This document shows positions 1 to 64,000 of a stretch of 64,000 nucleotides of DNA, piece by piece. The position numbers and the translations under genes are program-made. Position 1 is the stretch's first letter, and every line of letters begins with the position of its first letter. The notes under the pieces were generated by a model. It did no database searches. It saw nothing but the letters and a program-made list of their open reading frames with translations, and was not told the DNA's origin. The DNA is from Geranomyces variabilis (taxonomy: Eukaryota > Chytridiomycota > Chytridiomycetes > Spizellomycetales > Powellomycetaceae). The DNA lies in assembly GCA_027603065.1 (NCBI GenBank), contig JADGJP010000023.1:347230-411229 (forward strand). Direction: 5' to 3'.

Positions 1-70
1 TAAATAAGTGATGCAAGGCAGGACCTGTTGCACGGCGTGGGTCATTAAAATGTGTTTTTGCTCTTTCTTT

Positions 71-3000
71 AGGGTGTGTGCCTACTTCCCGCTCCGGGGA
101 CTGCTGGTCCCAAAAGTTCCAGAGGCCGCTTAAAGGGGGCTCCGGCAGGGTCCGAAGAAGAGTTTCAGCGCTTGTATTTGGGCCGCGAGCCCGCGCACCT
201 GTGCACTCGGCGAGCTCAAGTCCTTCGCCGTCGATTGGCTTGGATGGAGAAGAAAGTAGAGGTTCGCTAACCAATTGAAGCTTGTTGGACTTTTGCAAAT
301 TGAACGCTCATGAAGGAACGGAATTCTCTGTATGGCAGAACATTTTGGGGACCCTGAATGGCGAAGCCATTGCTCAGATTGTGGGATTTGTGACCAGCGC
401 ACACAGCGAGTTTCGACCAAAGAAGAGTCTACATAAAGACGAGCCGCCAAGAGTTCCAGAACCTCTTGATGGAGATTATCGAGAACTGCCCACTGGGCTA
501 GTATTTTCCGGTATGCAATCCTTCGTTCAGGAACACCAACGGCCGCCTGCTGATCGCTGACACTTGATGCCACGTACAGGAATCAACCCCCAGGACCACG
601 ACCAGCTCTTTGCGCAAGTCCGCAACAGACTGGAGACGTCGGCTGACATTGTCGACTGTGTAGTGGCCACGTTACCGGCCGCGCGATGCGCAAACATTAA
701 ATCTGCATCGCGTTATTTAATCGAACAATTTTTGGGCATGCGTTCGTTCTTGGACGACGAGAGCGTAGAAGAGGTAAGATATCAGCATCGAACAGAATTC
801 TTGGCAGGGTGTTGTTGACCCGTCCTTAATTGCTGCAGATACCTACCCGGACGGATTTTTCTTTGGTACGACGACTTGTCTGCACATCCCAGCTCGGTAC
901 TGCAACCCGCTAACTTTCTTGCTCCATTTTTTAGGAGTGCAGTGCAAAGCTACCAAATTATGACCTCCAACGCCTAACTGGATGGCATCAACGCATTGGC
1001 GGGCAAAAGACACTGGTTGTCATTCTGCCTGATTTTGAGAGTTTTGATTCCAGCGTTCTTGAAACGTTGCTCAGCATTCTAAGGTATGTGTCAAGCTGCG
1101 TAAGTCTCTGCTCCTGCGCACGAGACTAGGCTCAGCTGACACGCTGCGCCTATTCCTCAGTATCTTGCATCGGAAAGTCCCTTTTGTTTTGTTATTTGGC
1201 GTGGCGACGTCCATCGATATTGTATACCAGTCTCTCTCGCGAGAGAATTTAAACTCGCTGCGGATAGAAAAGTTTAAAAGCCAACAATCGCAAGAGTGCG
1301 TCAACGCGATCGTTGAAGAGGTAATGGGTTTGATGATGGCTGTAGAATCTCCAGATCCTTGGCTGACAAGTCCAACCGTTGCAGATTATCATGCGACATC
1401 CTATTTCCGTGGATGGCGCACCGGCGTCCTTTAAATTCGGTTTGGACTCGTTTCGTTTTCTGATGGACAATTTCCAACTCCACACGCTGTCTGTGCTGTC
1501 GGTCCAGCATGCTCTTAAGGTTGGTACTGGTTTTGTCCGAGTCATGCCGGCGGCGGTGTTCTGTACCGTACTGACACTCTCACAGTATGCCATGATGGAC
1601 ATGTTTTACTCCAATCCTCTCAGCGTGCTCATGGACGCCACTCCCGGGCAAGCCAAAGATGATATCGTGGCGAGCCTTACCGCAGACCATCTACTCGATG
1701 TCCGCATGACCAGATCGTTTCGAAAGTGAATATCAGCGACCGCGGGGCGGGCGATTTCATTCTTGAACGCAACACTAATGTTCAAACTTTTTAGTCACAT
1801 TAACAGCGTACTGGACGATAATCCCGAAGAAGCAGCCGCTCTCCTTCTTGACGATGATGCGCTCCGGTTATGGATCCGCGACGCGCTAGCTTACCTTGAC
1901 CGCTATCACGTGCGGTATCATGCCGCAATGCAGTGCGTCGTCGAATTGCAAATTATCAATAGCCCAACGATTCGTTGCACGCCTCGCAACTTGCATTTGC
2001 TTGGGTTGCAAGGCGAGATGATTGAAAGCGAATATATGAAGATGCTGTTCCAGCTCCTAAGGTACAGAGCCATACGCGAGATGATCCGGTGACCAATTAA
2101 CACACTAATTTGATATCTAATTCCATCAGAAAACGAAAGCCGGCATCTATAAACGACTTTCTATTCGCATGCACCAAGCGCCTCACTGCCGACGCAACCA
2201 CCTCGGCTGCGTTCGCGTCCGAAACCGCTACCATCGCGGCCTTGCAAACCGAATTGGCATCGTTTGCGTCCTCTGATTCGGAATCATCGTCTGAAGATTC
2301 GGGCGATGATTGTGGAATTCGAGAGATCCGCGAGTCGCGTAAACGCGCGCGCGGTGGGCGCACGACTAATGTCTCGAAGCGGCTGAAACCGATTGTTGAA
2401 CACGTTAAAGCCGGGACGCTTGAGGCTTGTGTGAAGAAGATTGTGGATTTTGTGCGGGATTTGTTTGCGTGAGTTTCCACCGGCGAGTTCATAAAGTTCG
2501 CCTGTACGTTGGGGTTTCGCTAACTGTGGGCGACCTGCTGATGAACACAGAGACGCTCTCAAGAGCTACACGGATGTCCCATTGCACGAGGCAATGTACT
2601 ATTCCAACGAAGGACGTCTCAAAAAGGTCAGTTAAACAACAGACGCTTCACGCCACATTTGCAGCTTCCAATAACGGGAAACGCTTCTCTCCGCACCACA
2701 ACAGGCCTTCCACCCACAACCACGCGCAGCTATCCAAACCGCGCTCGGTCAAACGCAACACTACCTTCCATGCACATGCTGCCCACCAGGTATCTCCCTA
2801 AACGACACCATCAGCCCACACCTAAACGACGCCAGTGTCGCCTATCGCTTGTACCTTGAGTGCGGGAGGCTGATTAATCTGTACGACTGGTTTGTTGCGT
2901 TTGGCGCGATTTTGGAGAAAGAGCGTGATGGACAGTTGGCTGTTGTTGCGGCGGAGAGCGAGGAGGACCGCCGGCTGGGCATCCAGGCGCGGTTTGTGAA

Positions 3001-3091
3001 CGCGATTGCGGAGCTGCAGTATCTAGGGTTTGTTAAGCATACGGCAAGGAAGACGGATCATGTTGTGCGGCTTACGTGGGGGAATGTGTGA
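71..3091 (+). CDS. ORC3: Origin recognition complex subunit 3
   Basis: ORC3 is a subunit of the nuclear complex that marks replication origins and loads the MCM helicase. At least ten exons can be joined. Recognisable blocks, in order, are ELPTGLVFSG/GINPQDHD (about 480-600), VVILPDFESF (about 1016), VPFVLLFGVATS (about 1178), FYSNPLSVL (about 1605) and a long helical region with an acidic, Ser-rich low-complexity insert (about 2270-2350). The C-terminal winged-helix end contains YRLYLECGRLINLYDW and finishes KTDHVVRLTWGNV before TGA at 3089-3091. The motifs appear in the same order as in animal ORC3. Clear introns include 511 to about 577, about 774-838, about 1084-1160 and about 2472-2550. 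The first exon is uncertain: coding-like sequence begins after a TTTAG acceptor near 72, and no convincing ATG is visible, so the true start may lie left of the window. Confidence 0.9.
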
Positions 3092-3212
3092 GGCAGCTTT
3101 AAACATAGATATCTGGGAGATCTATCGTGGCCACAAATGCCGGGGATAATCAAACTTGTGTGCCGGCAGCACGGCTTTCTTATGACCAAAAAAAAGTCTA
3201 TTCTCATTATTG

Positions 3213-6200
3213 TTACTGGGCTGCTGGAGGGAGCTTTGCAAGCAGCGCGTCGATGTGACGCGGATTCCGGTGCCGGCCACGGACCGACACCAGGTGTTCT
3301 CGAACAAGGGCGGGTGGCGCCAGAGTGAGTGCGGATTCGAGCGCTTCGAAAACGGATTGCTAAGAACACCGCGAAATACAAATGCAGTTAGCGCCGAATT
3401 GCTGCAACGACGACTCGATTTCCTCTTGAGAGTCCTTACCTGCAACTCTGGATTTGGGTCATCCATATGGATAGTCAACCCTTTGATCATCGCGGTCCAA
3501 TGTACGTCGTCCAATCGCAACTCTACCAGCGTGCCTTTTGCGTCTGAGGAAAGATCCACGACGCCAGCATCATTGACAACAACCGTGATCGGGCCGTCGC
3601 CTGCCGCAGCGCGTAGTGGTGCAACACGCTCTTGCCAGCCGCGAATGGCTGCAAAAAAACGGGGCCATGTCCGCGCGGTTTTGATACGCAACTCGTCGTG
3701 TGCGTCGTCGAGACGTTTCAAGAGTTCCGGATAAAGTTTTTTGAACGTCGCGGCTGTGTTGCGTCATACTACGAATCAGTGTTGGGGCTATCGTGACGAA
3801 CCGTCAAGCGAAAATCAACTCACCGTCGAATTGTAAGCTGTGGAGCAAATGCTCAAAAATGCTCAACGTATCACGCCGGGCAGCCATATCGTCGTCTTCC
3901 AAAACACTTATCAACAACGCCATGAGATGCGCATCCCATATTGCTGCCAAATCCTTGGCGTAAACCACTCCGACACAAGCGTCGCCGGCAGGCCGACTAG
4001 CCAGCATGGCCAGGAGTGTCCTGATGGTCTTATTGCGCAGAGCCGCCGCTTTACGGCCCGGCTTCCAAATCCCGTTTGTGAGAACCACGTGCTCGAGAAT
4101 TGCGGGTCCGTAGCTCGGAAGTTGGCCGGCAGAGTTCAGAGGAGTATTTTCTGACGCCAGCAAAGGCAGGAAGACGTCTAGAACGCTGAGATGGCATTTG
4201 GTGTCAGCTACGGATGACGGCATAGGAGTTCCGGTTCTTTATGACTTACGTTTCCCGCACTTCTATCTCCTTGTCCTTAGCTGACATGCGCGACAAGAGC
4301 GGAATGACCAAATCCAGTCGCAGGCCGACAGCAGGCCCTGCTGCGGCTGTCAACGTCTTCAACAACCGCAGTTCGGGCGAATGTCGCGTCCATGATGGCT
4401 CGGTAACGACCAAGCGCTCAATCATCACAGCAAAGAAGGACGCAAAGAGGTCTTGAGGTCCTACGTCGCTCCCACCAACCGTCGCAAGGACCCCAAACGC
4501 TTCGACGCACTGATGATAGTCATACCGATAAGTCACAAGAGATCACGAGCAGAGAAAGTGACTAATCTGTTAGTTACCTTGCTACGTAGGAGCGCGTTTT
4601 CCGTTACGCTCTTATCCTCGTTCACGCTGTGGAGGTACGCCAGCAATACAAACAATTCTAAGCAGCAGTTCTCCCGGGTCGCGGCAGCATCCGTTGGAAG
4701 CGTAGTCGCTACCACCTTGGTGAGAGCGGCGGCAACTGACGCAACCTCCGCTAACACTTCCGTATTCTCGTTATTCATGAGCTCCCGATCCTGAAGCACG
4801 GTCGTTAGCCGCTGAATCCGCGCGGCGTCCAGCCGCGATGGCGGCGTCCCGCTGATCAGTGCTTGCAAGGTACGCAGGCATCCCAAACGGAACTGTGTCG
4901 CTCCTCCGCCACCATTGGTCAGCGCCGGAACAAGGACTTCAAGGTAAACATCGGGCTCTACATGCAGACCGAGAATCTCGGCGACTTTGAGCGCCTGAGC
5001 GGCAACCGGTGGTTCATCCGTAGCCAAAACCTTATATAACGCAGGCAGGATAACGCCAGCGTAGCCTGTGATTTTTTCCTCGCAGAACCGGATAAAGGTC
5101 GCCAGAATCTGCGTCGACTTGATGCGCACTTCGACATTCCAATCCGCCATGCCTTCCAGCATTTGATTCACGATCTTCTGTGTGTTTTCGCGGGCAAAAT
5201 GGCGGCATCCTATTCGCGGTCGGTCAGTTCTTTCGTCGGCGGTGTAATCCATTTCGTCCTTCACGCGGTCATTCCATTCCTCTTCATAAAGCTTGCCGAC
5301 GCGATCCATGTAGTCCGCAGATAGCGTCACAGCTTTGGGAATGTCGTCGCTAAAGCCAGCGAGCAGCAACGGCAAGACTTTGTACCCGAGACTCCACCGA
5401 TCAGGCAATTTGAGCAGCCAGTCCCCAGCTGTCGAGTACAAGCTCTCGCGCACAGACTGGGATTTATCGAGTGCGAGCTGCCGTAATGGTTCGAGAACGT
5501 CATCCAGGGCTGAGGCGTCCACAATCATGGCATCTCGGACCGCGCGTAGCGCAAGGCACCGCACGGCCGAATGCCGATGTTGCATTGCTGGTATTATAGC
5601 CTTCGCAACCGTGGCGCCATGAAACGCGACTGCTCGCGCGCAGTGCTTGCTGAGCTCCATTACAAGCAGGCACGATTCCTATCCATCGCGATTCAGCATG
5701 CAAAGACACAAGATCGCGCATCACTTTCCTGTCGCACCTTTTTGATGTCAGGAAATGGGTCACAGAAAGTCTTTTGGAGTACTCTAACAGAATCTTCCAC
5801 GTACGGCGCAAATCTCTCTTGCGCGAGCACCACAAAGCGCGTCAGAGCTTGAACTAGAAGTAGACGAACTTCTTCCGCAGGTTCCACGATCTCTGGTTGG
5901 TCCAGTCGCGCGACAATCGCAGGGACGATGTACGGCAGAAATGGCGTCACATTATCCATGGAGTTTGCGAAGCTAAGTGGGTGAAACGTAACGGTTAGAC
6001 TGCGCGACGGACTGAGCCTTGAAAACTGCACCAAGCCGAATTACTTGACGATGATCCCACAGCTCGTTTCTCGGCAGTTCTCGACTGAATCAGAGAGGCA
6101 GCGTAGCAGCGGCCTTTGGAGGCCGTCAAAAACGAGGCGGTAGAACGATGGATCCTGCGACTTCCCAGGTTTTGAAAAGACCTCCTTCTTTATATGATCC

Positions 6201-6424
6201 ATCGCTCGGCGTTTTGATGCACGATCAGAAGTGGGTTCTGACAAGATGTTTAGGTCCCTTTGCAAAGCCTAGTAAGAGAAACGTTTAGATCTCTTTGTAA
6301 CTTAGAGCTTGAAATCCCACGAAAAAACCTGTTGGGTTTCTTGAGCAAGACTAAAGGTCTCTGGCGCGACGGCTTCAGCGCCCGCCTGGGCGACGACTGG
6401 CGCCTGGTTAGAACCGCCCATCAT
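3213..6424 (-). CDS. DNAAF5: Dynein axonemal assembly factor 5 (HEAT-repeat protein)
   Basis: DNAAF5 (HEATR2) is a cytoplasmic HEAT-repeat factor needed to pre-assemble axonemal dynein arms. Exon 1 (6424-6329) starts MMGGSNQAP. Exon 2 (6268-6045) joins in phase to exon 3 from 5972. The large exon from about 5656 to 4553 carries the family landmark: LLLAGFSDDIP, then a stretch ending RPRIGCRHFARENTQKI, equivalent to the GLSDEVPE...RPVLGCRELVFRNL block of animal HEATR2. Later exons carry VVLTNGIWKPGR (about 4080) and LYPELLKRLDDAHDELR (about 3730), matching the C-terminal HEAT repeats, and the gene ends ALLAKLPPAAQ at 3213. Frame is kept across all splice junctions, with no internal stop. It is tail-to-tail with ORC3 and head-to-head with the next gene. 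DNAAF5 implies a motile 9+2 flagellum, so this gene is the main evidence for a zoosporic fungus. Confidence 0.9.
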
Positions 6425-6591
6425 TGTGCGGTGGAGGTGAGGTCTGGAATGCGAATGGAAAGAAAGGCAAGGCGCGCGTGTGTCGTTGCTGCGCTTTTCG
6501 CCGACCTCAGACTTTCGGCTTCCTGCATTTCTTCGAGTTATCCCTTTCTTCTGTGCCCGCCTGCTCGCCCGCCGTCGTCGACGCTGCAGCA
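6425..6591. promoter_or_regulatory. Divergent promoter between DNAAF5 and glycosyltransferase-like gene
   Basis: Only 167 bases separate the ATG of DNAAF5 (minus) from the ATG of the downstream plus-strand gene, so the two must share a bidirectional promoter. No TATA box is visible. The right half is pyrimidine-rich on the plus strand. Confidence 0.45.
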
Positions 6592-7692
6592 ATGTCAGTG
6601 TGCGCCGAGTGTACGGCCGCGGCCTCGATCACGCCGTCCGCCGAAGTTGCTCAGTCTCTCTCGCTCATCCTCACTACCTCCCCGTCGCCCTTCCACCCAC
6701 GCACAACCCTCCTCTCCACCGTGCTTGAGTCTCTGCACCTCTGTCCAGGCCTTGCTGACTGCTCCCTAACTGTCATATTCGACGGTTATAGAACCGCTGA
6801 CCGAGGCAAACTAAAACAAGGCCGGGTTACCGAGGACCTTGCTCGCACGTACGAAGAGTACTGCGTGGCCGCACACGAATATCTCGATGAATGGGTTCAC
6901 CGGCGGGCCGGCGAAGAGTACGCTGTGGTCACGGACGAAATTGTCGTCCAATCTGGTGCCAGAACCTCTGCAAAAGGAATGGTCCGGATGTTACGGTCCA
7001 AAGAGTCTGGACACATCCCGCTGCGAACTATACGGCTCTCAGATTCAATTGGCTTTGCACTCGCCGTCCGGACTGGACTAATGTACGTTGAAACTCCATT
7101 TACGATGGTGTTGCAACACGACTGGGGCTTTGTGCATCCCGTGCCTATTGGCGCGCTGCTGAAGCAGATGGAGGCGGAACCAGATGCAATCAAGTACGTG
7201 ACGTTTCCGAGCACCAGGTCGTTGGAGATGGGCAGGCGACAAAAGCATCCCGACTTGCCACCGCCGGCACTGGCAAACTTTAACATCCCGCTGCTGCCGC
7301 TGTACTTTTTTGCCGACAAGCCTCACGTTTGCGCGACTGAGCATTATAAGAGACGAGTTTTTGGCCAACAGATTTTCCAGCGTGGCGATTTCATCGAGGA
7401 TACTTATGGGCAGATGCTTATGTCGGCCGTCAAAGTCCCAAAGACACTGGAAGGGAAAATCGCGGCCTGGAAGACTTATGGAACATTCATATACCATGTA
7501 CACGACGGCGCGTCTCGCATAGTCAGGCACATCAACGGTCGCAACGGGTTTGAGGAGGAAGGAAGGGAAAAGAAACAAGAGCGATGCATCTCCGAAGGAT
7601 TAGAAACGAAACGTCAAAGAGAAGAGCGTAAAGCTAGGCTAGAAGCTGAGGTTCCACCAGAGTGGGACGGGGTGTTGGACCACGCAATGTAA
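6592..7692 (+). CDS. Putative GT-A-like glycosyltransferase, intronless
   Basis: Single-exon protein of 366 residues. The frame is open upstream without an ATG, so the first ATG (MSVCAECTAA) is taken as the start. The architecture recalls nucleotide-diphospho-sugar transferases: an N-terminal LILTTSPSPFHP beta-strand, SLTVIFDGY (about residues 60-70), a central TPFTMVLQHDWGF that could be the metal/nucleotide-binding strand, YVTFPSTRS, LLPLYFFADKPHVC, and a GDFIEDTYGQ acidic motif. The C-terminus is a charged helical tail (EEEGREKKQE). There is no signal peptide or membrane anchor, so it is probably cytosolic. Similar uncharacterised proteins with a QHDW motif are, to my recollection, scattered in algae, oomycetes and fungi. 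Substrate and reaction are unknown, and the family assignment is inference from motif layout. Confidence 0.7.
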   Translation: MSVCAECTAAASITPSAEVAQSLSLILTTSPSPFHPRTTLLSTVLESLHLCPGLADCSLTVIFDGYRTADRGKLKQGRVTEDLARTYEEYCVAAHEYLDEWVHRRAGEEYAVVTDEIVVQSGARTSAKGMVRMLRSKESGHIPLRTIRLSDSIGFALAVRTGLMYVETPFTMVLQHDWGFVHPVPIGALLKQMEAEPDAIKYVTFPSTRSLEMGRRQKHPDLPPPALANFNIPLLPLYFFADKPHVCATEHYKRRVFGQQIFQRGDFIEDTYGQMLMSAVKVPKTLEGKIAAWKTYGTFIYHVHDGASRIVRHINGRNGFEEEGREKKQERCISEGLETKRQREERKARLEAEVPPEWDGVLDHAM

Positions 7693-7821
7693 ATACAAAA
7701 GTTTCATGAATCTAGCACCTTTCACCGCTCCGCGGCATCCGATGCGTAAAGGAAACAGAAATCACCACACGGAGCAAGCTCTGCCCCGACCCGCATCCAA
7801 AAATGAAGAAAAAGACGACGT

Positions 7822-10528
7822 CTACCGGATAGACTTTGAGTCTCGCTTGTTGAGTTGCGTCAGGAATGAGATCTTGCTGCAGATCTCGGCTATAAAAGAA
7901 CGCAGATTGGCGGTCATAATCAGCAACTACATAGTGCTTATTAGTCAAGGACATTACACCGTAAATCATACCGGCTTCGTTCTCCGACGAGGCCTCGAGA
8001 TCGTAAGACCGTGGATCATTTGACTTGCCCTGAACGATAAGCTTGAATGAGTTGCTCTTTTTCGTAGCTTTGCAGGACATGACCGAGTTAATATGGTGCG
8101 AAGCCTGCGGGGAAAGCGCAAGAAAAGCTGATGAGATTGCGTGTCAGCGAACACGGCGCGCCGCTGAGACTGACAGTTTTCATGGTGTCAAACATTTGCT
8201 TGTTTCCGCCGGTCATAATGTGAATGTAATCGCCGTCAATGGTGAGAATCCGATCGTATGCTCTGCCCATGAAGGCCTTGTGAACCACGTTATATTGCTA
8301 GAAACGCAAAAGCAGTGTGAGTATCCCGATGAACTTCAACCATACTAATGCGAAATATCGAGAGATCGAACCTTGTACATTGACGTGTACTCGTCGGGCT
8401 CAATGAAGCGTGGCTGGTCTTCGACGTCCACCTTTTCATCTGGCGGCCTCAAAAAGACGTCTCCAGCTGCGTAGAAGAAACGCGATTAGAAAAACCAATT
8501 AGTCTGGAGCAACATTCGGCACGGTAACCAACCTCCGCCTCCAGCTCGTTTCAAGATGCACAGCTCCGAAACTCGTAGCTGATCAAGTGTCTTGTCCAAT
8601 GGAACGTCGGTCTGCGTGTCCGCCATCTTGAAAACGTACTTGCTCGGGTCATACTTGCGCTTCCGGCATATTTGCTCAAATACTTCCGCCAGCGGAATAT
8701 TAGATGCCACGGGCATTGTGGTCGTTTGCTTGACCTCGATGGTAGAATAAAGATGCACTTTCAGGAATACCGTGGTAGCGGCTGGTGCAGCGTTCGAGGA
8801 TGTTGAGTTGACAAGGTTATCAGTGGAGGAGGTGGCCGCCTTTCGCAGGTTGCTATCATGCCGTTTTACTTTGAAAGAACAAGGAGTTTAGCGACCAAAT
8901 TGACGTGCCATTCGTCCAAAGTCAGCATCTTACTTTGAGCAGGAGAGGCCGCTACGAGAGCAAATTGATCGAAAGCAAACTTTGATATTTTACGCGTGCG
9001 TTCCAGAGCTGCATGTCGTATTAGAAATCTAAAGCTGCCCATGACCCGGGAAATGACATTCGCGCTCACCTGGAAAGTCATCGTCGATTGTGCCATCATC
9101 TTCAACTATTCGCATGTTCCACATCTTTACATCGCGCAGCTCTTCTGGAATGATAGGCTGCCGCCCCTCCGCCCAGTACTCATAGAGGGCATAACCCATC
9201 GCTTCTTCCACGCTAGCTTCCCGCAACACACTCAGAGTAAGTGGTACGTCTGGCTCGTCACTCATTGGCAAGTAAATACAAAGCTTGATAGGCTGTGGAT
9301 CACCCTTGCCTGACTGAAAGACAACAAAGTCAGTGACCAACGCAAATGTTGCGCGGGCAGACTATGAGACGTACGAAAAAGCTGAAGTCCAGGCCGAAAG
9401 GATTGTCGGACCGACTCTGTGCCATGAATAAGGCGGTGAGAGCTGACATAGGTTTTCCTGGGCTGAGTTCCTGTCGCGACCGCCTCCGCGTCGGGTCCAT
9501 ATCAGCCGAGTCAGACGGCGCCAGAGTTGGCAGCTTCGTTTTAACAAACAGATTCTCAGCCAACGCCGTTGGTGGATCTGGCGCATTTGCCGCGGCGTCT
9601 TTGCTGCGGTGCGGACGGGATCTTGGCGGCCTGGCTCTTGCCGGCGCTCGTTCTGCTGGGACGTCTTTCCCCTTGTCTTGCTTCCGCCTCTCGCGGCTTT
9701 GGGAGGTGGATTTTCTCCCTTCGTTAGCGGTTTTCTCTTCTTGGTCGGACCGTGATCGCGACGATGGAGACTCCTTGCTACGAGAAGGAAGGTGTAAGCC
9801 ACTTCCAGCCGCCTCAATTCGTACTGAGATGCGTACCTATCACTAGGTTCGGTTGCGTCGCGTTGATCATCGAGATTGCCATTGTTCGGGACTTGCTCGG
9901 AAGAGGCTGTAGGCTCTTCCGAAGCTTCAGCTGTATCCTCAGCACCATCCGAGTCTCCAGGGCCAACGATCTGCATTTGCTGCAGCCGCAACTTCAGCAT
10001 TTCAATAGTAGCCAGTCGTTGCCGTCGATTGTCGGCGGAAACGTCATCGTTGTCGGGCTCAGTTGTCACAGCCGCGGCTGGCGGCGGCTCCGGGAGGGGT
10101 AACGAAGACTGCCGCGCTGGTGGCCGCGCTGGTTGCGGCTCTCTCTCACTCTCTCTTCGCGTAATGACTTCAGGTATCCGATCCTCTGTCACTTCCGCAG
10201 TGGCTTCGCGTGCTTCCATCGGTGGCAGAGAAGGGCCCGGGTTCATAGCACGCCTCCCGCCGCGCCGATACGTCGTGCGGCCGGGCACCTCTTCCCCCAC
10301 TCCTGAGCGCGCACCACCAGCCCCTCCTCGACCAACGCTCTGTTGGCTCAGGTACGGCGAGCGCGACGGACGGTCCGCACTATGCGTCGAGTGTTCACTC
10401 TGCTGCCCACCACCGCGCGAGTTGCGTCTTGCGGCGGACCAGTTTATGTATTCATTCTCTACGGTGACTGATGGCGATATGATGCGCTCGACTAGACTGT
10501 CGCCAGTGGCCAATATTGACCGCCGCAT
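7822..10528 (-). CDS. SIN1: TORC2 subunit SIN1/AVO1
   Basis: SIN1 is the substrate-recruiting subunit of TOR complex 2 and acts at the plasma membrane. The ATG at 10528 begins MRRSILATGDSLVERIIS, resembling the conserved N-terminus. A long disordered Arg/Ser/Pro-rich segment follows. After an intron near 9837-9778 the frame runs into NPFGLDFSFF. The CRIM domain follows (KLCIYLPMSDEPDVPL, then ALYEYWAEGRQP and IVEDDGTIDDDFP, about 9310-9070). The Ras-binding-like domain is at about 8860-8530 (CRKRKYDPSKYVFKMAD). The PH domain is split over exons at about 8370-7950 (TIDGDYIHIM, then SNSFKLIVQG). The last exon completes the PH helix (AAEICSKISFL) and stops at 7822. The domain order matches fungal and animal SIN1. 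The distal ORF in the first-exon frame is intronic read-through, not coding. Confidence 0.88.
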
Positions 10529-10878
10529 CTGATAAATCTAACTTTCGATATCTCAGTTGGTGGGTCCACCGCGTGCTTTATGGGTGGGACCCCTCACCAG
10601 ATAGTCGGCGTCTGTGATAAGAGACATTTCGGCGTGTAGACCTCCCCAAGAATCTCAGCAGAACCACTGTAAGCTCGGAGCCCTGACCCCCGCGATGGGC
10701 CCGAATACGACCAGGAGGCGAGGTCAAATGCTGGAGTGCAGGCGGTGAAGAAGACAAGACGGCCGACGCGGGGCGGCGCGCGAGGAGTCACCGTCACGGC
10801 GACCGGCCGGCGGTCACTCTTTGAGACTTTGACCCCACAACACACACACTCACAGACACAACAACTCAGACGCATAAC
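10529..10878. promoter_or_regulatory. Divergent intergenic region SIN1 / NUDIX
   Basis: This 350-base gap separates two divergently transcribed genes and should hold both promoters. It contains a short CA-rich tract (about 10840-10862) next to the NUDIX ATG. No TATA box or RNA gene is apparent. Confidence 0.4.
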
Positions 10879-12792
10879 ATGAGCAGGCCTCGAGAGGGTG
10901 AGGGGCCAAGCTGATTTACTCTTTGTCAAGCGCCAGGCTGAACAGGGGTCTGTTGCTGTATTTCAGAGAAAGCCACGGAAACCCGGCTGGTGGAAAACCT
11001 CATAAAGCACTTAGCGGTAACGCAGGGCCTTGGAGCGCTCAACATGCTTGTTTGCCTACTAACTTGCTCTCCCGAATCTAGATCCTGCCGGTGCAGAAGA
11101 TTCCACGGAAGCCTGGAAGCCCTCGTCGCTCAGCAGTGGCAATTATCATTCGCATTCGCCCTAATTCAGTCGTTGGCCCACTAGCCGGCACTCCCAGTAT
11201 GATGAATATCACCCGGGGGGCTGGCGTGACCTCGGCGAGCACGGGTGTACTGAAGCCCTTGTCTTTTCCTCTTAGCAACGCGGGACCCGGTCGAGTTTCT
11301 CAAATGTAAGTGACCAGCGACCAATTTCTTGGAACTACAGGCGCTAATCCGTGCCCTGCGTGCAGTGGATTGGGTGAAATCTGGTGAAGCTGAGGTGCTG
11401 TTTGTAAGACGAGCTGCGAATGAAAACGATCGATGGAGTGGCCATGTAAGAAAACATATAGCCAGACCGAGCACGGACGTCCAAACTTACTTTTGTTGCT
11501 GTCGCGCAGATGGCCTTCCCGGGCGGAAAGGCAGATCCGAACGAAACAGACCAGCACGCCGCGGAGCGCGAGTAAGAAGAAAGAAGGCGCGGAACTATCA
11601 AATGCTTTGGACAAACCAAATTCTTTTCAGATGCATAGAAGAGATTGGTCTTGATCTCAACTCCGCGGAATATACTTGCCTTGGCGCACTTGACGACCGC
11701 AATGTTACGCCGGCGGCCAGCACGAAGCCGGTGTTGATATTGTCTCCGTATGGTACGTAGGCTTACCACTCGGCAATTCTATTTGTCGGTCTCTAACTTG
11801 CATTTTGGCCGCAAATCCAGTTTATCTGCAGCTGGTTCCTGTCACGCCACCGCTTATACTTCTGCCCGAAGAGATTGCTTCTATTCATTGGATCCCTTTG
11901 TCTTTCTTTCTTGCCGCTGCTCGCAACCCCTCGAGATGGCGGCCAATCACATTCCCCATTGCACGCCATCTCCTCTCCCCGTCGATTTACTCCCGTGCCA
12001 TCGCGCCGACGTCGCCATCACGAATCACCAGCTGGCGCCGCGCTTTTCACATTGGCTTAGAGAAATCCGTCTCGGCCATGTTTGGGAAATACCGTTACTT
12101 TGGAGTTCTTCTTCCAACGGCTGCCGGCGAGATCGTTACTCCGCTCGCCACGCCGACCACGACTTTCCCCACCACGACTTTGCCCAGCCCACGCAAGCAG
12201 AGCTCCTCCTCTCAGAACACGCCTCACCAGTCGCATCATAGTCAAAACGCCTTCGCAACCCATGAAGTTGCTGCCTCCAGTCAGGTTGCTCCTTACACCG
12301 GCCAGTCAACCGCCAATCGTCTGCTGCTGTGGGGTTTGACACTGTGGATGACATCGGACCTGATGGACATGTGTTCCGACCCCGCGGACTTGCCAACCAT
12401 ACCGCTGTGCGACCTTGGCATGCCGAAATACTCTCACCCAGACGTTGACTGGTGCTTTGGGTTGCTGGCGCGAAACCAGTCTGCATTCGGCGGAACGGTC
12501 GGCGACTCGGGAAGCGGTGGCTCAGGCGGCGAAGGGCGCACGCTGCCTCAGCGGAAGCCTGCAGTCAGTGTCACCATTCGGTACGTGGAACCTATACTTG
12601 GCACTGTCGACCTGGCAGGTTGTTGTAACTGACCACACTTTTTTGTAATTTGTTATCTGTAGCAAAAACATGGAAATATACCATGCAATACGCATCTCCG
12701 TGCTGACCGCGCTCACATTCCGCGCTGCAATCGCGTGGCTCGTAGTCAAGAGCGCTAAGAAGGCCATCTCGTGGTTGAAGAACGTTCGGTAG
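10879..12792 (+). CDS. NUDIX hydrolase with C-terminal membrane segment
   Basis: NUDIX enzymes hydrolyse nucleoside diphosphates linked to another moiety. The start ATG is at 10879 (MSRPRE), followed by a GTGAGG intron and the helix KATETRLVENLIKHLA. A further exon carries RRSAVAIIIRIRP. After another intron, VLFVRRAANENDRWSGH joins MAFPGGKADPNE. The next junction completes the NUDIX box, G-G-K-x-D-P-x5-AEREC-IEEIG-LDL, with the REx2EE metal ligands intact. This exact splice (about 11570/11631) is needed to form the box. The large exon downstream (about 11820-12580) has IHWIPLSFFL and RLLLWGLTLW. The last exon (from about 12663) is a hydrophobic helix ending SWLKNVR. This layout matches a fungal NUDIX family resembling CoA pyrophosphatases. 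Substrate is unknown. Confidence 0.85.
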
Positions 12793-13097
12793 TCGTCATA
12801 GAATTCTCTTGATTCTAAGTTTTCTCCATATTATCACGTGGCGCGAACGCACATGCTTGCGAACAGTCGGCGCAGATAGCATGTGCATATATATCTATAC
12901 AGTGTTGCGCAAACCCGTTTTATTGTTCTTTTTCTTGAAGCCTTCCGGGAAAGTTGATTTTTGTTTTGTCATTTTTGGCCGAAAGCGCAGCACGCACGCT
13001 CCTCACGCTTTTTCGGCCCATCACCGCCAGCAGCTGTCCGCAAGATCGCTAGCCCCCCCTTGCGTCCACCCACACCCCTTTATACACGGCCTGTGCC
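12793..13097. promoter_or_regulatory. Upstream region of histone deacetylase gene
   Basis: The 305 bases between the NUDIX stop and the HDAC ATG contain an AT-rich stretch (about 12880-12965) with TATATATC at 12888 and pyrimidine-rich sequence near the ATG. Nothing else is recognised. Confidence 0.35.
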
Positions 13098-15898
13098 ATG
13101 GATTTTGGAAACAAGCGTCCTACGCAGGAGTGGAAGGGCAAGGTCTCCTATCAGTACCACCGTGAGTTGCCCCCGCCTACCTGCTCTGCTCGTCAGTTTA
13201 AACCCCTCGATATTCACCGTGCCACGTATTCTATCTTTAGCCGACATTGGTCATTATCATTATGGCGAAAAGCACTACATGAAGGTATGTCGCTGAGCGT
13301 AGCTGTCCTTGTCGAGGACACCTGACTAACATTCTTCTTAGCCGGCCCGGGTGAAGATGGCCCACAGTCTGGTGACCGGCTACGGTTTGCAGAAGAAGAT
13401 GGAAATATCGGTATGGACCTGCGGTATAGTCGGATAATACCGGTGCAGTGCTCACCGCATGCTCGTGTGTAGACGCCGACTCCTGCGACGTTTAAGGAGA
13501 TGGCCAAATTCCACTCTGACGATTATCTCGACTTTTTACGGCGGGGTAAGCGGCGCGGACACCCATAGCTGAGTCGCTTCAAGAAGTCAATAACAAAGAG
13601 CTGATGGAACTGGCATATAGTGACGCCGGAAGACACTGAGGACATCATCAAATACCAAGCGCGCTTTAACGTCGGCGAGTTCTGCCCGGATTGCCCTGTG
13701 TTCGAGGGCCTGTACGAGTTCTGCTCCATATCAGCAGGCGGCTCAATCGGTTCGTACGGGAATGCAGACGGCTGCGGGTAGTTGACAGGACAATGCTCAC
13801 CATTTTTTTTGCAGCGGGTGCCAAGAAACTGAACACCGGCCAGGCGGATATTGCAATCAATTGGGGAGGTGGTTTGCATCACGCCAAGCGCGGGGAGGCA
13901 TCTGGGTTCTGCTACGTCAATGACATTGTTCTGTCCATCTTGGAGCTCTTGAAGTGAGTTTTGCAGGACTGTGTGTGACTCCTTCCTAGGCGAGCTTCTG
14001 ACTCGAAGAAACTAGATATCACCAGCGTGTCTTGTATATTGACACTGACGTGCATCACGGAGACGGTGTGGAGGAGGCGTTTTACACAAATGACCGCGTC
14101 ATGGCGGTGTCGTTCCACAAGTTCGGGGAATTTTTCCCGGGAACAGGCGCGCTCAACGTAAGCGCAAGGGCCCTCGACCATTGCCGTATTTTGGGGGACT
14201 AAATGTTCGCTTCGCCTGCAGGACATCGGGATTGGGAAGGGAAAGCACTACTCGATCAATGTACCATTAAATGACGGTATCGATGATCAGTCTTACGAGA
14301 AATTATTCCGTTCGGTATGTTCGGCGCAGCGCCTTTTGGTTTTCAGCCGGCGTGCTGATCAAGCACCCGCAGGTCATCTCATACGTGATGGAATGGTATC
14401 GGCCTGGAGCAGTGGTTCTGCAGCTTGGCGCGGACTCCTTGGTTGGTGATCGATTGGGTGCATTCAACCTCTCTATGAAAGGTATAGGCTCGAATCGTGT
14501 TCCGTAGATCAACTGAATCTCGGCTGCTAACTTTTTTGGAAGGCCATGCACAGTCTGTGGAGTATATGAAGACTTTCAACGTGCCTTTGATTTTGTTGGG
14601 TGGTGGTGGGTACACCGTGCGCAACGTCGCCCGCGCGTGGTGCTACGAGACAACATTGGCCGTTGGTGTCGAGGTGTCTGAAGGTGGGTCTCATTATCGA
14701 TTCCGCGAAGGTTGATCGTTCACTGACATTTGTGTGCATACTAGACCTACCGTATCACGAATACTACGAATACTACACTCCAGAATATCGACTTGACATA
14801 CCCGCCAGTAATATGGAGAACCTCAACACTCGCGATTACTTAGAAAAGATCGAGTAAGTGGGATGGATCTCAAATCAAGACATGATTTTATCTGATTCCT
14901 TACTCTATCGTTACCTTCTCGCAGAATTGCAGTGAGAGAAAACCTCCGGCATGTAGCGCACGCTCCGAGCGTTCAGATGCATAGTAAGCATGCGGCTATG
15001 CCAGTAACCGATTCCTCGCCTTATCTGACCATTCTTTTAGATGTGCCATTTGACGAGTGGTCGTCAGAGGACGATGAAGATAACAAAGATGAAAGGATCA
15101 CTCGTAAGCTGTTACTGGACCTCGCCGCGATCCTCATTCGATTGTGCTTATGCGTATCCACGCTTGACAGAAATTATGTCGGACAAATACCGGATTCCAG
15201 ATAATGCACTCTCAGACTCTGAAGACGAGGGTGTCGGCCAACGGCGAGACCGGCAATCTTTCCGAAATGCAAAGCACAAGGAGCAGCGCGAGCGAGAACG
15301 GTTGCGCGCCGCCGCGAACAGCAACGGACAAGGCGCTCCTGCACCTCGCAGACGCGGTGAGAAGCCCTCCGCCGGGACAAATCAAAACGGCGCCGGTTCT
15401 GCCAACAAAAACATCGGACCGAAGTCCTCGGTGAATGGTCAGTCTGCAGCTGGCGGTGAGCCGGATCTTGATGCCGATGAAGGCGCGAGTAGCATGCAGC
15501 TCGATGACGATGATCTCGCAAATATGGCAGATGCCGAGCCGGATGGTGAGGAGGACGAGGGTGTCCCACTGGACGCAATGGATGTCGATATGGACCCGGC
15601 CGCAGCGGTGCGTATGCCCAAGCGTCCGTCACTGAGCCTTGGAGGTTACGTCGGAATGACTGGCGGCGTGCTCACCCAAAGCGCGCCGCCGCCGCAGCCG
15701 ACCCTTAGCCGAGCAAGCACGACAGAATTTGCAGAGGGAAGGGATAACGAGGACATGTCGTCAGCCTACTCTCAAGATTTCCTGCCGGGCGAGGACAGGG
15801 ACGCGGATGTAAATGGAGAGCGGGATGACTCTGTCGTAGGCTTAGAGGACGAGGACGACGAGGCTCCCGCGGGCGGCGTGAGGCCCATGTCGCCATGA
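13098..15898 (+). CDS. RPD3: Class I histone deacetylase (RPD3/HDAC1 type)
   Basis: Zn-dependent lysine deacetylase of the nuclear RPD3/HDAC1 family. The start [15 protein letters not shown] is followed by about a dozen small introns. Spliced motifs in order are [41 protein letters not shown], the active site [20 protein letters not shown] (tandem His), the metal-binding [42 protein letters not shown] (second metal Asp) and [10 protein letters not shown] (catalytic Tyr). All catalytic residues are present. The [13 protein letters not shown] region and [11 protein letters not shown] complete the domain. The long C-terminal tail (about 15180-15895) is acidic and low-complexity, rich in Asp/Glu, Asn and Gly, with [10 protein letters not shown]. 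It resembles the acidic tails of HDAC1/2. A nuclear co-repressor role is expected. Confidence 0.95.
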
Positions 15899-16155
15899 TG
15901 ATGCAAGCTCGGCGCGGACCACACCCGCTATTTGTCTTAAACCTTTCCTGTCAATACCTGAGGTGGCCATGCCACACTGTACATAGAGACTCTCGATTTC
16001 ACCATTCTCTCGCATCTGCTTTTTCTAATAACCATCGTCTGATGCACCGCCGGTTATCCAGGAGTTGCCGAGGTGGGATTCGGGCTCGGGCTTTATCTGT
16101 GAAACGGGGTTTTATACACAACTATGCGTAATGAGCGCTATTACTGTCTCTACGG

Positions 16156-17106
16156 TCACATGTGTGCCTCTTCTGTGCTCTCGAGTAGCCCGTCTACGTC
16201 GCACACCTTCCACGTCCAGCCATCGGGAAGGGTCTTCGTAGCGTTCTGGGCAGGATTTACTAGCGGACTCTGGAACCTCAGGTCCACATGGGTCCGGGCA
16301 TCCGTGGCAACAATCTCACCGTCGTGCATTACGACGGCCGCAACGTCGCATGCAACCCTCGCGTCAACTGTCACCACCACCCCTGCAGACATTGCACGGC
16401 GCATCACCTCCTTTTGCTGCGCCAGCGAAACAAACACCGCGTCTTCGGGCGGGACGAGTAGTGTGATGCCACTGGCAACGCTATGCGGGACATATGAGGA
16501 ACCCTTATCCGGTGGGCCGTAAGTGAAGTTCAAGCGTGTGATGCGCACACTGGACGGCGGAAATGGGGCATCATTTGTTGCAAGCACAAACTCGACACTG
16601 CGCTGTCCGTCTGCAGCCAGTGCAGCGTCAGCTTCGGCAAATCGCGCTGTCAGCGGCGCAGTCATGATACTCTCGCGTGGTGACGGATCCGGCGACGACA
16701 GTGCAAGAAATAACTTGTGGGCCAGCACGCCAGCGTCAACGCGGAACTGGGCAGGGAAGGCATACCCGTGCGGTGCGAACAGCGCTTGCGCGCGCGCAGT
16801 GCCAACCGCGCAGAGGTAACTATTGCGCACGCGGGACCAGATGGAGTTGGCGGCGGCTAGACGGCGTGGCGGTGAGGTGGAGAGGAGCCACGGGTAGGCC
16901 GCAAAGTGAGCAGCGGGTGAGGTGTGTGCAGTGAATATCTCCGGAAGTGGGATTGAAGGCGCGGCATGAGTGGAAGCGGTTTGAGGTGGGGTTGAAAGAC
17001 AGCGCGTGTGAGGCACAGCCAAGCGCTGAGGTAAATGCGGATGCCACCGGCGGATGCCAGCAGTGGGCGGCGGCCGTTGTCGTAGCAGTAATCGCAGCGG
17101 TATCAT
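16156..17106 (-). CDS. Putative mitochondrial protein, Tim44/ribosomal-L45-like end (tentative)
   Basis: Intronless frame of 316 residues from the ATG at 17106. The frame stays open further upstream, but that part overlaps the divergent RRP6 gene, so this internal Met is preferred. The N-terminus (MIPLRLLLRQRPPPTAG, then more Arg and no acidic residues) is a convincing mitochondrial targeting sequence. The rest contains AYPWLLSTSPPRR, RVRNSYLCAVGTARAQ and a C-terminal alpha+beta half (SVEFVLATNDAPFPPSS, ... WKVCDVDGLLE). The WKVCDVDGLL ending recalls the last strand of Tim44-like/MRPL45/MBA1 domains, but the similarity is weak. The mitochondrial location is moderately supported; the family is a guess. 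Confidence 0.65.
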   Translation of the reverse strand: MIPLRLLLRQRPPPTAGIRRWHPHLPQRLAVPHTRCLSTPPQTASTHAAPSIPLPEIFTAHTSPAAHFAAYPWLLSTSPPRRLAAANSIWSRVRNSYLCAVGTARAQALFAPHGYAFPAQFRVDAGVLAHKLFLALSSPDPSPRESIMTAPLTARFAEADAALAADGQRSVEFVLATNDAPFPPSSVRITRLNFTYGPPDKGSSYVPHSVASGITLLVPPEDAVFVSLAQQKEVMRRAMSAGVVVTVDARVACDVAAVVMHDGEIVATDARTHVDLRFQSPLVNPAQNATKTLPDGWTWKVCDVDGLLESTEEAHM

Positions 17107-17225
17107 GCTCAATTTGCGAGAAATGTTGAGATCGCGGTCCCTCCGAGTTTCTTTGCAGCGTTCAATTTTTTTTGGCGAGCACATTTTTGCCCATCGTGCC
17201 CGGTGAACCCTCAAAACACACCGCG

Positions 17226-20200
17226 ATGCCTGCGACCAACAATATGGCCACCGGCAAGAGCCAGCCGGCGTCCTCCGCGCACTCATCTTCGCCTCTGGAC
17301 GAGGTTGAACAATACCAAAAGGATCTGTTTTCAGCGCTCGGCGCGACAACAAAAGCCGCGCAGTTTCTCGCACCCGGAGAGCTGTCGTTCTACAAAGCGA
17401 CTGCCGATGGCTTTGAAAAGTCTCTGGCGCAAACGTCCACGTCCATCTTGGCTCTCTGTAATAAGCTTCTTGGTTACGCAGTTGCCGGCTCTGGCAGCGT
17501 GGACGCAGCCCCGCCATTTGAAGACTCGGACGATGTTACGGATCGGTTTCACATGGTGGTCGATGCCTCGGATAACTTGCTCGAGAAAGCTGACGTGTGC
17601 TTGGATCTGGTTACGGGCCGCACAAAGGTGGCCTCGGACGCGGGCCTGAAGCAGGGCGCCGCTGTGATCATGCAGGTCGCGAGTAAAAACAAGACAACGA
17701 GAAACGTTGTCCATGCGCAAAATATCGTGAGGCCGCAGCTGAGCTTTGAAGACAAGGTGGACAACTCGAATAGCCCGTGGAGGCCCAAGATTCGCGAAAA
17801 GCCCAACGCTCGCCGTCCTCTGGATACAGTGCTGCCAACGACCGCAGATGCTGCCGACGGGACTGTCAGGTACGCAACTGCTTTTGAATCCTCGAAACTT
17901 CGCTCTCGGCCATTTGCTAAAATCGGATACATTTTTTTCCTGCAGCCTTCCGCATCCGTACGAATTTGAGATTCAGAACCTAGAATATCCAAAACACATG
18001 TTTGAAGCGCGACCCGAGATCCTGTACCATCCATTCGATACCACCTCGTACACGTGGGTTGATACCGCGGAGCAAGTAGAGACGCTTGCAGCGCTGCTGG
18101 ACTCGGTGCAGGAGATTGCAGTTGATTTAGAGGTGCGGCATTACTCTCTCGGCAGGCATGGGTGGGCGGACTTGATGAAACTAACAGACTTTTGGAACGC
18201 CATTTACAGCACCACGGCTATCGGTCTTACCAAGGCTTTACTTGCCTCATGCAAATATCGACTCGTGACCAGGACTTTCTTGTCGACGCGTTAGCAGTTC
18301 GCAGCAAGCTCCATTTGTTGAACTCCAGCTTCACCAACCCCAATATTGCCAAAATATTCCACGGCGCCGAGAGCGACATTGAATGGCTGCAGCGAGACTT
18401 TGGATTGTACATTGTCAACTTGTTTGATACCTACCACGCGTCTCACTTGCTCGAGATGCCGAGCCACGGTCTTGCATACCTGCTGAAGCATTATTGTGAT
18501 TTTGAGACAAACAAAGCTTACCAGCTTGCCGACTGGAGAATTCGGTAAGGATTGTCTTTGTGCTCTTAATGCTACCAGTGTAATCGCTGATATTTCTTTT
18601 GCGTTTCCCTAGTCCGCTGCCTACAGAGATGGCCAAATACGCCAGGGCCGACGCGCACTTTCTTTTGTACATCTACGACCGCATGCGCAATGAGCTGATT
18701 AACATGTCAAATCAGGAAACACTAAACCTGCTGCGCGCGACCCTGGCTCGCTCAGCACAGACGTCGCTTAACAAATACACTAAGGAAGTCTACGATGCCG
18801 AGGGCGGTGAAGGACCCTCAGGCTGGCGGTCAGCGCTCCGCAAGTACGGTGGCGCGATGCGGCCTGAACAGTTTGCCGTGTTTTGCGCCATACACGCTTG
18901 GCGGGATCACACCGCGCGCGAGGAAGATGAGTCTCCTGGCTACGTGCTGCCCGTGCATATGCTCTTTACCTGCGCGGACCGCTGCCCAACGACACAGGAA
19001 GGGATTCTGGGATGCTGCAACCCAGTGCCGCCACTCGTGAGAGTTTACGCGTCAGACATTGCCATGATTGTTGAAAACGCGCTTTCGGAAGCCCAGCGCT
19101 CAGTGCGTAAGAACGAGGCGCTGTACAAGAAGATTCGAGAGGATGAAGCCGAGTGGCAAAGGAAGAGGGCGCTTGGTCCCACGCACAAGCGGTTTGGCGA
19201 TGACGAAATGGATGTGCAGGTGAGCACGCCGTCGACGCCGCAGACTGTAACGTTAGAAGCGCTCCCGCATTCGAAGATCTTTGCGAGTGGGAGGGCTGTG
19301 GCTGCCCCGACCGGTTCGGCCGTTGCGCGCGTTAGCATATCGACGCACTCTATTTTTGGGGCGCAGGAGGAAGGCGGTGATCAGGACGAGGATGCGCGCG
19401 CTCGGTCAATGGCGGAAAGGATCAGGAAAACGCTTTACCTTGTCGCGCCGACAGGCATCAAGCGCAAGCGTGAAGAGGTGGACGAGCAGGAGGAAGTGAA
19501 AAAAGACCACACGCCTGCGCCAACTCCCGTTACACCGGTCCAGAAACAACCAATCCCCGCCGAGGATAAAATGGAACTTGATGATGCATCTCCCGCACCG
19601 TCCCCACCGCCGGCTTCAAAACCAGTAACAACGATTGAAATTGACGATGAGGCTGTGAAAGTCGTGGAAGTAAAGCGTGTGAGATCGAGAAAGAACAAGA
19701 AGGCAAAGGTGGCCAAGGAGGCGGCTGATGGGCCGGTTGCATCTGAACCCTCTGGCTCGACGGATGCCGTGGCAACGAAAAAGGTGAAGACGCCCAAGCA
19801 ACCGAAGCAGCCCAAGCAGTCCAAGACGGCGCCGGTTGAGTTTACGCCATTTGACTACTCGACGGCCAAGAGTGTTGTTGCCGAAAGTGCGAGCACTGGA
19901 AAGAAGGCCAAGAAAGCCGCAGCAAAGGCCAGCCAAGCGGCCGGTGCGTCATCTTCGACAGCTATCGAAGTCATTACAATCGAAAGCAGCGATGACGAGG
20001 AACCAAAGGCGAAATCAAAAAGCAAGAAGCGGGACGCGCAGCAGATTCAGAGCATGCAGCAAAAGGTCTTTGACCCGTATGGTGCAACGGCTGACGTCAA
20101 GCAGGTAAGCGCGGGTATGGAGGTTTGATTAACGTGTCAGGACGGGTTGCTAAGGTGTTTTTGTGGATCACAGAAACGAGATGCTCGCGCTAACTTAAAA

Positions 20201-20245
20201 CCTATGAGCGGAAACAAGAGCGGAACCTTCCCTAGAAATAGCTAG
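17226..20245 (+). CDS. RRP6: Exosome 3'-5' exoribonuclease RRP6 (EXOSC10)
   Basis: RRP6 is the nuclear exosome DEDD-Y exonuclease that trims rRNA/snoRNA and degrades aberrant RNA. ATG 17226 starts [11 protein letters not shown]. Residues 20-200 form the PMC2NT domain that binds the Rrp47 cofactor. After introns at about 17870 and 18133-18210 comes the exonuclease domain: [16 protein letters not shown] (first Asp/Glu), [16 protein letters not shown] (second Asp) and [15 protein letters not shown] with YxxxD. All catalytic positions are present. The HRDC domain follows ([24 protein letters not shown]). A Lys/Pro-rich nuclear tail ends in an extra exon. Splicing at 20105 adds [19 protein letters not shown], which fits the conserved RRP6 C-terminus, and the stop is at 20245. 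Reading through the donor instead ends early at 20128 and is judged wrong. Confidence 0.93.
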
Positions 20246-20331
20246 GAGCGCCGTGGGCGGGGCCCGCGGCATAGTTTATATATTTAATTTCACTCGTTCT
20301 GTTCAGCAACGAAATCTGTCAGGGAGAAAAG

Positions 20332-21062
20332 ATGATGGTGGCTGTGCATAGTGGCGCAGCAGGTCCGGCCCTCGCGGACGTCTTTCCGGCGAGCACCTTA
20401 CTTCGCACTGAGATCGGTGCCTTGGCCATCCATCTCTGCCCACAAGACTCGACGACACACGGCCATGACCGATTTCACGAAATGGGTAGATTGTATGGAA
20501 ATATGAGCTGTATTTTTGGCTGTAGTTAGTACGACGCTTAATACGCCGTGGCTGCGCTAACCAATCTTCCCCGGCTTTCAGCGCTCGTTCAGGTCGTGCT
20601 CATTGATGGCCGCGTAATCCTTGTAAGTAGCACGAGGAGGCCAAAGTGGGTTCCGCGGCAAACCCCACCCGGCGTGCTGATTTGGATATGGCACTTGGCA
20701 GTCGACGACAATTTGATCATTGTTCACTAAATCTCCTCGCTAAACAGGGCACATTAAAAGGCTACGACCAGCAAAATAACATGATCCTGTCGCACGCGAG
20801 TGAGCGAGTATTCAGCGGGGAAGAGGGCGTCGAGTCTGTCCCGTTGGGCCTGTATATTGTTCGAGGAGAGATTGTGTATGTTTCAGCGGGAAACTATGCA
20901 CGCCATGCGGACGACACGCCGGGCCTTTTCTCACGTTATTTCAACATTTTCCTCTGTAGCGCTGTGATGGGACCAATAGATCAGGAGACGGACGCAACAA
21001 TCGACTGGGCGCGGGTGCAGGCACAACCAATCCCATCAATGTTTGCTGGCATCCGCTTTTGA
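20332..21062 (+). CDS. LSM8: U6 snRNA-associated Sm-like protein LSm8
   Basis: LSm8 is one of seven subunits of the nuclear Lsm2-8 ring that binds the U6 snRNA 3' end. Exons: an uncertain 5' exon ending at 20485, 20582-20622 (LVQVVLIDGRVIL), 20748-20875 (GTLKGYDQQNNMILSHASER, VPLGLYIVRGEIV) and about 20960-21062 (AVMGPIDQETDATIDWARVQ). The Sm1 motif (DGR..GTLKGYD..N) and Sm2 motif (LYIVRGE) are clear. The GPIDxETD ending is the LSm8 signature. In the first exon two in-frame ATGs exist, 20332 and 20482. The latter would give a compact N-terminus of normal length (M-A-LVQVV), so 20332 may overextend the protein by about 50 residues. Confidence 0.85.
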
Positions 21063-21652
21063 CGCAGGAGTCGTCTGAAGCGGTCATTTTCCTACCATTC
21101 CCTTGCCCGCCCTACGCCCATCCTTTCTGTCGATTACTCCGACAGCTTGCTGATTTGTACATACTACATTTGCTCCCATTTGCTCCCATTTGCTTTCTGG
21201 TCACTACATTCTTCTAATCGACATGAAATGCGGATGCTGACGATCGCAGGCGGCAGCGCGCGCGCCATTGCGCAAAAACTAAAATCGAAAAAAATCATGC
21301 AGTGTGTCCGAAAAATAAAGATTTTGCACAGAGCGCAATATTTACAGCCATACACTGGCAGGGGCGGAACGAAACGGATGTGAAAAATTGGTGGAACGGA
21401 CGACGGACAAAAGGCGGAAATGGGAGTGTGCGGGAGAGGACGGGTAAAAAGGATTGGCGGGCAAGGTGTGGTGAGGTTTTGCAAGCCGAGTTCTAAGCAG
21501 ATAAGGAGAAAAGCTGTCTAGAGATCCTGAATTTTTCTGAGGGAAAGATGACGAGTCAGCGCTCTGAGTGTGCTGCGATGAGAGCCTGAAACTAACGAAT
21601 GCTTACCACTGGGCGGAGAATATCCAATCAGTCGGAAAGATCAAGGCCGGAT
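21063..21652. other. Intergenic region between convergent LSM8 and NAC-beta
   Basis: These 590 bases hold the 3' ends of two convergent genes. A triplicated TTTGCTCCCA-type short direct repeat lies at 21169-21196. Several short ORFs are present, but none has splice support or recognisable motifs. No gene is called. Confidence 0.4.
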
Positions 21653-22181
21653 TCAGGCCTTGGTCTCCAACTCGTCAAAGGACTCAACAAGATCGGGCAC
21701 GTCGTCATCGTCCTCAGCCTTGCCGTTAGAGTTGGCGTGTGCGGCCTGGTAGCTCTCAGCGAGCTTCCGCAGGCTGGTGAGCGAGTCAGGGCCGAGCTGG
21801 TTCAAGATGCCGGGAACGAGCTCGGTGAGCTCCTTGTTCTCGCCAGCACCGTAAATGACAAAGGTGTTTGCGGCAATCGATGCGTGAACTGGCAGCAGAA
21901 ACCAAAAAGGATGATGAGCCTACGGATGTTCCAAGTTGCGGAAGCATCCACCGGATCTTACCCTTGGGAGCGGCAAAGTGGATAACGGTGCCGTCGGTCT
22001 TGAACATGTTAACCTCCTCAATGCCGTTGATGGGCTGCACATTGAGCTTCTTGAGCTGCGACTGGAGCTTCTTGTCGTCGGTGCCGGCCGTCTTGTGGAC
22101 CTTCTTGATCTTGCGACGCGGGGTGCCCTTGCCACCGATACGGACCGAGGCCTGGAGCTTGGCCAATTTTTCCTGGTTCAT
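21653..22181 (-). CDS. EGD1: Nascent polypeptide-associated complex subunit beta
   Basis: NAC-beta (BTF3/EGD1) dimerises with NAC-alpha and binds ribosomes at the exit tunnel. ATG 22181 starts [20 protein letters not shown]. The ribosome-contacting basic motif RRKIKKVHK follows directly. The NAC domain runs [20 protein letters not shown], then [15 protein letters not shown] single intron (about 21957-21879) splices to [14 protein letters not shown], which restores the canonical domain. The tail [17 protein letters not shown] and an acidic end (EDDDDVPDL) finish at 21653. Length is about 155 residues, normal for the family. Confidence 0.95.
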
Positions 22182-22818
22182 GACGGATGTAAAGAGATCT
22201 GATGATCCCAGCGTAATCAGAATTTTTGTGATGAAGAGCAGGAAGCGATCAGCCGCGCTGCAGAATGGCTGGGTTGGTGTTCGAGACGCAGCGGCCCTGC
22301 AGGGCGTTGGTCGAAATCATCTCAGAGCCAGCAGATACACCTCCAAAAGCCGAAATGGCGTCCACGGTATCGCAAGTCGTTTCGCCGCCACCAAAATCGC
22401 CCGTCCATCGCTATTCGTCAATTAGCTCCCCATGCAGGAATGGGGCCCTGATCTCGCAGCAGCCGTTGTCACAGGCTCTCAGCGTCATTCAAGTGGGGGC
22501 CCCTAGTCCATCATCTTGCTCCGCCCATCTGCGTACATCCGGCCCATAGCTCGTTTCTCCAGCAGCTGTATTGTCTATCAAGTCGTTGTTTCGAGGCGTT
22601 GCTTACCGTCAAAGAGGTGGTAGTCAAATGCAGCAGCCAGGTCTCGTAGGCGTGGTGGACTTTAATTTTCTTGCACTCGCGGGCTCTGACGTTGGCCTAG
22701 CAACAGCAAATTAATATTTCGCGCCACAAAGTGGCTCTGCACTTAATAAAGCTCGACTCCACCGACCTCTTCTGTTCAACGACAATCAGTTTACCAGTTT
22801 ATGTTGTACTTCATCCCA
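22182..22818. other. Intergenic region upstream of NAC-beta
   Basis: These 637 bases contain the NAC-beta promoter and the 3' UTR of the minus-strand 7TM gene. Short ORFs on the plus strand have no support. No clear TATA box or RNA gene is seen. Confidence 0.35.
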
Positions 22819-24420
22819 TTACAGATCCTTCATAACACCAAGCTCTTCCTCTTCCTCCGGGCTTTCTGGGGAAACCGGCTTTATCTCTCGTGCAAACTTG
22901 GTTTGTTTATGATCTGATGACATCCGGGACGTCCGATCATAGGTTGGTTCCTTGACCGTCCGTGTCCCCTCATCATGCAGGCTTTTGATAATACTCGCGC
23001 AGTCGCCTGGCGTCTCTGGCGGGAAAAACTCGGCCCAAAGAATAACAATCTGGTTTGAAGAAAGCAGGGATATCAGTCACAAAATATGCAACAAGAGCAA
23101 AAAAGTACTCTTGCCTGCTTCAAAATCTTACCTGCGAGGTCCACAGAATAAGTGGGACGCCCAAATACCCACCCGTGCATTGCCAGATAGACCACCATCG
23201 TGCCGCAAGCATCTGTGCAGCAGACGGTGCGGGGTTTGAGTGCTCCGAATTCAATAGGTGAACAGTCCCCGCGCGAGAATAACACTCACCGTGTCTGGGA
23301 TGAACGCATAGAGCGTGAGGACGCAAGAATACCACATGAGCGACCCCATTGATGCCATGTTCATCATCTTCATCTGCAAAAAGAGGGTGTAAGAGGAGCA
23401 AAAACATCGGGCCATAAACGCTCCTCATGGGTTTCCCGAAACGCGCCTTTATCAGCGCCTTGGACAAGCGCACTTCCACGCTAGACCGCTGAGTCGCAAC
23501 CGAAGATAGGCCAATCGTAGTCATCGAAGCGCGCAAGCCTTGCATCGAGTGCTCTACAATAACCAACATCTGCTTGCCGTAAAAGTATATCCCTGTCGCG
23601 AGAGTAGCTGACAGGATGGCGTTGATGACGTTCACCACCGCGGAAAGGATGTAAAAGCCCTTGCCGTTCCCGTATTGGTCGTACGCATACCCCGCTGCGG
23701 CTGCGAATGGCGTCGTTCCGAATACTTCGGCAAAAACTATAACTCGCAAAAAGATGTCCATGTGTCGGCCTTTGGGGATGTAAATCCTTTCGCCTGTGCG
23801 AGGTGTGGTTTGTGCTCTACGTGCGGAGAAAATGATTTAGTTTACTCCCGACGGGCGGTGTAAGCAATTGCGGTTTCCTTACACTGAAATGATATATACC
23901 CAAAACCCCAGCCGAGCAAACGACCATGGGAGATTTTGCCACGGGTATACGATCCATGTCTTTTTGGTAATGGCATGCGGAGCGTCCGCTGCTAACATGA
24001 AGAAGTAGATTCCGACGGCTATATTGAAAAGAAAGCAGGTGAAACTTTGGTTGCGCTACAGCCAACGGCCCCATCTGGGTGGGGAATTGCTCGCATTTGA
24101 CTACGCTTGGCAGGAAACTTACGACCAGCATAACCAAAGGTGATCTGTCGAAAAATGGCGAAAAGTCAGCTGCCGCAGTTCACGTTCGGTAGCGACATTT
24201 GCAAAAGTCTTACAAACAACAAAAATGAGTCAAAGCTAGCCAGTGTTATGCTTCTTAAGCTATGCTTGATAACCAGCGACCGATAAGACAGCGTGATAAC
24301 CCCGAATGCAAAGATGAATATGCACAATATTCCCGACGTCCAGAAGAGTCCGATAAACGGGACCGAGTCTCGGCAATCGTGAATATTAAGATGCCATCTA
24401 GTAAAGCCATTCTTCTCGGC
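22819..24420 (-). CDS. Seven-transmembrane receptor-like protein (5' end unresolved)
   Basis: Multi-exon membrane protein reconstructed by splicing. The first recognised exon starts after an AACAG acceptor at 24420 (AEKNGFTRWHLN). Hydrophobic segments follow in order: GLFWTSGILCIFIFAFGV (TM1), SFLLF joined to ITFGYAAVGIYFFML (TM2), WSFARLGFWVYIISV (TM3), VIVFAEVFGTTPFAAAAGY (TM4), FYILSAVVNVINAILSAT (TM5), SLMWYSCVLTLYAF (TM6) and GGYLGVPLILW continuing to IVILWAEFF (TM7). A cytosolic-looking, charged tail ends LGVMKDL at 22819. The loop after TM5 has YFYGKQML. Seven TMs suggest a GPCR-like or THH1/TOM1-type protein, but no diagnostic ligand or DRY motif is seen. An upstream ATG at about 24517 does not join in frame, so the N-terminal exon is unknown. 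Confidence 0.7.
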
Positions 24421-25090
24421 CTGTTAACAACAAATCGTTTAGTCCGAGTGAGCGCTGTCCATGCGAGCTGACCTGCAAGGTTCTAAGAGCGGTGCACTGG
24501 ACATGTTATATAGTGCAGAGTGAAGGAAACAAGTCTCCCAGTGAACCGAGCCGGTATTATTTCCAAAACCGTAATTTTAAGCCCCCCCTTGCCCCGTTGC
24601 CCGGGGGCGAGGGCGAGGAATTTCCGATAGGCTTCTGGCCGTGTGACCCGGTTCCAACCACTTTTCGACAGCTCTATACTATTTTGAGAAAACTTCTGCC
24701 ATTTGTTCCAGATGCGTATTCAACAGCACTTTAACTTGATCAACAGTTCGTGAACGATCGAGAGGCTATTTTGAGAGAAAAAGCCTTGTTTGTAAGCCTC
24801 GCCACGTTTCATTGTGTAAGTCATTCACCCTTGCCACCGACATGCCAACCGTTCAGCTTTCAACGTGGCTGGCACACACTCCCGGTGGTGGGTGGGTTTG
24901 GTGGCAAACACCGATCAAGACTTGCTATTTTCGTTCTTTTCTATTCACGAAAATTGGGTTTTGTAGGGATGTTGAGCGCCTCCACACAGCCTCGATGGCG
25001 TGGACGCCGACCAAACCCCTCTCAGACCCCTTGCGCCTGCGAGCCTCTGACTGGGGTCGAGCTATCCTCACAAAACCCAGGATGTTTTCG
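24421..25090. other. Intergenic region between 7TM gene and small ORF
   Basis: Non-coding by inspection except for a possible first exon of the minus-strand 7TM gene near 24480-24520. Plus-strand ORFs here lack a convincing start or motif. Confidence 0.3.
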
Positions 25091-25098
25091 TATAAAAG
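25091..25098 (+). promoter_or_regulatory. TATA box of small ORF 25196-25357
   Basis: A perfect TATAAAAG lies 105 bases before an ATG and is followed by a CA-rich leader (about 25138-25195), the usual layout of a strongly expressed fungal gene. Confidence 0.5.
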
Positions 25099-25195
25099 CC
25101 AGCCCTCCCGTGCTGCCCCACTCTTTTTTCCCATCATCAGACACAACACAACAACAACTTCTTTTCTCTTCTAAAAAACTACACTCCACTTGCAC

Positions 25196-25357
25196 ATGCC
25201 CAGCAACCGCGCCCCCCAGAGCCCCTCGAGCCCTTCCTCCCCTACCTCCTCGGTCCTCGGCCGCAGCTTCGCTAAAGCTATCGCGCTTCCACAGCGCAAG
25301 ATGATTTGCCCCGCGCCTCGGGAGTCGAACGGCCCGTACCTCGTCGGCTGGAAGTAA
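25196..25357 (+). CDS. Small TATA-driven ORF of 53 residues, unknown
   Basis: This short ORF is preceded by a consensus TATA box and an A/C-rich 5' leader, which argues for real expression. The peptide starts MPSNRAPQSPSSPSS. It continues with a small basic/hydrophobic stretch (RSFAKAIALPQRK) and ends NGPYLVGWK. There is no signal peptide, membrane segment or known domain. The Ser/Pro-rich start and short length resemble stress-induced small fungal proteins, but I do not recognise a family. It could also be a short upstream exon or a leader ORF. Confidence 0.4.
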   Translation: MPSNRAPQSPSSPSSPTSSVLGRSFAKAIALPQRKMICPAPRESNGPYLVGWK

Positions 25358-25782
25358 AAAACGATAGATACCCCCGCGCTGCGCTTTCCGCCCGACGACG
25401 TCCTTTTTTGTCGCGCGCGTTTTGGGGGGTGGGGCGGATCGTGGAAGGATTGGGAAACGAACGAATAGCCCCTTTTGTTAGACTTTTCTGTGTAGTGTGT
25501 GTGTAGTGTGCTTTCCATTTCTTGCGATTTCTTTATTATACCTTTTGCAATTCACTTCCTTGTTGAATCACTTCCTTGTTAAGCCTTCGTATGAGGGAGT
25601 CTCAATTGGATTATGTGTTGATCGAGAAAGAATGATCGTGGGATTATAAGACCAGAGAAGGAAGGCTGCTTATGTCAACTCGCTTCTTGCGTTAGTTTTT
25701 TTCGACAGCGGAGCCTGGCCGATCAGGCAGCCAGCCCCTTGCAAATCCCACGTTTTCATCGACCACAAGGCAAGAATACGAG
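25358..25782. other. Intergenic region upstream of nephrocystin-3-like gene
   Basis: These 425 bases contain GT-rich and AT-rich sequence (about 25490-25570), consistent with the 3' UTR of the small ORF and the promoter of the next gene. A direct repeat of CACTTCCTTGTT occurs at about 25553-25580. Confidence 0.35.
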
Positions 25783-28435
25783 ATGGGTTGCGGAGCGTCA
25801 ACCGCCGCCGGGGCAAAGCAAGCGCAGAAAAGTCAAGCGGACGTGCCTAATACGGTCGTCACTGCGGCGTCGCCGAAAGAAAGCGCTTCCGCGGGACAAG
25901 GTGTCGAAATGACACAATCTCCAAAACCGACAGCCGCAAGCTCAATCACCTCACCGGGTTCCCAACGGAAGCTAAGACTAAAGCCGGTGTCGATCACCTC
26001 GATTGAGCGTGATAACCCGCCTGGAACAGAGGTGGTGCAATCTCCTGCGCAGGTAGTGGTGCCGCCGGTGTTGCCCGCTGCGGCGGTGACTGAGCGGGAT
26101 GACCCGCCAGGCACAGAAGGGGTGCAACATTCTTCAACTGTCGCAGCAGCCGGAGCCGCAAAACCGACAGCCGCAACCCCAATCACTTCGCCCGGGTCCC
26201 AGCGCAAGTTGAAGAAAAATATATCGATTGATTCAATCCAGCGAGACAACCCGCCAGGCACGGAAGTGGTGCAGTCGCCCGTAGCGCCAGTGTTGCCGAC
26301 TGCGGTTTTTGTGGCGAGGGATCAACCGGGCGGGGATGAGACGCTTCAGTCGCCGTTACTAGCGCTTCAACCGCCTCCGCCAACTACGCAAAGCAAGCCT
26401 GCGGCGGCGACAGCTAATTCTCCAGCGAATGATATTGCGGCAGGAGGGCAGAATGCAGGTCAGATCACATCGGCGACCAGCGCAGGCCAAAATCATAACC
26501 GGCCGGGCGTTTCTGTGTTTGTCACGACCGGAGTTGGACTTGATGTGAGCTGTCATTCTACACATGGCAATTTGAAAAACGCAAAAAACGTCTGACAGGC
26601 TGGGCTTTTGTGTGTTTATCCATATATAGCAGGAGCGAAAACTCATGGAAACCCGAATCTTTCCTCGAGCCCGCGAGGCCGGCTCCCGCGCAAAAGTCCC
26701 CGTGAGCTACACCGACTTCCGCGCCGGCTTACCACCCCACACCCCATCCGACCCAGCCACGCTAAGCACATCACTATGCGAACTCCGCGCTCATCGCTAC
26801 CGCGTCATTATTCTCGGCGGACCTCGAGGATACCGACCCGACCCATCCGACCCGCTCTCGGTATCGGCTGGAACAGTTTCATCAACCGAGGTTAGCGGCG
26901 ATTGTGGGGTTGAGATGGAGTTGAATGCCGCGCTGGAACTGGTGGAGGGTCAGACGGTGGTGTTTGTGCGCGGGAAAGACGTTGTAGATGTTGTTGAGGA
27001 GTGGGGGAGCGTTAGCGGGTGTAATGAGGACGGGGTTGCGGCTTGGCAGCCGGTTGTGGAGAAACTGAGAAAGCGCGGAGTTGAAGTCAAAGAGTACGCT
27101 AGCGTGGATGAATTGGCTGGTATGCTTGGCGGAGTGCTTGATTCGTGGATTGAGTTGGAGAGGCACGAAAATCGCCGTGGGGATTCATGGGAGGTGCAGA
27201 ACATGCATCGGATTGCAGGACAAGCGGCAGCTAGTCTGTCACGGTCTGGCGTGTGTGAGCAGCTGGAAAACGTAAAAGGCGTGGTACTGCTCACTGGAAG
27301 CAGCTCAACGACCGTCGCGGCGCAGTGGGGAGTGAAGTCGGAACGGAATGTGTTGCCGTACTTTTGCGGCCTGAGCGACGAGGGATGTGATGCCGCTGCG
27401 GTGCTTTCGCGAGTAACCGAGTTGCTTGGAGGACAGCCGGCAGCAGCTACGTTTGCGGGTGCTAGAGAGAGTTTCCATGCTGCACTGATGCGTGAGCAGC
27501 CAAATCCGACAGCTGTGGTGATATGCGGCGTGGAGTATCTGGATCACGGGCCACACGAGTGGATGCCGGATGCAAAGCGAGTAAGCGCAGGAACCTCTGT
27601 TATTCTCACAACGTCAACAAAGCTTGCGAGCCAGCAGCTGCGTACCATCACGCTTCCGCCATTGTCCAAAGCGGACTGCAACAGCGTTAGCAGTGCCAGC
27701 GTGTTGAGCGCATCCCTCGTTCAGCTCGAACCACGCTTCACCCACTCGGCAACCGACATCCTCTACCCATCCTCTTCGCCAACTCGCCTGAACCTCAACC
27801 TCCCCAGCGCCGCGGATGGAACCGCAAACAGCGCCGCTGCATTCCTCGCTATCCTCTGGGCCACGCGCCTAGGACGATTACCGCCACATACGCTACGCAG
27901 CGTGGTCGGTCTACCACATCGAACGCATGCGGCGTTGTTACGCTCGCTCGAGGACGCGCGGATAGTGAGTGTGGATAGTGAGGAGGACGGTTGTGTCCGG
28001 TTTGCGCATCCGGGGGTTAGGAAGCTCGTTGAGACGCGGTATATCGCGACTGGGAAGCGGGCGAGTGGGCTGTTAAGAACACTTGCTGGTGTGATTGCCA
28101 AATCACCACCGCTGTTGGATGGGTTTTGTGCAGATGAAGTTGGGTGGATGCTGGCAAGGGCGGGCGAGTGTGATGCGTTGAACAAGTGGTTGGAGAGTCA
28201 GAAGACTGAGGCTGCCGAGTGGATGCGGTTGCGCGCCAAGACTGTTGCTGCTGGTAGCGGATGTGGGCCCACAGATGTGGTGGAGCGCAGTGCGCCGCCC
28301 GTCCGGCCGCCGGATTCCACAGCGCAAGTCGACAGTGGCGGACAGCCGCCAGACCCAACGCTTGGTATTAGCAAAGTTCGTTCTAACACGAGCTCTCTAG
28401 AAGCAGCAGCTGCGGCAGTCCAGCGAGAGGAATAA
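25783..28435 (+). CDS. Acylated nephrocystin-3/TEP1-like NACHT (STAND) protein, degenerate P-loop
   Basis: Two exons (25783-26589 and 26630-28435) join in frame across a 40-nt intron and give 870 residues. The N-terminus MGCGAST is a textbook N-myristoylation plus palmitoylation signal. Residues 20-240 are low-complexity with two imperfect repeats built on SPGSQRKL and RDNPPGTEVVQSP. From about 242 a DUF4062-like domain is spliced together (GVSVFVTTG ... ERKLMETRIFPRARE), matching the FVSSTFxD...ER..L...VFP pattern. The NACHT-like ATPase follows: VVLLTGSSSTTVAAQW near residue 490, LPYFCGLS, VICGVEYLD, EWMPD, then LPPLSKADC. The C-terminal helical part has RFAHPGVRKLVETRY, equivalent to FFHDQFRQAVEKRYL. 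This order is that of nephrocystin-3/TEP1-type STAND proteins. The Walker A lacks the GK[S/T] lysine, so ATP binding is doubtful. Family assignment is inference. Confidence 0.72.
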
Positions 28436-29115
28436 TAATAATAATATAGCATGGGAATCTTTTATGTATAGCCACACACACATACTTTATCATGAGCAAC
28501 GAGCACTGATTTGTGAAGTGAACTATCTGTCAGGAAGAAACTCTCAAGCCGCGGTCACGTGGCGTGTCCTAATTCCAGATATGGCATCGGGCGCGCCACT
28601 GAAATAATGAGCCCACGGGGGGAGGGACGCCACTTGTGCAACGAGCAAGGGGAGCCTGCAACAGTGTTTCAGGATGCGAAGGGGTCGCTGTCGGAAAGGT
28701 TGGAAACGCGGGCGAGGCAATTGCAATCCGCGCTGTGCGAGGCCGGCAGCTTATTATTCTTCTTATTGCTGTTTTGATCCTCGCGGGGGAAGAAGAGCAA
28801 CAAACTCACACACAGAGCGAAAGAGCGAGAGCGAGACACAGAGACAGAGAGACAAAAAGACAGGGATCAGCACTTATCTTGATTGATATTCTTATTATTA
28901 TGGACTGACTGACTGCTAAGAAAAAAAAAAAGGAAAGTAGAGAAGAGACAACGACCGACCGACCAACCAACCGCCCAAGCAGACTCGCAGTTGCTCCTTC
29001 TTCCATCTCTCATCCCGTTAAACATTTCTGTACAAACTACTGACGGCAAACCTCTCGCAACAAGCAAGCAAACCCACCCACCACCCTCCTCGTTCACCAA
29101 CTCACTCCCACGATA
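28436..29115. other. Intergenic region with purine-rich tract
   Basis: An AATAATAATAATATAGC run lies right after the preceding stop. A GA/CA-rich tract (about 28805-28870), an A(12) run (28921-28932) and an A/C-rich leader (28940-29110) precede the secreted-protein ATG. No gene was recognised. Confidence 0.35.
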
Positions 29116-30219
29116 ATGAGGTTCACGCACATCCTAGGCGCCGCGCTGGCCGCGACCGCCGTCTCCCTCTCCTCTGCGGCTCCAATCGTTGGCCTCCCGC
29201 CCGCCGACTACCCAATCCAGATCGAGTCTACCACCAACACTGGCAGCGCGGGAACAGACGCATCTAGCAGCGCTGGCAACGGCGCCGTGGTGGTCGCGCA
29301 ACTGCCTCCCGCGGCACCCTCGCCAAAGCCCACTGTCCAAATCGCACAGCAGCAAAAGACTTTGCCAACTGCCACTGCGCCGGCGCCTGCCACGGCAAAG
29401 CCGGTTGCGGAAACCATCGCCGCGGTTCCTGCACCTGCTGCTACGATCGTAGGAGCTGGCGGCATTGACGTTGTCACGACGGGCGGCAACACGCAAGGCA
29501 ACACTCAGGGCCAGGTAACTGCCGTTCCTGCGCCTGCTCCAACGCCTCCCCCAACTGGCGGTAACGACGGCGGCGCCGCGGGAGCAACAAAGACCGTGTC
29601 GATCTTTGGCACCGTGACCGTCACTGCTGGAGCTGGTGGTACTGGAGGCCGCGCAATCACATTCACCACCGTTCCAGGCGGAGGATCCGTCCAAACCGTT
29701 CTGGGCGGTGCCAGCGGCGGCAGCAAGGCCGTTACGTTTGTCGACCGTAGCACCCAGGTCGTGTTTACCTCCCAGCCAACCCTCACCGTCAACGGCAATG
29801 GAGGAGGTGCGGCAGCGACTCCCGCGCCGACACGAGCACCATGCACTACTACCTCGCGTGGCACTACTGGCGGAAACAATAACACCCGCGCCGCACCAAA
29901 ACCCACCTCCACAAAGAAAAAGCCATCCTCCCACAAACCAAAGACTAAGGCTCCCACCGCACCCAAACCCGCCGCTACTCCATCCACCACCACGACCACC
30001 ACCACTGGCGGCGGAATCTCCGTATCCGGCAAAGTCACAATCTCTGCCAAACTCACCGATGACTTCAAAACCTCCTACGCGGGTCTGGTCGCTCAGGGCG
30101 CACCCGCTGGTGTGGACGAGACGTATGCTACCGCGCTGCGGTTTGCGGGCGTTGATGCCGTGATGAGCGAGGAGGAGCTTAAGCAGCTTGTGCAATCGCT
30201 TCACTCCCCTGCTGCGTAA
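29116..30219 (+). CDS. Secreted Ala/Thr/Pro-rich wall-type protein
   Basis: Intronless, 367 residues. Residues 1-22 form a clean signal peptide (MRFTHILGAALAATAVSLSSA, cleavage near A-A-P). The mature part is low-complexity: Ala/Pro/Thr/Gly-rich, with AVPAPA-type repeats, beta-prone Thr/Val stretches (GTVTVTAGAGG), a basic linker (STKKKPSSHKPKTKAP) and a poly-Thr run. The C-terminal 60 residues form a more ordered domain (ISVSGKVTISAKLTDDFKTS ... EEELKQLVQSL). There is no obvious GPI signal, since the C-terminus is not hydrophobic. Likely O-glycosylated and extracellular or wall-associated, but the family is not recognised. Only two cysteine-like positions are visible, so it is not an effector-type Cys-rich protein. 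Confidence 0.75.
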   Translation: MRFTHILGAALAATAVSLSSAAPIVGLPPADYPIQIESTTNTGSAGTDASSSAGNGAVVVAQLPPAAPSPKPTVQIAQQQKTLPTATAPAPATAKPVAETIAAVPAPAATIVGAGGIDVVTTGGNTQGNTQGQVTAVPAPAPTPPPTGGNDGGAAGATKTVSIFGTVTVTAGAGGTGGRAITFTTVPGGGSVQTVLGGASGGSKAVTFVDRSTQVVFTSQPTLTVNGNGGGAAATPAPTRAPCTTTSRGTTGGNNNTRAAPKPTSTKKKPSSHKPKTKAPTAPKPAATPSTTTTTTTGGGISVSGKVTISAKLTDDFKTSYAGLVAQGAPAGVDETYATALRFAGVDAVMSEEELKQLVQSLHSPAA

Positions 30220-31607
30220 AAAAGACAAAAAAGAAAAATGGAAAGCGACAGCCGTTCTGCCGTTTTCGCCGTGTGATAAAAAAGAATCCTTTTTTTTTTA
30301 GACCCTTGTTTACATTTCTCTGACACCTGCCACCCTTCTCATCTGTACATTTTTCCCCTCAACCCTTCTTTTCCCCACATCTCTTTTGGTGCCCTTTGCA
30401 CATATGTAAATAAGACACATATAAACTGAAATGAACTTGTGGTGATCTCTTGCTTTCTCACGAAAATCGCTCACTAAGACAGCGAAATAAAATGTCAACT
30501 GACTGAAGTAGATCCTCTATTAGAACCATCCCTCGTATGCTAAGTTCCGAACCCTCATGGGACACGCATTTGCAACCCCACATATTCTATAACCCGGCCT
30601 AAGGTGCAGGCTGTCAAGCCAGCAATCGGATCTGCCGGCAGGAACCCTCAACAATCACTTCAGCCTGGCGCACACGCGCGCGTGATCACCGCTAGAACCA
30701 AAACAAACTGCAGCGTACCATAGACTTGGCAGGTGTGGACATTACAGAAAAACGGTCGAAATATGTTTGTATTTTGGAAATACAGTCGTTGGGCAGCGGG
30801 GGTTCCAACTTTCAAAACCACCTGTACAGTTTTTCTCGCAGCCATCGCGGCGATGTCCTCCTCGGTTACCCTGCAGAATGGCAACAATTTCTCCCAATTC
30901 CAAAATTCCAAGTCTGCCCACGACCGGCGCTCATCGCTGCAAATAAAGATTCGTCGTCACGCTTGGAGCACCCAAAGCGAAGCCGTCCATCCGGCCGATA
31001 GCAAAAAATTGTGCCTGTTGCGATAGGAGATGCCGTACGATTTCAAACGAGCATTGATACCCTGTGAGAAGCTTGCTGGAAAAGCACTTGAAGCACAGAA
31101 GCTTTCACCTGTGTTGTCCATCTAATATGCTTCGTCGACCGCAGCGTATTTAGCCGTGCCAGTGGGCTCGCGATAAAGATAGGTCGTGAAAAGCTACTCT
31201 TGGATGGCCCATCACACCATGTCGATATTGCCCGATCTTGCGGCAAATAGTAACGGGTCGGAGCCGCGACAGACCGCGCTGTTGGCAGCCATAGATTTTG
31301 CGAGAGGCAGTATGTTCCACCGCATCGCCAGAAGCAGTGCGCGCTTGGCGCCGTAGGACTCTTGCCTCCAGTGATATTTTGAAGTCCAGACAGAGCCGGT
31401 ACGCTTGATGTGCGCGGGCGAAGTCTAAAGACTGTAAGATGACACACTTAAAAGCTTGCAGCTCAACGGCGCCTTTCGAACTTACGTCCGCGCAGTGAAC
31501 TCCGTTCTTTTGGTTTTCGACAGCGTACGTAAGCAGAAAACGATTCGCGCGTTCGCTTTTGCTGCCTTGTCACGGTCTCGCGTCAATTAAACCTCTTAAC
31601 AGACAAA
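30220..31607. other. Gene-poor interval with possible ankyrin-like relic
   Basis: About 1.4 kb without a convincing gene. Poly(A)/poly(T) runs follow the secreted-protein stop (30220-30300). On the minus strand near 31250-31310 a frame reads SDPLLFAARSGNIDMV, an ankyrin-repeat-like phrase, followed at once by an in-frame stop. A second frame near 30880-30910 reads FWNWEKLLPFCR. Neighbouring frames carry several stops and no clean splice sites, so this looks like a decayed gene rather than a functional one. The promoter of the K+ channel gene should lie at the right end. Confidence 0.3.
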
Positions 31608-34600
31608 ATGCATCTCCTTCCACGGCAAGTAACAACAATCACAAACGACACCACCGGCGACAATTCAGATAGCGACGCGCCGCTAGTACAAGACGCGCGA
31701 TGGTACAACTTTATCCTCTGGGCACCATTCGTGCTCATTCCGGCCACGATCATCAGTGTGCGCATCGTGCGATATCTTTGGCGAATCTACCAGGCGCGTG
31801 TGTATGGCTACGATGAGGATTTGTTTAGCGATCCGCTGGCGGAGCTTGGGTTGAGCATCAATCGCGGGTATCGCAACACAAAGCATATTCGCAAGATTCG
31901 GAAGGAAGTGCGGAGGACAGAACGAAAGATGGCAAAAAACGCTGGGCGAGAGTCGTTGCTGGTTGGTGGGGAGGCTGGCGGTGGTGGTGGTGATGTTGGC
32001 AGTCATGGGGAGCCGCCGAGTCCTAGTCGGAGATTCATGACGGGTTTTGCGCCGCTGGATGCTGCAGAGCAGTACTTGTATGATTTGCGCCGGCGGACGC
32101 GGCGGACGTGGTCAGAGCAGTTTTCGCCTGCGGCTGTACGGCGCTGGATTGAGACATCGCGCTATGCACGCGTATGGATGGTGTTTCAAGTTGGCTGCAC
32201 GCTGTTTGCTATTATCAACTACGTGCTGTTGACTTATTCGATCCAAAACGCCGACAAGCGGCTGGTCAAACATCTGGACTTGTTCCTTGCCAGCATGTTC
32301 TTACTGGACTACGCCATCTCGTTCTACACATCTGAGGACCGGCTGCAATTCTATTTCAACCCAGCGAGCTTGGTCGACCTGTTTTCGATTGTTCCGCCGT
32401 TCGTATATGTGCTAATTTCCGAGACGTCGCAGTATGTCTGGTTCCTGGGCCTGTTGCGCATCCTGCGGGCAAGCAGGATCTTGCGTACATATCGGTTGTT
32501 GAGCTTCAGCGAGACAGAAGAGAAACGCGAACTTACGATTCTGGCGCTGAGCTTTATGAATTTTGTCTTTCTGAGTGCAAGCATTATCAACGCACTAGAG
32601 ACTATCAATCTCACGACATCTGACCATCCTAGTCTGAGCAATTGGCATGACAGCTTGTACTACATTATGGTTACCTTCAGGTATACAGAGCACTTGCGTT
32701 CATCGCAACTATGATGGAAGCAGTCGTCTAACATTCGAAGCCATTGTTTCTAGCACCATAGGCTTTGGCGACCTGACTCCGTCCTCAATCCCATCACGCA
32801 TCATTGTCATCCTCCTCATTGTCGTCGTCATCGTATTTGTTCCCGTGCAGACGGGCAAGATCGCCGAAATCTATAACAACACGTCCGCATTCCAGCGCGC
32901 AAAGTATACCGCCCGTCTCGAGCATTGCCACGTGATTCTCGGTGGAACAGTCTCCTACTCGGCCGTGATCGATTTCTGCCGCGAATACTTTGTCGCCGAT
33001 CCCGAAGGCCACGTCGTGATCCTCAATGATGAGGAGCCAACATTGGACGTCCGCAAGCTGCTACGGCATCCATTTTACCGCAATCGCGTGATCTATCTCC
33101 GCGGGACGGCGCTTAACACGGGCGATCTCCGCCGCTGTCAGGCACAGGTTGCAACGGCGCTGTTTTTGCTTAATCTCGACGCGGGAGTCACACCAGCAGG
33201 GATGGACGAGTCTGGTGAAGGCGAGCAGTTGCGCGTGACGCGCGGCGTTGATGCGCAGATCCTTATGCAGGCGCTCGTTGCCAAGAACGCGTTCCCTGGG
33301 TTGCCGATTTTCGGCGAGGTGCAGGATATTCGCTCGCAGGACCTGTCGCAGGCGTGCGGGTGCGACCGCGTGCTGTGCATTGACGAAATCAAGATGGCTA
33401 TTCTGGCGCGGAATTGCTTAGTGCCGGGCTTGTTAACGTTAGTATTTAACCTGGTGCATACATACAAGGACGCCGTGGTCGCTGCGGTGGAAGTCGGGAG
33501 TGGCGGATCCGGGGCCGCGAGAGCTGGCCAATCGCATAGCGCGTTTGGATACGGCGCAGCGTGGACGACCGAGTATCAGCACGGGGCCGGACACCAAATT
33601 TACGGGTTCAAAGTACCGGCCGGCCTCGTTGGCGTGCGCTTCCACCACGTCGTGCGGGAGGTCTGGACCTCGTTTGGCGCGATAGTGTTTGCAGTCATGT
33701 CGGGCAACTCGGGATTCAATTCCAATCCCGTTCGCTTGAACCCGGGACGAGAGTACCGTTTTCGACAGGACGACATTGTGTTTTGCGCTGCGGAGGGTGG
33801 AGCAGAGGGCGGCGATGAGCTTATGCTGAGGATAATGCTCGAATACAAGGACACCGCGATGCGGGATGAGCTCAATCTAATGGAACTGGGCAAGGAAATG
33901 GACGCGGTCGTCAGGGCCGCAGTTCAGAAATCCGTCGTCCTTAAAGAACCAGGGTCGCCCTTCAAGACAGAGGGCGCGCCAGTACCAAATTCTCCACTTG
34001 ACAAATCGTTCGGTTCCATTGACATGCTCCCGGCCACCGTTTCCAATCACATCATCATTTGCGGCTCCATGACCTCGCGTGGGATCAGACATTTCGTCCG
34101 CTGCATTCGCACATCCGGAATCGGCCCTCCCTCGTCAGAAACTCCTGCGGCGCAGGTAACTCCAACCGCAGATACGCCCATTGTTTGCTTAATTGAAAAA
34201 GTCCCCAACCTCGCTGATGACGCTATATGGAGTGACATCATGCGGTATCCTGGCATTATGATCGTATGCGGGACGCCGTTGAAGCGGAGCAGTTTGATCC
34301 AAGCTGGCGTGCAGCGTTGTTCCAAAATGGTTGTTTTTTCGAAAAACCAGAAAACTGGGACTTCAGGCACCGATCTTCCTGATGCAAATGCGGTTTTCAT
34401 CGTGAAGATGTTACAAGTGAGTAACTCTTAAGCAAATGCAAGCGTTACACTCCTTCTTCACCTTTTGCTAATATGTCTTTCTCTCCAAATTAGGAATGGC
34501 CTCGCACGCCTTACATTGTCGAACTTTACAATGGATCCAACGTCAAGTTCTTCTCATCACGAAACTCGGATTGGAACGCGGACAACCTGCAGATGCAGTC

Positions 34601-35534
34601 CATTCTCAACAACTACGCGCTTTCCATTACCGACCGGCTGGCGCTGTACAAAAAAGTCCGCACGGAGCGCGGTGGGAGCGAAGATTCGCTCGCTTGGCGG
34701 TTATGGCAGTTTGTGTGGGGCAGCGGCGACGAAGCCGCAGCAGCGAACGCGGCAGCAACAGCAGCAGATACGAAGAAAAAGCGTGCCCAACGACGCAAGA
34801 GCAAAAACTTTATACGAGCGCGGCAAAAGAAAGCAGAGCCAAAAGCATTACCTGTGGAAGAGGTGCTGTTTGCAGCCGAGGGCGCCGATGTGCCAATGTC
34901 CGAGATGCACGGCGGCTCCTCTGCTGCGGTAATCCCACCAGCGACATCATCATACAGTCTTCCGCTGCAGGGAGCGTTCTCTGACGACAATGTGCCGCAC
35001 ACGATGATTCCCGATGACCCAGAGTCGGACGGCGCGTCATCGAGTTCATCTCATGACGACAATGACGACAACAACGACAACGGCCTACCCGGACCCGGCG
35101 CAAACACCGCCCCGCTCACAACAGCCTACCTCCAGCGTCTCGTCGACGAAGCCGAGCTCAACGCGACCGGCGTGTCACCGTTCCCCGCCTACCATTTCGA
35201 CCGGCACTTTGCAGCCGGAATGATCACCACATCGTCATTCATGCATTCATTGCTCTCGCAATCGTATTTCCGTCCATATGTAGTGGACGTCGTGCGTGCG
35301 CTCGCGACGCATGTGACGCAACGACGCCTGCCGGCGCATTATGTCGGGCGCAAGTATGCCGACGTCGTCCTGTGGTTCTTGGAGAGGGGCGTGGTGCCGC
35401 TGGGCGTTTATCGGCGAGGCGCGCGGGTGGTGTCAGAGGGCGACGATCTGCCTTATGTGTATACGAATTGCAGGGGATTTGATATTTTGGAGAAAGAGGA
35501 TTTAGTCTTTGTTTTGGAGGAAATTGTTGAATAG
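31608..35534 (+). CDS. BK/Slo-type potassium channel with tandem RCK domains
   Basis: Three exons (31608-32680, 32754-34416, 34494-35534) give 1258 residues in one frame. An extra N-terminal TM (residues about 35-56) resembles S0. S1-S3 follow from about 190. A voltage sensor S4 has regularly spaced arginines (LLRILRASRILRTYRLL). The pore filter is TIGFGD (residues 359-364, formed across intron 1), and S6 is IIVILLIVVVIVFVPVQ. The cytosolic gating ring begins HVILGGTVSYSAVIDF (RCK1), with GCDRVLCIDEIKMAILARN, the hallmark Slo helix, and GAGHQIYGFKVP. RCK2 has NHIIICGSM, VELYNGSNVKFF and HFAAGMITTSSFMHSLLSQ, typical of Slo1. An acidic, Asp-rich loop lies before the last block and might bind Ca2+. 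A plasma- or flagellar-membrane K+ channel is expected; Slo channels are rare in fungi. Confidence 0.9.
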
Positions 35535-35736
35535 AATTGGGCGTGAGTCATCATCATGTCAGCTGTCAGAAATGCGCGGCCCTCCCGAAAACGCCAAAGT
35601 TGGGTTTGAATGTTGACTGTATATTTTAACAGTATCAATGTAAATCAACAAGTTCTATTTACGTAGTCTATGAACTCTATAACGCCTTTGGCTGTACAGT
35701 AAACAAGGTTGGCGCGCAATGCGAGCAGGGCGCTTT

Positions 35737-35955
35737 TTACCGCATCCTCCAGCCGGCAGGGCAGCAGCATTCAGTGGTCGGCGCAAAGCAAGCGCAGCAC
35801 ACCCGCACATGCGCAGGCGTTTCGGTGATTTTCTTTGGCGGAATAGAGCTGACGAGCGGTTTGCGTGGCTGGGAGTGGTCGCATGTTGCGGTCGGTTTGT
35901 GGCAGATTGGCTTGACGGCCGCGGAGGTTGCGTTTGTGCGAAGAGTGGTAGTCAT
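35737..35955 (-). CDS. Small Cys-rich TATA-driven protein, unknown
   Basis: Intronless 72-residue ORF starting MTTTLRTNATSAAVK. It is Cys-rich towards the C-terminus (VCCACFAPTTECCCPAGW), with eight cysteines in all. A TATA box on the same strand and a purine-rich leader (about 36050-35956) support transcription. There is no signal peptide, so an extracellular effector is unlikely. Clustered CC/CCC pairs could bind metal or be palmitoylated. No family recognised. Confidence 0.42.
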   Translation of the reverse strand: MTTTLRTNATSAAVKPICHKPTATCDHSQPRKPLVSSIPPKKITETPAHVRVCCACFAPTTECCCPAGWRMR

Positions 35956-36053
35956 GCTTGAGAGTGAGTTTGCTTTGCTTTGATAGGATACGAGAGAGGA
36001 TAGGGAAAGGATTTTCTTTCTTGTGGCAAAGAGCAGAGGCGGACGCGCCGAAA

Positions 36054-36060
36054 CTTTTAT
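36054..36060 (-). promoter_or_regulatory. TATA box of small Cys-rich ORF
   Basis: ATAAAAG on the minus strand lies about 100 bases upstream of the ATG at 35955, a spacing typical of fungal TATA promoters and like that of the small ORF at 25196. Confidence 0.45.
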
Positions 36061-36329
36061 GTCGGCCGCCAGCTGTCACCTCCCTAAGAGCCGTCGCCTG
36101 TCAAGCTGAAACCCCCAACCTCCTGGCTGTCACTGACTTGTCACGTTAGACTCAAGGTTGTTCTTCTTGCCCCCCGTCTCAGGAGGGCGAGGCAGGCTTT
36201 ATATTTAGACTCAAGTAGCGTTGAGCGAACTCGTCGATCACAATCCCTATCGCCTGTTGCCATGGCCACTGTCCCAGCTGTCGAAAAAATAACCAGCTTG
36301 AGCGCACGCGCCGCCTTTCCGTCCGAACG

Positions 36330-37865
36330 ATGCCACAGTCCCTTTTCACCCGTTACACGCAGCACGCTTCTCCGTCGCAGGCCCGGGATCTGCGTCTTGC
36401 TATCGGACCCGCCCTCGTGACTGAGGTTGACGAGCTGCACTTCGAGGCCGACGCATTGATTGAAATAACAAAGGATTATCAAGATACAATAACGGTGAGT
36501 AGAGGAGAAATCCTGTATAAAACCCATCGCCAAGGGGACAAAGCCAATTTTTTTACCCATACTTGCAGCAGATTTCTGCAGAAGCTCGATCTGAGCCATT
36601 ACGACGAGAAACTTTCCAGCGGGCGGCGCTCGTGGCCAAGATCAAAACTTTGTTGCAGGTTCAAAGACCTTCTCAGCAGCACCGGTTGATTGGGATCCAA
36701 ATGGTAAACTCATGAGCATGCTTTGAAAGAAACTAGGCAGCAACGCACATAGCGAGTCAACATTAGGTAGGCACGTAGCGGCAGGATCTAATTGACCGGC
36801 ATTCGGCTAACAATACCGCGGGCACAATGTTAGTGCGATATTTATTTTCCGAGGAGCAAAGAGACAAGCATCGAACAGATTGTGCAGCGCTGCTGGCAGC
36901 GCTTCCAGTGCCCAGTGCCAGAGACATGCGACAAGCATCTCTGCCACCCCGTCTCGGATGCGACAGGCTGCGGTATGGTCGATGTTGAAACGGCTTCAAA
37001 CCCGCGCTAAAGTGGAGAGCTGACGGAAAAAACAAAACAAAAAACTTCTGCTGCAGTTGTCTCATATTGGAGGAGCGAGCCCGTCTGAATGCCGTGATCA
37101 ACGGTATGCGCGCGGCACTAGATTGCGAGCATGAGTTTCGGGCTAGGTTAGAGCGACGGAGCATAAGCATAGTACCAATCAGATGCGCTAAATGCAGCTT
37201 GAACGCTTGTTCATCAATAGGCTGGAAGTGATGCAAAAACAAAGCATGCCTTCACTCTCGGACTTGAAGCAGTTCGCTCAAGAGCTCGAGGTGAGCGGAC
37301 TTTTGTCGCTTTGCAATGAGAAACCATCATCCTGATCTCAAGGAACCCCTCTTTTCGCAGGTGGAGTTCGAAATGAAGGCGCGAGAAGAGAAGATATCGG
37401 CCATGATCGCAACGACAACGTCAAACTCTGGTGAATGGCGAATGCAGAGTCTGCTTGTTGGTTCCGACAACTGTCCTGATCATTTGCTTTTCAGCTCTCA
37501 AAGGATCCGATAATACCGACACTCACGCCGCGGCCTTGATTCGCCGGCGAATCAGCTTACCCCCAAAGCCGCCATCCGCCAATACCGACGACGACCTCGC
37601 AAACATACTTCAAGACTTCACGCTAATAGACGCACCACTTACACGGCCATCATCCGTCCAAATATCTAGTAGACCTGGATCTTCTTTGCTCAAACCGGCC
37701 GGCACGCCGCGTCGGCAGACGCCGCCAACTGGAGGCCCCCCGCAGGGAATCCGCGTACGACGGATTGTAAGACGTGCGCCGCCCGCGCAAGCCCCGCCTC
37801 GTGTGCCGAGACCACCACCCGCCGCAGTGGCACGGCAGCGCTCGATGGTTCCTGAGGCAACATGA
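36330..37865 (+). CDS. Coiled-coil protein with basic Pro-rich tail, unknown
   Basis: Multi-exon model. The exon from 36330 carries LFTRYTQHASPSQARDLR and ITKDYQDTIT. An intron from 36495 leads to QISAEARSEPLRRETFQRAA. After an unresolved stretch comes an exon near 37050-37146 (CLILEERARLNAVING), then LEVMQKQSMPSLSDLKQFAQ, VEFEMKAREEKISAMIA and a last exon (37496-37865) that is basic and proline-rich (RVRRIVRRAPPAQAPPRVP), ending VPEAT. The central part is amphipathic and charged, consistent with coiled coils; no catalytic motif is seen. The start is doubtful: an ATG at 36262 opens a frame (SLSARAAFPSER) that looks coding but lies one frame off, so a one-base frameshift or a small intron is suspected. 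A structural or microtubule-associated role is possible but unproven. Confidence 0.5.
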
Positions 37866-38989
37866 GGTTAGGAGGTTGGGGGGAGGAAAGAGCGCGCGCG
37901 GCCACAGCTTATTAGATACCACCGCCCGCGCCAGTCGATTTCCGGCGTGGGTTTCTTGGCCCCCAGTGGGCTGCTGCAAATATGCAAATACAAAGACAAA
38001 AGAATCGGTTGAAAACATGTACTCATTGAAAGAAGGACACAGAGTTTGCAGTCAAGTTCATATGTAGCAGGTGGGCGAGGATGAAAAGTAATTGTAACCA
38101 TGATACACGGTAAAACTTCAATTTATAACAGTTCATCATTAGAAGCAGCATACAAGGTGATACAATCAAGACAGTTAAGTCCACAGGTATGAAGACAAGT
38201 AGCGACAGGGCAGGAGTTACATTGAGCATAGGGGGTATAGGGAGACGTTTGAGCTCCATGATGTCGCTGGTCGGTCGCTTGTCCCCGTGGTCGTGGAGGC
38301 GGCTTGACCTTGACCGAAGAGCTGGCTGGGCGTTTGGGCTCCTTGATTTCGCTGGTCGGTCGCTTGTACCCGTGGTCGTTGGATGTCCTCGAGACTTGAC
38401 GTAAAGGGACGAGAAAAGGCCGCACAAGTGCACCCTCTCCGCGTCTGGTTTGGAAGAGATCTCTGAGAACCTTCACATGTGGCTGTCGACTACAAAGGTG
38501 CAAGCGAGGATTTCAGCCCGGTAGCCCTTTCACAGGCGTACTGATAGTGCCTCTCCCTGAGCCGCAGTAACTGATGATGCCAGGGTCGTGCACGAATCGT
38601 GGTACCCCAGGGCTCCTCCCGCTTGCAGATCCTAGGCCAGGCGTGCCATGAAACTCAGCCATGGTGTAGTATTTCCCCACCTGGCCACGTTGGATCTGCA
38701 GCGGCATCTTACACCACACGATCAGGCTCTCAGCATACCATCAGTGACGCACCATTCCTACGCACCGCGATAGCGTGGTGTTTCGGTCCGATGGAGTGTA
38801 ATGATAGCCTGAGATCCCTCCCGCCCCATTAGCGGATTAGGCTTGGTGCGGGTGGAACTGTAAGAACAAAGACAAAGGTAAGTGACTGAACGTTGGATGA
38901 GAGATGAGAAGACGTGAGTGAACGAACTTTGGCCCATAAATGCCGAGCATGCTATAAAGCAGGCTTGACCGACGAGTTCGTGTGGAGGA
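37866..38989. other. Intergenic, with short direct repeat
   Basis: No gene is recognised. A duplicated motif built on CGCTGGTCGGTCGCTTGT lies at about 38265-38284 and 38351-38370, within a GGTCG/CTTG-rich stretch (38255-38400). Minus-strand ORFs here share repeated KRPTS phrases in different frames, which fits repeat-derived rather than true coding sequence. Confidence 0.35.
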
Positions 38990-39720
38990 TGTCGTAACGG
39001 CGCTTGAGGTTGACGACGACGGTGGGTCAGGCTTGGATATGCGAGTGGACGACGACGACGACGAATACGAGACCGTGTTGAGGACGCCGCGAAGGCGCTT
39101 GAGGTCGACGACGACGGTAGGTCGGGCTTGAACTCGCGAGATTGTGTTGAGCTTGTGAAGACTCCCGAGGTCGACGACGAACGCGAGGTGACAGCGACGA
39201 CGACGCTTGCTTGACTTGTGGATGTCTGTCGGAAAGGCGCTTGAGGTCGACGACGACGGTAGGTCAGGCGTTGGATAGGCGAGCGGACGACGCCGAGATC
39301 GTGTTGAGGATGTCGTGAAGGCTCTTGAGGTCGAGAACGGACGCGAGGTGACAGCGACGTCGACGCTTGCGTGCCTTGAGGATGTCTATCGTAAGGGCGC
39401 TTGAGGTAGACGACGACGACGACAACGGTAGATCGGGCTTGGACATGGGCGATGAAGACGACGACTCAGCCTTGCTTGACTTGATGCGACGAGGTCGCAG
39501 AGGGAGGCGCTCGAGGTCGACGACGACGCTTGCTTGCCTTGAGGATGTCTGTCGAAAAGGCGCTTAAGGTCGACAATGACGACGACGGTAGATTGGGCTT
39601 GGACATGCGCGATGATGACGACGAAACCGCCTTGCTTGACTTGACGCGAGTAGGTCGCAGAGGGAGGAGGAGGCGCTTGAGGTCGGCGACGACGACGACG
39701 GGCCGGATGGACGATGATGG
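38990..39720. repeat. Complex degenerate minisatellite (GACGACGAC / CGCTTGAGGTCGAC)
   Basis: At least five imperfect copies of a unit contain GGCGCTTGAGGTCGACGACG, GGTAGGTCGGGCTTGGA and clusters of GACGAC. The spacing varies from about 60 to 165 bases. Longer copies (about 39370-39520 and 39535-39680) also share GCCTTGAGGATGTCTGTCG and GACTTGA-CGCGA-AGGTCGCAGAGGGAGG. On the minus strand the array reads as Ser/Arg-rich peptide in more than one frame, as expected for repeat-driven ORFs. A TATA box and pyrimidine-rich leader upstream on the minus strand leave open a repeat-encoded transcript. Confidence 0.75.
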
Positions 39721-39860
39721 GTGCGCAGCGGGAAGAGACGAGAACTTTGGCAGGTGTTAGCGGACGCGCGGCGCGCAGCATTGGCGATGGCGAATACGGC
39801 GAATGGGGCGAGGGCGAGGAGAGTTCATTGTGATGTGATGTGATGGACGAGGCCGATAAG

Positions 39861-40002
<142 letters not shown>

Positions 40003-40549
40003 AGGAGAGAGGGGACAAGTTGTGCTGATTGTCAAAGTCGTCGCGGTCGGTGCAGAGCAGTGAGGAAAGAGCGAGGGGGAATGCGGGCGGGGGGCCCTCC
40101 TTTTATAGCCGAGAGCGGGACTGCGGGGGGAATGAGGGAATTGCACGTTTGCACCCATGGCACGCAGCGCACGCAGCGCACACAGCGAGGCCCCAGCCGG
40201 GCCTTCTTTTTGCTTATCTTGGGCCAAGACACCGACGCGTCGTGCAGCGCTCATGTCAGCAGAAATTAATTAATAAACACGCGTGCGCGCGCAGCTAATT
40301 AAATTGGTACGCCCAGTAAGCACAGTAAGCACGACTTATAGGCTGACAGCATCTCTTTGCTTTTCACATGCAATGAAGGCACCTGCGCTGGCCCATCTCG
40401 CCCCTGCTTGGTTTGCATGGTTTGATTGGCTTGATTGGCTTGTTGTTGGCTTGATTGTCGGCTGGTTCGTTGGATTCCCAGCTGTCGAAAACCCACCCCC
40501 CGCTCCACGTTGACCCGAATGGTGACGTTCTCGCCACGCGCGCCAGAGA
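40003..40549. other. Intergenic upstream region of DUF4614-like gene
   Basis: The left side carries a minus-strand TATA box. The middle has a GCGCACGCAGCGCAC-type short tandem repeat (40163-40187), and a GGCTTGATTGGCTTG repeat lies at about 40428-40455. No supported ORF. Confidence 0.35.
40101..40108 (-). promoter_or_regulatory. Minus-strand TATA box upstream of the minisatellite
   Basis: Reading the minus strand, GGCTATAAAAGGAGG precedes a CT-rich run made by the (AG)n repeat. The first ATG downstream (39828) opens only a 23-codon ORF; the next ATG (39781) opens a 131-codon repeat-encoded frame. Whether any transcript exists is unknown. Confidence 0.35.
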
Positions 40550-42717
40550 ATGCAGGACTACTCTGTGCGGTCCAGCTCGTACATCCGTCCAGCTTCTCGC
40601 TCCGCGCCCACGCAGTCTCGCTCTCGACCACCAACTGCGGTCTCCGCGCTTGACCGCGCGCACGCTTTTCTCCGCGGTGAACGCCGCGACGTGGTTGCGA
40701 GCTCTTTGCAAAACAAGCCTGCATCTAGGGTCCATCAGCGGTCACTTAACTTTGCAGTCGACCGCAACGACGACAGTAGCAATGAGGATCCTTTGGAAGA
40801 GGACGAGAGTGATGGGGATTCCGCCGATGAGCTGCAGGAGTATCTATCCTCGCTGGCAAAGAAAAAGTTGACGGCGGCCTCTGTTGCTACGACCTCGGCA
40901 CGAGCCGAGATGCCCTCTCAGCCGTCGCCGCGTGCTGCGGCTTCTGGGTATCTCAAACGACTTCCAACGACGACTGCAAGTCCCGCATTGCATCGCATCC
41001 CAACCCTTGGCTCGCCCGCGCCAGTCCCTGCGGCTGAAGTACCGGCGGTTCTTCGTCTCCCGCCATACACTCGCTCAAAGGAGGCAACTGCAATACCCGT
41101 CAAGGATAATGGGGGCAGCGATGTTTCGTCCGATGAGTCGCTTGGGAGCGATTTTGAAAGCTTTCTGCGAAGCCCAACAAAACGTCCGGTGGTACAAGTC
41201 ACAGATCCAGTCGAACAGAGCCCGACTCGATCCCGCGCCTCAACGCCGTCGCCACCTGTGCCGCCAGGCTTTGCTTTGTCTACGAAACCCATCTCGACAG
41301 CATTCGCCGTAGCCGACCACAACGGGCCTAGCGCCGCTGTCTACACTCCCCGGTCGTCAAAATCCACCTACGACCACGTTGCCCGTGCTTCATCGCCTTC
41401 TCCAGCGCTCAACACACCAATTCGAAAAGAAGAGCCAGCTGCTCGCGCGTCACTTGTGCGCACGCCGGACTATCCGCCTGCTGCGACGCCGCCATCCACT
41501 CGTGCCGCTCCGTCTCAGCATCACGCAAGCCCCGCAGACCACATTGCAGCAAGACTCTCTCCCTCGCCAATCCGCTCAGGGCTTTCAACTCCAAAGCGCT
41601 TCCACAGCGCCGAGACTTTATCTCATACCCGCTTCCCATCACGCCGCGCCTCGCTCTCGCCAACCCGTCATAGTCGAAGCAACTCGTTTAGCAGCAGTGT
41701 GTCGCCACTGCATCAACTGCACCATCATGCCTCTCGCCCAGGCGCTGGTCCCCCGTCGCTTCGGCATAGTGTCGCGGGATCAGCGCCGCGCAGTCCTTCC
41801 AGGCTAAGTGTTGCGCATACTTTCGCCGCTCCGATTCCATCTGCAGATCCGGCGATAGAGAAAGTGTCGCAGGCCAAATCCCAGCCGGCCCCGCCCGCTG
41901 GCCCAACCAATCTACAAATGCCTCCTCCCCCTGCTTTTCTGCCACCCGGTACATATTCCGCGCCAGCGGCGTACCCTCCATCTCCTGCACAGCACCCCGC
42001 GCCGTATCCAGCAGCATACGGCTACCCCCCGTATCCATACCTCTATCCACCGCCGCTCGCCGCTTGGGGCCCAGGGCCAGCGCATCATCATCACGTCTGC
42101 TCATGCAAAAGCTCATCGCGCTCCAGCGCCGACAGCGAAAGTAATGAAAACCGCAGCTCGACATCGATGAAGCAAGAGAAAGAAAAGCGCCGGTCGCGGA
42201 GCAAGCACAGACGTCAGCGGCGGCGGCGAGCGCCATCACCACCGACTGAAACAGACGCTGAAAAGCCGCACTCACGCACTGAATCACACGATCACCACCG
42301 TTCACGCCACCAGCATCATCACCACCGTCGACATCGTCGTCGTCGCTCGCATCATCGCAGACGCGATGATGATGACTCACCGCTAGCGCCGCCGGAACCT
42401 CCTCCAGCCGCCGATATCGACCCAAATCTGGCGTTCCTTCACACGCTCATGTCCGGGCATCTCGCGTACGTCAAAGCGTTTGTGGCGTCGCATTTTGCGG
42501 CGGCTGATTGCGTCGAGTCTCGGCGTAAGCGTTACATGACCCTCGCGGATACGAAAAAGGTGCGGATAGAAACCAGATCATCTTTACCGCATGGTAGCGA
42601 AACTAAGTTTTATCTGCCTGTTTTATGCAGTTCATCAAAGAAAATGCCTGTCCTCCGATGAGTTTCGCCGAGGCGGTGCGCAAGGTTGACGAGGAGCAGC
42701 TGGGACTACAAAGCTGA
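40550..42717 (+). CDS. Disordered protein with C-terminal DUF4614-like segment
   Basis: Large first exon (40550 to about 42558) plus a short last exon (about 42630-42717), about 700 residues. Residues 1-560 are disordered and Ser/Pro/Arg-rich, with many SP/TP sites (SPTRSR, SLSPTRHS), a Tyr/Pro-rich stretch (YPPSPAQHPAPYP) and a His/Arg-rich block (HHHHRRHRRRRSHHRRR). The folded part is C-terminal: DPNLAFLHTLMSGHLAYVKA, then YMTLADTKKFIKENACPPMS and FAEAVRKVDEE. This YTTLEDTKxFIxxH-P-plus-EALxxV pattern is that of the DUF4614 (C19orf44-like) family, whose role is unknown. The intron splice is essential to create it. Assignment is from remembered motifs and is tentative. Confidence 0.7.
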
Positions 42718-42812
42718 GGGGCTGGATGCGAGCATCTTCGCCACGATATTATATTCTATTTTTCTCTCAATTTGTGGGTATATTTGTTTGCAAGACATTT
42801 TTGCTCTAGTAT

Positions 42813-44621
42813 TTACAAAACCGGCAATACACGTGCGCGAGCGTTAGGGCTGCCTTCGCCCATTTCGTGCTTTTTGCGAGGGACAGGCGGAGGCTTGACT
42901 GGGCGGATACGAGCTTTGATTTGCGGCGGTGGCATCGCAGGCGGTACCGGAGTTACTGAAGGGTGGTCTAAATCCGTGCTGGGAGTATAGCCTGGAGCAA
43001 AGGGCGGTGGGGGAGGTGCTTTACGAACGGATGGGGTCCTTAGAGGTGGACATTTTGCGCTTGGTGCAGAAGAGCTGTGGGATGGCGCGCTTGGTGTTGG
43101 GCTTGGCGGACATTTCGCAAGTGGGTTAAGCATGACAACGCTCTGGGCGTCGGTATTGGGTCCCCGCCACCGGCTCGCGCGTTTGATAGGTGGAGTGGCA
43201 GCTCCCGATGCCAATGGTTTTGGCGGAGCCGGATCCATGAGGTCTGCTTTACTTGGCAGCCAACGCGGATTATCCGTGCCACACGTCCCGCCTCGAATCT
43301 TGGCAAATTGTAGAGCGGCATCCCACATGTCCACCTGTGCAGCGCAGACCTCCCCATGGGCAAAATCACAAAAATCCTGAACGCTGGTCTGATGACGGTG
43401 TCGTGCGGCTCTGAGTGTATGCAGTCTGTGTGACAGTTGTCGTTGTTTCCGAATCATGCGGGCGGATTGTGATCGTCCGGAGTTCGGCGATGGGGAGAAC
43501 GGTGCTGTGGGTTCTGGCGCGATACGTGACGACATGGATGATGAACCCCGGCCGCTGCCGCTGCCTAGCCGGCGTACTGCACGGACAGCGGCAGCTGCTT
43601 TCTTTCCCGCGACAGCTGCAGCGCGCACGTATGCTTGTGTGGCCAACTCGCGTGTGCAAAGTTCCGAAAACGTTTGTGAGAGATTGAGCAAAGAAGCGGA
43701 GAAAGCCTTGCGTGCGGCCCAGGCAGCTGGAGCTGAGACCCGTTGAAGCCAGGTATCAAGCAACGGCAGGTACTTGGGCGTTGGCTCTTCACATGGGAGT
43801 TGCATCTGCAAATGCAAGATGTTTTAGCACTGAATTGTGTATGCCTGGGTATGGAGCAGCGGCAAAACAGCAGATCTTACAGTCCATTCATGGTTCCAGC
43901 AGTCACGCAAGGTTCTGATAAACAGCTCTTCAGCTTTACACGCCATCTCCCATTCCCGCGCAGCTTTCGAAAACTTGTTTCTGACAGTTTTCAATGCTAT
44001 GAGTTTTGCTTGTACATCTTGCGCCGCACTTGTATCTCGCGTTGGGCAAGTTGACTTGCTCTCGGGCGCACGGAATGCATGTGCACAGTCTTTGAACACC
44101 CGCGCTACTCTGACCCACAATGCTTCGCTTGCTGTTGCGAGGGCCAACGCGCAGCGCGTGCCTTCATCTCGCTTCAATGCTTCGCGGTTCGGACCCGGCG
44201 GACAGCGTCGAACAGTTGTCAGAGATGCGATCTGTGCGTTGATTGCTGCCACGGCAGTCCGCGACAGAATCGGCAGCTCGGATGCTAGGTGGGCGGCGTT
44301 GCGATATGTTGTTTCAAAGCCGCTCAGTTGGGTGTCAATCTACAAAAAGCCAGCAAAATAAATAAGTTGAGAAATGGTCACCGCCATTCGGGCAGCGCGG
44401 CTCTCTCCTCATTAACAGCACCAGCGCACCTCGATCCAGAGAGCTGCTGCGGCCGCACCATCTTCGATAGCTGTCACGAATCCCATCCACGAGGCTTTCC
44501 ACCGCTTGGCGCGCTGGATGGCAAGCTTTTCATTCTTTGGCAAAGGTCCGGGCAAACGCAGCAATGGCCTGAACAGCGCCGCTGCTGTCGCCAACGGGCT
44601 CCGTGCAAGCAGCTCGCTCAT
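42813..44621 (-). CDS. Helical (BAR-like?) protein with proline-rich SH3-ligand tail
   Basis: Three exons join in frame: 44621 to about 44432 (MSELLARSPLATAAALFRP), about 44345-43881 (IDTQLSGFETTYRNAAHLAS ... KTVRNKFSKAAREWEMACKA) and about 43802-42813. The first 300 residues are almost wholly helical and charged, with heptad-like spacing. The phrase KxVRxKFxKAAREWE recalls BAR-type dimerisation helices. The C-terminal 130 residues are proline-rich, with VRKAPPPPPFAPGY and VKPPPVPRKK, the latter a class II SH3 ligand. A membrane-shaping or cytoskeletal scaffold is plausible. No enzymatic motif is visible, and the BAR call is low confidence. Confidence 0.6.
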
Positions 44622-44946
44622 ATGTACAGTACATACGCTGGGACGGGCTGGCTGGGGCGTGGTTGGTGGTTGGTTGGTGCAGCTGTCAAGGTCACGCGTC
44701 TTTTTGCGCCGGCCAAATTGTCGTCTTCCTTTCGTCCGCCTTGCATTTCGTGCACTCGCTTCAAGCTCCATTAAGCCGTAGTCTCATATGCCTCCTGCCT
44801 TACCAAATCCTCATTACCATCCATATCTCGAGTACCCGCCATAAGCTGCAAACTCAACACTCCTCCGGGTTTTTTTGAAGCATTCGTACTTAATTCGGTG
44901 CAAGCGTCAAGGGACGCTAGCCCTGTCTCTGGGGCTCATTGTTAGA

Positions 44947-46902
44947 ATGACTCCGACGAGCAAGCCGCCTTTCCGGGCCCCGGCCTCGGAAGCTCTCAAA
45001 GCCCCTATTCCCGCTAGGCGGAAGCCGCTTCGGTTTTCGACTGCACCCCAAGTTATACCTCCGCGCGAGCCTCGTAATGGCAATGCCACTTTGTCCACGT
45101 CTGCAAAGCCGAAATCAGTCAAAAACCCTATTCCGTGCGAAGCATCGGCTCAAAAGGCGAAGGGCGGCCTCGCAACCGCAGCTGAGGGAAACAGCGGTTC
45201 CGACTTGCCTGCCACTGGTTTCCGCAAAACAGAAAGCCGCCATCGAGGACCTCGCACCGAGGACGTCAAACTAGGTCCGACCACCATATCGCCGAAAGCC
45301 AAGTCCGTGGCGAAGCTCGTCAAAATGAATGCGGGACCGGTTGAAGAGACGCCTCGGAAAGTCAAAAATCACCACCGTGCACATGTTGTTGGAAAAGACG
45401 GCAAGCTCGCCCCGGACCCACCGGCAAAAGCCTCGCAACCTATTGCAATCGAAGTCAAGAAAGCTGCTGGCCTGCGAATATCGTCCAGCTGTACAGCTGA
45501 GGGCGATGGTCACGGCAAAAGTCTTCCGGTCTGGTCAAATGCGGCTCCGCAGCCGATATATGTGCAGTCAAACGCAGACAGATCACCAAGGCCAGATCCA
45601 CTTAAACGCGACCGATTGTCGAAGCAGGACCGCTCATCGCGTCAGCCTCCGTCAAACTACCCCGTGATGCGCCACGGCAGCGATTCTCCGATCCCGACAA
45701 TTACAGCTGCGCGGACGGTATCCGAAGAGTCGACGAAATGCGCACCGGAGGGTCCCTGTTCAAGCAAAAGCGAGCGATCGCCGAAACAGGACCGTCTATC
45801 TTTTCAACCCGCGCCAAAGTTGGACGAGATGCACCCCGGCAAGGATTCTCCGATCCGGTCAAATGCAGTAGCGACATCCGTGCAGTCAAACGCGAGCATT
45901 TCAAAAGCACCACCTTCAGCGAAAAGGGATCGATTGCCAAAGCAGAATCGTCTATTTAGCCCGCCTGCGCCGAAGGCCGACGAGATGCGCCATGTCAAAG
46001 ATCCTCCGGTTCGGCGAAATTCACTTGTGCAGATGACGCTTGCAGAGTCAACCCCGGGCGCATCCTCAAGATCAGATCCGCCGCAGCAGGCCGGTCCATC
46101 TTGTCAACCGGGGCCAAAGTTCCAGAAGACACCCCCCCAATTGGAGCTCACGGGAAGGATTACCACGGTTCCTGTCGATGTTGCCACGAAAATAGATGAC
46201 CGCCGCCCCGCGTCCATTAAGCAGAAACTCGAGGATACGTACGAACGGGGATTAAAGATCCTGCAAATGAGTGAGATCGAAGTTTTACGCGCTGAACGCG
46301 ACGCTTATGTCAAAGCGTATCGGCAAGCCGAAGGAGAACGCAAGTTTCTAGTACGGCACGTGCAAGGTGTAGGCATGTCCGCGGCCCGGGCCACAGCGAG
46401 CTTGGACCCGGCACAGCTCCAAGAGGATTTGGAATCCTGTCTCGACGCTGCCATCGCTGAAGACGTCGCTGCATCCGCACGCTATAGTTCAGTGATTGAC
46501 GACCTCCGCGCAAAATTGGAGCAGGCCTCCGAGCAGATCTATATATTGACGGAAAAGCTAGCTCAGGCCGCGTCCCTTCAGCGACGCGACGCGGCAAAGA
46601 TCGCCGAACAGGGCAGCGCCATCAAAGGGCTAACCCGACTGCTCGCTGCGTCACAAGCGAGTGTCGTCAGCCTTAAGTGTAAAACGATGCATCCAGCCGG
46701 CCAGGAGCCGTGCCTTCAACCTCAAGACTCCGGTATCGATGTTTACAACTCCGCATCCGAAATTTCGCTAACAACGGACTGCGGTGTGCCAACACCGCCG
46801 TATAAATACCACCCAGTAATCGAGCGTCTACCAGAGGTCGAGCGCCATTGGGTAGCTATGTGGGACACAGATCCCACCATTTTTGTTCATCCTTTTTTGT
46901 AG
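44947..46902 (+). CDS. Repetitive basic protein with C-terminal coiled coil, unknown
   Basis: Intronless, 651 residues from the ATG at 44947 (MTPTSKPPFRAPA). The frame is open further upstream but without an ATG. Residues 1-420 are basic, Pro/Ser/Lys-rich and disordered. They include three or four degenerate repeats of about 60 residues built on [KR]RDRLxKQxR, PAPKxDEM and DSPIRSNA. Residues 430-590 form a coiled coil (KQKLEDTYERGLKILQMSE, EQIYILTEKLAQAA). The C-terminal 60 residues look ordered (DSGIDVYNSASEISLTT ... ERHWVAMWDTDPTIFVHPFL). No family recognised; a cytoskeletal or scaffold role is the most one can say. Confidence 0.68.
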   Translation: MTPTSKPPFRAPASEALKAPIPARRKPLRFSTAPQVIPPREPRNGNATLSTSAKPKSVKNPIPCEASAQKAKGGLATAAEGNSGSDLPATGFRKTESRHRGPRTEDVKLGPTTISPKAKSVAKLVKMNAGPVEETPRKVKNHHRAHVVGKDGKLAPDPPAKASQPIAIEVKKAAGLRISSSCTAEGDGHGKSLPVWSNAAPQPIYVQSNADRSPRPDPLKRDRLSKQDRSSRQPPSNYPVMRHGSDSPIPTITAARTVSEESTKCAPEGPCSSKSERSPKQDRLSFQPAPKLDEMHPGKDSPIRSNAVATSVQSNASISKAPPSAKRDRLPKQNRLFSPPAPKADEMRHVKDPPVRRNSLVQMTLAESTPGASSRSDPPQQAGPSCQPGPKFQKTPPQLELTGRITTVPVDVATKIDDRRPASIKQKLEDTYERGLKILQMSEIEVLRAERDAYVKAYRQAEGERKFLVRHVQGVGMSAARATASLDPAQLQEDLESCLDAAIAEDVAASARYSSVIDDLRAKLEQASEQIYILTEKLAQAASLQRRDAAKIAEQGSAIKGLTRLLAASQASVVSLKCKTMHPAGQEPCLQPQDSGIDVYNSASEISLTTDCGVPTPPYKYHPVIERLPEVERHWVAMWDTDPTIFVHPFL

Positions 46903-47267
46903 TGCAGCCTCTTTAGTAAGTGGCTGCTAGTAGTCAAGTTTTTGTCATTTTTGGAACACAGAACCGCGATGCCGACGCAGGCATTTGAACATTGTAGCGG
47001 CCCCAGCAGTGCACTGCTTAAAGGCTTTGGAGACAGGATATTAAACGCATGGCCACATAAAGCAGCGTACTTCACTCACCCGGCGGGTCAATGTGCCAGG
47101 CATATGAACTTGAAAATGGCCAGCAGGGACCCACCGTCGTGCATGGCAAGTGCGCTTGAGCTGTCGGTGGCTGTGCAGGAGCGGACTCGGAGTTGCCGGA
47201 GCGGCATTTGGCTACCCATGTTTCCTTCTTCCCGAGTCACAAAGCCAGGTGCCAATCACTGATCGCC
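46903..47267. other. Intergenic region upstream of WD40 gene
   Basis: 365 bases with no recognisable ORF or RNA gene. They should contain the promoter of the WD40 gene and the terminator of the coiled-coil gene. Confidence 0.35.
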
Positions 47268-50200
47268 ATGCCTAGTGCTGTTCAGCAGAATTTCAAGCCG
47301 CTGCGGGGTTCCGTCATTTCAACGGGCCTTGCTCAAGATTGGACTTGCTCTGGCGTAAGTGCTCCCTGCGAGAATCCACGAGAGCTCTCTAACTTAGCAG
47401 ATTCCTTGCTGTTAAACAGCGTATGAATGCTAGACCAAGTAGCAGTTGGCGAGAGAGTTTACATGGCAACCGCAGCGGGTGACGATAACGACAAATATTC
47501 GCATTTTTTGTGATAAGTGCAACAATCTGACAGCGTTTACGAGGAATAGTTGTTCAATTGAAACGTCAACCACGACAATCGCCGACTCAACTAAATGGGC
47601 GACAAGCATTGCAGTTGTGGAGGTGGGAGTCTCAATGTATTCTCAAAGACTTTGCTGAATCGCTTTTGAGGCATATGGTCCTGAACTATGTCATTGCGGC
47701 AGGACACATCGTTCTTGGTTGTGGGCTCCGCCGCACCGTCCAACAACCTTTTTATCGCAGAGACGGTGCCCGAAGGCAAAGCCGACGTCGAGTTTCCAGT
47801 GACCAACAATCTTATTGTGAGTGTTGAGTATTTCTGTGGGTACAGTGACAAGCTACCGCACCGGCAATTTGTTCAAGCACGTCCGCCTGAAACAGATGCG
47901 GTCAACCTTTACGGCTCCCCGCGCGATACACTCAATGTGTGTAGGCGGCAACCGCTTGCTCACCGGAGGTGACGGCGGCGGGGTGCAGATCTTTGAGCTG
48001 GATCATGATGCATTGGGCGAAAAGGGCAAGGGACTTGCGCATGTGGACCCATTTCCACTCATTCCGTCAAACTCAGTAAGTATCTGCTGCTCAGCATCTC
48101 TAGAGCCAATTTCTCATGCAGGCATATTTTTGTATGCGCCTAGAAAGCTCCGATATCACCACCGCAAAAACTGACCGGAAGTCTTCGAGTGCAATCTCTT
48201 GATTTTTCGCCGCGGTTAATGACAGACGCGGGCAGCAAAGAGTTTCTTGCAACCGTTGGCAGGACCCTGTATTGCTGCGATTTGGACACTATGAAGGTTA
48301 CCGCGACGGAATCGGTGCGTCGAAGCTGATTGCAGAGGTCCGGAAGATTATTCAGTGACTCATACTCTCGCCTGTTTGGGGTCCACAATGCTTAGGTTGG
48401 AACCGACGCTCTTCTTACTGCGTCGTGGTCGCCACATATGGGCTCGCAGCTGATATGCACGGGTGGAGTCGACCGTTCCATCAATGTGATCGACGCGCGG
48501 CTGTTTGGGGGGACTTCGGCATCGGTGCGTAGTGGTCATGGGGCGCTGTCGAAAATTAGCAGGGGTGCTCTACTCATCAATCCTTGACCCAAATCAGATT
48601 TGGAAAACATTAGATGGGCACCAATCTGCCGTCACTGCGCTCGAGTTTAATCCATTCATTCCGTATCTGATGGCTAGCGCTGGTAACAAGCGTCGCAAGC
48701 GCACTCACTTTTTTTTTTGCCATGACTCATCGGGTCTGCGTTAGGCGAAGACGCTGTTGTGAAAATGTGGGATCTGCGGTACCTTCAGCATTGCGTTGGT
48801 CGTATTGACGCCCATTATCAGGGAATTCATTCGGTATGTGCGACTCAATACATTCGCTTCTTTGTATATCCATTCATCTCAATTTCGTATCTGCAGCTGG
48901 CATGGTCAAATTCACACGCCGAAACACTCACTACTGCTTCCAGTGACCGTTCATGGCGCGCATGGGCGTTCATGAGCGGCGCTGACACAGTGCGCACCAC
49001 CACACCGGATGTGTTTGTCAGCTGCCCAGGTTCTGAATGGGGACGCGCGCTATACGCTGAGGCCAAGGCAGAAGTGTCTGTCGGCGCACAGATGATTGGC
49101 GAATCGCGCGAGTATACCAGTCCGGTCATCAAGGTCGTGTCATCGAAGCAGCTTCTGGACACATACTACACCGTTTCTGCCATTGGGCAGGTTTGCTGCC
49201 ATACGCTACCGGGCGAAGCGTTCGAGCCGATACTACCACATTTGTAGGACTTGAGGTGATTTGCGATGGAGTGCTTTGCTGCACCTACTTAACATGGTCA
49301 TATGTCTCTCTTATGCCGCTAGTTACGATTCGCTACGTTACCCCGCTGAGCATGAAGTCGAAGAATCCATCCACACGCGGAATCTTCCGCCCGCGATCTC
49401 GGATGTGGTCGCGATATGCCGCACCGCACGACAGGAGGGTCAATTGATTGCGCCAAACGAGGTTGAGCTGCTTAAGCTCTGCACTCCCTTGCCGCCAGCA
49501 GACCCCGCTAGTTGGAACATTCCGGTGCCTTCAATGATCGAGCGGGTGGTAAACACTGATGCAGTGGATAAAGTGCGCGAGGAGCTCGATGAGTGGACCT
49601 ATTTCTTACCACCCGGGTTTGAGAGCATATCTACGGCGATGGAGCTGGTGAGTAGGACACTTCGCTAGAAATGTCGGAAATCGGGAACGAAGAAAGTCAG
49701 GTCGCTGATTTTTCCACTTGTTGCCCTTGCAGATCAAGCCTAAGCTGCGCAATGACCTTAGCATGGCCATTTCCCGATGTAAGCTTATCACCGAGGTGCT
49801 TGATGGCTCATGGGAGGCCGTCATTAGAGACGAAAAGCTTATTTGCAAGGGCATGGAACAAGACACCTATTTCATCAACGGCGCAACTCTACGGGTACGT
49901 GGCTTTGCGCTGCCAATTTGAGACCATGCAATCTTCTCAAATCTTGGCCTACTTTTCAGTTCATCGTCCAAGCCGTATTGCAACAAGACTACATCAAGGG
50001 CCTGTCCCTTGGCCTGAAGCTTACGTCCATCATTGCCGACACCCCACAGCGGCCGTTCACGGATACCGCTGAAGTGTTTGGCGTGTTGCTCTTTCCAACT
50101 GTATTTGATGACGCCAGCACGTTTCCACCGTCAGACCCATTGACGGCTGACCGCAGGAAGGCTACGGTCGCGGAGCACGTTACTCAGCTGATGGCGCAGG

Positions 50201-51524
50201 ACAAGGAGAGGGTTGCCAGGCTGGCCCACGCAGCTGCACGAACGAAGCCAAAAGAAGATGCTACCGCAGCCAAAAAGGGCCATGCAAGAAGCTTATCGAC
50301 AACAGAAACCGGCGCTGCATTTGGCGGGCTCGTCACCGGGTCTGATTCCAAGGCGCAAGCTTTAAGAAAGCTGACAGAAACAAGTGACAGCATTTTGCCG
50401 ATGCTGCGTTTGGAAACGTGAGTGTGCCCGAAAGTCATGCTCTCAGCGTGGAGCAGCACAGAGTGCCGCTGACACCGCAGGCTGTCGGATATTTCTCGGT
50501 TTCAGACGCATTGCTAAAACCCTAATTGGCGGCAAGTCCGAAGCCGAGACGCACGCAGACGTTCTACGCATCTTTGACACCGTGGAAGATCAAGATACCG
50601 CGGAAGGCGAGACCAAGCACAAGCGGCCGTTTGCGGAGAAGACAATATCGGTGTATGCTATACGTGCTTATTTGGATGCGCTTCTTGCCCATCGCCGCTT
50701 TGTGGAATACTACACCACATGCTTTGACCTGGTTGCGGTGAGCGCAAGCCCGAGTTTGATTCAAAGGAGGCACGATTGGCACAGAGCTCATCATGCTGAA
50801 TAATAGCTATATGTCACTCACGACATTGGCAACGCGCTCCTCGATCATTGCATTGCGTGCGCGACAGCTAAATTTGACACACACATCAACGGGCTGTACG
50901 AGCTTGCAACCGCAAAGCTTGCGGAGGCGCTTGACCAGAGCAACACATCGCCAGAGCCATTAGAGGAGGTGCTCCTGGGGGCGATTGAGAAGTTAAAGGA
51001 AGGTCTGGTGACGATTGTGCAATGCGGAGCGCTGCTGTCAAAGCTGGGTATGGCCGACAAGGAAAGAGCGGAAACGATCCGTGGTTCATTTTCGCATCTG
51101 TTTGGGTATGTGAGGCTCCCCGACGTTTAGAGTGGGCTAATGCGGCCTGTCAAACATCCTAACAAGCCCTTCTCAGCGTTCTCCGGACATCGCTTCTTCG
51201 CGCTCTGGATTTGGTCGATCGAGTGCTAGGCGCCGGTGGCGTAAGGTAAGAGAAAAATCCCGTTACAACGGTTTATTTAACCACCACGCAAACAGTTGAC
51301 TTAACCTGTCCTTCATCTACAGAGGTGCAGCACAAAGCGCGCAGTCAGCTTTACGGGACACAGTGCTGATGAGCACAACAACCGCCGCGCAGCGACGGTT
51401 TGGACAGCCGGTCATTTCGACTGGGCCAAACCCCTCAAGCGAATTTTTAGCAGAGGTCAACGCGCTTGTGGAAGCGCTTGGCAAGGTCGGACGGATGACG
51501 GAGCCGATATCTCGATTCGAATAG
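47268..51524 (+). CDS. Large WD40-repeat protein with helical C-terminal half, unassigned
   Basis: Multi-exon gene starting MPSAVQQNFKPLRGSVIS at 47268. The next exon is unclear (about 47400-47660). From 47690 the frame is good: FLVVGSAAPSNNLFIAE, TSYRTGNLFKHVRLKQMR and MCVGGNRLLTGGDGGGVQIF. WD blades follow: LLTASWSPHMGSQLICTGG with SINVIDARLF, then HQSAVTALEFNPFIPYLMAS with DAVVKMWDLR, then HSLAWSNSHAETLTTASSD with RSWRAW. After the propeller come AICRTARQEGQLI, DEWTYFLPPGFESI, a helical region with RRKATVAEHVTQLMAQDKER, SVYAIRAYLDALLAHRRFVE and a C-terminus ending EPISRFE. The length (roughly 1,100 residues) and helical tail suggest a scaffold or vesicle/IFT-type adaptor. I cannot name the family. 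Confidence 0.72.
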
Positions 51525-51609
51525 CTGGCACATCAGAATTTACAATGACAGAAGTAAAATAGACTCATCAAACGCACTTCTGTTACTAAAAGTTATAAGC
51601 GTTGCACTT

Positions 51610-54600
51610 TCAATCCGTATTGACCGTTCTCCCAATCCCCAAAGAGGGCAGGCGCTTCTTCTTTTTTGGCACTGCTGCTCCGGCTGCGGAGGCAGGGCCG
51701 TCGGTTTTATTGAGCGCCTGCGCGGAAATAAGTAGAGTTCAAATATCGCCGCTCTCTCAACACCATCATCTATCGGTTGAGTTCTCTTACCATGATGGAT
51801 GGAGCCATGTTGAGACGTTCCACTGATGGATTAATGTCTTCCGGGGTGACTGCAATGCCATTTTGGACCCGAGCTTTAGTGCTACATTTCTGGATCAGTA
51901 ACGCAGAAAGCGGCAAAACCCTACCTTTCCAGATAACCAACTTTCGAAAAATCGAATACAGCAGCAAGATTCCGCCAAATACCATGGGAATAAGTAAGAA
52001 GATTGGATCCAAATTCCATGATGTGAGGAAAACGGCTGTCATAAATGATGATCGTTAGGCAGAGTCACATAAGTCACAAGCACGCGCATACAGGTATGAT
52101 AAGCGGTCACTTACAGTTCACGAAAGGCAGGTACACGATAAACATCCCCACGACTGTGCCGGAAAGGATAGCGTACCAAGTTTTCGGGTTTCTGCAAGAA
52201 TGCTTATCAGCATTTGTCTGCACAACGCGCGACAAGATGCTAAACTTATAACATACTGAACCATAAACTTCCCGAACGGCAGCCTTAGCCGTGCTTTACA
52301 TGCTGAAAGCGGAGCGTTCATTAATCGGAGATTGGTTAAAAACAAAAAAATTACTTCCACTCACCAAATAAATTCCAAATCTGGATGATGAGTATGGATA
52401 GGTAAAATCCAGATTGCGCCTGCTTTAGCGCCTGGAATTGCGAATCTCCCGCCTAAGAAGGAAGTAGAGATTTCGCAGAACGGTAAGCTAGACACGAAAA
52501 GTCCAAAAAACGTCCGACAAGCGTGTCTCACCAGCAGAGTGCCATCCGATAGCTCGAAATCCGGACTATGCGGCAAAAAGTACTTCCTCCCTTTCTGTGC
52601 CCTCACGGCGTCAGCGCCCGACACGCCAAACGAGAACCACAGCACGGCAAAAAACGTCGCGACTCCGCCGCAAAACTCGATCATTCCGGCTTCGAGGTAC
52701 GCCCACATCATCACCTCGCCGTCCACTAGCCGTTCGCCGACAATAAAGCCTTGAGTGAGCTCCCGCCACGCGCGGTATTGAGCACGCCAGTAACCGCGCT
52801 GGGTCAGCACGGCCCGGACCTCAAACAACAGGCGTGCCCAGCGCGAGCGAATCCGCAGCGCGGCGGCATCAGCCGCGTCAGAGCCGGCAATGGTATTTTC
52901 GTGGATATCTTGCATGAGTAACTCGGCGTTTTCGTCGACCAGACGATTCATAAGCATCCGGGATTCAGTATATCCCCCTAGTCCTAAAGGCGTGCCTTCG
53001 TGCGAGCCTCCGCGCTGACCGCCATCTTCGTTTTCCCCGTCTTCATTATCACCGTGCTCCCCGCTTTCTAGACTTGCGCCTGTGCCATTGAGAGCTTTCC
53101 GTCGAGCGTCGCGCTGGACACGCCGCGCGTGCATTGTTGCAATAATGCTCTCTTCGGAAACTGGTCGGCGTGGTGGGAGGCGCATCAGTAGGTCTTCGTC
53201 TTCCGGTGGCTCGAATGCAAAAGAAAGAGTTATGAATAACTCAAAGCCCAAGTCAACGGCGAGAATCTGGATTGAGGTTAGGGCTTGCGGAATTGGGACA
53301 AGTACGTAAAGGAGGTACGGGAGGACTTCAGCCATAATGTGGGTCAGCGAGTATTTGATAGCCTATGACAAAAGAGAGACAGTTGGTGAGTCAGAACCCT
53401 CAATGTTCGCGCCTGTTTCGATCTGCGCACCTTTTTTAAGTTCCAGAAAATAAGTCTTCCCTCCAGTACACCCTTCACAATGGTTGCAAAGTGGTCGTCC
53501 AGCAGAATCATCCCAGCCGCTTCCTTTGATACGTCACTTCCCGTGCGGTTCATCGCGATGCCCAAATCCGCTTTCTTCAGAGCTGCAGCATCGTTGACGC
53601 CGTCACCCGTCACTCCAATAATATGTCCCAAGGCCTGCCCGCGCGTCACAATTTCGAGCTTTTGCGTCGGGGATGTACGCGCAAACACAACCTCATCATG
53701 CAGCAGCACGTTCAGCCAGTCGCTATCACTGAGATGCGGCACGACGCTTCCTGTGATGATCACGGATGAACTGCTCGTTTCCGACGGGTTGGCGAGGGGC
53801 AGGTCGGCGGGCGACGATAGCCGAGTCGGCTTTTCACTTGAAATGATGTTGACCTTGCGCGCAACGGCCTCGCCTGTAAGCGGATGATCACCAGTCACCA
53901 TCACGACCTTAATCCCTGCACGACGCATGGTGCCGATAGCCTGGCGGACACCCTCCTTGGGCGGGTCTTCAAGCGAGACCAAGCCGAGGAAGGTGAGGTC
54001 TGTCTAGCGGATGGTACGAAGAAGATAAAATCGCCCGTGAGCAAAATGCATAGGTTGTCAAAAAATGACCGTGTACTTACGGTTGGAAAGTTTCCCTTCT
54101 CTTTGTCAAACCGCCAATTATCTGGATACCGCGCTCCATTGAGCTGCAGCATGGCAAACGCCAGCACTCTGTGTCCGCGCGCGCACATCCCCACGTGAGC
54201 CGCGTGCCATTTTTTCCGATCGTGGTCCGAAATCGCGACTGCTTTGCCCTCTGTCCAGATTGTGGTGCAACGCGACCATACGACCTCGGGAGCGCCTTTT
54301 AGATGAAGTGTCAGGCCGCCGGCAAGATGTCCTTTGCGATGAATTGTCAGATGGCATTTTGTGTCCGACGAAAACGGTAGCTCAAAAACTTTGGGATATA
54401 GAGCTGAGAGCTGGAGCCCGCTCATAGGCAGTGTGAGTTGACGCCAAATGGTATGGGTTGCGGGGAGACAGGCGGTACCTTGTCAATATTCAAAAGCTTA
54501 GCTGCAGCCCATCGAAGCATCCCTGCTTCTGTGGCATCACCCACAGCCGTTCTGGTAAGGTGTGTCAATCTCTAAGCTCAAGCTGTCAGAAATTAGCAAG

Positions 54601-56501
54601 AGTCTCTCACCTTTGATCCAAAGGCACGTCCGTCCGATCAAATTTTGCCCTAGTTCAGATGAAGAAATAGAGGGTTCGCTTCCATTTCTCACATGGCACG
54701 CACCGTCCTTGCATGTTCATACCTCGTGCAAGTCGCCGCCATGTGCAAGATTTGCGCAACGCCGCTGACGTCCACTTTTAACGGTCGCTCTCCGACAGGA
54801 CAATCTTTCGCGCCACCCAGTCCGGCAAACCACATTGTTCCATTTGTAAATACATTCGCGACCGTCATTTCATTTTTTGTAAGCGTGCCCGTCTTGTCAG
54901 TCGCGAGCAGCGTAATCGCGCCGAGCGTTTCCACACCATGAAGATCTTTGACCAGTACACTGCGATCGGCCATTCGTCGCCCGGAAATGGTCAGCAGCAT
55001 TGTTACAGTTACAGCCAACCCTTGCGGGATCCAGGCAACCAATATGCCAATACCAAACGTCAACGCATAATTGAAAGTCCGTCCGCGGGCAACGGCAAAG
55101 AAAAAGAACACCAGCGCGGTCAATGTTGCAAGCACCGATATTGTATGGCAGAAGCGGTGAATCTCTGATGATAGTGGCGACCGACGTTTTTTTTCCGATT
55201 TTGTAAGTGCGGCAATTTGGCCCAAAACAGTCGCATCGCCCGTTTTGACAACGATGCCAAATCCATCGCCCGACACAACCACGCCACCGCTAAAGACGAC
55301 GTTGACGGCATCACCAGCTTCAGTGCCAACCGGAGCACCCATCTCAAGCGCGTAGCGGGCTTGTGGCTCGCTTTCACCCGTGATGCTAGACATGTCGACT
55401 TTACAGTCGGATGCTTGAAAGAGAATCACATCGGCAGCAACTTTTGCTCCGGCTCGCACAACAATAACATCTGTAGAAGGAGGAGGAAGCGCGAGGGAAG
55501 AATTTGAGACCGTCACGTAGTATATTGAAAAGGGCACGTGCTTCCGTACCTCCAGGAACGAGGTACCGCGCCTGCACCGTCGCCAACACACCACCTCGAA
55601 TAACGTCGGCCTGCGCCGTAATTAGCGTTGTAAAACTTGCAAGAATTGCTGCAATCTTTTGAAGTTCATAAAACTCAATCCCCGCGTTCACAAACGCGAC
55701 TCCGACAAGCACGCAGCCGATATAGAGGTTCTCAAAATAATCGACAGGGTTGATGATGTACGTTGCAAAGTAACCAATACCGGCAGCGCCAAGGAGTACG
55801 TTGAACAGATTGCCGAGACATTGCACAAATCGCCAGTACCACGGGCTCCGCTGCGGCGGGGTGAGCACATTAGGGCCGTGCTTGGCGAGCCGCGTCGATG
55901 CTTCCGCTGGTGTCAGGCCCGGCGATTTCGACGGGTTTTTGATATCAATGGCTGTCGCAAGATGAGTTGCCAGTCCGCTGATGCTCATGCGATGCTCAAT
56001 AATGTCGGTCTTCAGATTTGATTGCTGTTTTGGCCGAGCGCTGGAGTCCGGTTTCTTCGCATCGGACGCAAGTGCCGCGACCCCCTCGGGATTATCTGAC
56101 GCCATTCGAGTCCGAACCTCAGCTGCAATACTTTGAGCGGCGTCTTCTGACGCGGGAGTTTTGCCCTTTTTATCGTGCTGGTGCTTGTTCCCATTCTTGG
56201 CGGGCTTGCCAGCTCCGCCGCTGACCAGAGCATCAAAACCCTTTTTGCGCGGAGCTTGAGGGCCATCATCATTTTCCTCTATTCCACTCTCGACCGAGGT
56301 GGTCTTTTTGACCACTTTCTCATGTGCATCCTCTGCGCTAGTCGACCCTCGCCGAGCTGACGCTGGATTGACCGACTCAGGCGGTGCGACTGACCCGCGG
56401 CGGTCGGATCCGAACGAGAAGGAAAAAGAGGGGCGCTTATTTGGGCTCGGAACAGTCAGATTCTGGCTGCCGGTTGGAGAGGAGCCCTTTGAATTGCTCA
56501 T
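51610..56501 (-). CDS. Na+/K+-ATPase-like P-type ATPase (type IIC-like)
   Basis: P-type cation pump spanning about a dozen exons. ATG 56501 starts MSNSKGSSPTGSQNL and opens a long charged N-terminal extension. M1/M2 are CLGNLFNVLLGAAGIGYF and NLYIGCVLVGVAF. The actuator domain has SSITGESEPQ. M4 reads GILVAWIPQGLAVTVT. The phosphorylation site DKTGTLTKNEMTVANVF and the nucleotide-binding KGAPEVVW follow, then VVMVTGDHPLTGEAVAR, GVTGDGVNDAAALKKADLGI and AIKYSLTHIMAEVLPYLLY (M5). M6 is ILAVDLGFELFITL, and the SFAFEPPEDEDLLMRLPPR motif of type IIC pumps follows. A charged insert precedes M7-M10 (IWILPI... in the wrong frame resolves by splicing to SGFYLSILIIQIWNLF). The C-terminus is basic (KKKKRLPSLG). 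Two ion-site positions differ from Na+/K+-ATPase (PEG to PQG in M4, D to E in M6). Confidence 0.88.
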
Positions 56502-57008
56502 AGCGGTTGAAGTTATGGCGGTGCCAACCGAAGGAAGGACGGCAAACAAAACGATTCACATGTCCGCCGCTTATGTGAGCTAAATAAAGAAGGTCCGCAT
56601 GGCGGATTTAAAGCAGTCCCATGGTGCCGAATTGCATTGAAATCTTTCCTCTGTTAATCATGGACCACGGGACTCTCTTCCCGCCTCGGAGTCGGCGCGC
56701 GCCTCGCTGTCCATTTCTTGCTGATGTCAGCAAAAACTCCGACCCACCGTGGGCCTCGTGCGCTCGACAACACACGGCAAATAGCCGCGAGCAGCTCCGA
56801 TTGGCTGCACGGCGAGCCTATTGTTCTGCATCACCACGAGTCGCTGGGAACTATTTGGCGCAATTTTTGCAATATATATTTATCGCTCTCTCACCGCCCT
56901 CGGCAGCTTCCTTTGAAGCGAACATTTTTGCATACGATTTCGGTTTTCTAACGATACAAAGGAACAGAAACCACAGCCAAACAATTTTGCCAGCTCGTAT
57001 AAGGCAGT
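56502..57008. promoter_or_regulatory. Divergent promoter region, ATPase / pseudo-cyclase
   Basis: 507 bases between two divergent start codons. On the plus side an AT-rich AATATATATTTATCG lies at about 56870-56885, a possible TATA element about 130 bases before the cyclase-like ATG. Nothing else recognised. Confidence 0.4.
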
Positions 57009-59419
57009 ATGTCTATCGTTGAGGCCGACGTCCCGACTAGCGTCCTCCGCGTCTCGGACGACAACACCTCGATGCAGCTGGGCGACTTGCTGAGGCGCTG
57101 CCGCATGATCAAGGAATCAAAGATAGCGGCGCAGCGACGCTGGGGCCACTTTCAAGAGGAAGAGGGTATTTTAACCTTGTAGCTGTACGGCTTGCGTTCA
57201 AAAAAGTCGGCTCAACCGCGGCCGCGCCGTGTCATTTATTTGTTAGTGTCACTGTTTGAGGCGAACGTTAAAGAAGCGCGGCAACTGTATGAGCAGCAGC
57301 TGGATGAGCAGCGCCTTGCCGACGACCGACAGACCGAGGCTGCCACCGACTTGCTGTCGTCAGAAGCCCGCAAGCGCGAGCTCGTTGGCATCGTTTCGAA
57401 AATCGCAGCTATCAAAAGCCACACGGCGTGCCAGGACAAAGCCCGCGAGCGTGAACTGGAGTTCCGAGGTAAGGGATACCACGCTGGTGGTCTCAAGTCG
57501 CTATCGCAAATCGAATCCAATTGCAGGACGCAATCCTTTTTGCTCCTGCTTGCCAATCTACTTAACTATTACAATTGTTCTGTTTCCATTTACAAACAGC
57601 CCGACAGAAGCAGAAGCGCGAGGCGTTTGACCGCCGCAATCGCGTTATCGAGGCAACCCAGGCCAAGGAGCGTGAGGAGCTCATGATCACTCAGAGCCGC
57701 GTTTCGGCCAATCTTGGCGTTATTCACCAGCTGGAGTTGCGCGGGATGACGGACGAAGAGAAACGTCAACACAACAAGCAGTACCAGCTTCAGTACCAGC
57801 AACTCAAGATGCGCCAGCAGAAGGAGGCTGAGCAGCAGCGCGAGGTTCAGGTAATATAATTGGTTCCCCTGTGCCGTGCCAGTGTCGTCGACAGTTTGAC
57901 CAACACACTAATGTGCGCTCGCTTCATCCTACAGCTGCTGAAAACGCGTCACCTATCTGAGCAAATGGAGATGGAGCTCCTTGCAGCCACCGAGCTGGAG
58001 GATCTCTCGTCCGAGCACCGCACAATCGAAGATACGCTCCTTGCAACTCAAGTGATGGAGCGTGCTAACGAAGCGTCCAAACTTGACCGCCAGCAGGCCC
58101 AGCTTATGGCCTTGCAGCTCAGAGAGGAGCAGAAAAGCGTTAAAGGATCGCTAATCCACCAGCAAGATCGCCAGCGCAAGACGCTTGAACGGGGCCAGAA
58201 ATCCCTTGCCAAACAGCGCGAACGCATGATGGTGGATGAGGCAGCTTCGATGCTGGTTGATACCGGGGTGAAGAACGCAGCTGGGATAGAGGCTGCGAGC
58301 AACCCTGACATGAGCGACCGAGACACGAGCGAGTTCCACACGTCGGCGGTAGAATCTGTCATGGACGTGACCGATGCCGAAACTACAGAGCAGTCAGCTG
58401 CAGGAGGCGAGGAGCATGATCGCCGTCGCAAGGCTCGATCTGTCAAAGATGCGGCCACCGAGCTCGCTGAGTCGCTTAACAAGGGCGTGCAGCGTCTTAA
58501 GGATCTGGAGATTTCGCACAAACGACTCTACGATTCAATCCGCAGCCAGCACAAGGACCAGTACAGCCAGAAAGTACGCGAGATCAGACGCAAGCAGAGC
58601 CAGCTGCTCAAGGATCAGGAAGACGAGATTCAAGCGATTCGCCGTGAGCAAGTTGCGGACATGGACGAGCTGTTTCAGATTCTCAAGCAGACACAAGCTC
58701 TGCATGACGAGCAAGTCGCGAAGCTCGGCAATTCGTCGAGACGCAACAACATTTCTGGCGCTCGGGGCAACATTATGCCACTTTCGTTTGTAGAAGACAT
58801 CAAAAGCGGCCTTACGCCTGCTGGACGATTGTACAATGATACGGTTGTCTTCCGGACGGCCATTGCTGGCTTCACTAGCCTGACTCCCAAGCAGAGAATC
58901 ACCACCATGCAACTCGTGGCCCAGGCGTTTGACAACGCTCTGCGTGATAACCCGGACGTCTGCAAGGTCGAGAGCACTGGCGATGGATACCTCCTCTGCG
59001 CCGGTCTCGACGACAGCGGCAAAGCCGGAAAGACGTCGGCTCAAGCGGCCCAGGATAAAGACGAATCTGGAAACCCAGAGATGCTTAAACGCAACGTTGA
59101 AATCGCCCTGGACTGCATCCACAGTCTGCAGGACGCCGTCAGCGAGATTGACGCTGCTGCGTTGGAGCTGCCCGCGCTCGCGCTCAAGGTCGGCGTCGCC
59201 CATGGGGCTGTGTCCGCGGGCATACTCGGTGGCCGCGTGCCGCTGTTCAGGATATTTGGTGGGCCGGTAGAGAAAGCCATGGGCATCTCCACTGCAGCTG
59301 AGCCTGGCGGCGTTCTGGTGACCAAAGATATCAAGGACGCGCTGGAGGGCGAGGGCTATACTTTGAACCCGAACCCCAACGACCAGGGTGAAACGTTTTG
59401 GTATGCAGGAAGCCCTTGA
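57009..59419 (+). CDS. Coiled-coil protein with degenerate class III nucleotide-cyclase domain
   Basis: Four exons (57009-57165, 57247-57468, 57600-57850, 57935-59419) give 704 residues. Residues 1-460 are almost pure coiled coil (ARQLYEQQLDEQRLADD, RRNRVIEATQAKEREEL, KVREIRRKQSQLLKDQEDE). From about 480 a class III cyclase fold follows: VVFRTAIAGFTSLTPKQ (equivalent to FADIVGFTALS), KVESTGDGYLLCAGL (equivalent to KTIGDAYMA), KVGVAHGAVSAGILGG and FRIFGGPVEKAMGI (equivalent to the WGDTVNVASRM strand). The first metal-binding Asp is replaced by Ala, and the Asn/Arg transition-state pair appears lost. The fold is therefore likely catalytically inactive, or active only as a partner subunit. Chytrid genomes contain active guanylyl cyclases linked to zoospore signalling; this one could be a scaffold. 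Head-to-head with the P-type ATPase. Confidence 0.82.
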
Positions 59420-59618
59420 GGAACGGAACGAAGACTGGATCTGCTCTGCTTTTTCTGCTCTAGTTATATGCACTATCAGTCTTGTAGTTTTTTCTTTTTG
59501 ATCAGATTCATTTGTAACGAAGACTGACTGAGAGGCCGAGGCGACTTTTAAGCCGCAGCGGGCGCATATTGCTCGTGAGGCGGAAGTAGCCACAAGGTGG
59601 CTATATCATTATGCAAGT

Positions 59619-60749
59619 TTAATCGACCAGATCGCCCCACTTGTTCCTCTTGATGTTGGCGCCCGCTCTTCCGAACGTTTCCTCCATCTCCTCCCTAGTT
59701 CGCGGGATATTTGCGCTGCTGCCCGCCGGGGTAGCCGCGACTGTATCACCGTATGGGCCCATGAGGCCACGTCCGCCTACTGCAGCAACAGCAGGAGTGT
59801 CAAGGTCGCCATACCGGCCGCGCCGGATGTGCCCTTGCCGCTCTTGTTCCAGTTGCTCATCCCGAGTCCGTGGTATGGCGACGGTTTCTAACCGACCCTC
59901 CCCATAGGTAACAGACCGATCGTCCCTTGCATTGTCGTCGCTCGTTGACGGGACCGCAGGTTGACGGCCACTTCTGATTCGGTTCCAAGAGGAGTTTGAG
60001 GCGGGGTTGTTCTGACGGATGGAGTCCCATGACGACGGCGCATCGCCAGTTCCCTGCGCGGGCTCTGCGACCATAGGCGGCGGAACGTCGCCCCTCCGCT
60101 GCCGCCGCGGGTCTGCAGGTTCAGAGGTCACCACTGGAGACATGTCTGGAGACATGATGCTCCCTTCCAGGCCGTAATCATGCCCCTGTTTGATAGGTGC
60201 AGGCGTTCCCGTTGAAGGAAGGGCATTGCTTTGTTCTAGCAACTTTCGCAAATTAGAGTCTGCAGGCAGCGTCGTTGCAAGCAGCTCCCTTGCTCGGGCC
60301 TCTCCAGTTTTCCGACCCACAAGCTCGCCCGTAAGGCCCGTTGCTCCAAGAAGCGCGAGGCCTGGCATCGACTTCCATGCAACCCCTCGATGACGAACTG
60401 AGCACGCAGGAGGAATGAGCATAAGGGACCGCCACCGACTTCAAGGTTGTCAAACTATCAGAACTCAGGGCTTACCCAGCATGACTCCGCCAGCCAGGCC
60501 GACAAAGATGCCGGTCAGATCTTAAAGACACAAAATGACGATGTGAGCGCCTTGCAACATGCAAAATATCCCTTACTCAAGGTGCTGTACAGCCAATCTT
60601 GAGCGCTTTGACGTACATGACGCCACAAAAGTTTTGTTTGCGGCCTCGACGACCTTTTTCTCCTCGAGGGTCGGTGTGTAGTAATTATCGGTAGTTGAGC
60701 CCGGACGCGTAGGCCCCGCGCGGGATGAGGATGGTCTCTCGGCGTTCAT
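59619..60749 (-). CDS. Small membrane protein with repeated TREEMEE...G-tail, unknown
   Basis: Three exons (60749-60617, 60520-60476, 60397-59619) sum to exactly 319 codons. The start MNAERPSSSRAGPTRPGS is disordered. Residues about 40-62 form a helix, then Y-L-T-G-I-F-V-G-L-A-G-G-V-M-L-V. A second hydrophobic stretch is PGLALLGATGLTGELVG, so two short membrane segments are likely. The C-terminal half is hydrophilic and carries two similar motifs, IPRTRDEQLEQERQGHI-RRGRYGD and IPRTREEMEETFGRAGANI-KRNKWGD (split here by hyphens). Each ends with a basic stretch and (Y/W)GD. Similar motifs occur in fungal proteins of unknown role. Possibly a mitochondrial or ER membrane protein; this is inference only. 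Confidence 0.72.
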
Positions 60750-60914
60750 GATAACGAATAAAGTGGTGAACGGTAACTAGTTGAGATGAGGAGTGGTTGA
60801 TGTCGGCGAGCGAGCGGGTGATCTTGCGGTGTTGAGCGGAATTAACGTCACGGTCACAACTATTTAAGTCAGAGGAGTGCTTTTTGGCCAATCTTCGCGT
60901 CTAGTCAATCTCCG

Positions 60915-61029
60915 TCCACAGATTTTTCCACAAGTAGGAGTTGACATCAGAATGCTCGTTGGGATGAGCTCTATTGGTGACGGGGGTATCAAACAAGTAT
61001 AACTCGGATTGACAGAGTTATGACCTTCG
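60915..61029. repeat. Direct repeat element, copy A
   Basis: About 115 bases beginning CCACAGATTTTTCCACAAG and containing GGAGTTGA, AATGCT, CAAGTATA and TCGGA. It closely matches copy B about 159 bases downstream, with mismatches scattered evenly, so this is an old duplication. No coding frame is shared. Its position directly upstream of a transposon-related gene is suggestive. Confidence 0.75.
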
Positions 61030-61073
61030 GATGCCGGAATGTTGAAGCTGTTACTGCGGGCTCTCGTTCTCAG

Positions 61074-61200
61074 CCCACAGATTTTTCCACAAGTGGGAGT
61101 TGATGCCACAATGCTTGTGAGAACGAGGTTTATCTGTGGTGAGGATATCGTGCAAGTATAGCTCGGACTGATGGAGTTTAAGAGTTACGGCCTTGCCTTC
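61074..61200. repeat. Direct repeat element, copy B
   Basis: About 125 bases similar to copy A. It carries extra internal complementarity: CTCGTTCTCA (61063-61072) with TGAGAACGAG (61118-61127), and CCACAGA (61075-61081) with TCTGTGG (61133-61139). The two pairings cross rather than nest. Confidence 0.7.
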
Positions 61201-61465
61201 GCATTGAGTAAAGTCGCGTGCAACCGTGACTAAACTTGAACGCGCTTCGCACTCGCTGCACAGCACCCAACCATTCCCTCCTTTCTCACGCAGACATCTC
61301 TTTTTCTTGTGTCGCCCTCCTCTGCCTGCCTTTGCCCACTACGCTGCACGCCGCAGCATTCTGACTGTGCTGCTCTAAGGTAATTGTACATACTGGCAGC
61401 GCACTCCGCGCACAGCAGTGCCTAACTTTAGTTCCCTCCTTTCTGCAGCTTAATGCTTCACAGCC

Positions 61466-63421
61466 ATGTCTCGTCGCCGCCGCCACTCATTTAACCTACA
61501 ATCTCTTCCACGGACACCACCTCTCGGGTGGCCGCCGCCACCGCCCAGCAAGCGTCAACATTGGAATGAGGAAGCCGCCCGCCATGCTGCAATCTTTGTA
61601 GGAGACGCCAGTGCAATGCAGCTGGACGAGGCTGAGGTAGATGCTGGCGCACAGCTGAACGAGACTGAGGTGGACGCTGGCGCACAGCTGAACGAGACTG
61701 AGGTGGACGCTCACGCAATGGAGCTGGACGAGGTTGAAGAGGTGGATGCCCACGCAATGCAGCTGGACGAGGTTGAGGTGGACGCTTACAACGGCTTGCG
61801 ATGGTGTGCACCTCAGAGGTGGGCCAATTCACATGGCCCTCCACCGCCGCCACCGCTGCCGCCTGCTGAAAGAGCCAGGCGCTCGCCACCCAGCAACTAC
61901 GTGTGTGTCAAAGCATGTTTCGGTTCTATCATTCGCAACAACGAGGATGCTGCAGTGGCAAAGCTTAACGTCTTTTTGCGGCATATGCATCTTATCACTC
62001 AACGGGCGTCATGGATTATCAAGCTGTGGTATGCCAACATGCTACATCCGGAGGTACATGTTGCTGATTCAATTCAAAGCATTATTATGCATTGTATATT
62101 GACTTCTATCTTTTTTCAAATGCGCACAGATCTTGACAGACAATGATATCAAACATCTGCTGGATGCCCTCAATTTTAGTGAAGTCACTCGTGGCGGCAT
62201 CTTTCAAGCCACGCTAATTGAGTACGACGCCAACGTTGAAAACCTGACGGCGGGATCACAAGCAACATTGCCACGTGGCAACCTTTGAAATACGATTGCC
62301 TACACCGCTACCAGCTTGATTACAAACCTTGAAGTCAACATGTCCATCAACTTCATGAAGAAGTTGCGCCAATACGTTGAGCGCAGGTTTCGCATCAAGG
62401 CGATCTTGCGGGAATTCAACCACGTTACCAACAAAAGCATACGCGAGTTTCTGTGTAAACGTCTGCGGCGTCTTTTCAACTGGCTGTGGAGGCTGATTAC
62501 GAACCTAGATGTTCTCTCGGAGGATGAATTACCTGCTTTTGAACCGGCTTTCGAAACTACTTTCTTTGATATTTGGGGTAAGATCTGGAGCATCTTGCCA
62601 GATGATCCAAAACGCTTTGAGTTCAATCTTGCATATGCGGTGGCATGCGAGCCCGCAAAATACGTCGGCACATACTGAGCACTCTCTTGCTTGTGGCAAG
62701 CAGCGCAATTTCCAGCTCTCTTCTTGGCTATACCTGTTCGCACCAGCCATGTTCAATCATATGTCCCGATTGATACAACAACGCTCTTCTATGTTATAAC
62801 TCGCCCACCTGGGTATAGGAAGCTACTGTTCTCAAGTCCGGAGCAAAAGCGGGCACATTGGGATGTACTTTGTGACATCAGTCACAAGTCATTCCAAGAT
62901 CGCGGAAATTACAAGTTTTCAGGTATTGTGATTGACGCTGTCTACGTGCATACGTTACTGTCATACTAATTGCTAAACCTCTATTAGGAACCATCATGAC
63001 GGACGGCGTCGGTGTCTCGGTTGGACATGTTGACATGACCAAGGTCACCGTGACTACAAGGGGCCGTCCCATGATGCCAAAACCACGCAAAGTATCCAAG
63101 GCAGCTCAGCGTGCAGCGGTCAACAGGCTCTACATCGACACACCAGAAAATGCTGCGGTTATTCGTGACCGCATCTTGCATCCAGACCCCGATGCGCCGG
63201 TGATCCTCTGTGATCCGAATATCCGCGATATGCTGTATTTGAAAGAGTACGGCACCGGCACCAACAATATCATGCGGTACACACTCTTGCAGCAGAAGAA
63301 GGAAATGAAGGCTCGCGAGCGTGTTAAGGAGTGCAACAAGGACCGGCTCCGCAACTTGTCAGCACCAGGCAGTACTACGGGATCTTTAGAGGCGACAATG
63401 CCGGGGCACAAGTCAATGCTG
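61466..63421 (+). CDS. Fanzor (eukaryotic TnpB-like RNA-guided nuclease), 3' end outside window
   Basis: Fanzors are eukaryotic relatives of IS200/IS605 TnpB: RNA-guided RuvC nucleases spread by mobile elements. Exons fitted by frame are 61466-62053, 62130-62221, 62315-62577 (GTAAGA donor), 62704-62922, 62988-63421 (GTAAGT donor). The first exon encodes MSRRRRHSFNLQ, acidic 11-residue repeats and poly-Pro. The core begins NYVCVKACFGSII and continues with TNLEVNMSINFMKKLRQYVE and FPALFLAIPVRTSHVQSYVP, then IDTTTLFYV. The hallmark TDGVGVSVGHVDM follows near 62997, and the RuvC-I strand VILCDPNIRDML (catalytic Asp) near 63200. The basic helix LLQQKKEMKARERVKE follows. The remaining RuvC motifs and any guide-RNA region lie beyond an intron and the right edge. 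Frame stops at 62286 and 62676 fall inside inferred introns, so it need not be a pseudogene. Confidence 0.85.
61613..61789 (+). repeat. 33-nt coding tandem repeat in Fanzor exon 1
   Basis: About five imperfect copies of an 11-codon unit (for example GAQLNETEVDA, HAMELDEVEEVDA) give an acidic, Asp/Glu-rich repeat tract. Codon-level copies such as GCGCACAGCTGAACGAGACT at 61648 and 61681 are exact, so expansion is recent. The tract lies ahead of the conserved Fanzor core and probably tolerates length variation. Confidence 0.8.
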
Positions 63422-63430
63422 GTAAGTTAT

Positions 63431-63960
63431 AGCGGCGGTGGATGCTGAGATGCGCGGTGCAGATGTTGAGGTGCACGGCGGATGCTGAGATGCGTGATGC
63501 TGTGATGCGCGATGCCGCTGGTTTGCACGGTGGATGCTGTGATGCTGAAATGCGCGATGCTGTGATGCGCGATGCGCGATGCAGATGCTGGAGTGGGCGG
63601 ATGCTGTGATGCTGAGATGCGCGATGCAGATGCTGGAGTGGGCGGATGCTGTGATGCTGAAATGCGCGATGCTGTGATGCGCGATGCTGTGATGCGCGAT
63701 GCTGAAATGCTGTGATGCGCGGTGCCGCTGGATTGCATGGTGCATGCTGTGATGCTGAGATGCTGTGACTGTGATGCGCGATGCTGTGATGCGCGGTGCC
63801 GCTGGATTGCATGGTGCATGCTGTGATGCGGTGCTGATGTTGGAGTGCACGGCGGATGCTGTGATGCCGCTGGATTGCATGGTGGATGCTGTGACACGAT
63901 GCAGATGTTGGAGTGCACGGCGGATGCTGCGACGCGATGCGCGGTGCCAGTCTTCAACAT
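63431..63960. repeat. GATGC minisatellite in a Fanzor intron
   Basis: About 530 bases of tandem imperfect 12-15 nt units such as GATGCTGTGATGCGC and GATGCTGAGATGCGC, with interspersed GGTGCCGCTGGATTGCATGG and GCAGATGCTGGAGTGGGCGG segments that form a higher-order period of roughly 60-110 bases. It starts 10 bases after the GTAAGT donor that closes Fanzor exon 5. The minus-strand His/Ser/Ala-rich ORFs here are repeat artefacts. Confidence 0.9.
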
Positions 63961-63978
63961 CAGTCACCGGAAACTAAC

Positions 63979-64000
63979 TTTTTTTTTTTTTTTTTTTTTT
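63979..64000. other. Terminal poly(T) run at window edge
   Basis: At least 21 T residues end the window after GGAAACTAAC. They may be an intronic polypyrimidine tract, an assembly end or part of a retroelement tail, and cannot be resolved here. CTAAC followed by a T-run would suit a branch point and acceptor of the Fanzor intron. Confidence 0.6.

What the first reader, a model, noticed from the sequence alone, without database searches (positions are those of the whole stretch)
61466..63421. Intron-rich Fanzor RNA-guided nuclease gene in a zoosporic-fungus locus
Spliced frames give the Fanzor hallmark TDGVGVSV and a RuvC-I-like VILCDPNIRDML, plus a long coil-rich N-terminal core. Five exons keep frame without gaps. 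No IS607/IS605 transposase gene is visible next to it. Fanzors are known from chytrids (Spizellomyces), so the family is expected, but this copy has an unusual acidic repeat N-terminus and a repeat-filled intron. The DPN in place of the usual DPG at the RuvC-I Asp is also unusual.
Basis: partly seen in the sequence, partly recalled or inferred. Interest (0 to 1): 0.85.

Follow-up and report, generated by a model that had tools for sequence, protein, structure and literature searches.

The report
Broken copy of a repeated Fanzor
The end of this fungal contig holds a damaged, cut-off copy of a gene for a known kind of RNA-guided DNA-cutting enzyme, one of more than two dozen copies of what looks like a mobile element scattered through this chytrid genome.

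The parts
60890..61465 (+). 5' leader; stretches shared with other copies reach out to about 60890, block order differs between copies; the true 5' end of the element is not settled
61466..62053 (+). exon 1 (proline-rich start, acidic repeats 61619-61776, start of REC region)
62054..62129 (+). intron 1
   Evidence: GT 23/23, AG 20/23, lengths 72-92, 7 of 23 multiples of three
62286..62288 (+). in-frame TGA (CAA in 20, CGA in 2 other copies)
62676..62678 (+). in-frame TGA (TGC in 18, TGT in 2 other copies; C45e is cut before it and C46s interrupted)
62923..62987 (+). intron 2
   Evidence: GT 19/19, AG 17/19
62988..63421 (+). exon 3 (TDGVGVSV; RuvC-I Asp at 63212-63214, Asn at 63218-63220, positions read)
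63422..64000 (+). intron 3, GATGC-type minisatellite, cut by the contig end in its poly-T tract

Best explanation
It is a degenerate, contig-truncated copy of a multi-copy Fanzor1 element of Geranomyces variabilis. Complete copies have five exons and encode a 773-781 aa protein with the RuvC residues of Spizellomyces SpuFz1; a close relative is predicted to have its fold. Inferred mechanism, by analogy with SpuFz1: the last ~89 nt of the element (three hairpins) act as omega-RNA scaffold, the flank just outside the 3' end acts as guide, and the enzyme cuts the matching DNA, such as the empty donor or sister site, so that the element is copied back or kept. Shown here: family, predicted fold, catalytic residues, gene model by comparison, 3' terminus, copy number, stops in this copy. 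Inferred: RNA, guide, cleavage, mobility. This copy probably makes no working nuclease.
Against: No transcript or small RNA seen. Base-pair covariation is slight (by eye: one G-U to G-C change and one hairpin shortened on both sides), so the RNA rests mainly on conservation, which gene conversion could also give. The first Cys pair of the zinc finger is changed. The two stops could in principle be assembly errors.
Confidence: 0.88

Rival explanations
1. One reading: an intact gene whose extra introns 62222-62314 and 62578-62703 remove the stops.
For: GT/AG letters present in this copy and both stretches are codon multiples, so this copy could use them as exitron-like introns.
Against: Both splice sites are present in only 8 of 23 and 6 of 22 copies, lengths are codon multiples in 23 of 23 and 22 of 22, and the removed residues align with SpuFz1. 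Splicing would delete 31 and 42 residues.
Confidence: 0.04
2. The stops are sequencing or polishing errors near a contig end and the gene is intact up to the break.
For: Each stop is one or two base changes from the other copies and lies within 2 kb of a contig end.
Against: Several sister copies also carry stops or frameshifts, so decay is common in the family.
Confidence: 0.07
3. A subtelomeric gene family pointing at the telomere.
For: 20 of 27 loci with the N-terminal part lie at contig ends and point outward.
Against: Matching 3' halves lie at other contig ends pointing inward, 20 of 28 termini verified, and no Fanzor match or 46 lies beside a TTAGGG array.
Confidence: 0.01

Closest known systems
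SpuFz1 / SPu-1 of Spizellomyces punctatus (PDB 8gkh)
   Same: Fanzor1 protein, 28-29% identity in the structural alignments, DPN and E, D active site, tens of copies (42 loci in print, PMC10432273 section 7), noncoding right end of similar length (75-nt scaffold in print; about 89 nt conserved and folded here)
   Different: SPu-1 has a single ORF, 33-bp terminal inverted repeats and putative TA duplications (PMC3627910 passages); here five exons, mosaic 5' leader, no inverted repeat found, acidic repeats, an insert in the zinc-finger region. A TA duplication is not excluded: the 3' end finishes in TA in 22 of 23
PpFz1 of Parasitella parasitica (PDB 9cf0)
   Different: DPG instead of DPN; has an extra FRI domain (PMC11423790 passages)
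CRe-1/2/3 of Chlamydomonas (Fanzor1 in Helitron2-type elements; PMC3627910 passages)
   Same: multi-exon Fanzor1, intact 3' ends with subterminal hairpin, variable or truncated 5' ends
   Different: CRe elements share ends with known Helitrons; here no Helitron partner was found, and the 5' insertion site was not resolved

Membership tests
Fanzor1 | sequence match to characterised Fanzor1 proteins | tested here: met
   8gkh E 9.7e-62, 9cf0 5.9e-22; profile of 38 rows also hits GtFz1 7.7e-45
Fanzor1 | Fanzor1 fold | tested here: met
Fanzor1 | D-X(125,275)-[TS][TS]-X-X-[C4 finger]-X(5,50)-RD (PMC3627910 abstract) | tested here: met
   P0001 D529, T698-S699, four Cys 702/716/747/752 with unusual spacing, R772-D773; the window copy itself ends before the later parts
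Fanzor1 | canonical CPxC first Cys pair of the zinc finger (as in the six Spizellomyces rows) | tested here: inconclusive
   CPFV plus an insert with a new Cys in 4 of 4 Geranomyces rows; C at that position in 21 of 36 letters; zinc binding untested
Fanzor1 | omega-RNA from the right end with flank as guide | tested here: inconclusive
   conserved, folded 3' end; expression not testable here
Fanzor1 | RNA-guided DNA cleavage | not testable with these tools
   needs biochemistry
SPu-1 transposon type | terminal inverted repeats | tested here: not met
   no upstream match to the 3' end beyond the best of 30 shuffles in 23 leader sequences of 22 copies (three under 100 nt, one tie, C75); up to 1.8 kb upstream seen
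SPu-1 transposon type | TA target duplication | tested here: inconclusive
   words of 7 nt or more were sought at six copies and none fits; a 2-nt duplication would not show, as the 5' end is not settled
SPu-1 transposon type | single-ORF Fanzor gene | tested here: not met
   five exons in complete copies
Helitron-type element | 3' subterminal hairpin | tested here: met
   hairpin sequence in 28 of 28 termini, 3 of them with 1-2 changes
Helitron-type element | one-ended copies (5' truncation) | tested here: inconclusive
   mosaic leaders and one copy that begins at exon 4; contig breaks hide the rest
Helitron1 | CTRR-3' end | tested here: not met
   ends CTTGTA in 21 of 23, CTTGT in one, ATTGTA in one
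Helitron2 | 5' hairpin and asymmetric terminal inverted repeats | not tested
   5' end not settled
Helitron-type element | Rep/helicase partner | tested here: inconclusive
   PF14214: 0 in own genome, but the control rang nowhere either

The most novel reading that the evidence does not exclude
An intron-bearing Fanzor1 element without terminal inverted repeats or resident transposase, defined only by its 3' end, which spreads by a one-ended process. Either an unseen rolling-circle partner or the nuclease itself drives it, through breaks repaired from a sister copy with template switching, which would explain why the 3' RNA end is almost invariant and the 5' leaders are shuffled.
Probability: 0.15. 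Interest if true: 0.75.

Novelty: new member of a known kind. Interest (0 to 1): 0.36.

Why it matters
It adds a high-copy Fanzor1 family with at least two complete copies, and a carriage unlike that of the best-studied relative. Public gene models with the prefixes HDU88, HDU89, HDU90 and BDZ88 (and a more distant piece with HDU87) point to several assemblies of the species that carry it, so empty and filled sites could be compared to ask how Fanzor elements move. It also accounts for about 40 of the 182 contig ends of this assembly.

Tried and rejected
Subtelomeric location: looked strong at first (20 of 27 N-terminal loci at contig ends), rejected when the 3' halves turned up at other contig ends. 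Terminal inverted repeat: TACAAG near some 5' leaders looked like a repeat of the 3' end, but no score passed the best shuffle. Target duplications of 7 nt or more: none fits at six copies. Helitron partner by PF14214: none, inconclusive. Transposase beside the window copy: six open frames scanned with Pfam, none is one; smaller or spliced genes were not scanned. My first 3' terminus pattern was mistyped by one C and found one place only; corrected. First structure model had pLDDT 32 with 11 rows and was discarded for one with 38 rows. My first exon-4 boundaries were off by one base, corrected. Rfam: 0 matches in the window. In one search seven cut or rearranged copies were dropped before distances were taken (16 of 23 used); its 3'-end set of 23 holds many rows of only ~75 nt, and the script cut one row (C34b) at a wrong place, which raises the mean and the range, not the median much. 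One search used 9 of 23 copies, the window copy among them with its stop codons skipped. In one search the cut-out stretch of C34b and C20e did not begin at the start codon, and that of C5e did not translate from it, so no verdict is given for those three. The exact 5' end of the element was not settled.

Full report
Where it lies. The window is C16:347230-411229 of a 23.8-Mb, 91-contig genome, and 64000 is the last base of the contig. The nearest proteins are from Geranomyces variabilis; one of them, HDU88_007178, sits on a 125,427-bp contig, the length of contig C47 here, so the genome is very probably that assembly.

What the gene is. In the own genome 27 loci match its first 206 residues, the window included. 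I aligned 23 copies, the window copy among them. Introns 62054-62129 and 62923-62987 behave as introns: GT and AG together in 20 of 23 and 17 of 19 copies, with lengths mostly not multiples of three (7 of 23 and 3 of 19 are). The stretches 62222-62314 and 62578-62703 do not: lengths are multiples of three in 23 of 23 and 22 of 22 copies, both splice letters occur in 8 of 23 and 6 of 22, and an in-frame stop occurs in 2 of 23 (window, C67s) and 1 of 22 (window) (C46s, one of the 22, is interrupted in the second stretch). At the window's two stop codons the others have CAA (20) or CGA (2), and TGC (18) or TGT (2). SpuFz1, a single ORF in print (PMC10432273, section 7), aligns through both stretches with a complete sister copy. 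So the gene has three introns that begin within the window and a fourth further on, seen in sister copies, and the window copy has two nonsense codons.

Complete copies. Downstream exons were read in C45i, C34a, C78i and C34b (C34b lacks part of exon 4). C45i (773 aa) and C78i (781 aa) are open throughout, with GT and AG at the introns checked; C6s is open as far as assembled; C36s and C36e are open as far as assembled but each lacks one AG; C34a has one stop and the window copy two. Most other copies show stops, frameshifts or breaks in this reading; for C34b, C5e and C20e no verdict is given. Against C45i, SpuFz1 scores E 9.7e-62 over residues 87-758. Nine copies give a median dN/dS of 0.31 over 36 pairs in exons 2 and 3, with median dS 0.24: selection on the protein, and mostly not very recent copies.

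The element. The 3' terminus was found 28 times, 25 without mismatch to a 29-base pattern with two either-or positions, none for the reversed control. All 23 that I fetched (of 28) switch to different flanks right after CTTGTA, or after CTTGT in one and ATTGTA in another. The last stretch (75-115 nt per row) differs by a median 1.4% between copies, against medians of about 10, 12 and 22% in three introns (16, 16 and 4 copies). It folds into three hairpins, in two natural versions in which the middle hairpin is shortened on both sides. This fits an omega-RNA scaffold ending at the element boundary with the flank as guide, as in SpuFz1, but no RNA was seen, and gene conversion could also keep the end alike.

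Contig ends. 20 of 27 loci with N-terminal matches lie at contig ends and point outward. 20 of 28 3' termini lie at contig ends and point inward by recorded start or contig length; 2 more (C26, C30) I did not verify; 6 are internal. The assembly thus breaks inside the element. The TTAGGG arrays lie mostly at other contig ends.

Mobility. No inverted repeat of the 3' end was found upstream in 23 leader sequences from 22 copies (three shorter than 100 nt): none passed the best of 30 shuffles, one tied. No duplication of 7 nt or more fits at six copies; a 2-nt TA duplication, as reported for SPu-1, is not excluded and the 3' end does finish in TA in 22 of 23. No transposase domain appeared in six open frames beside the window copy, and no Helitron_like_N match in the genome (control silent). 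Leaders share blocks in different order; one copy (C16:287374-288183) begins at exon 4. This resembles the Chlamydomonas Fanzor1 elements described as one-ended Helitron2 (PMC3627910, passages) more than SPu-1, but a partner is missing, the canonical CTRR end of Helitron1 is absent, and the 5' end is not settled.

Literature. Searches. In one search, 54 papers held two of Geranomyces, Fanzor, TnpB; none of the 20 listed holds Geranomyces; the other 34 were not seen. Papers seen in part: PMC10432273 (section 7 and passages), PMC3627910, PMC10711439 and PMC11423790 (passages).

Verdict. A real Fanzor1 locus, but a decayed, truncated copy of a repeated element of a known kind. The open question worth work is how the family moves.

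Noticed in passing
L054 (C13:124023-126011, + strand): A 663-aa open frame, found once in the genome, joins an ING-type PHD finger (residues 257-312; ING4 1weu E 3.7e-10) to a TnpB/Cas12f-like C-terminal part (PF07282 18.4 bits, below the 26.3 cut-off) with DPGSR. C11 and C18 match it outside the finger. No held paper has both 'Fanzor' and 'PHD finger'. It could be a host-adopted nuclease relative that reads chromatin.
   Followed up: partly
starts of contigs C13, C67, C46 (L022, L042, L043): Three Fanzor copies are interrupted at different points by sequence that begins TGTGAGATGC on the gene strand, looking like the end of another mobile element.
   Followed up: no
C11:58426-58620 and C18:52793-52987: A second TnpB-like family with a C4 finger and, in C11, DPGSR; both over the PF07282 cut-off in the genome search.
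   Followed up: partly
P0013 (HDU88_007178, contig of 125427 bp): The public gene model seems to fuse a gene with LRR and CAP-Gly domains to Fanzor exons (Pfam accessions precomputed; domain names recalled).
   Followed up: no
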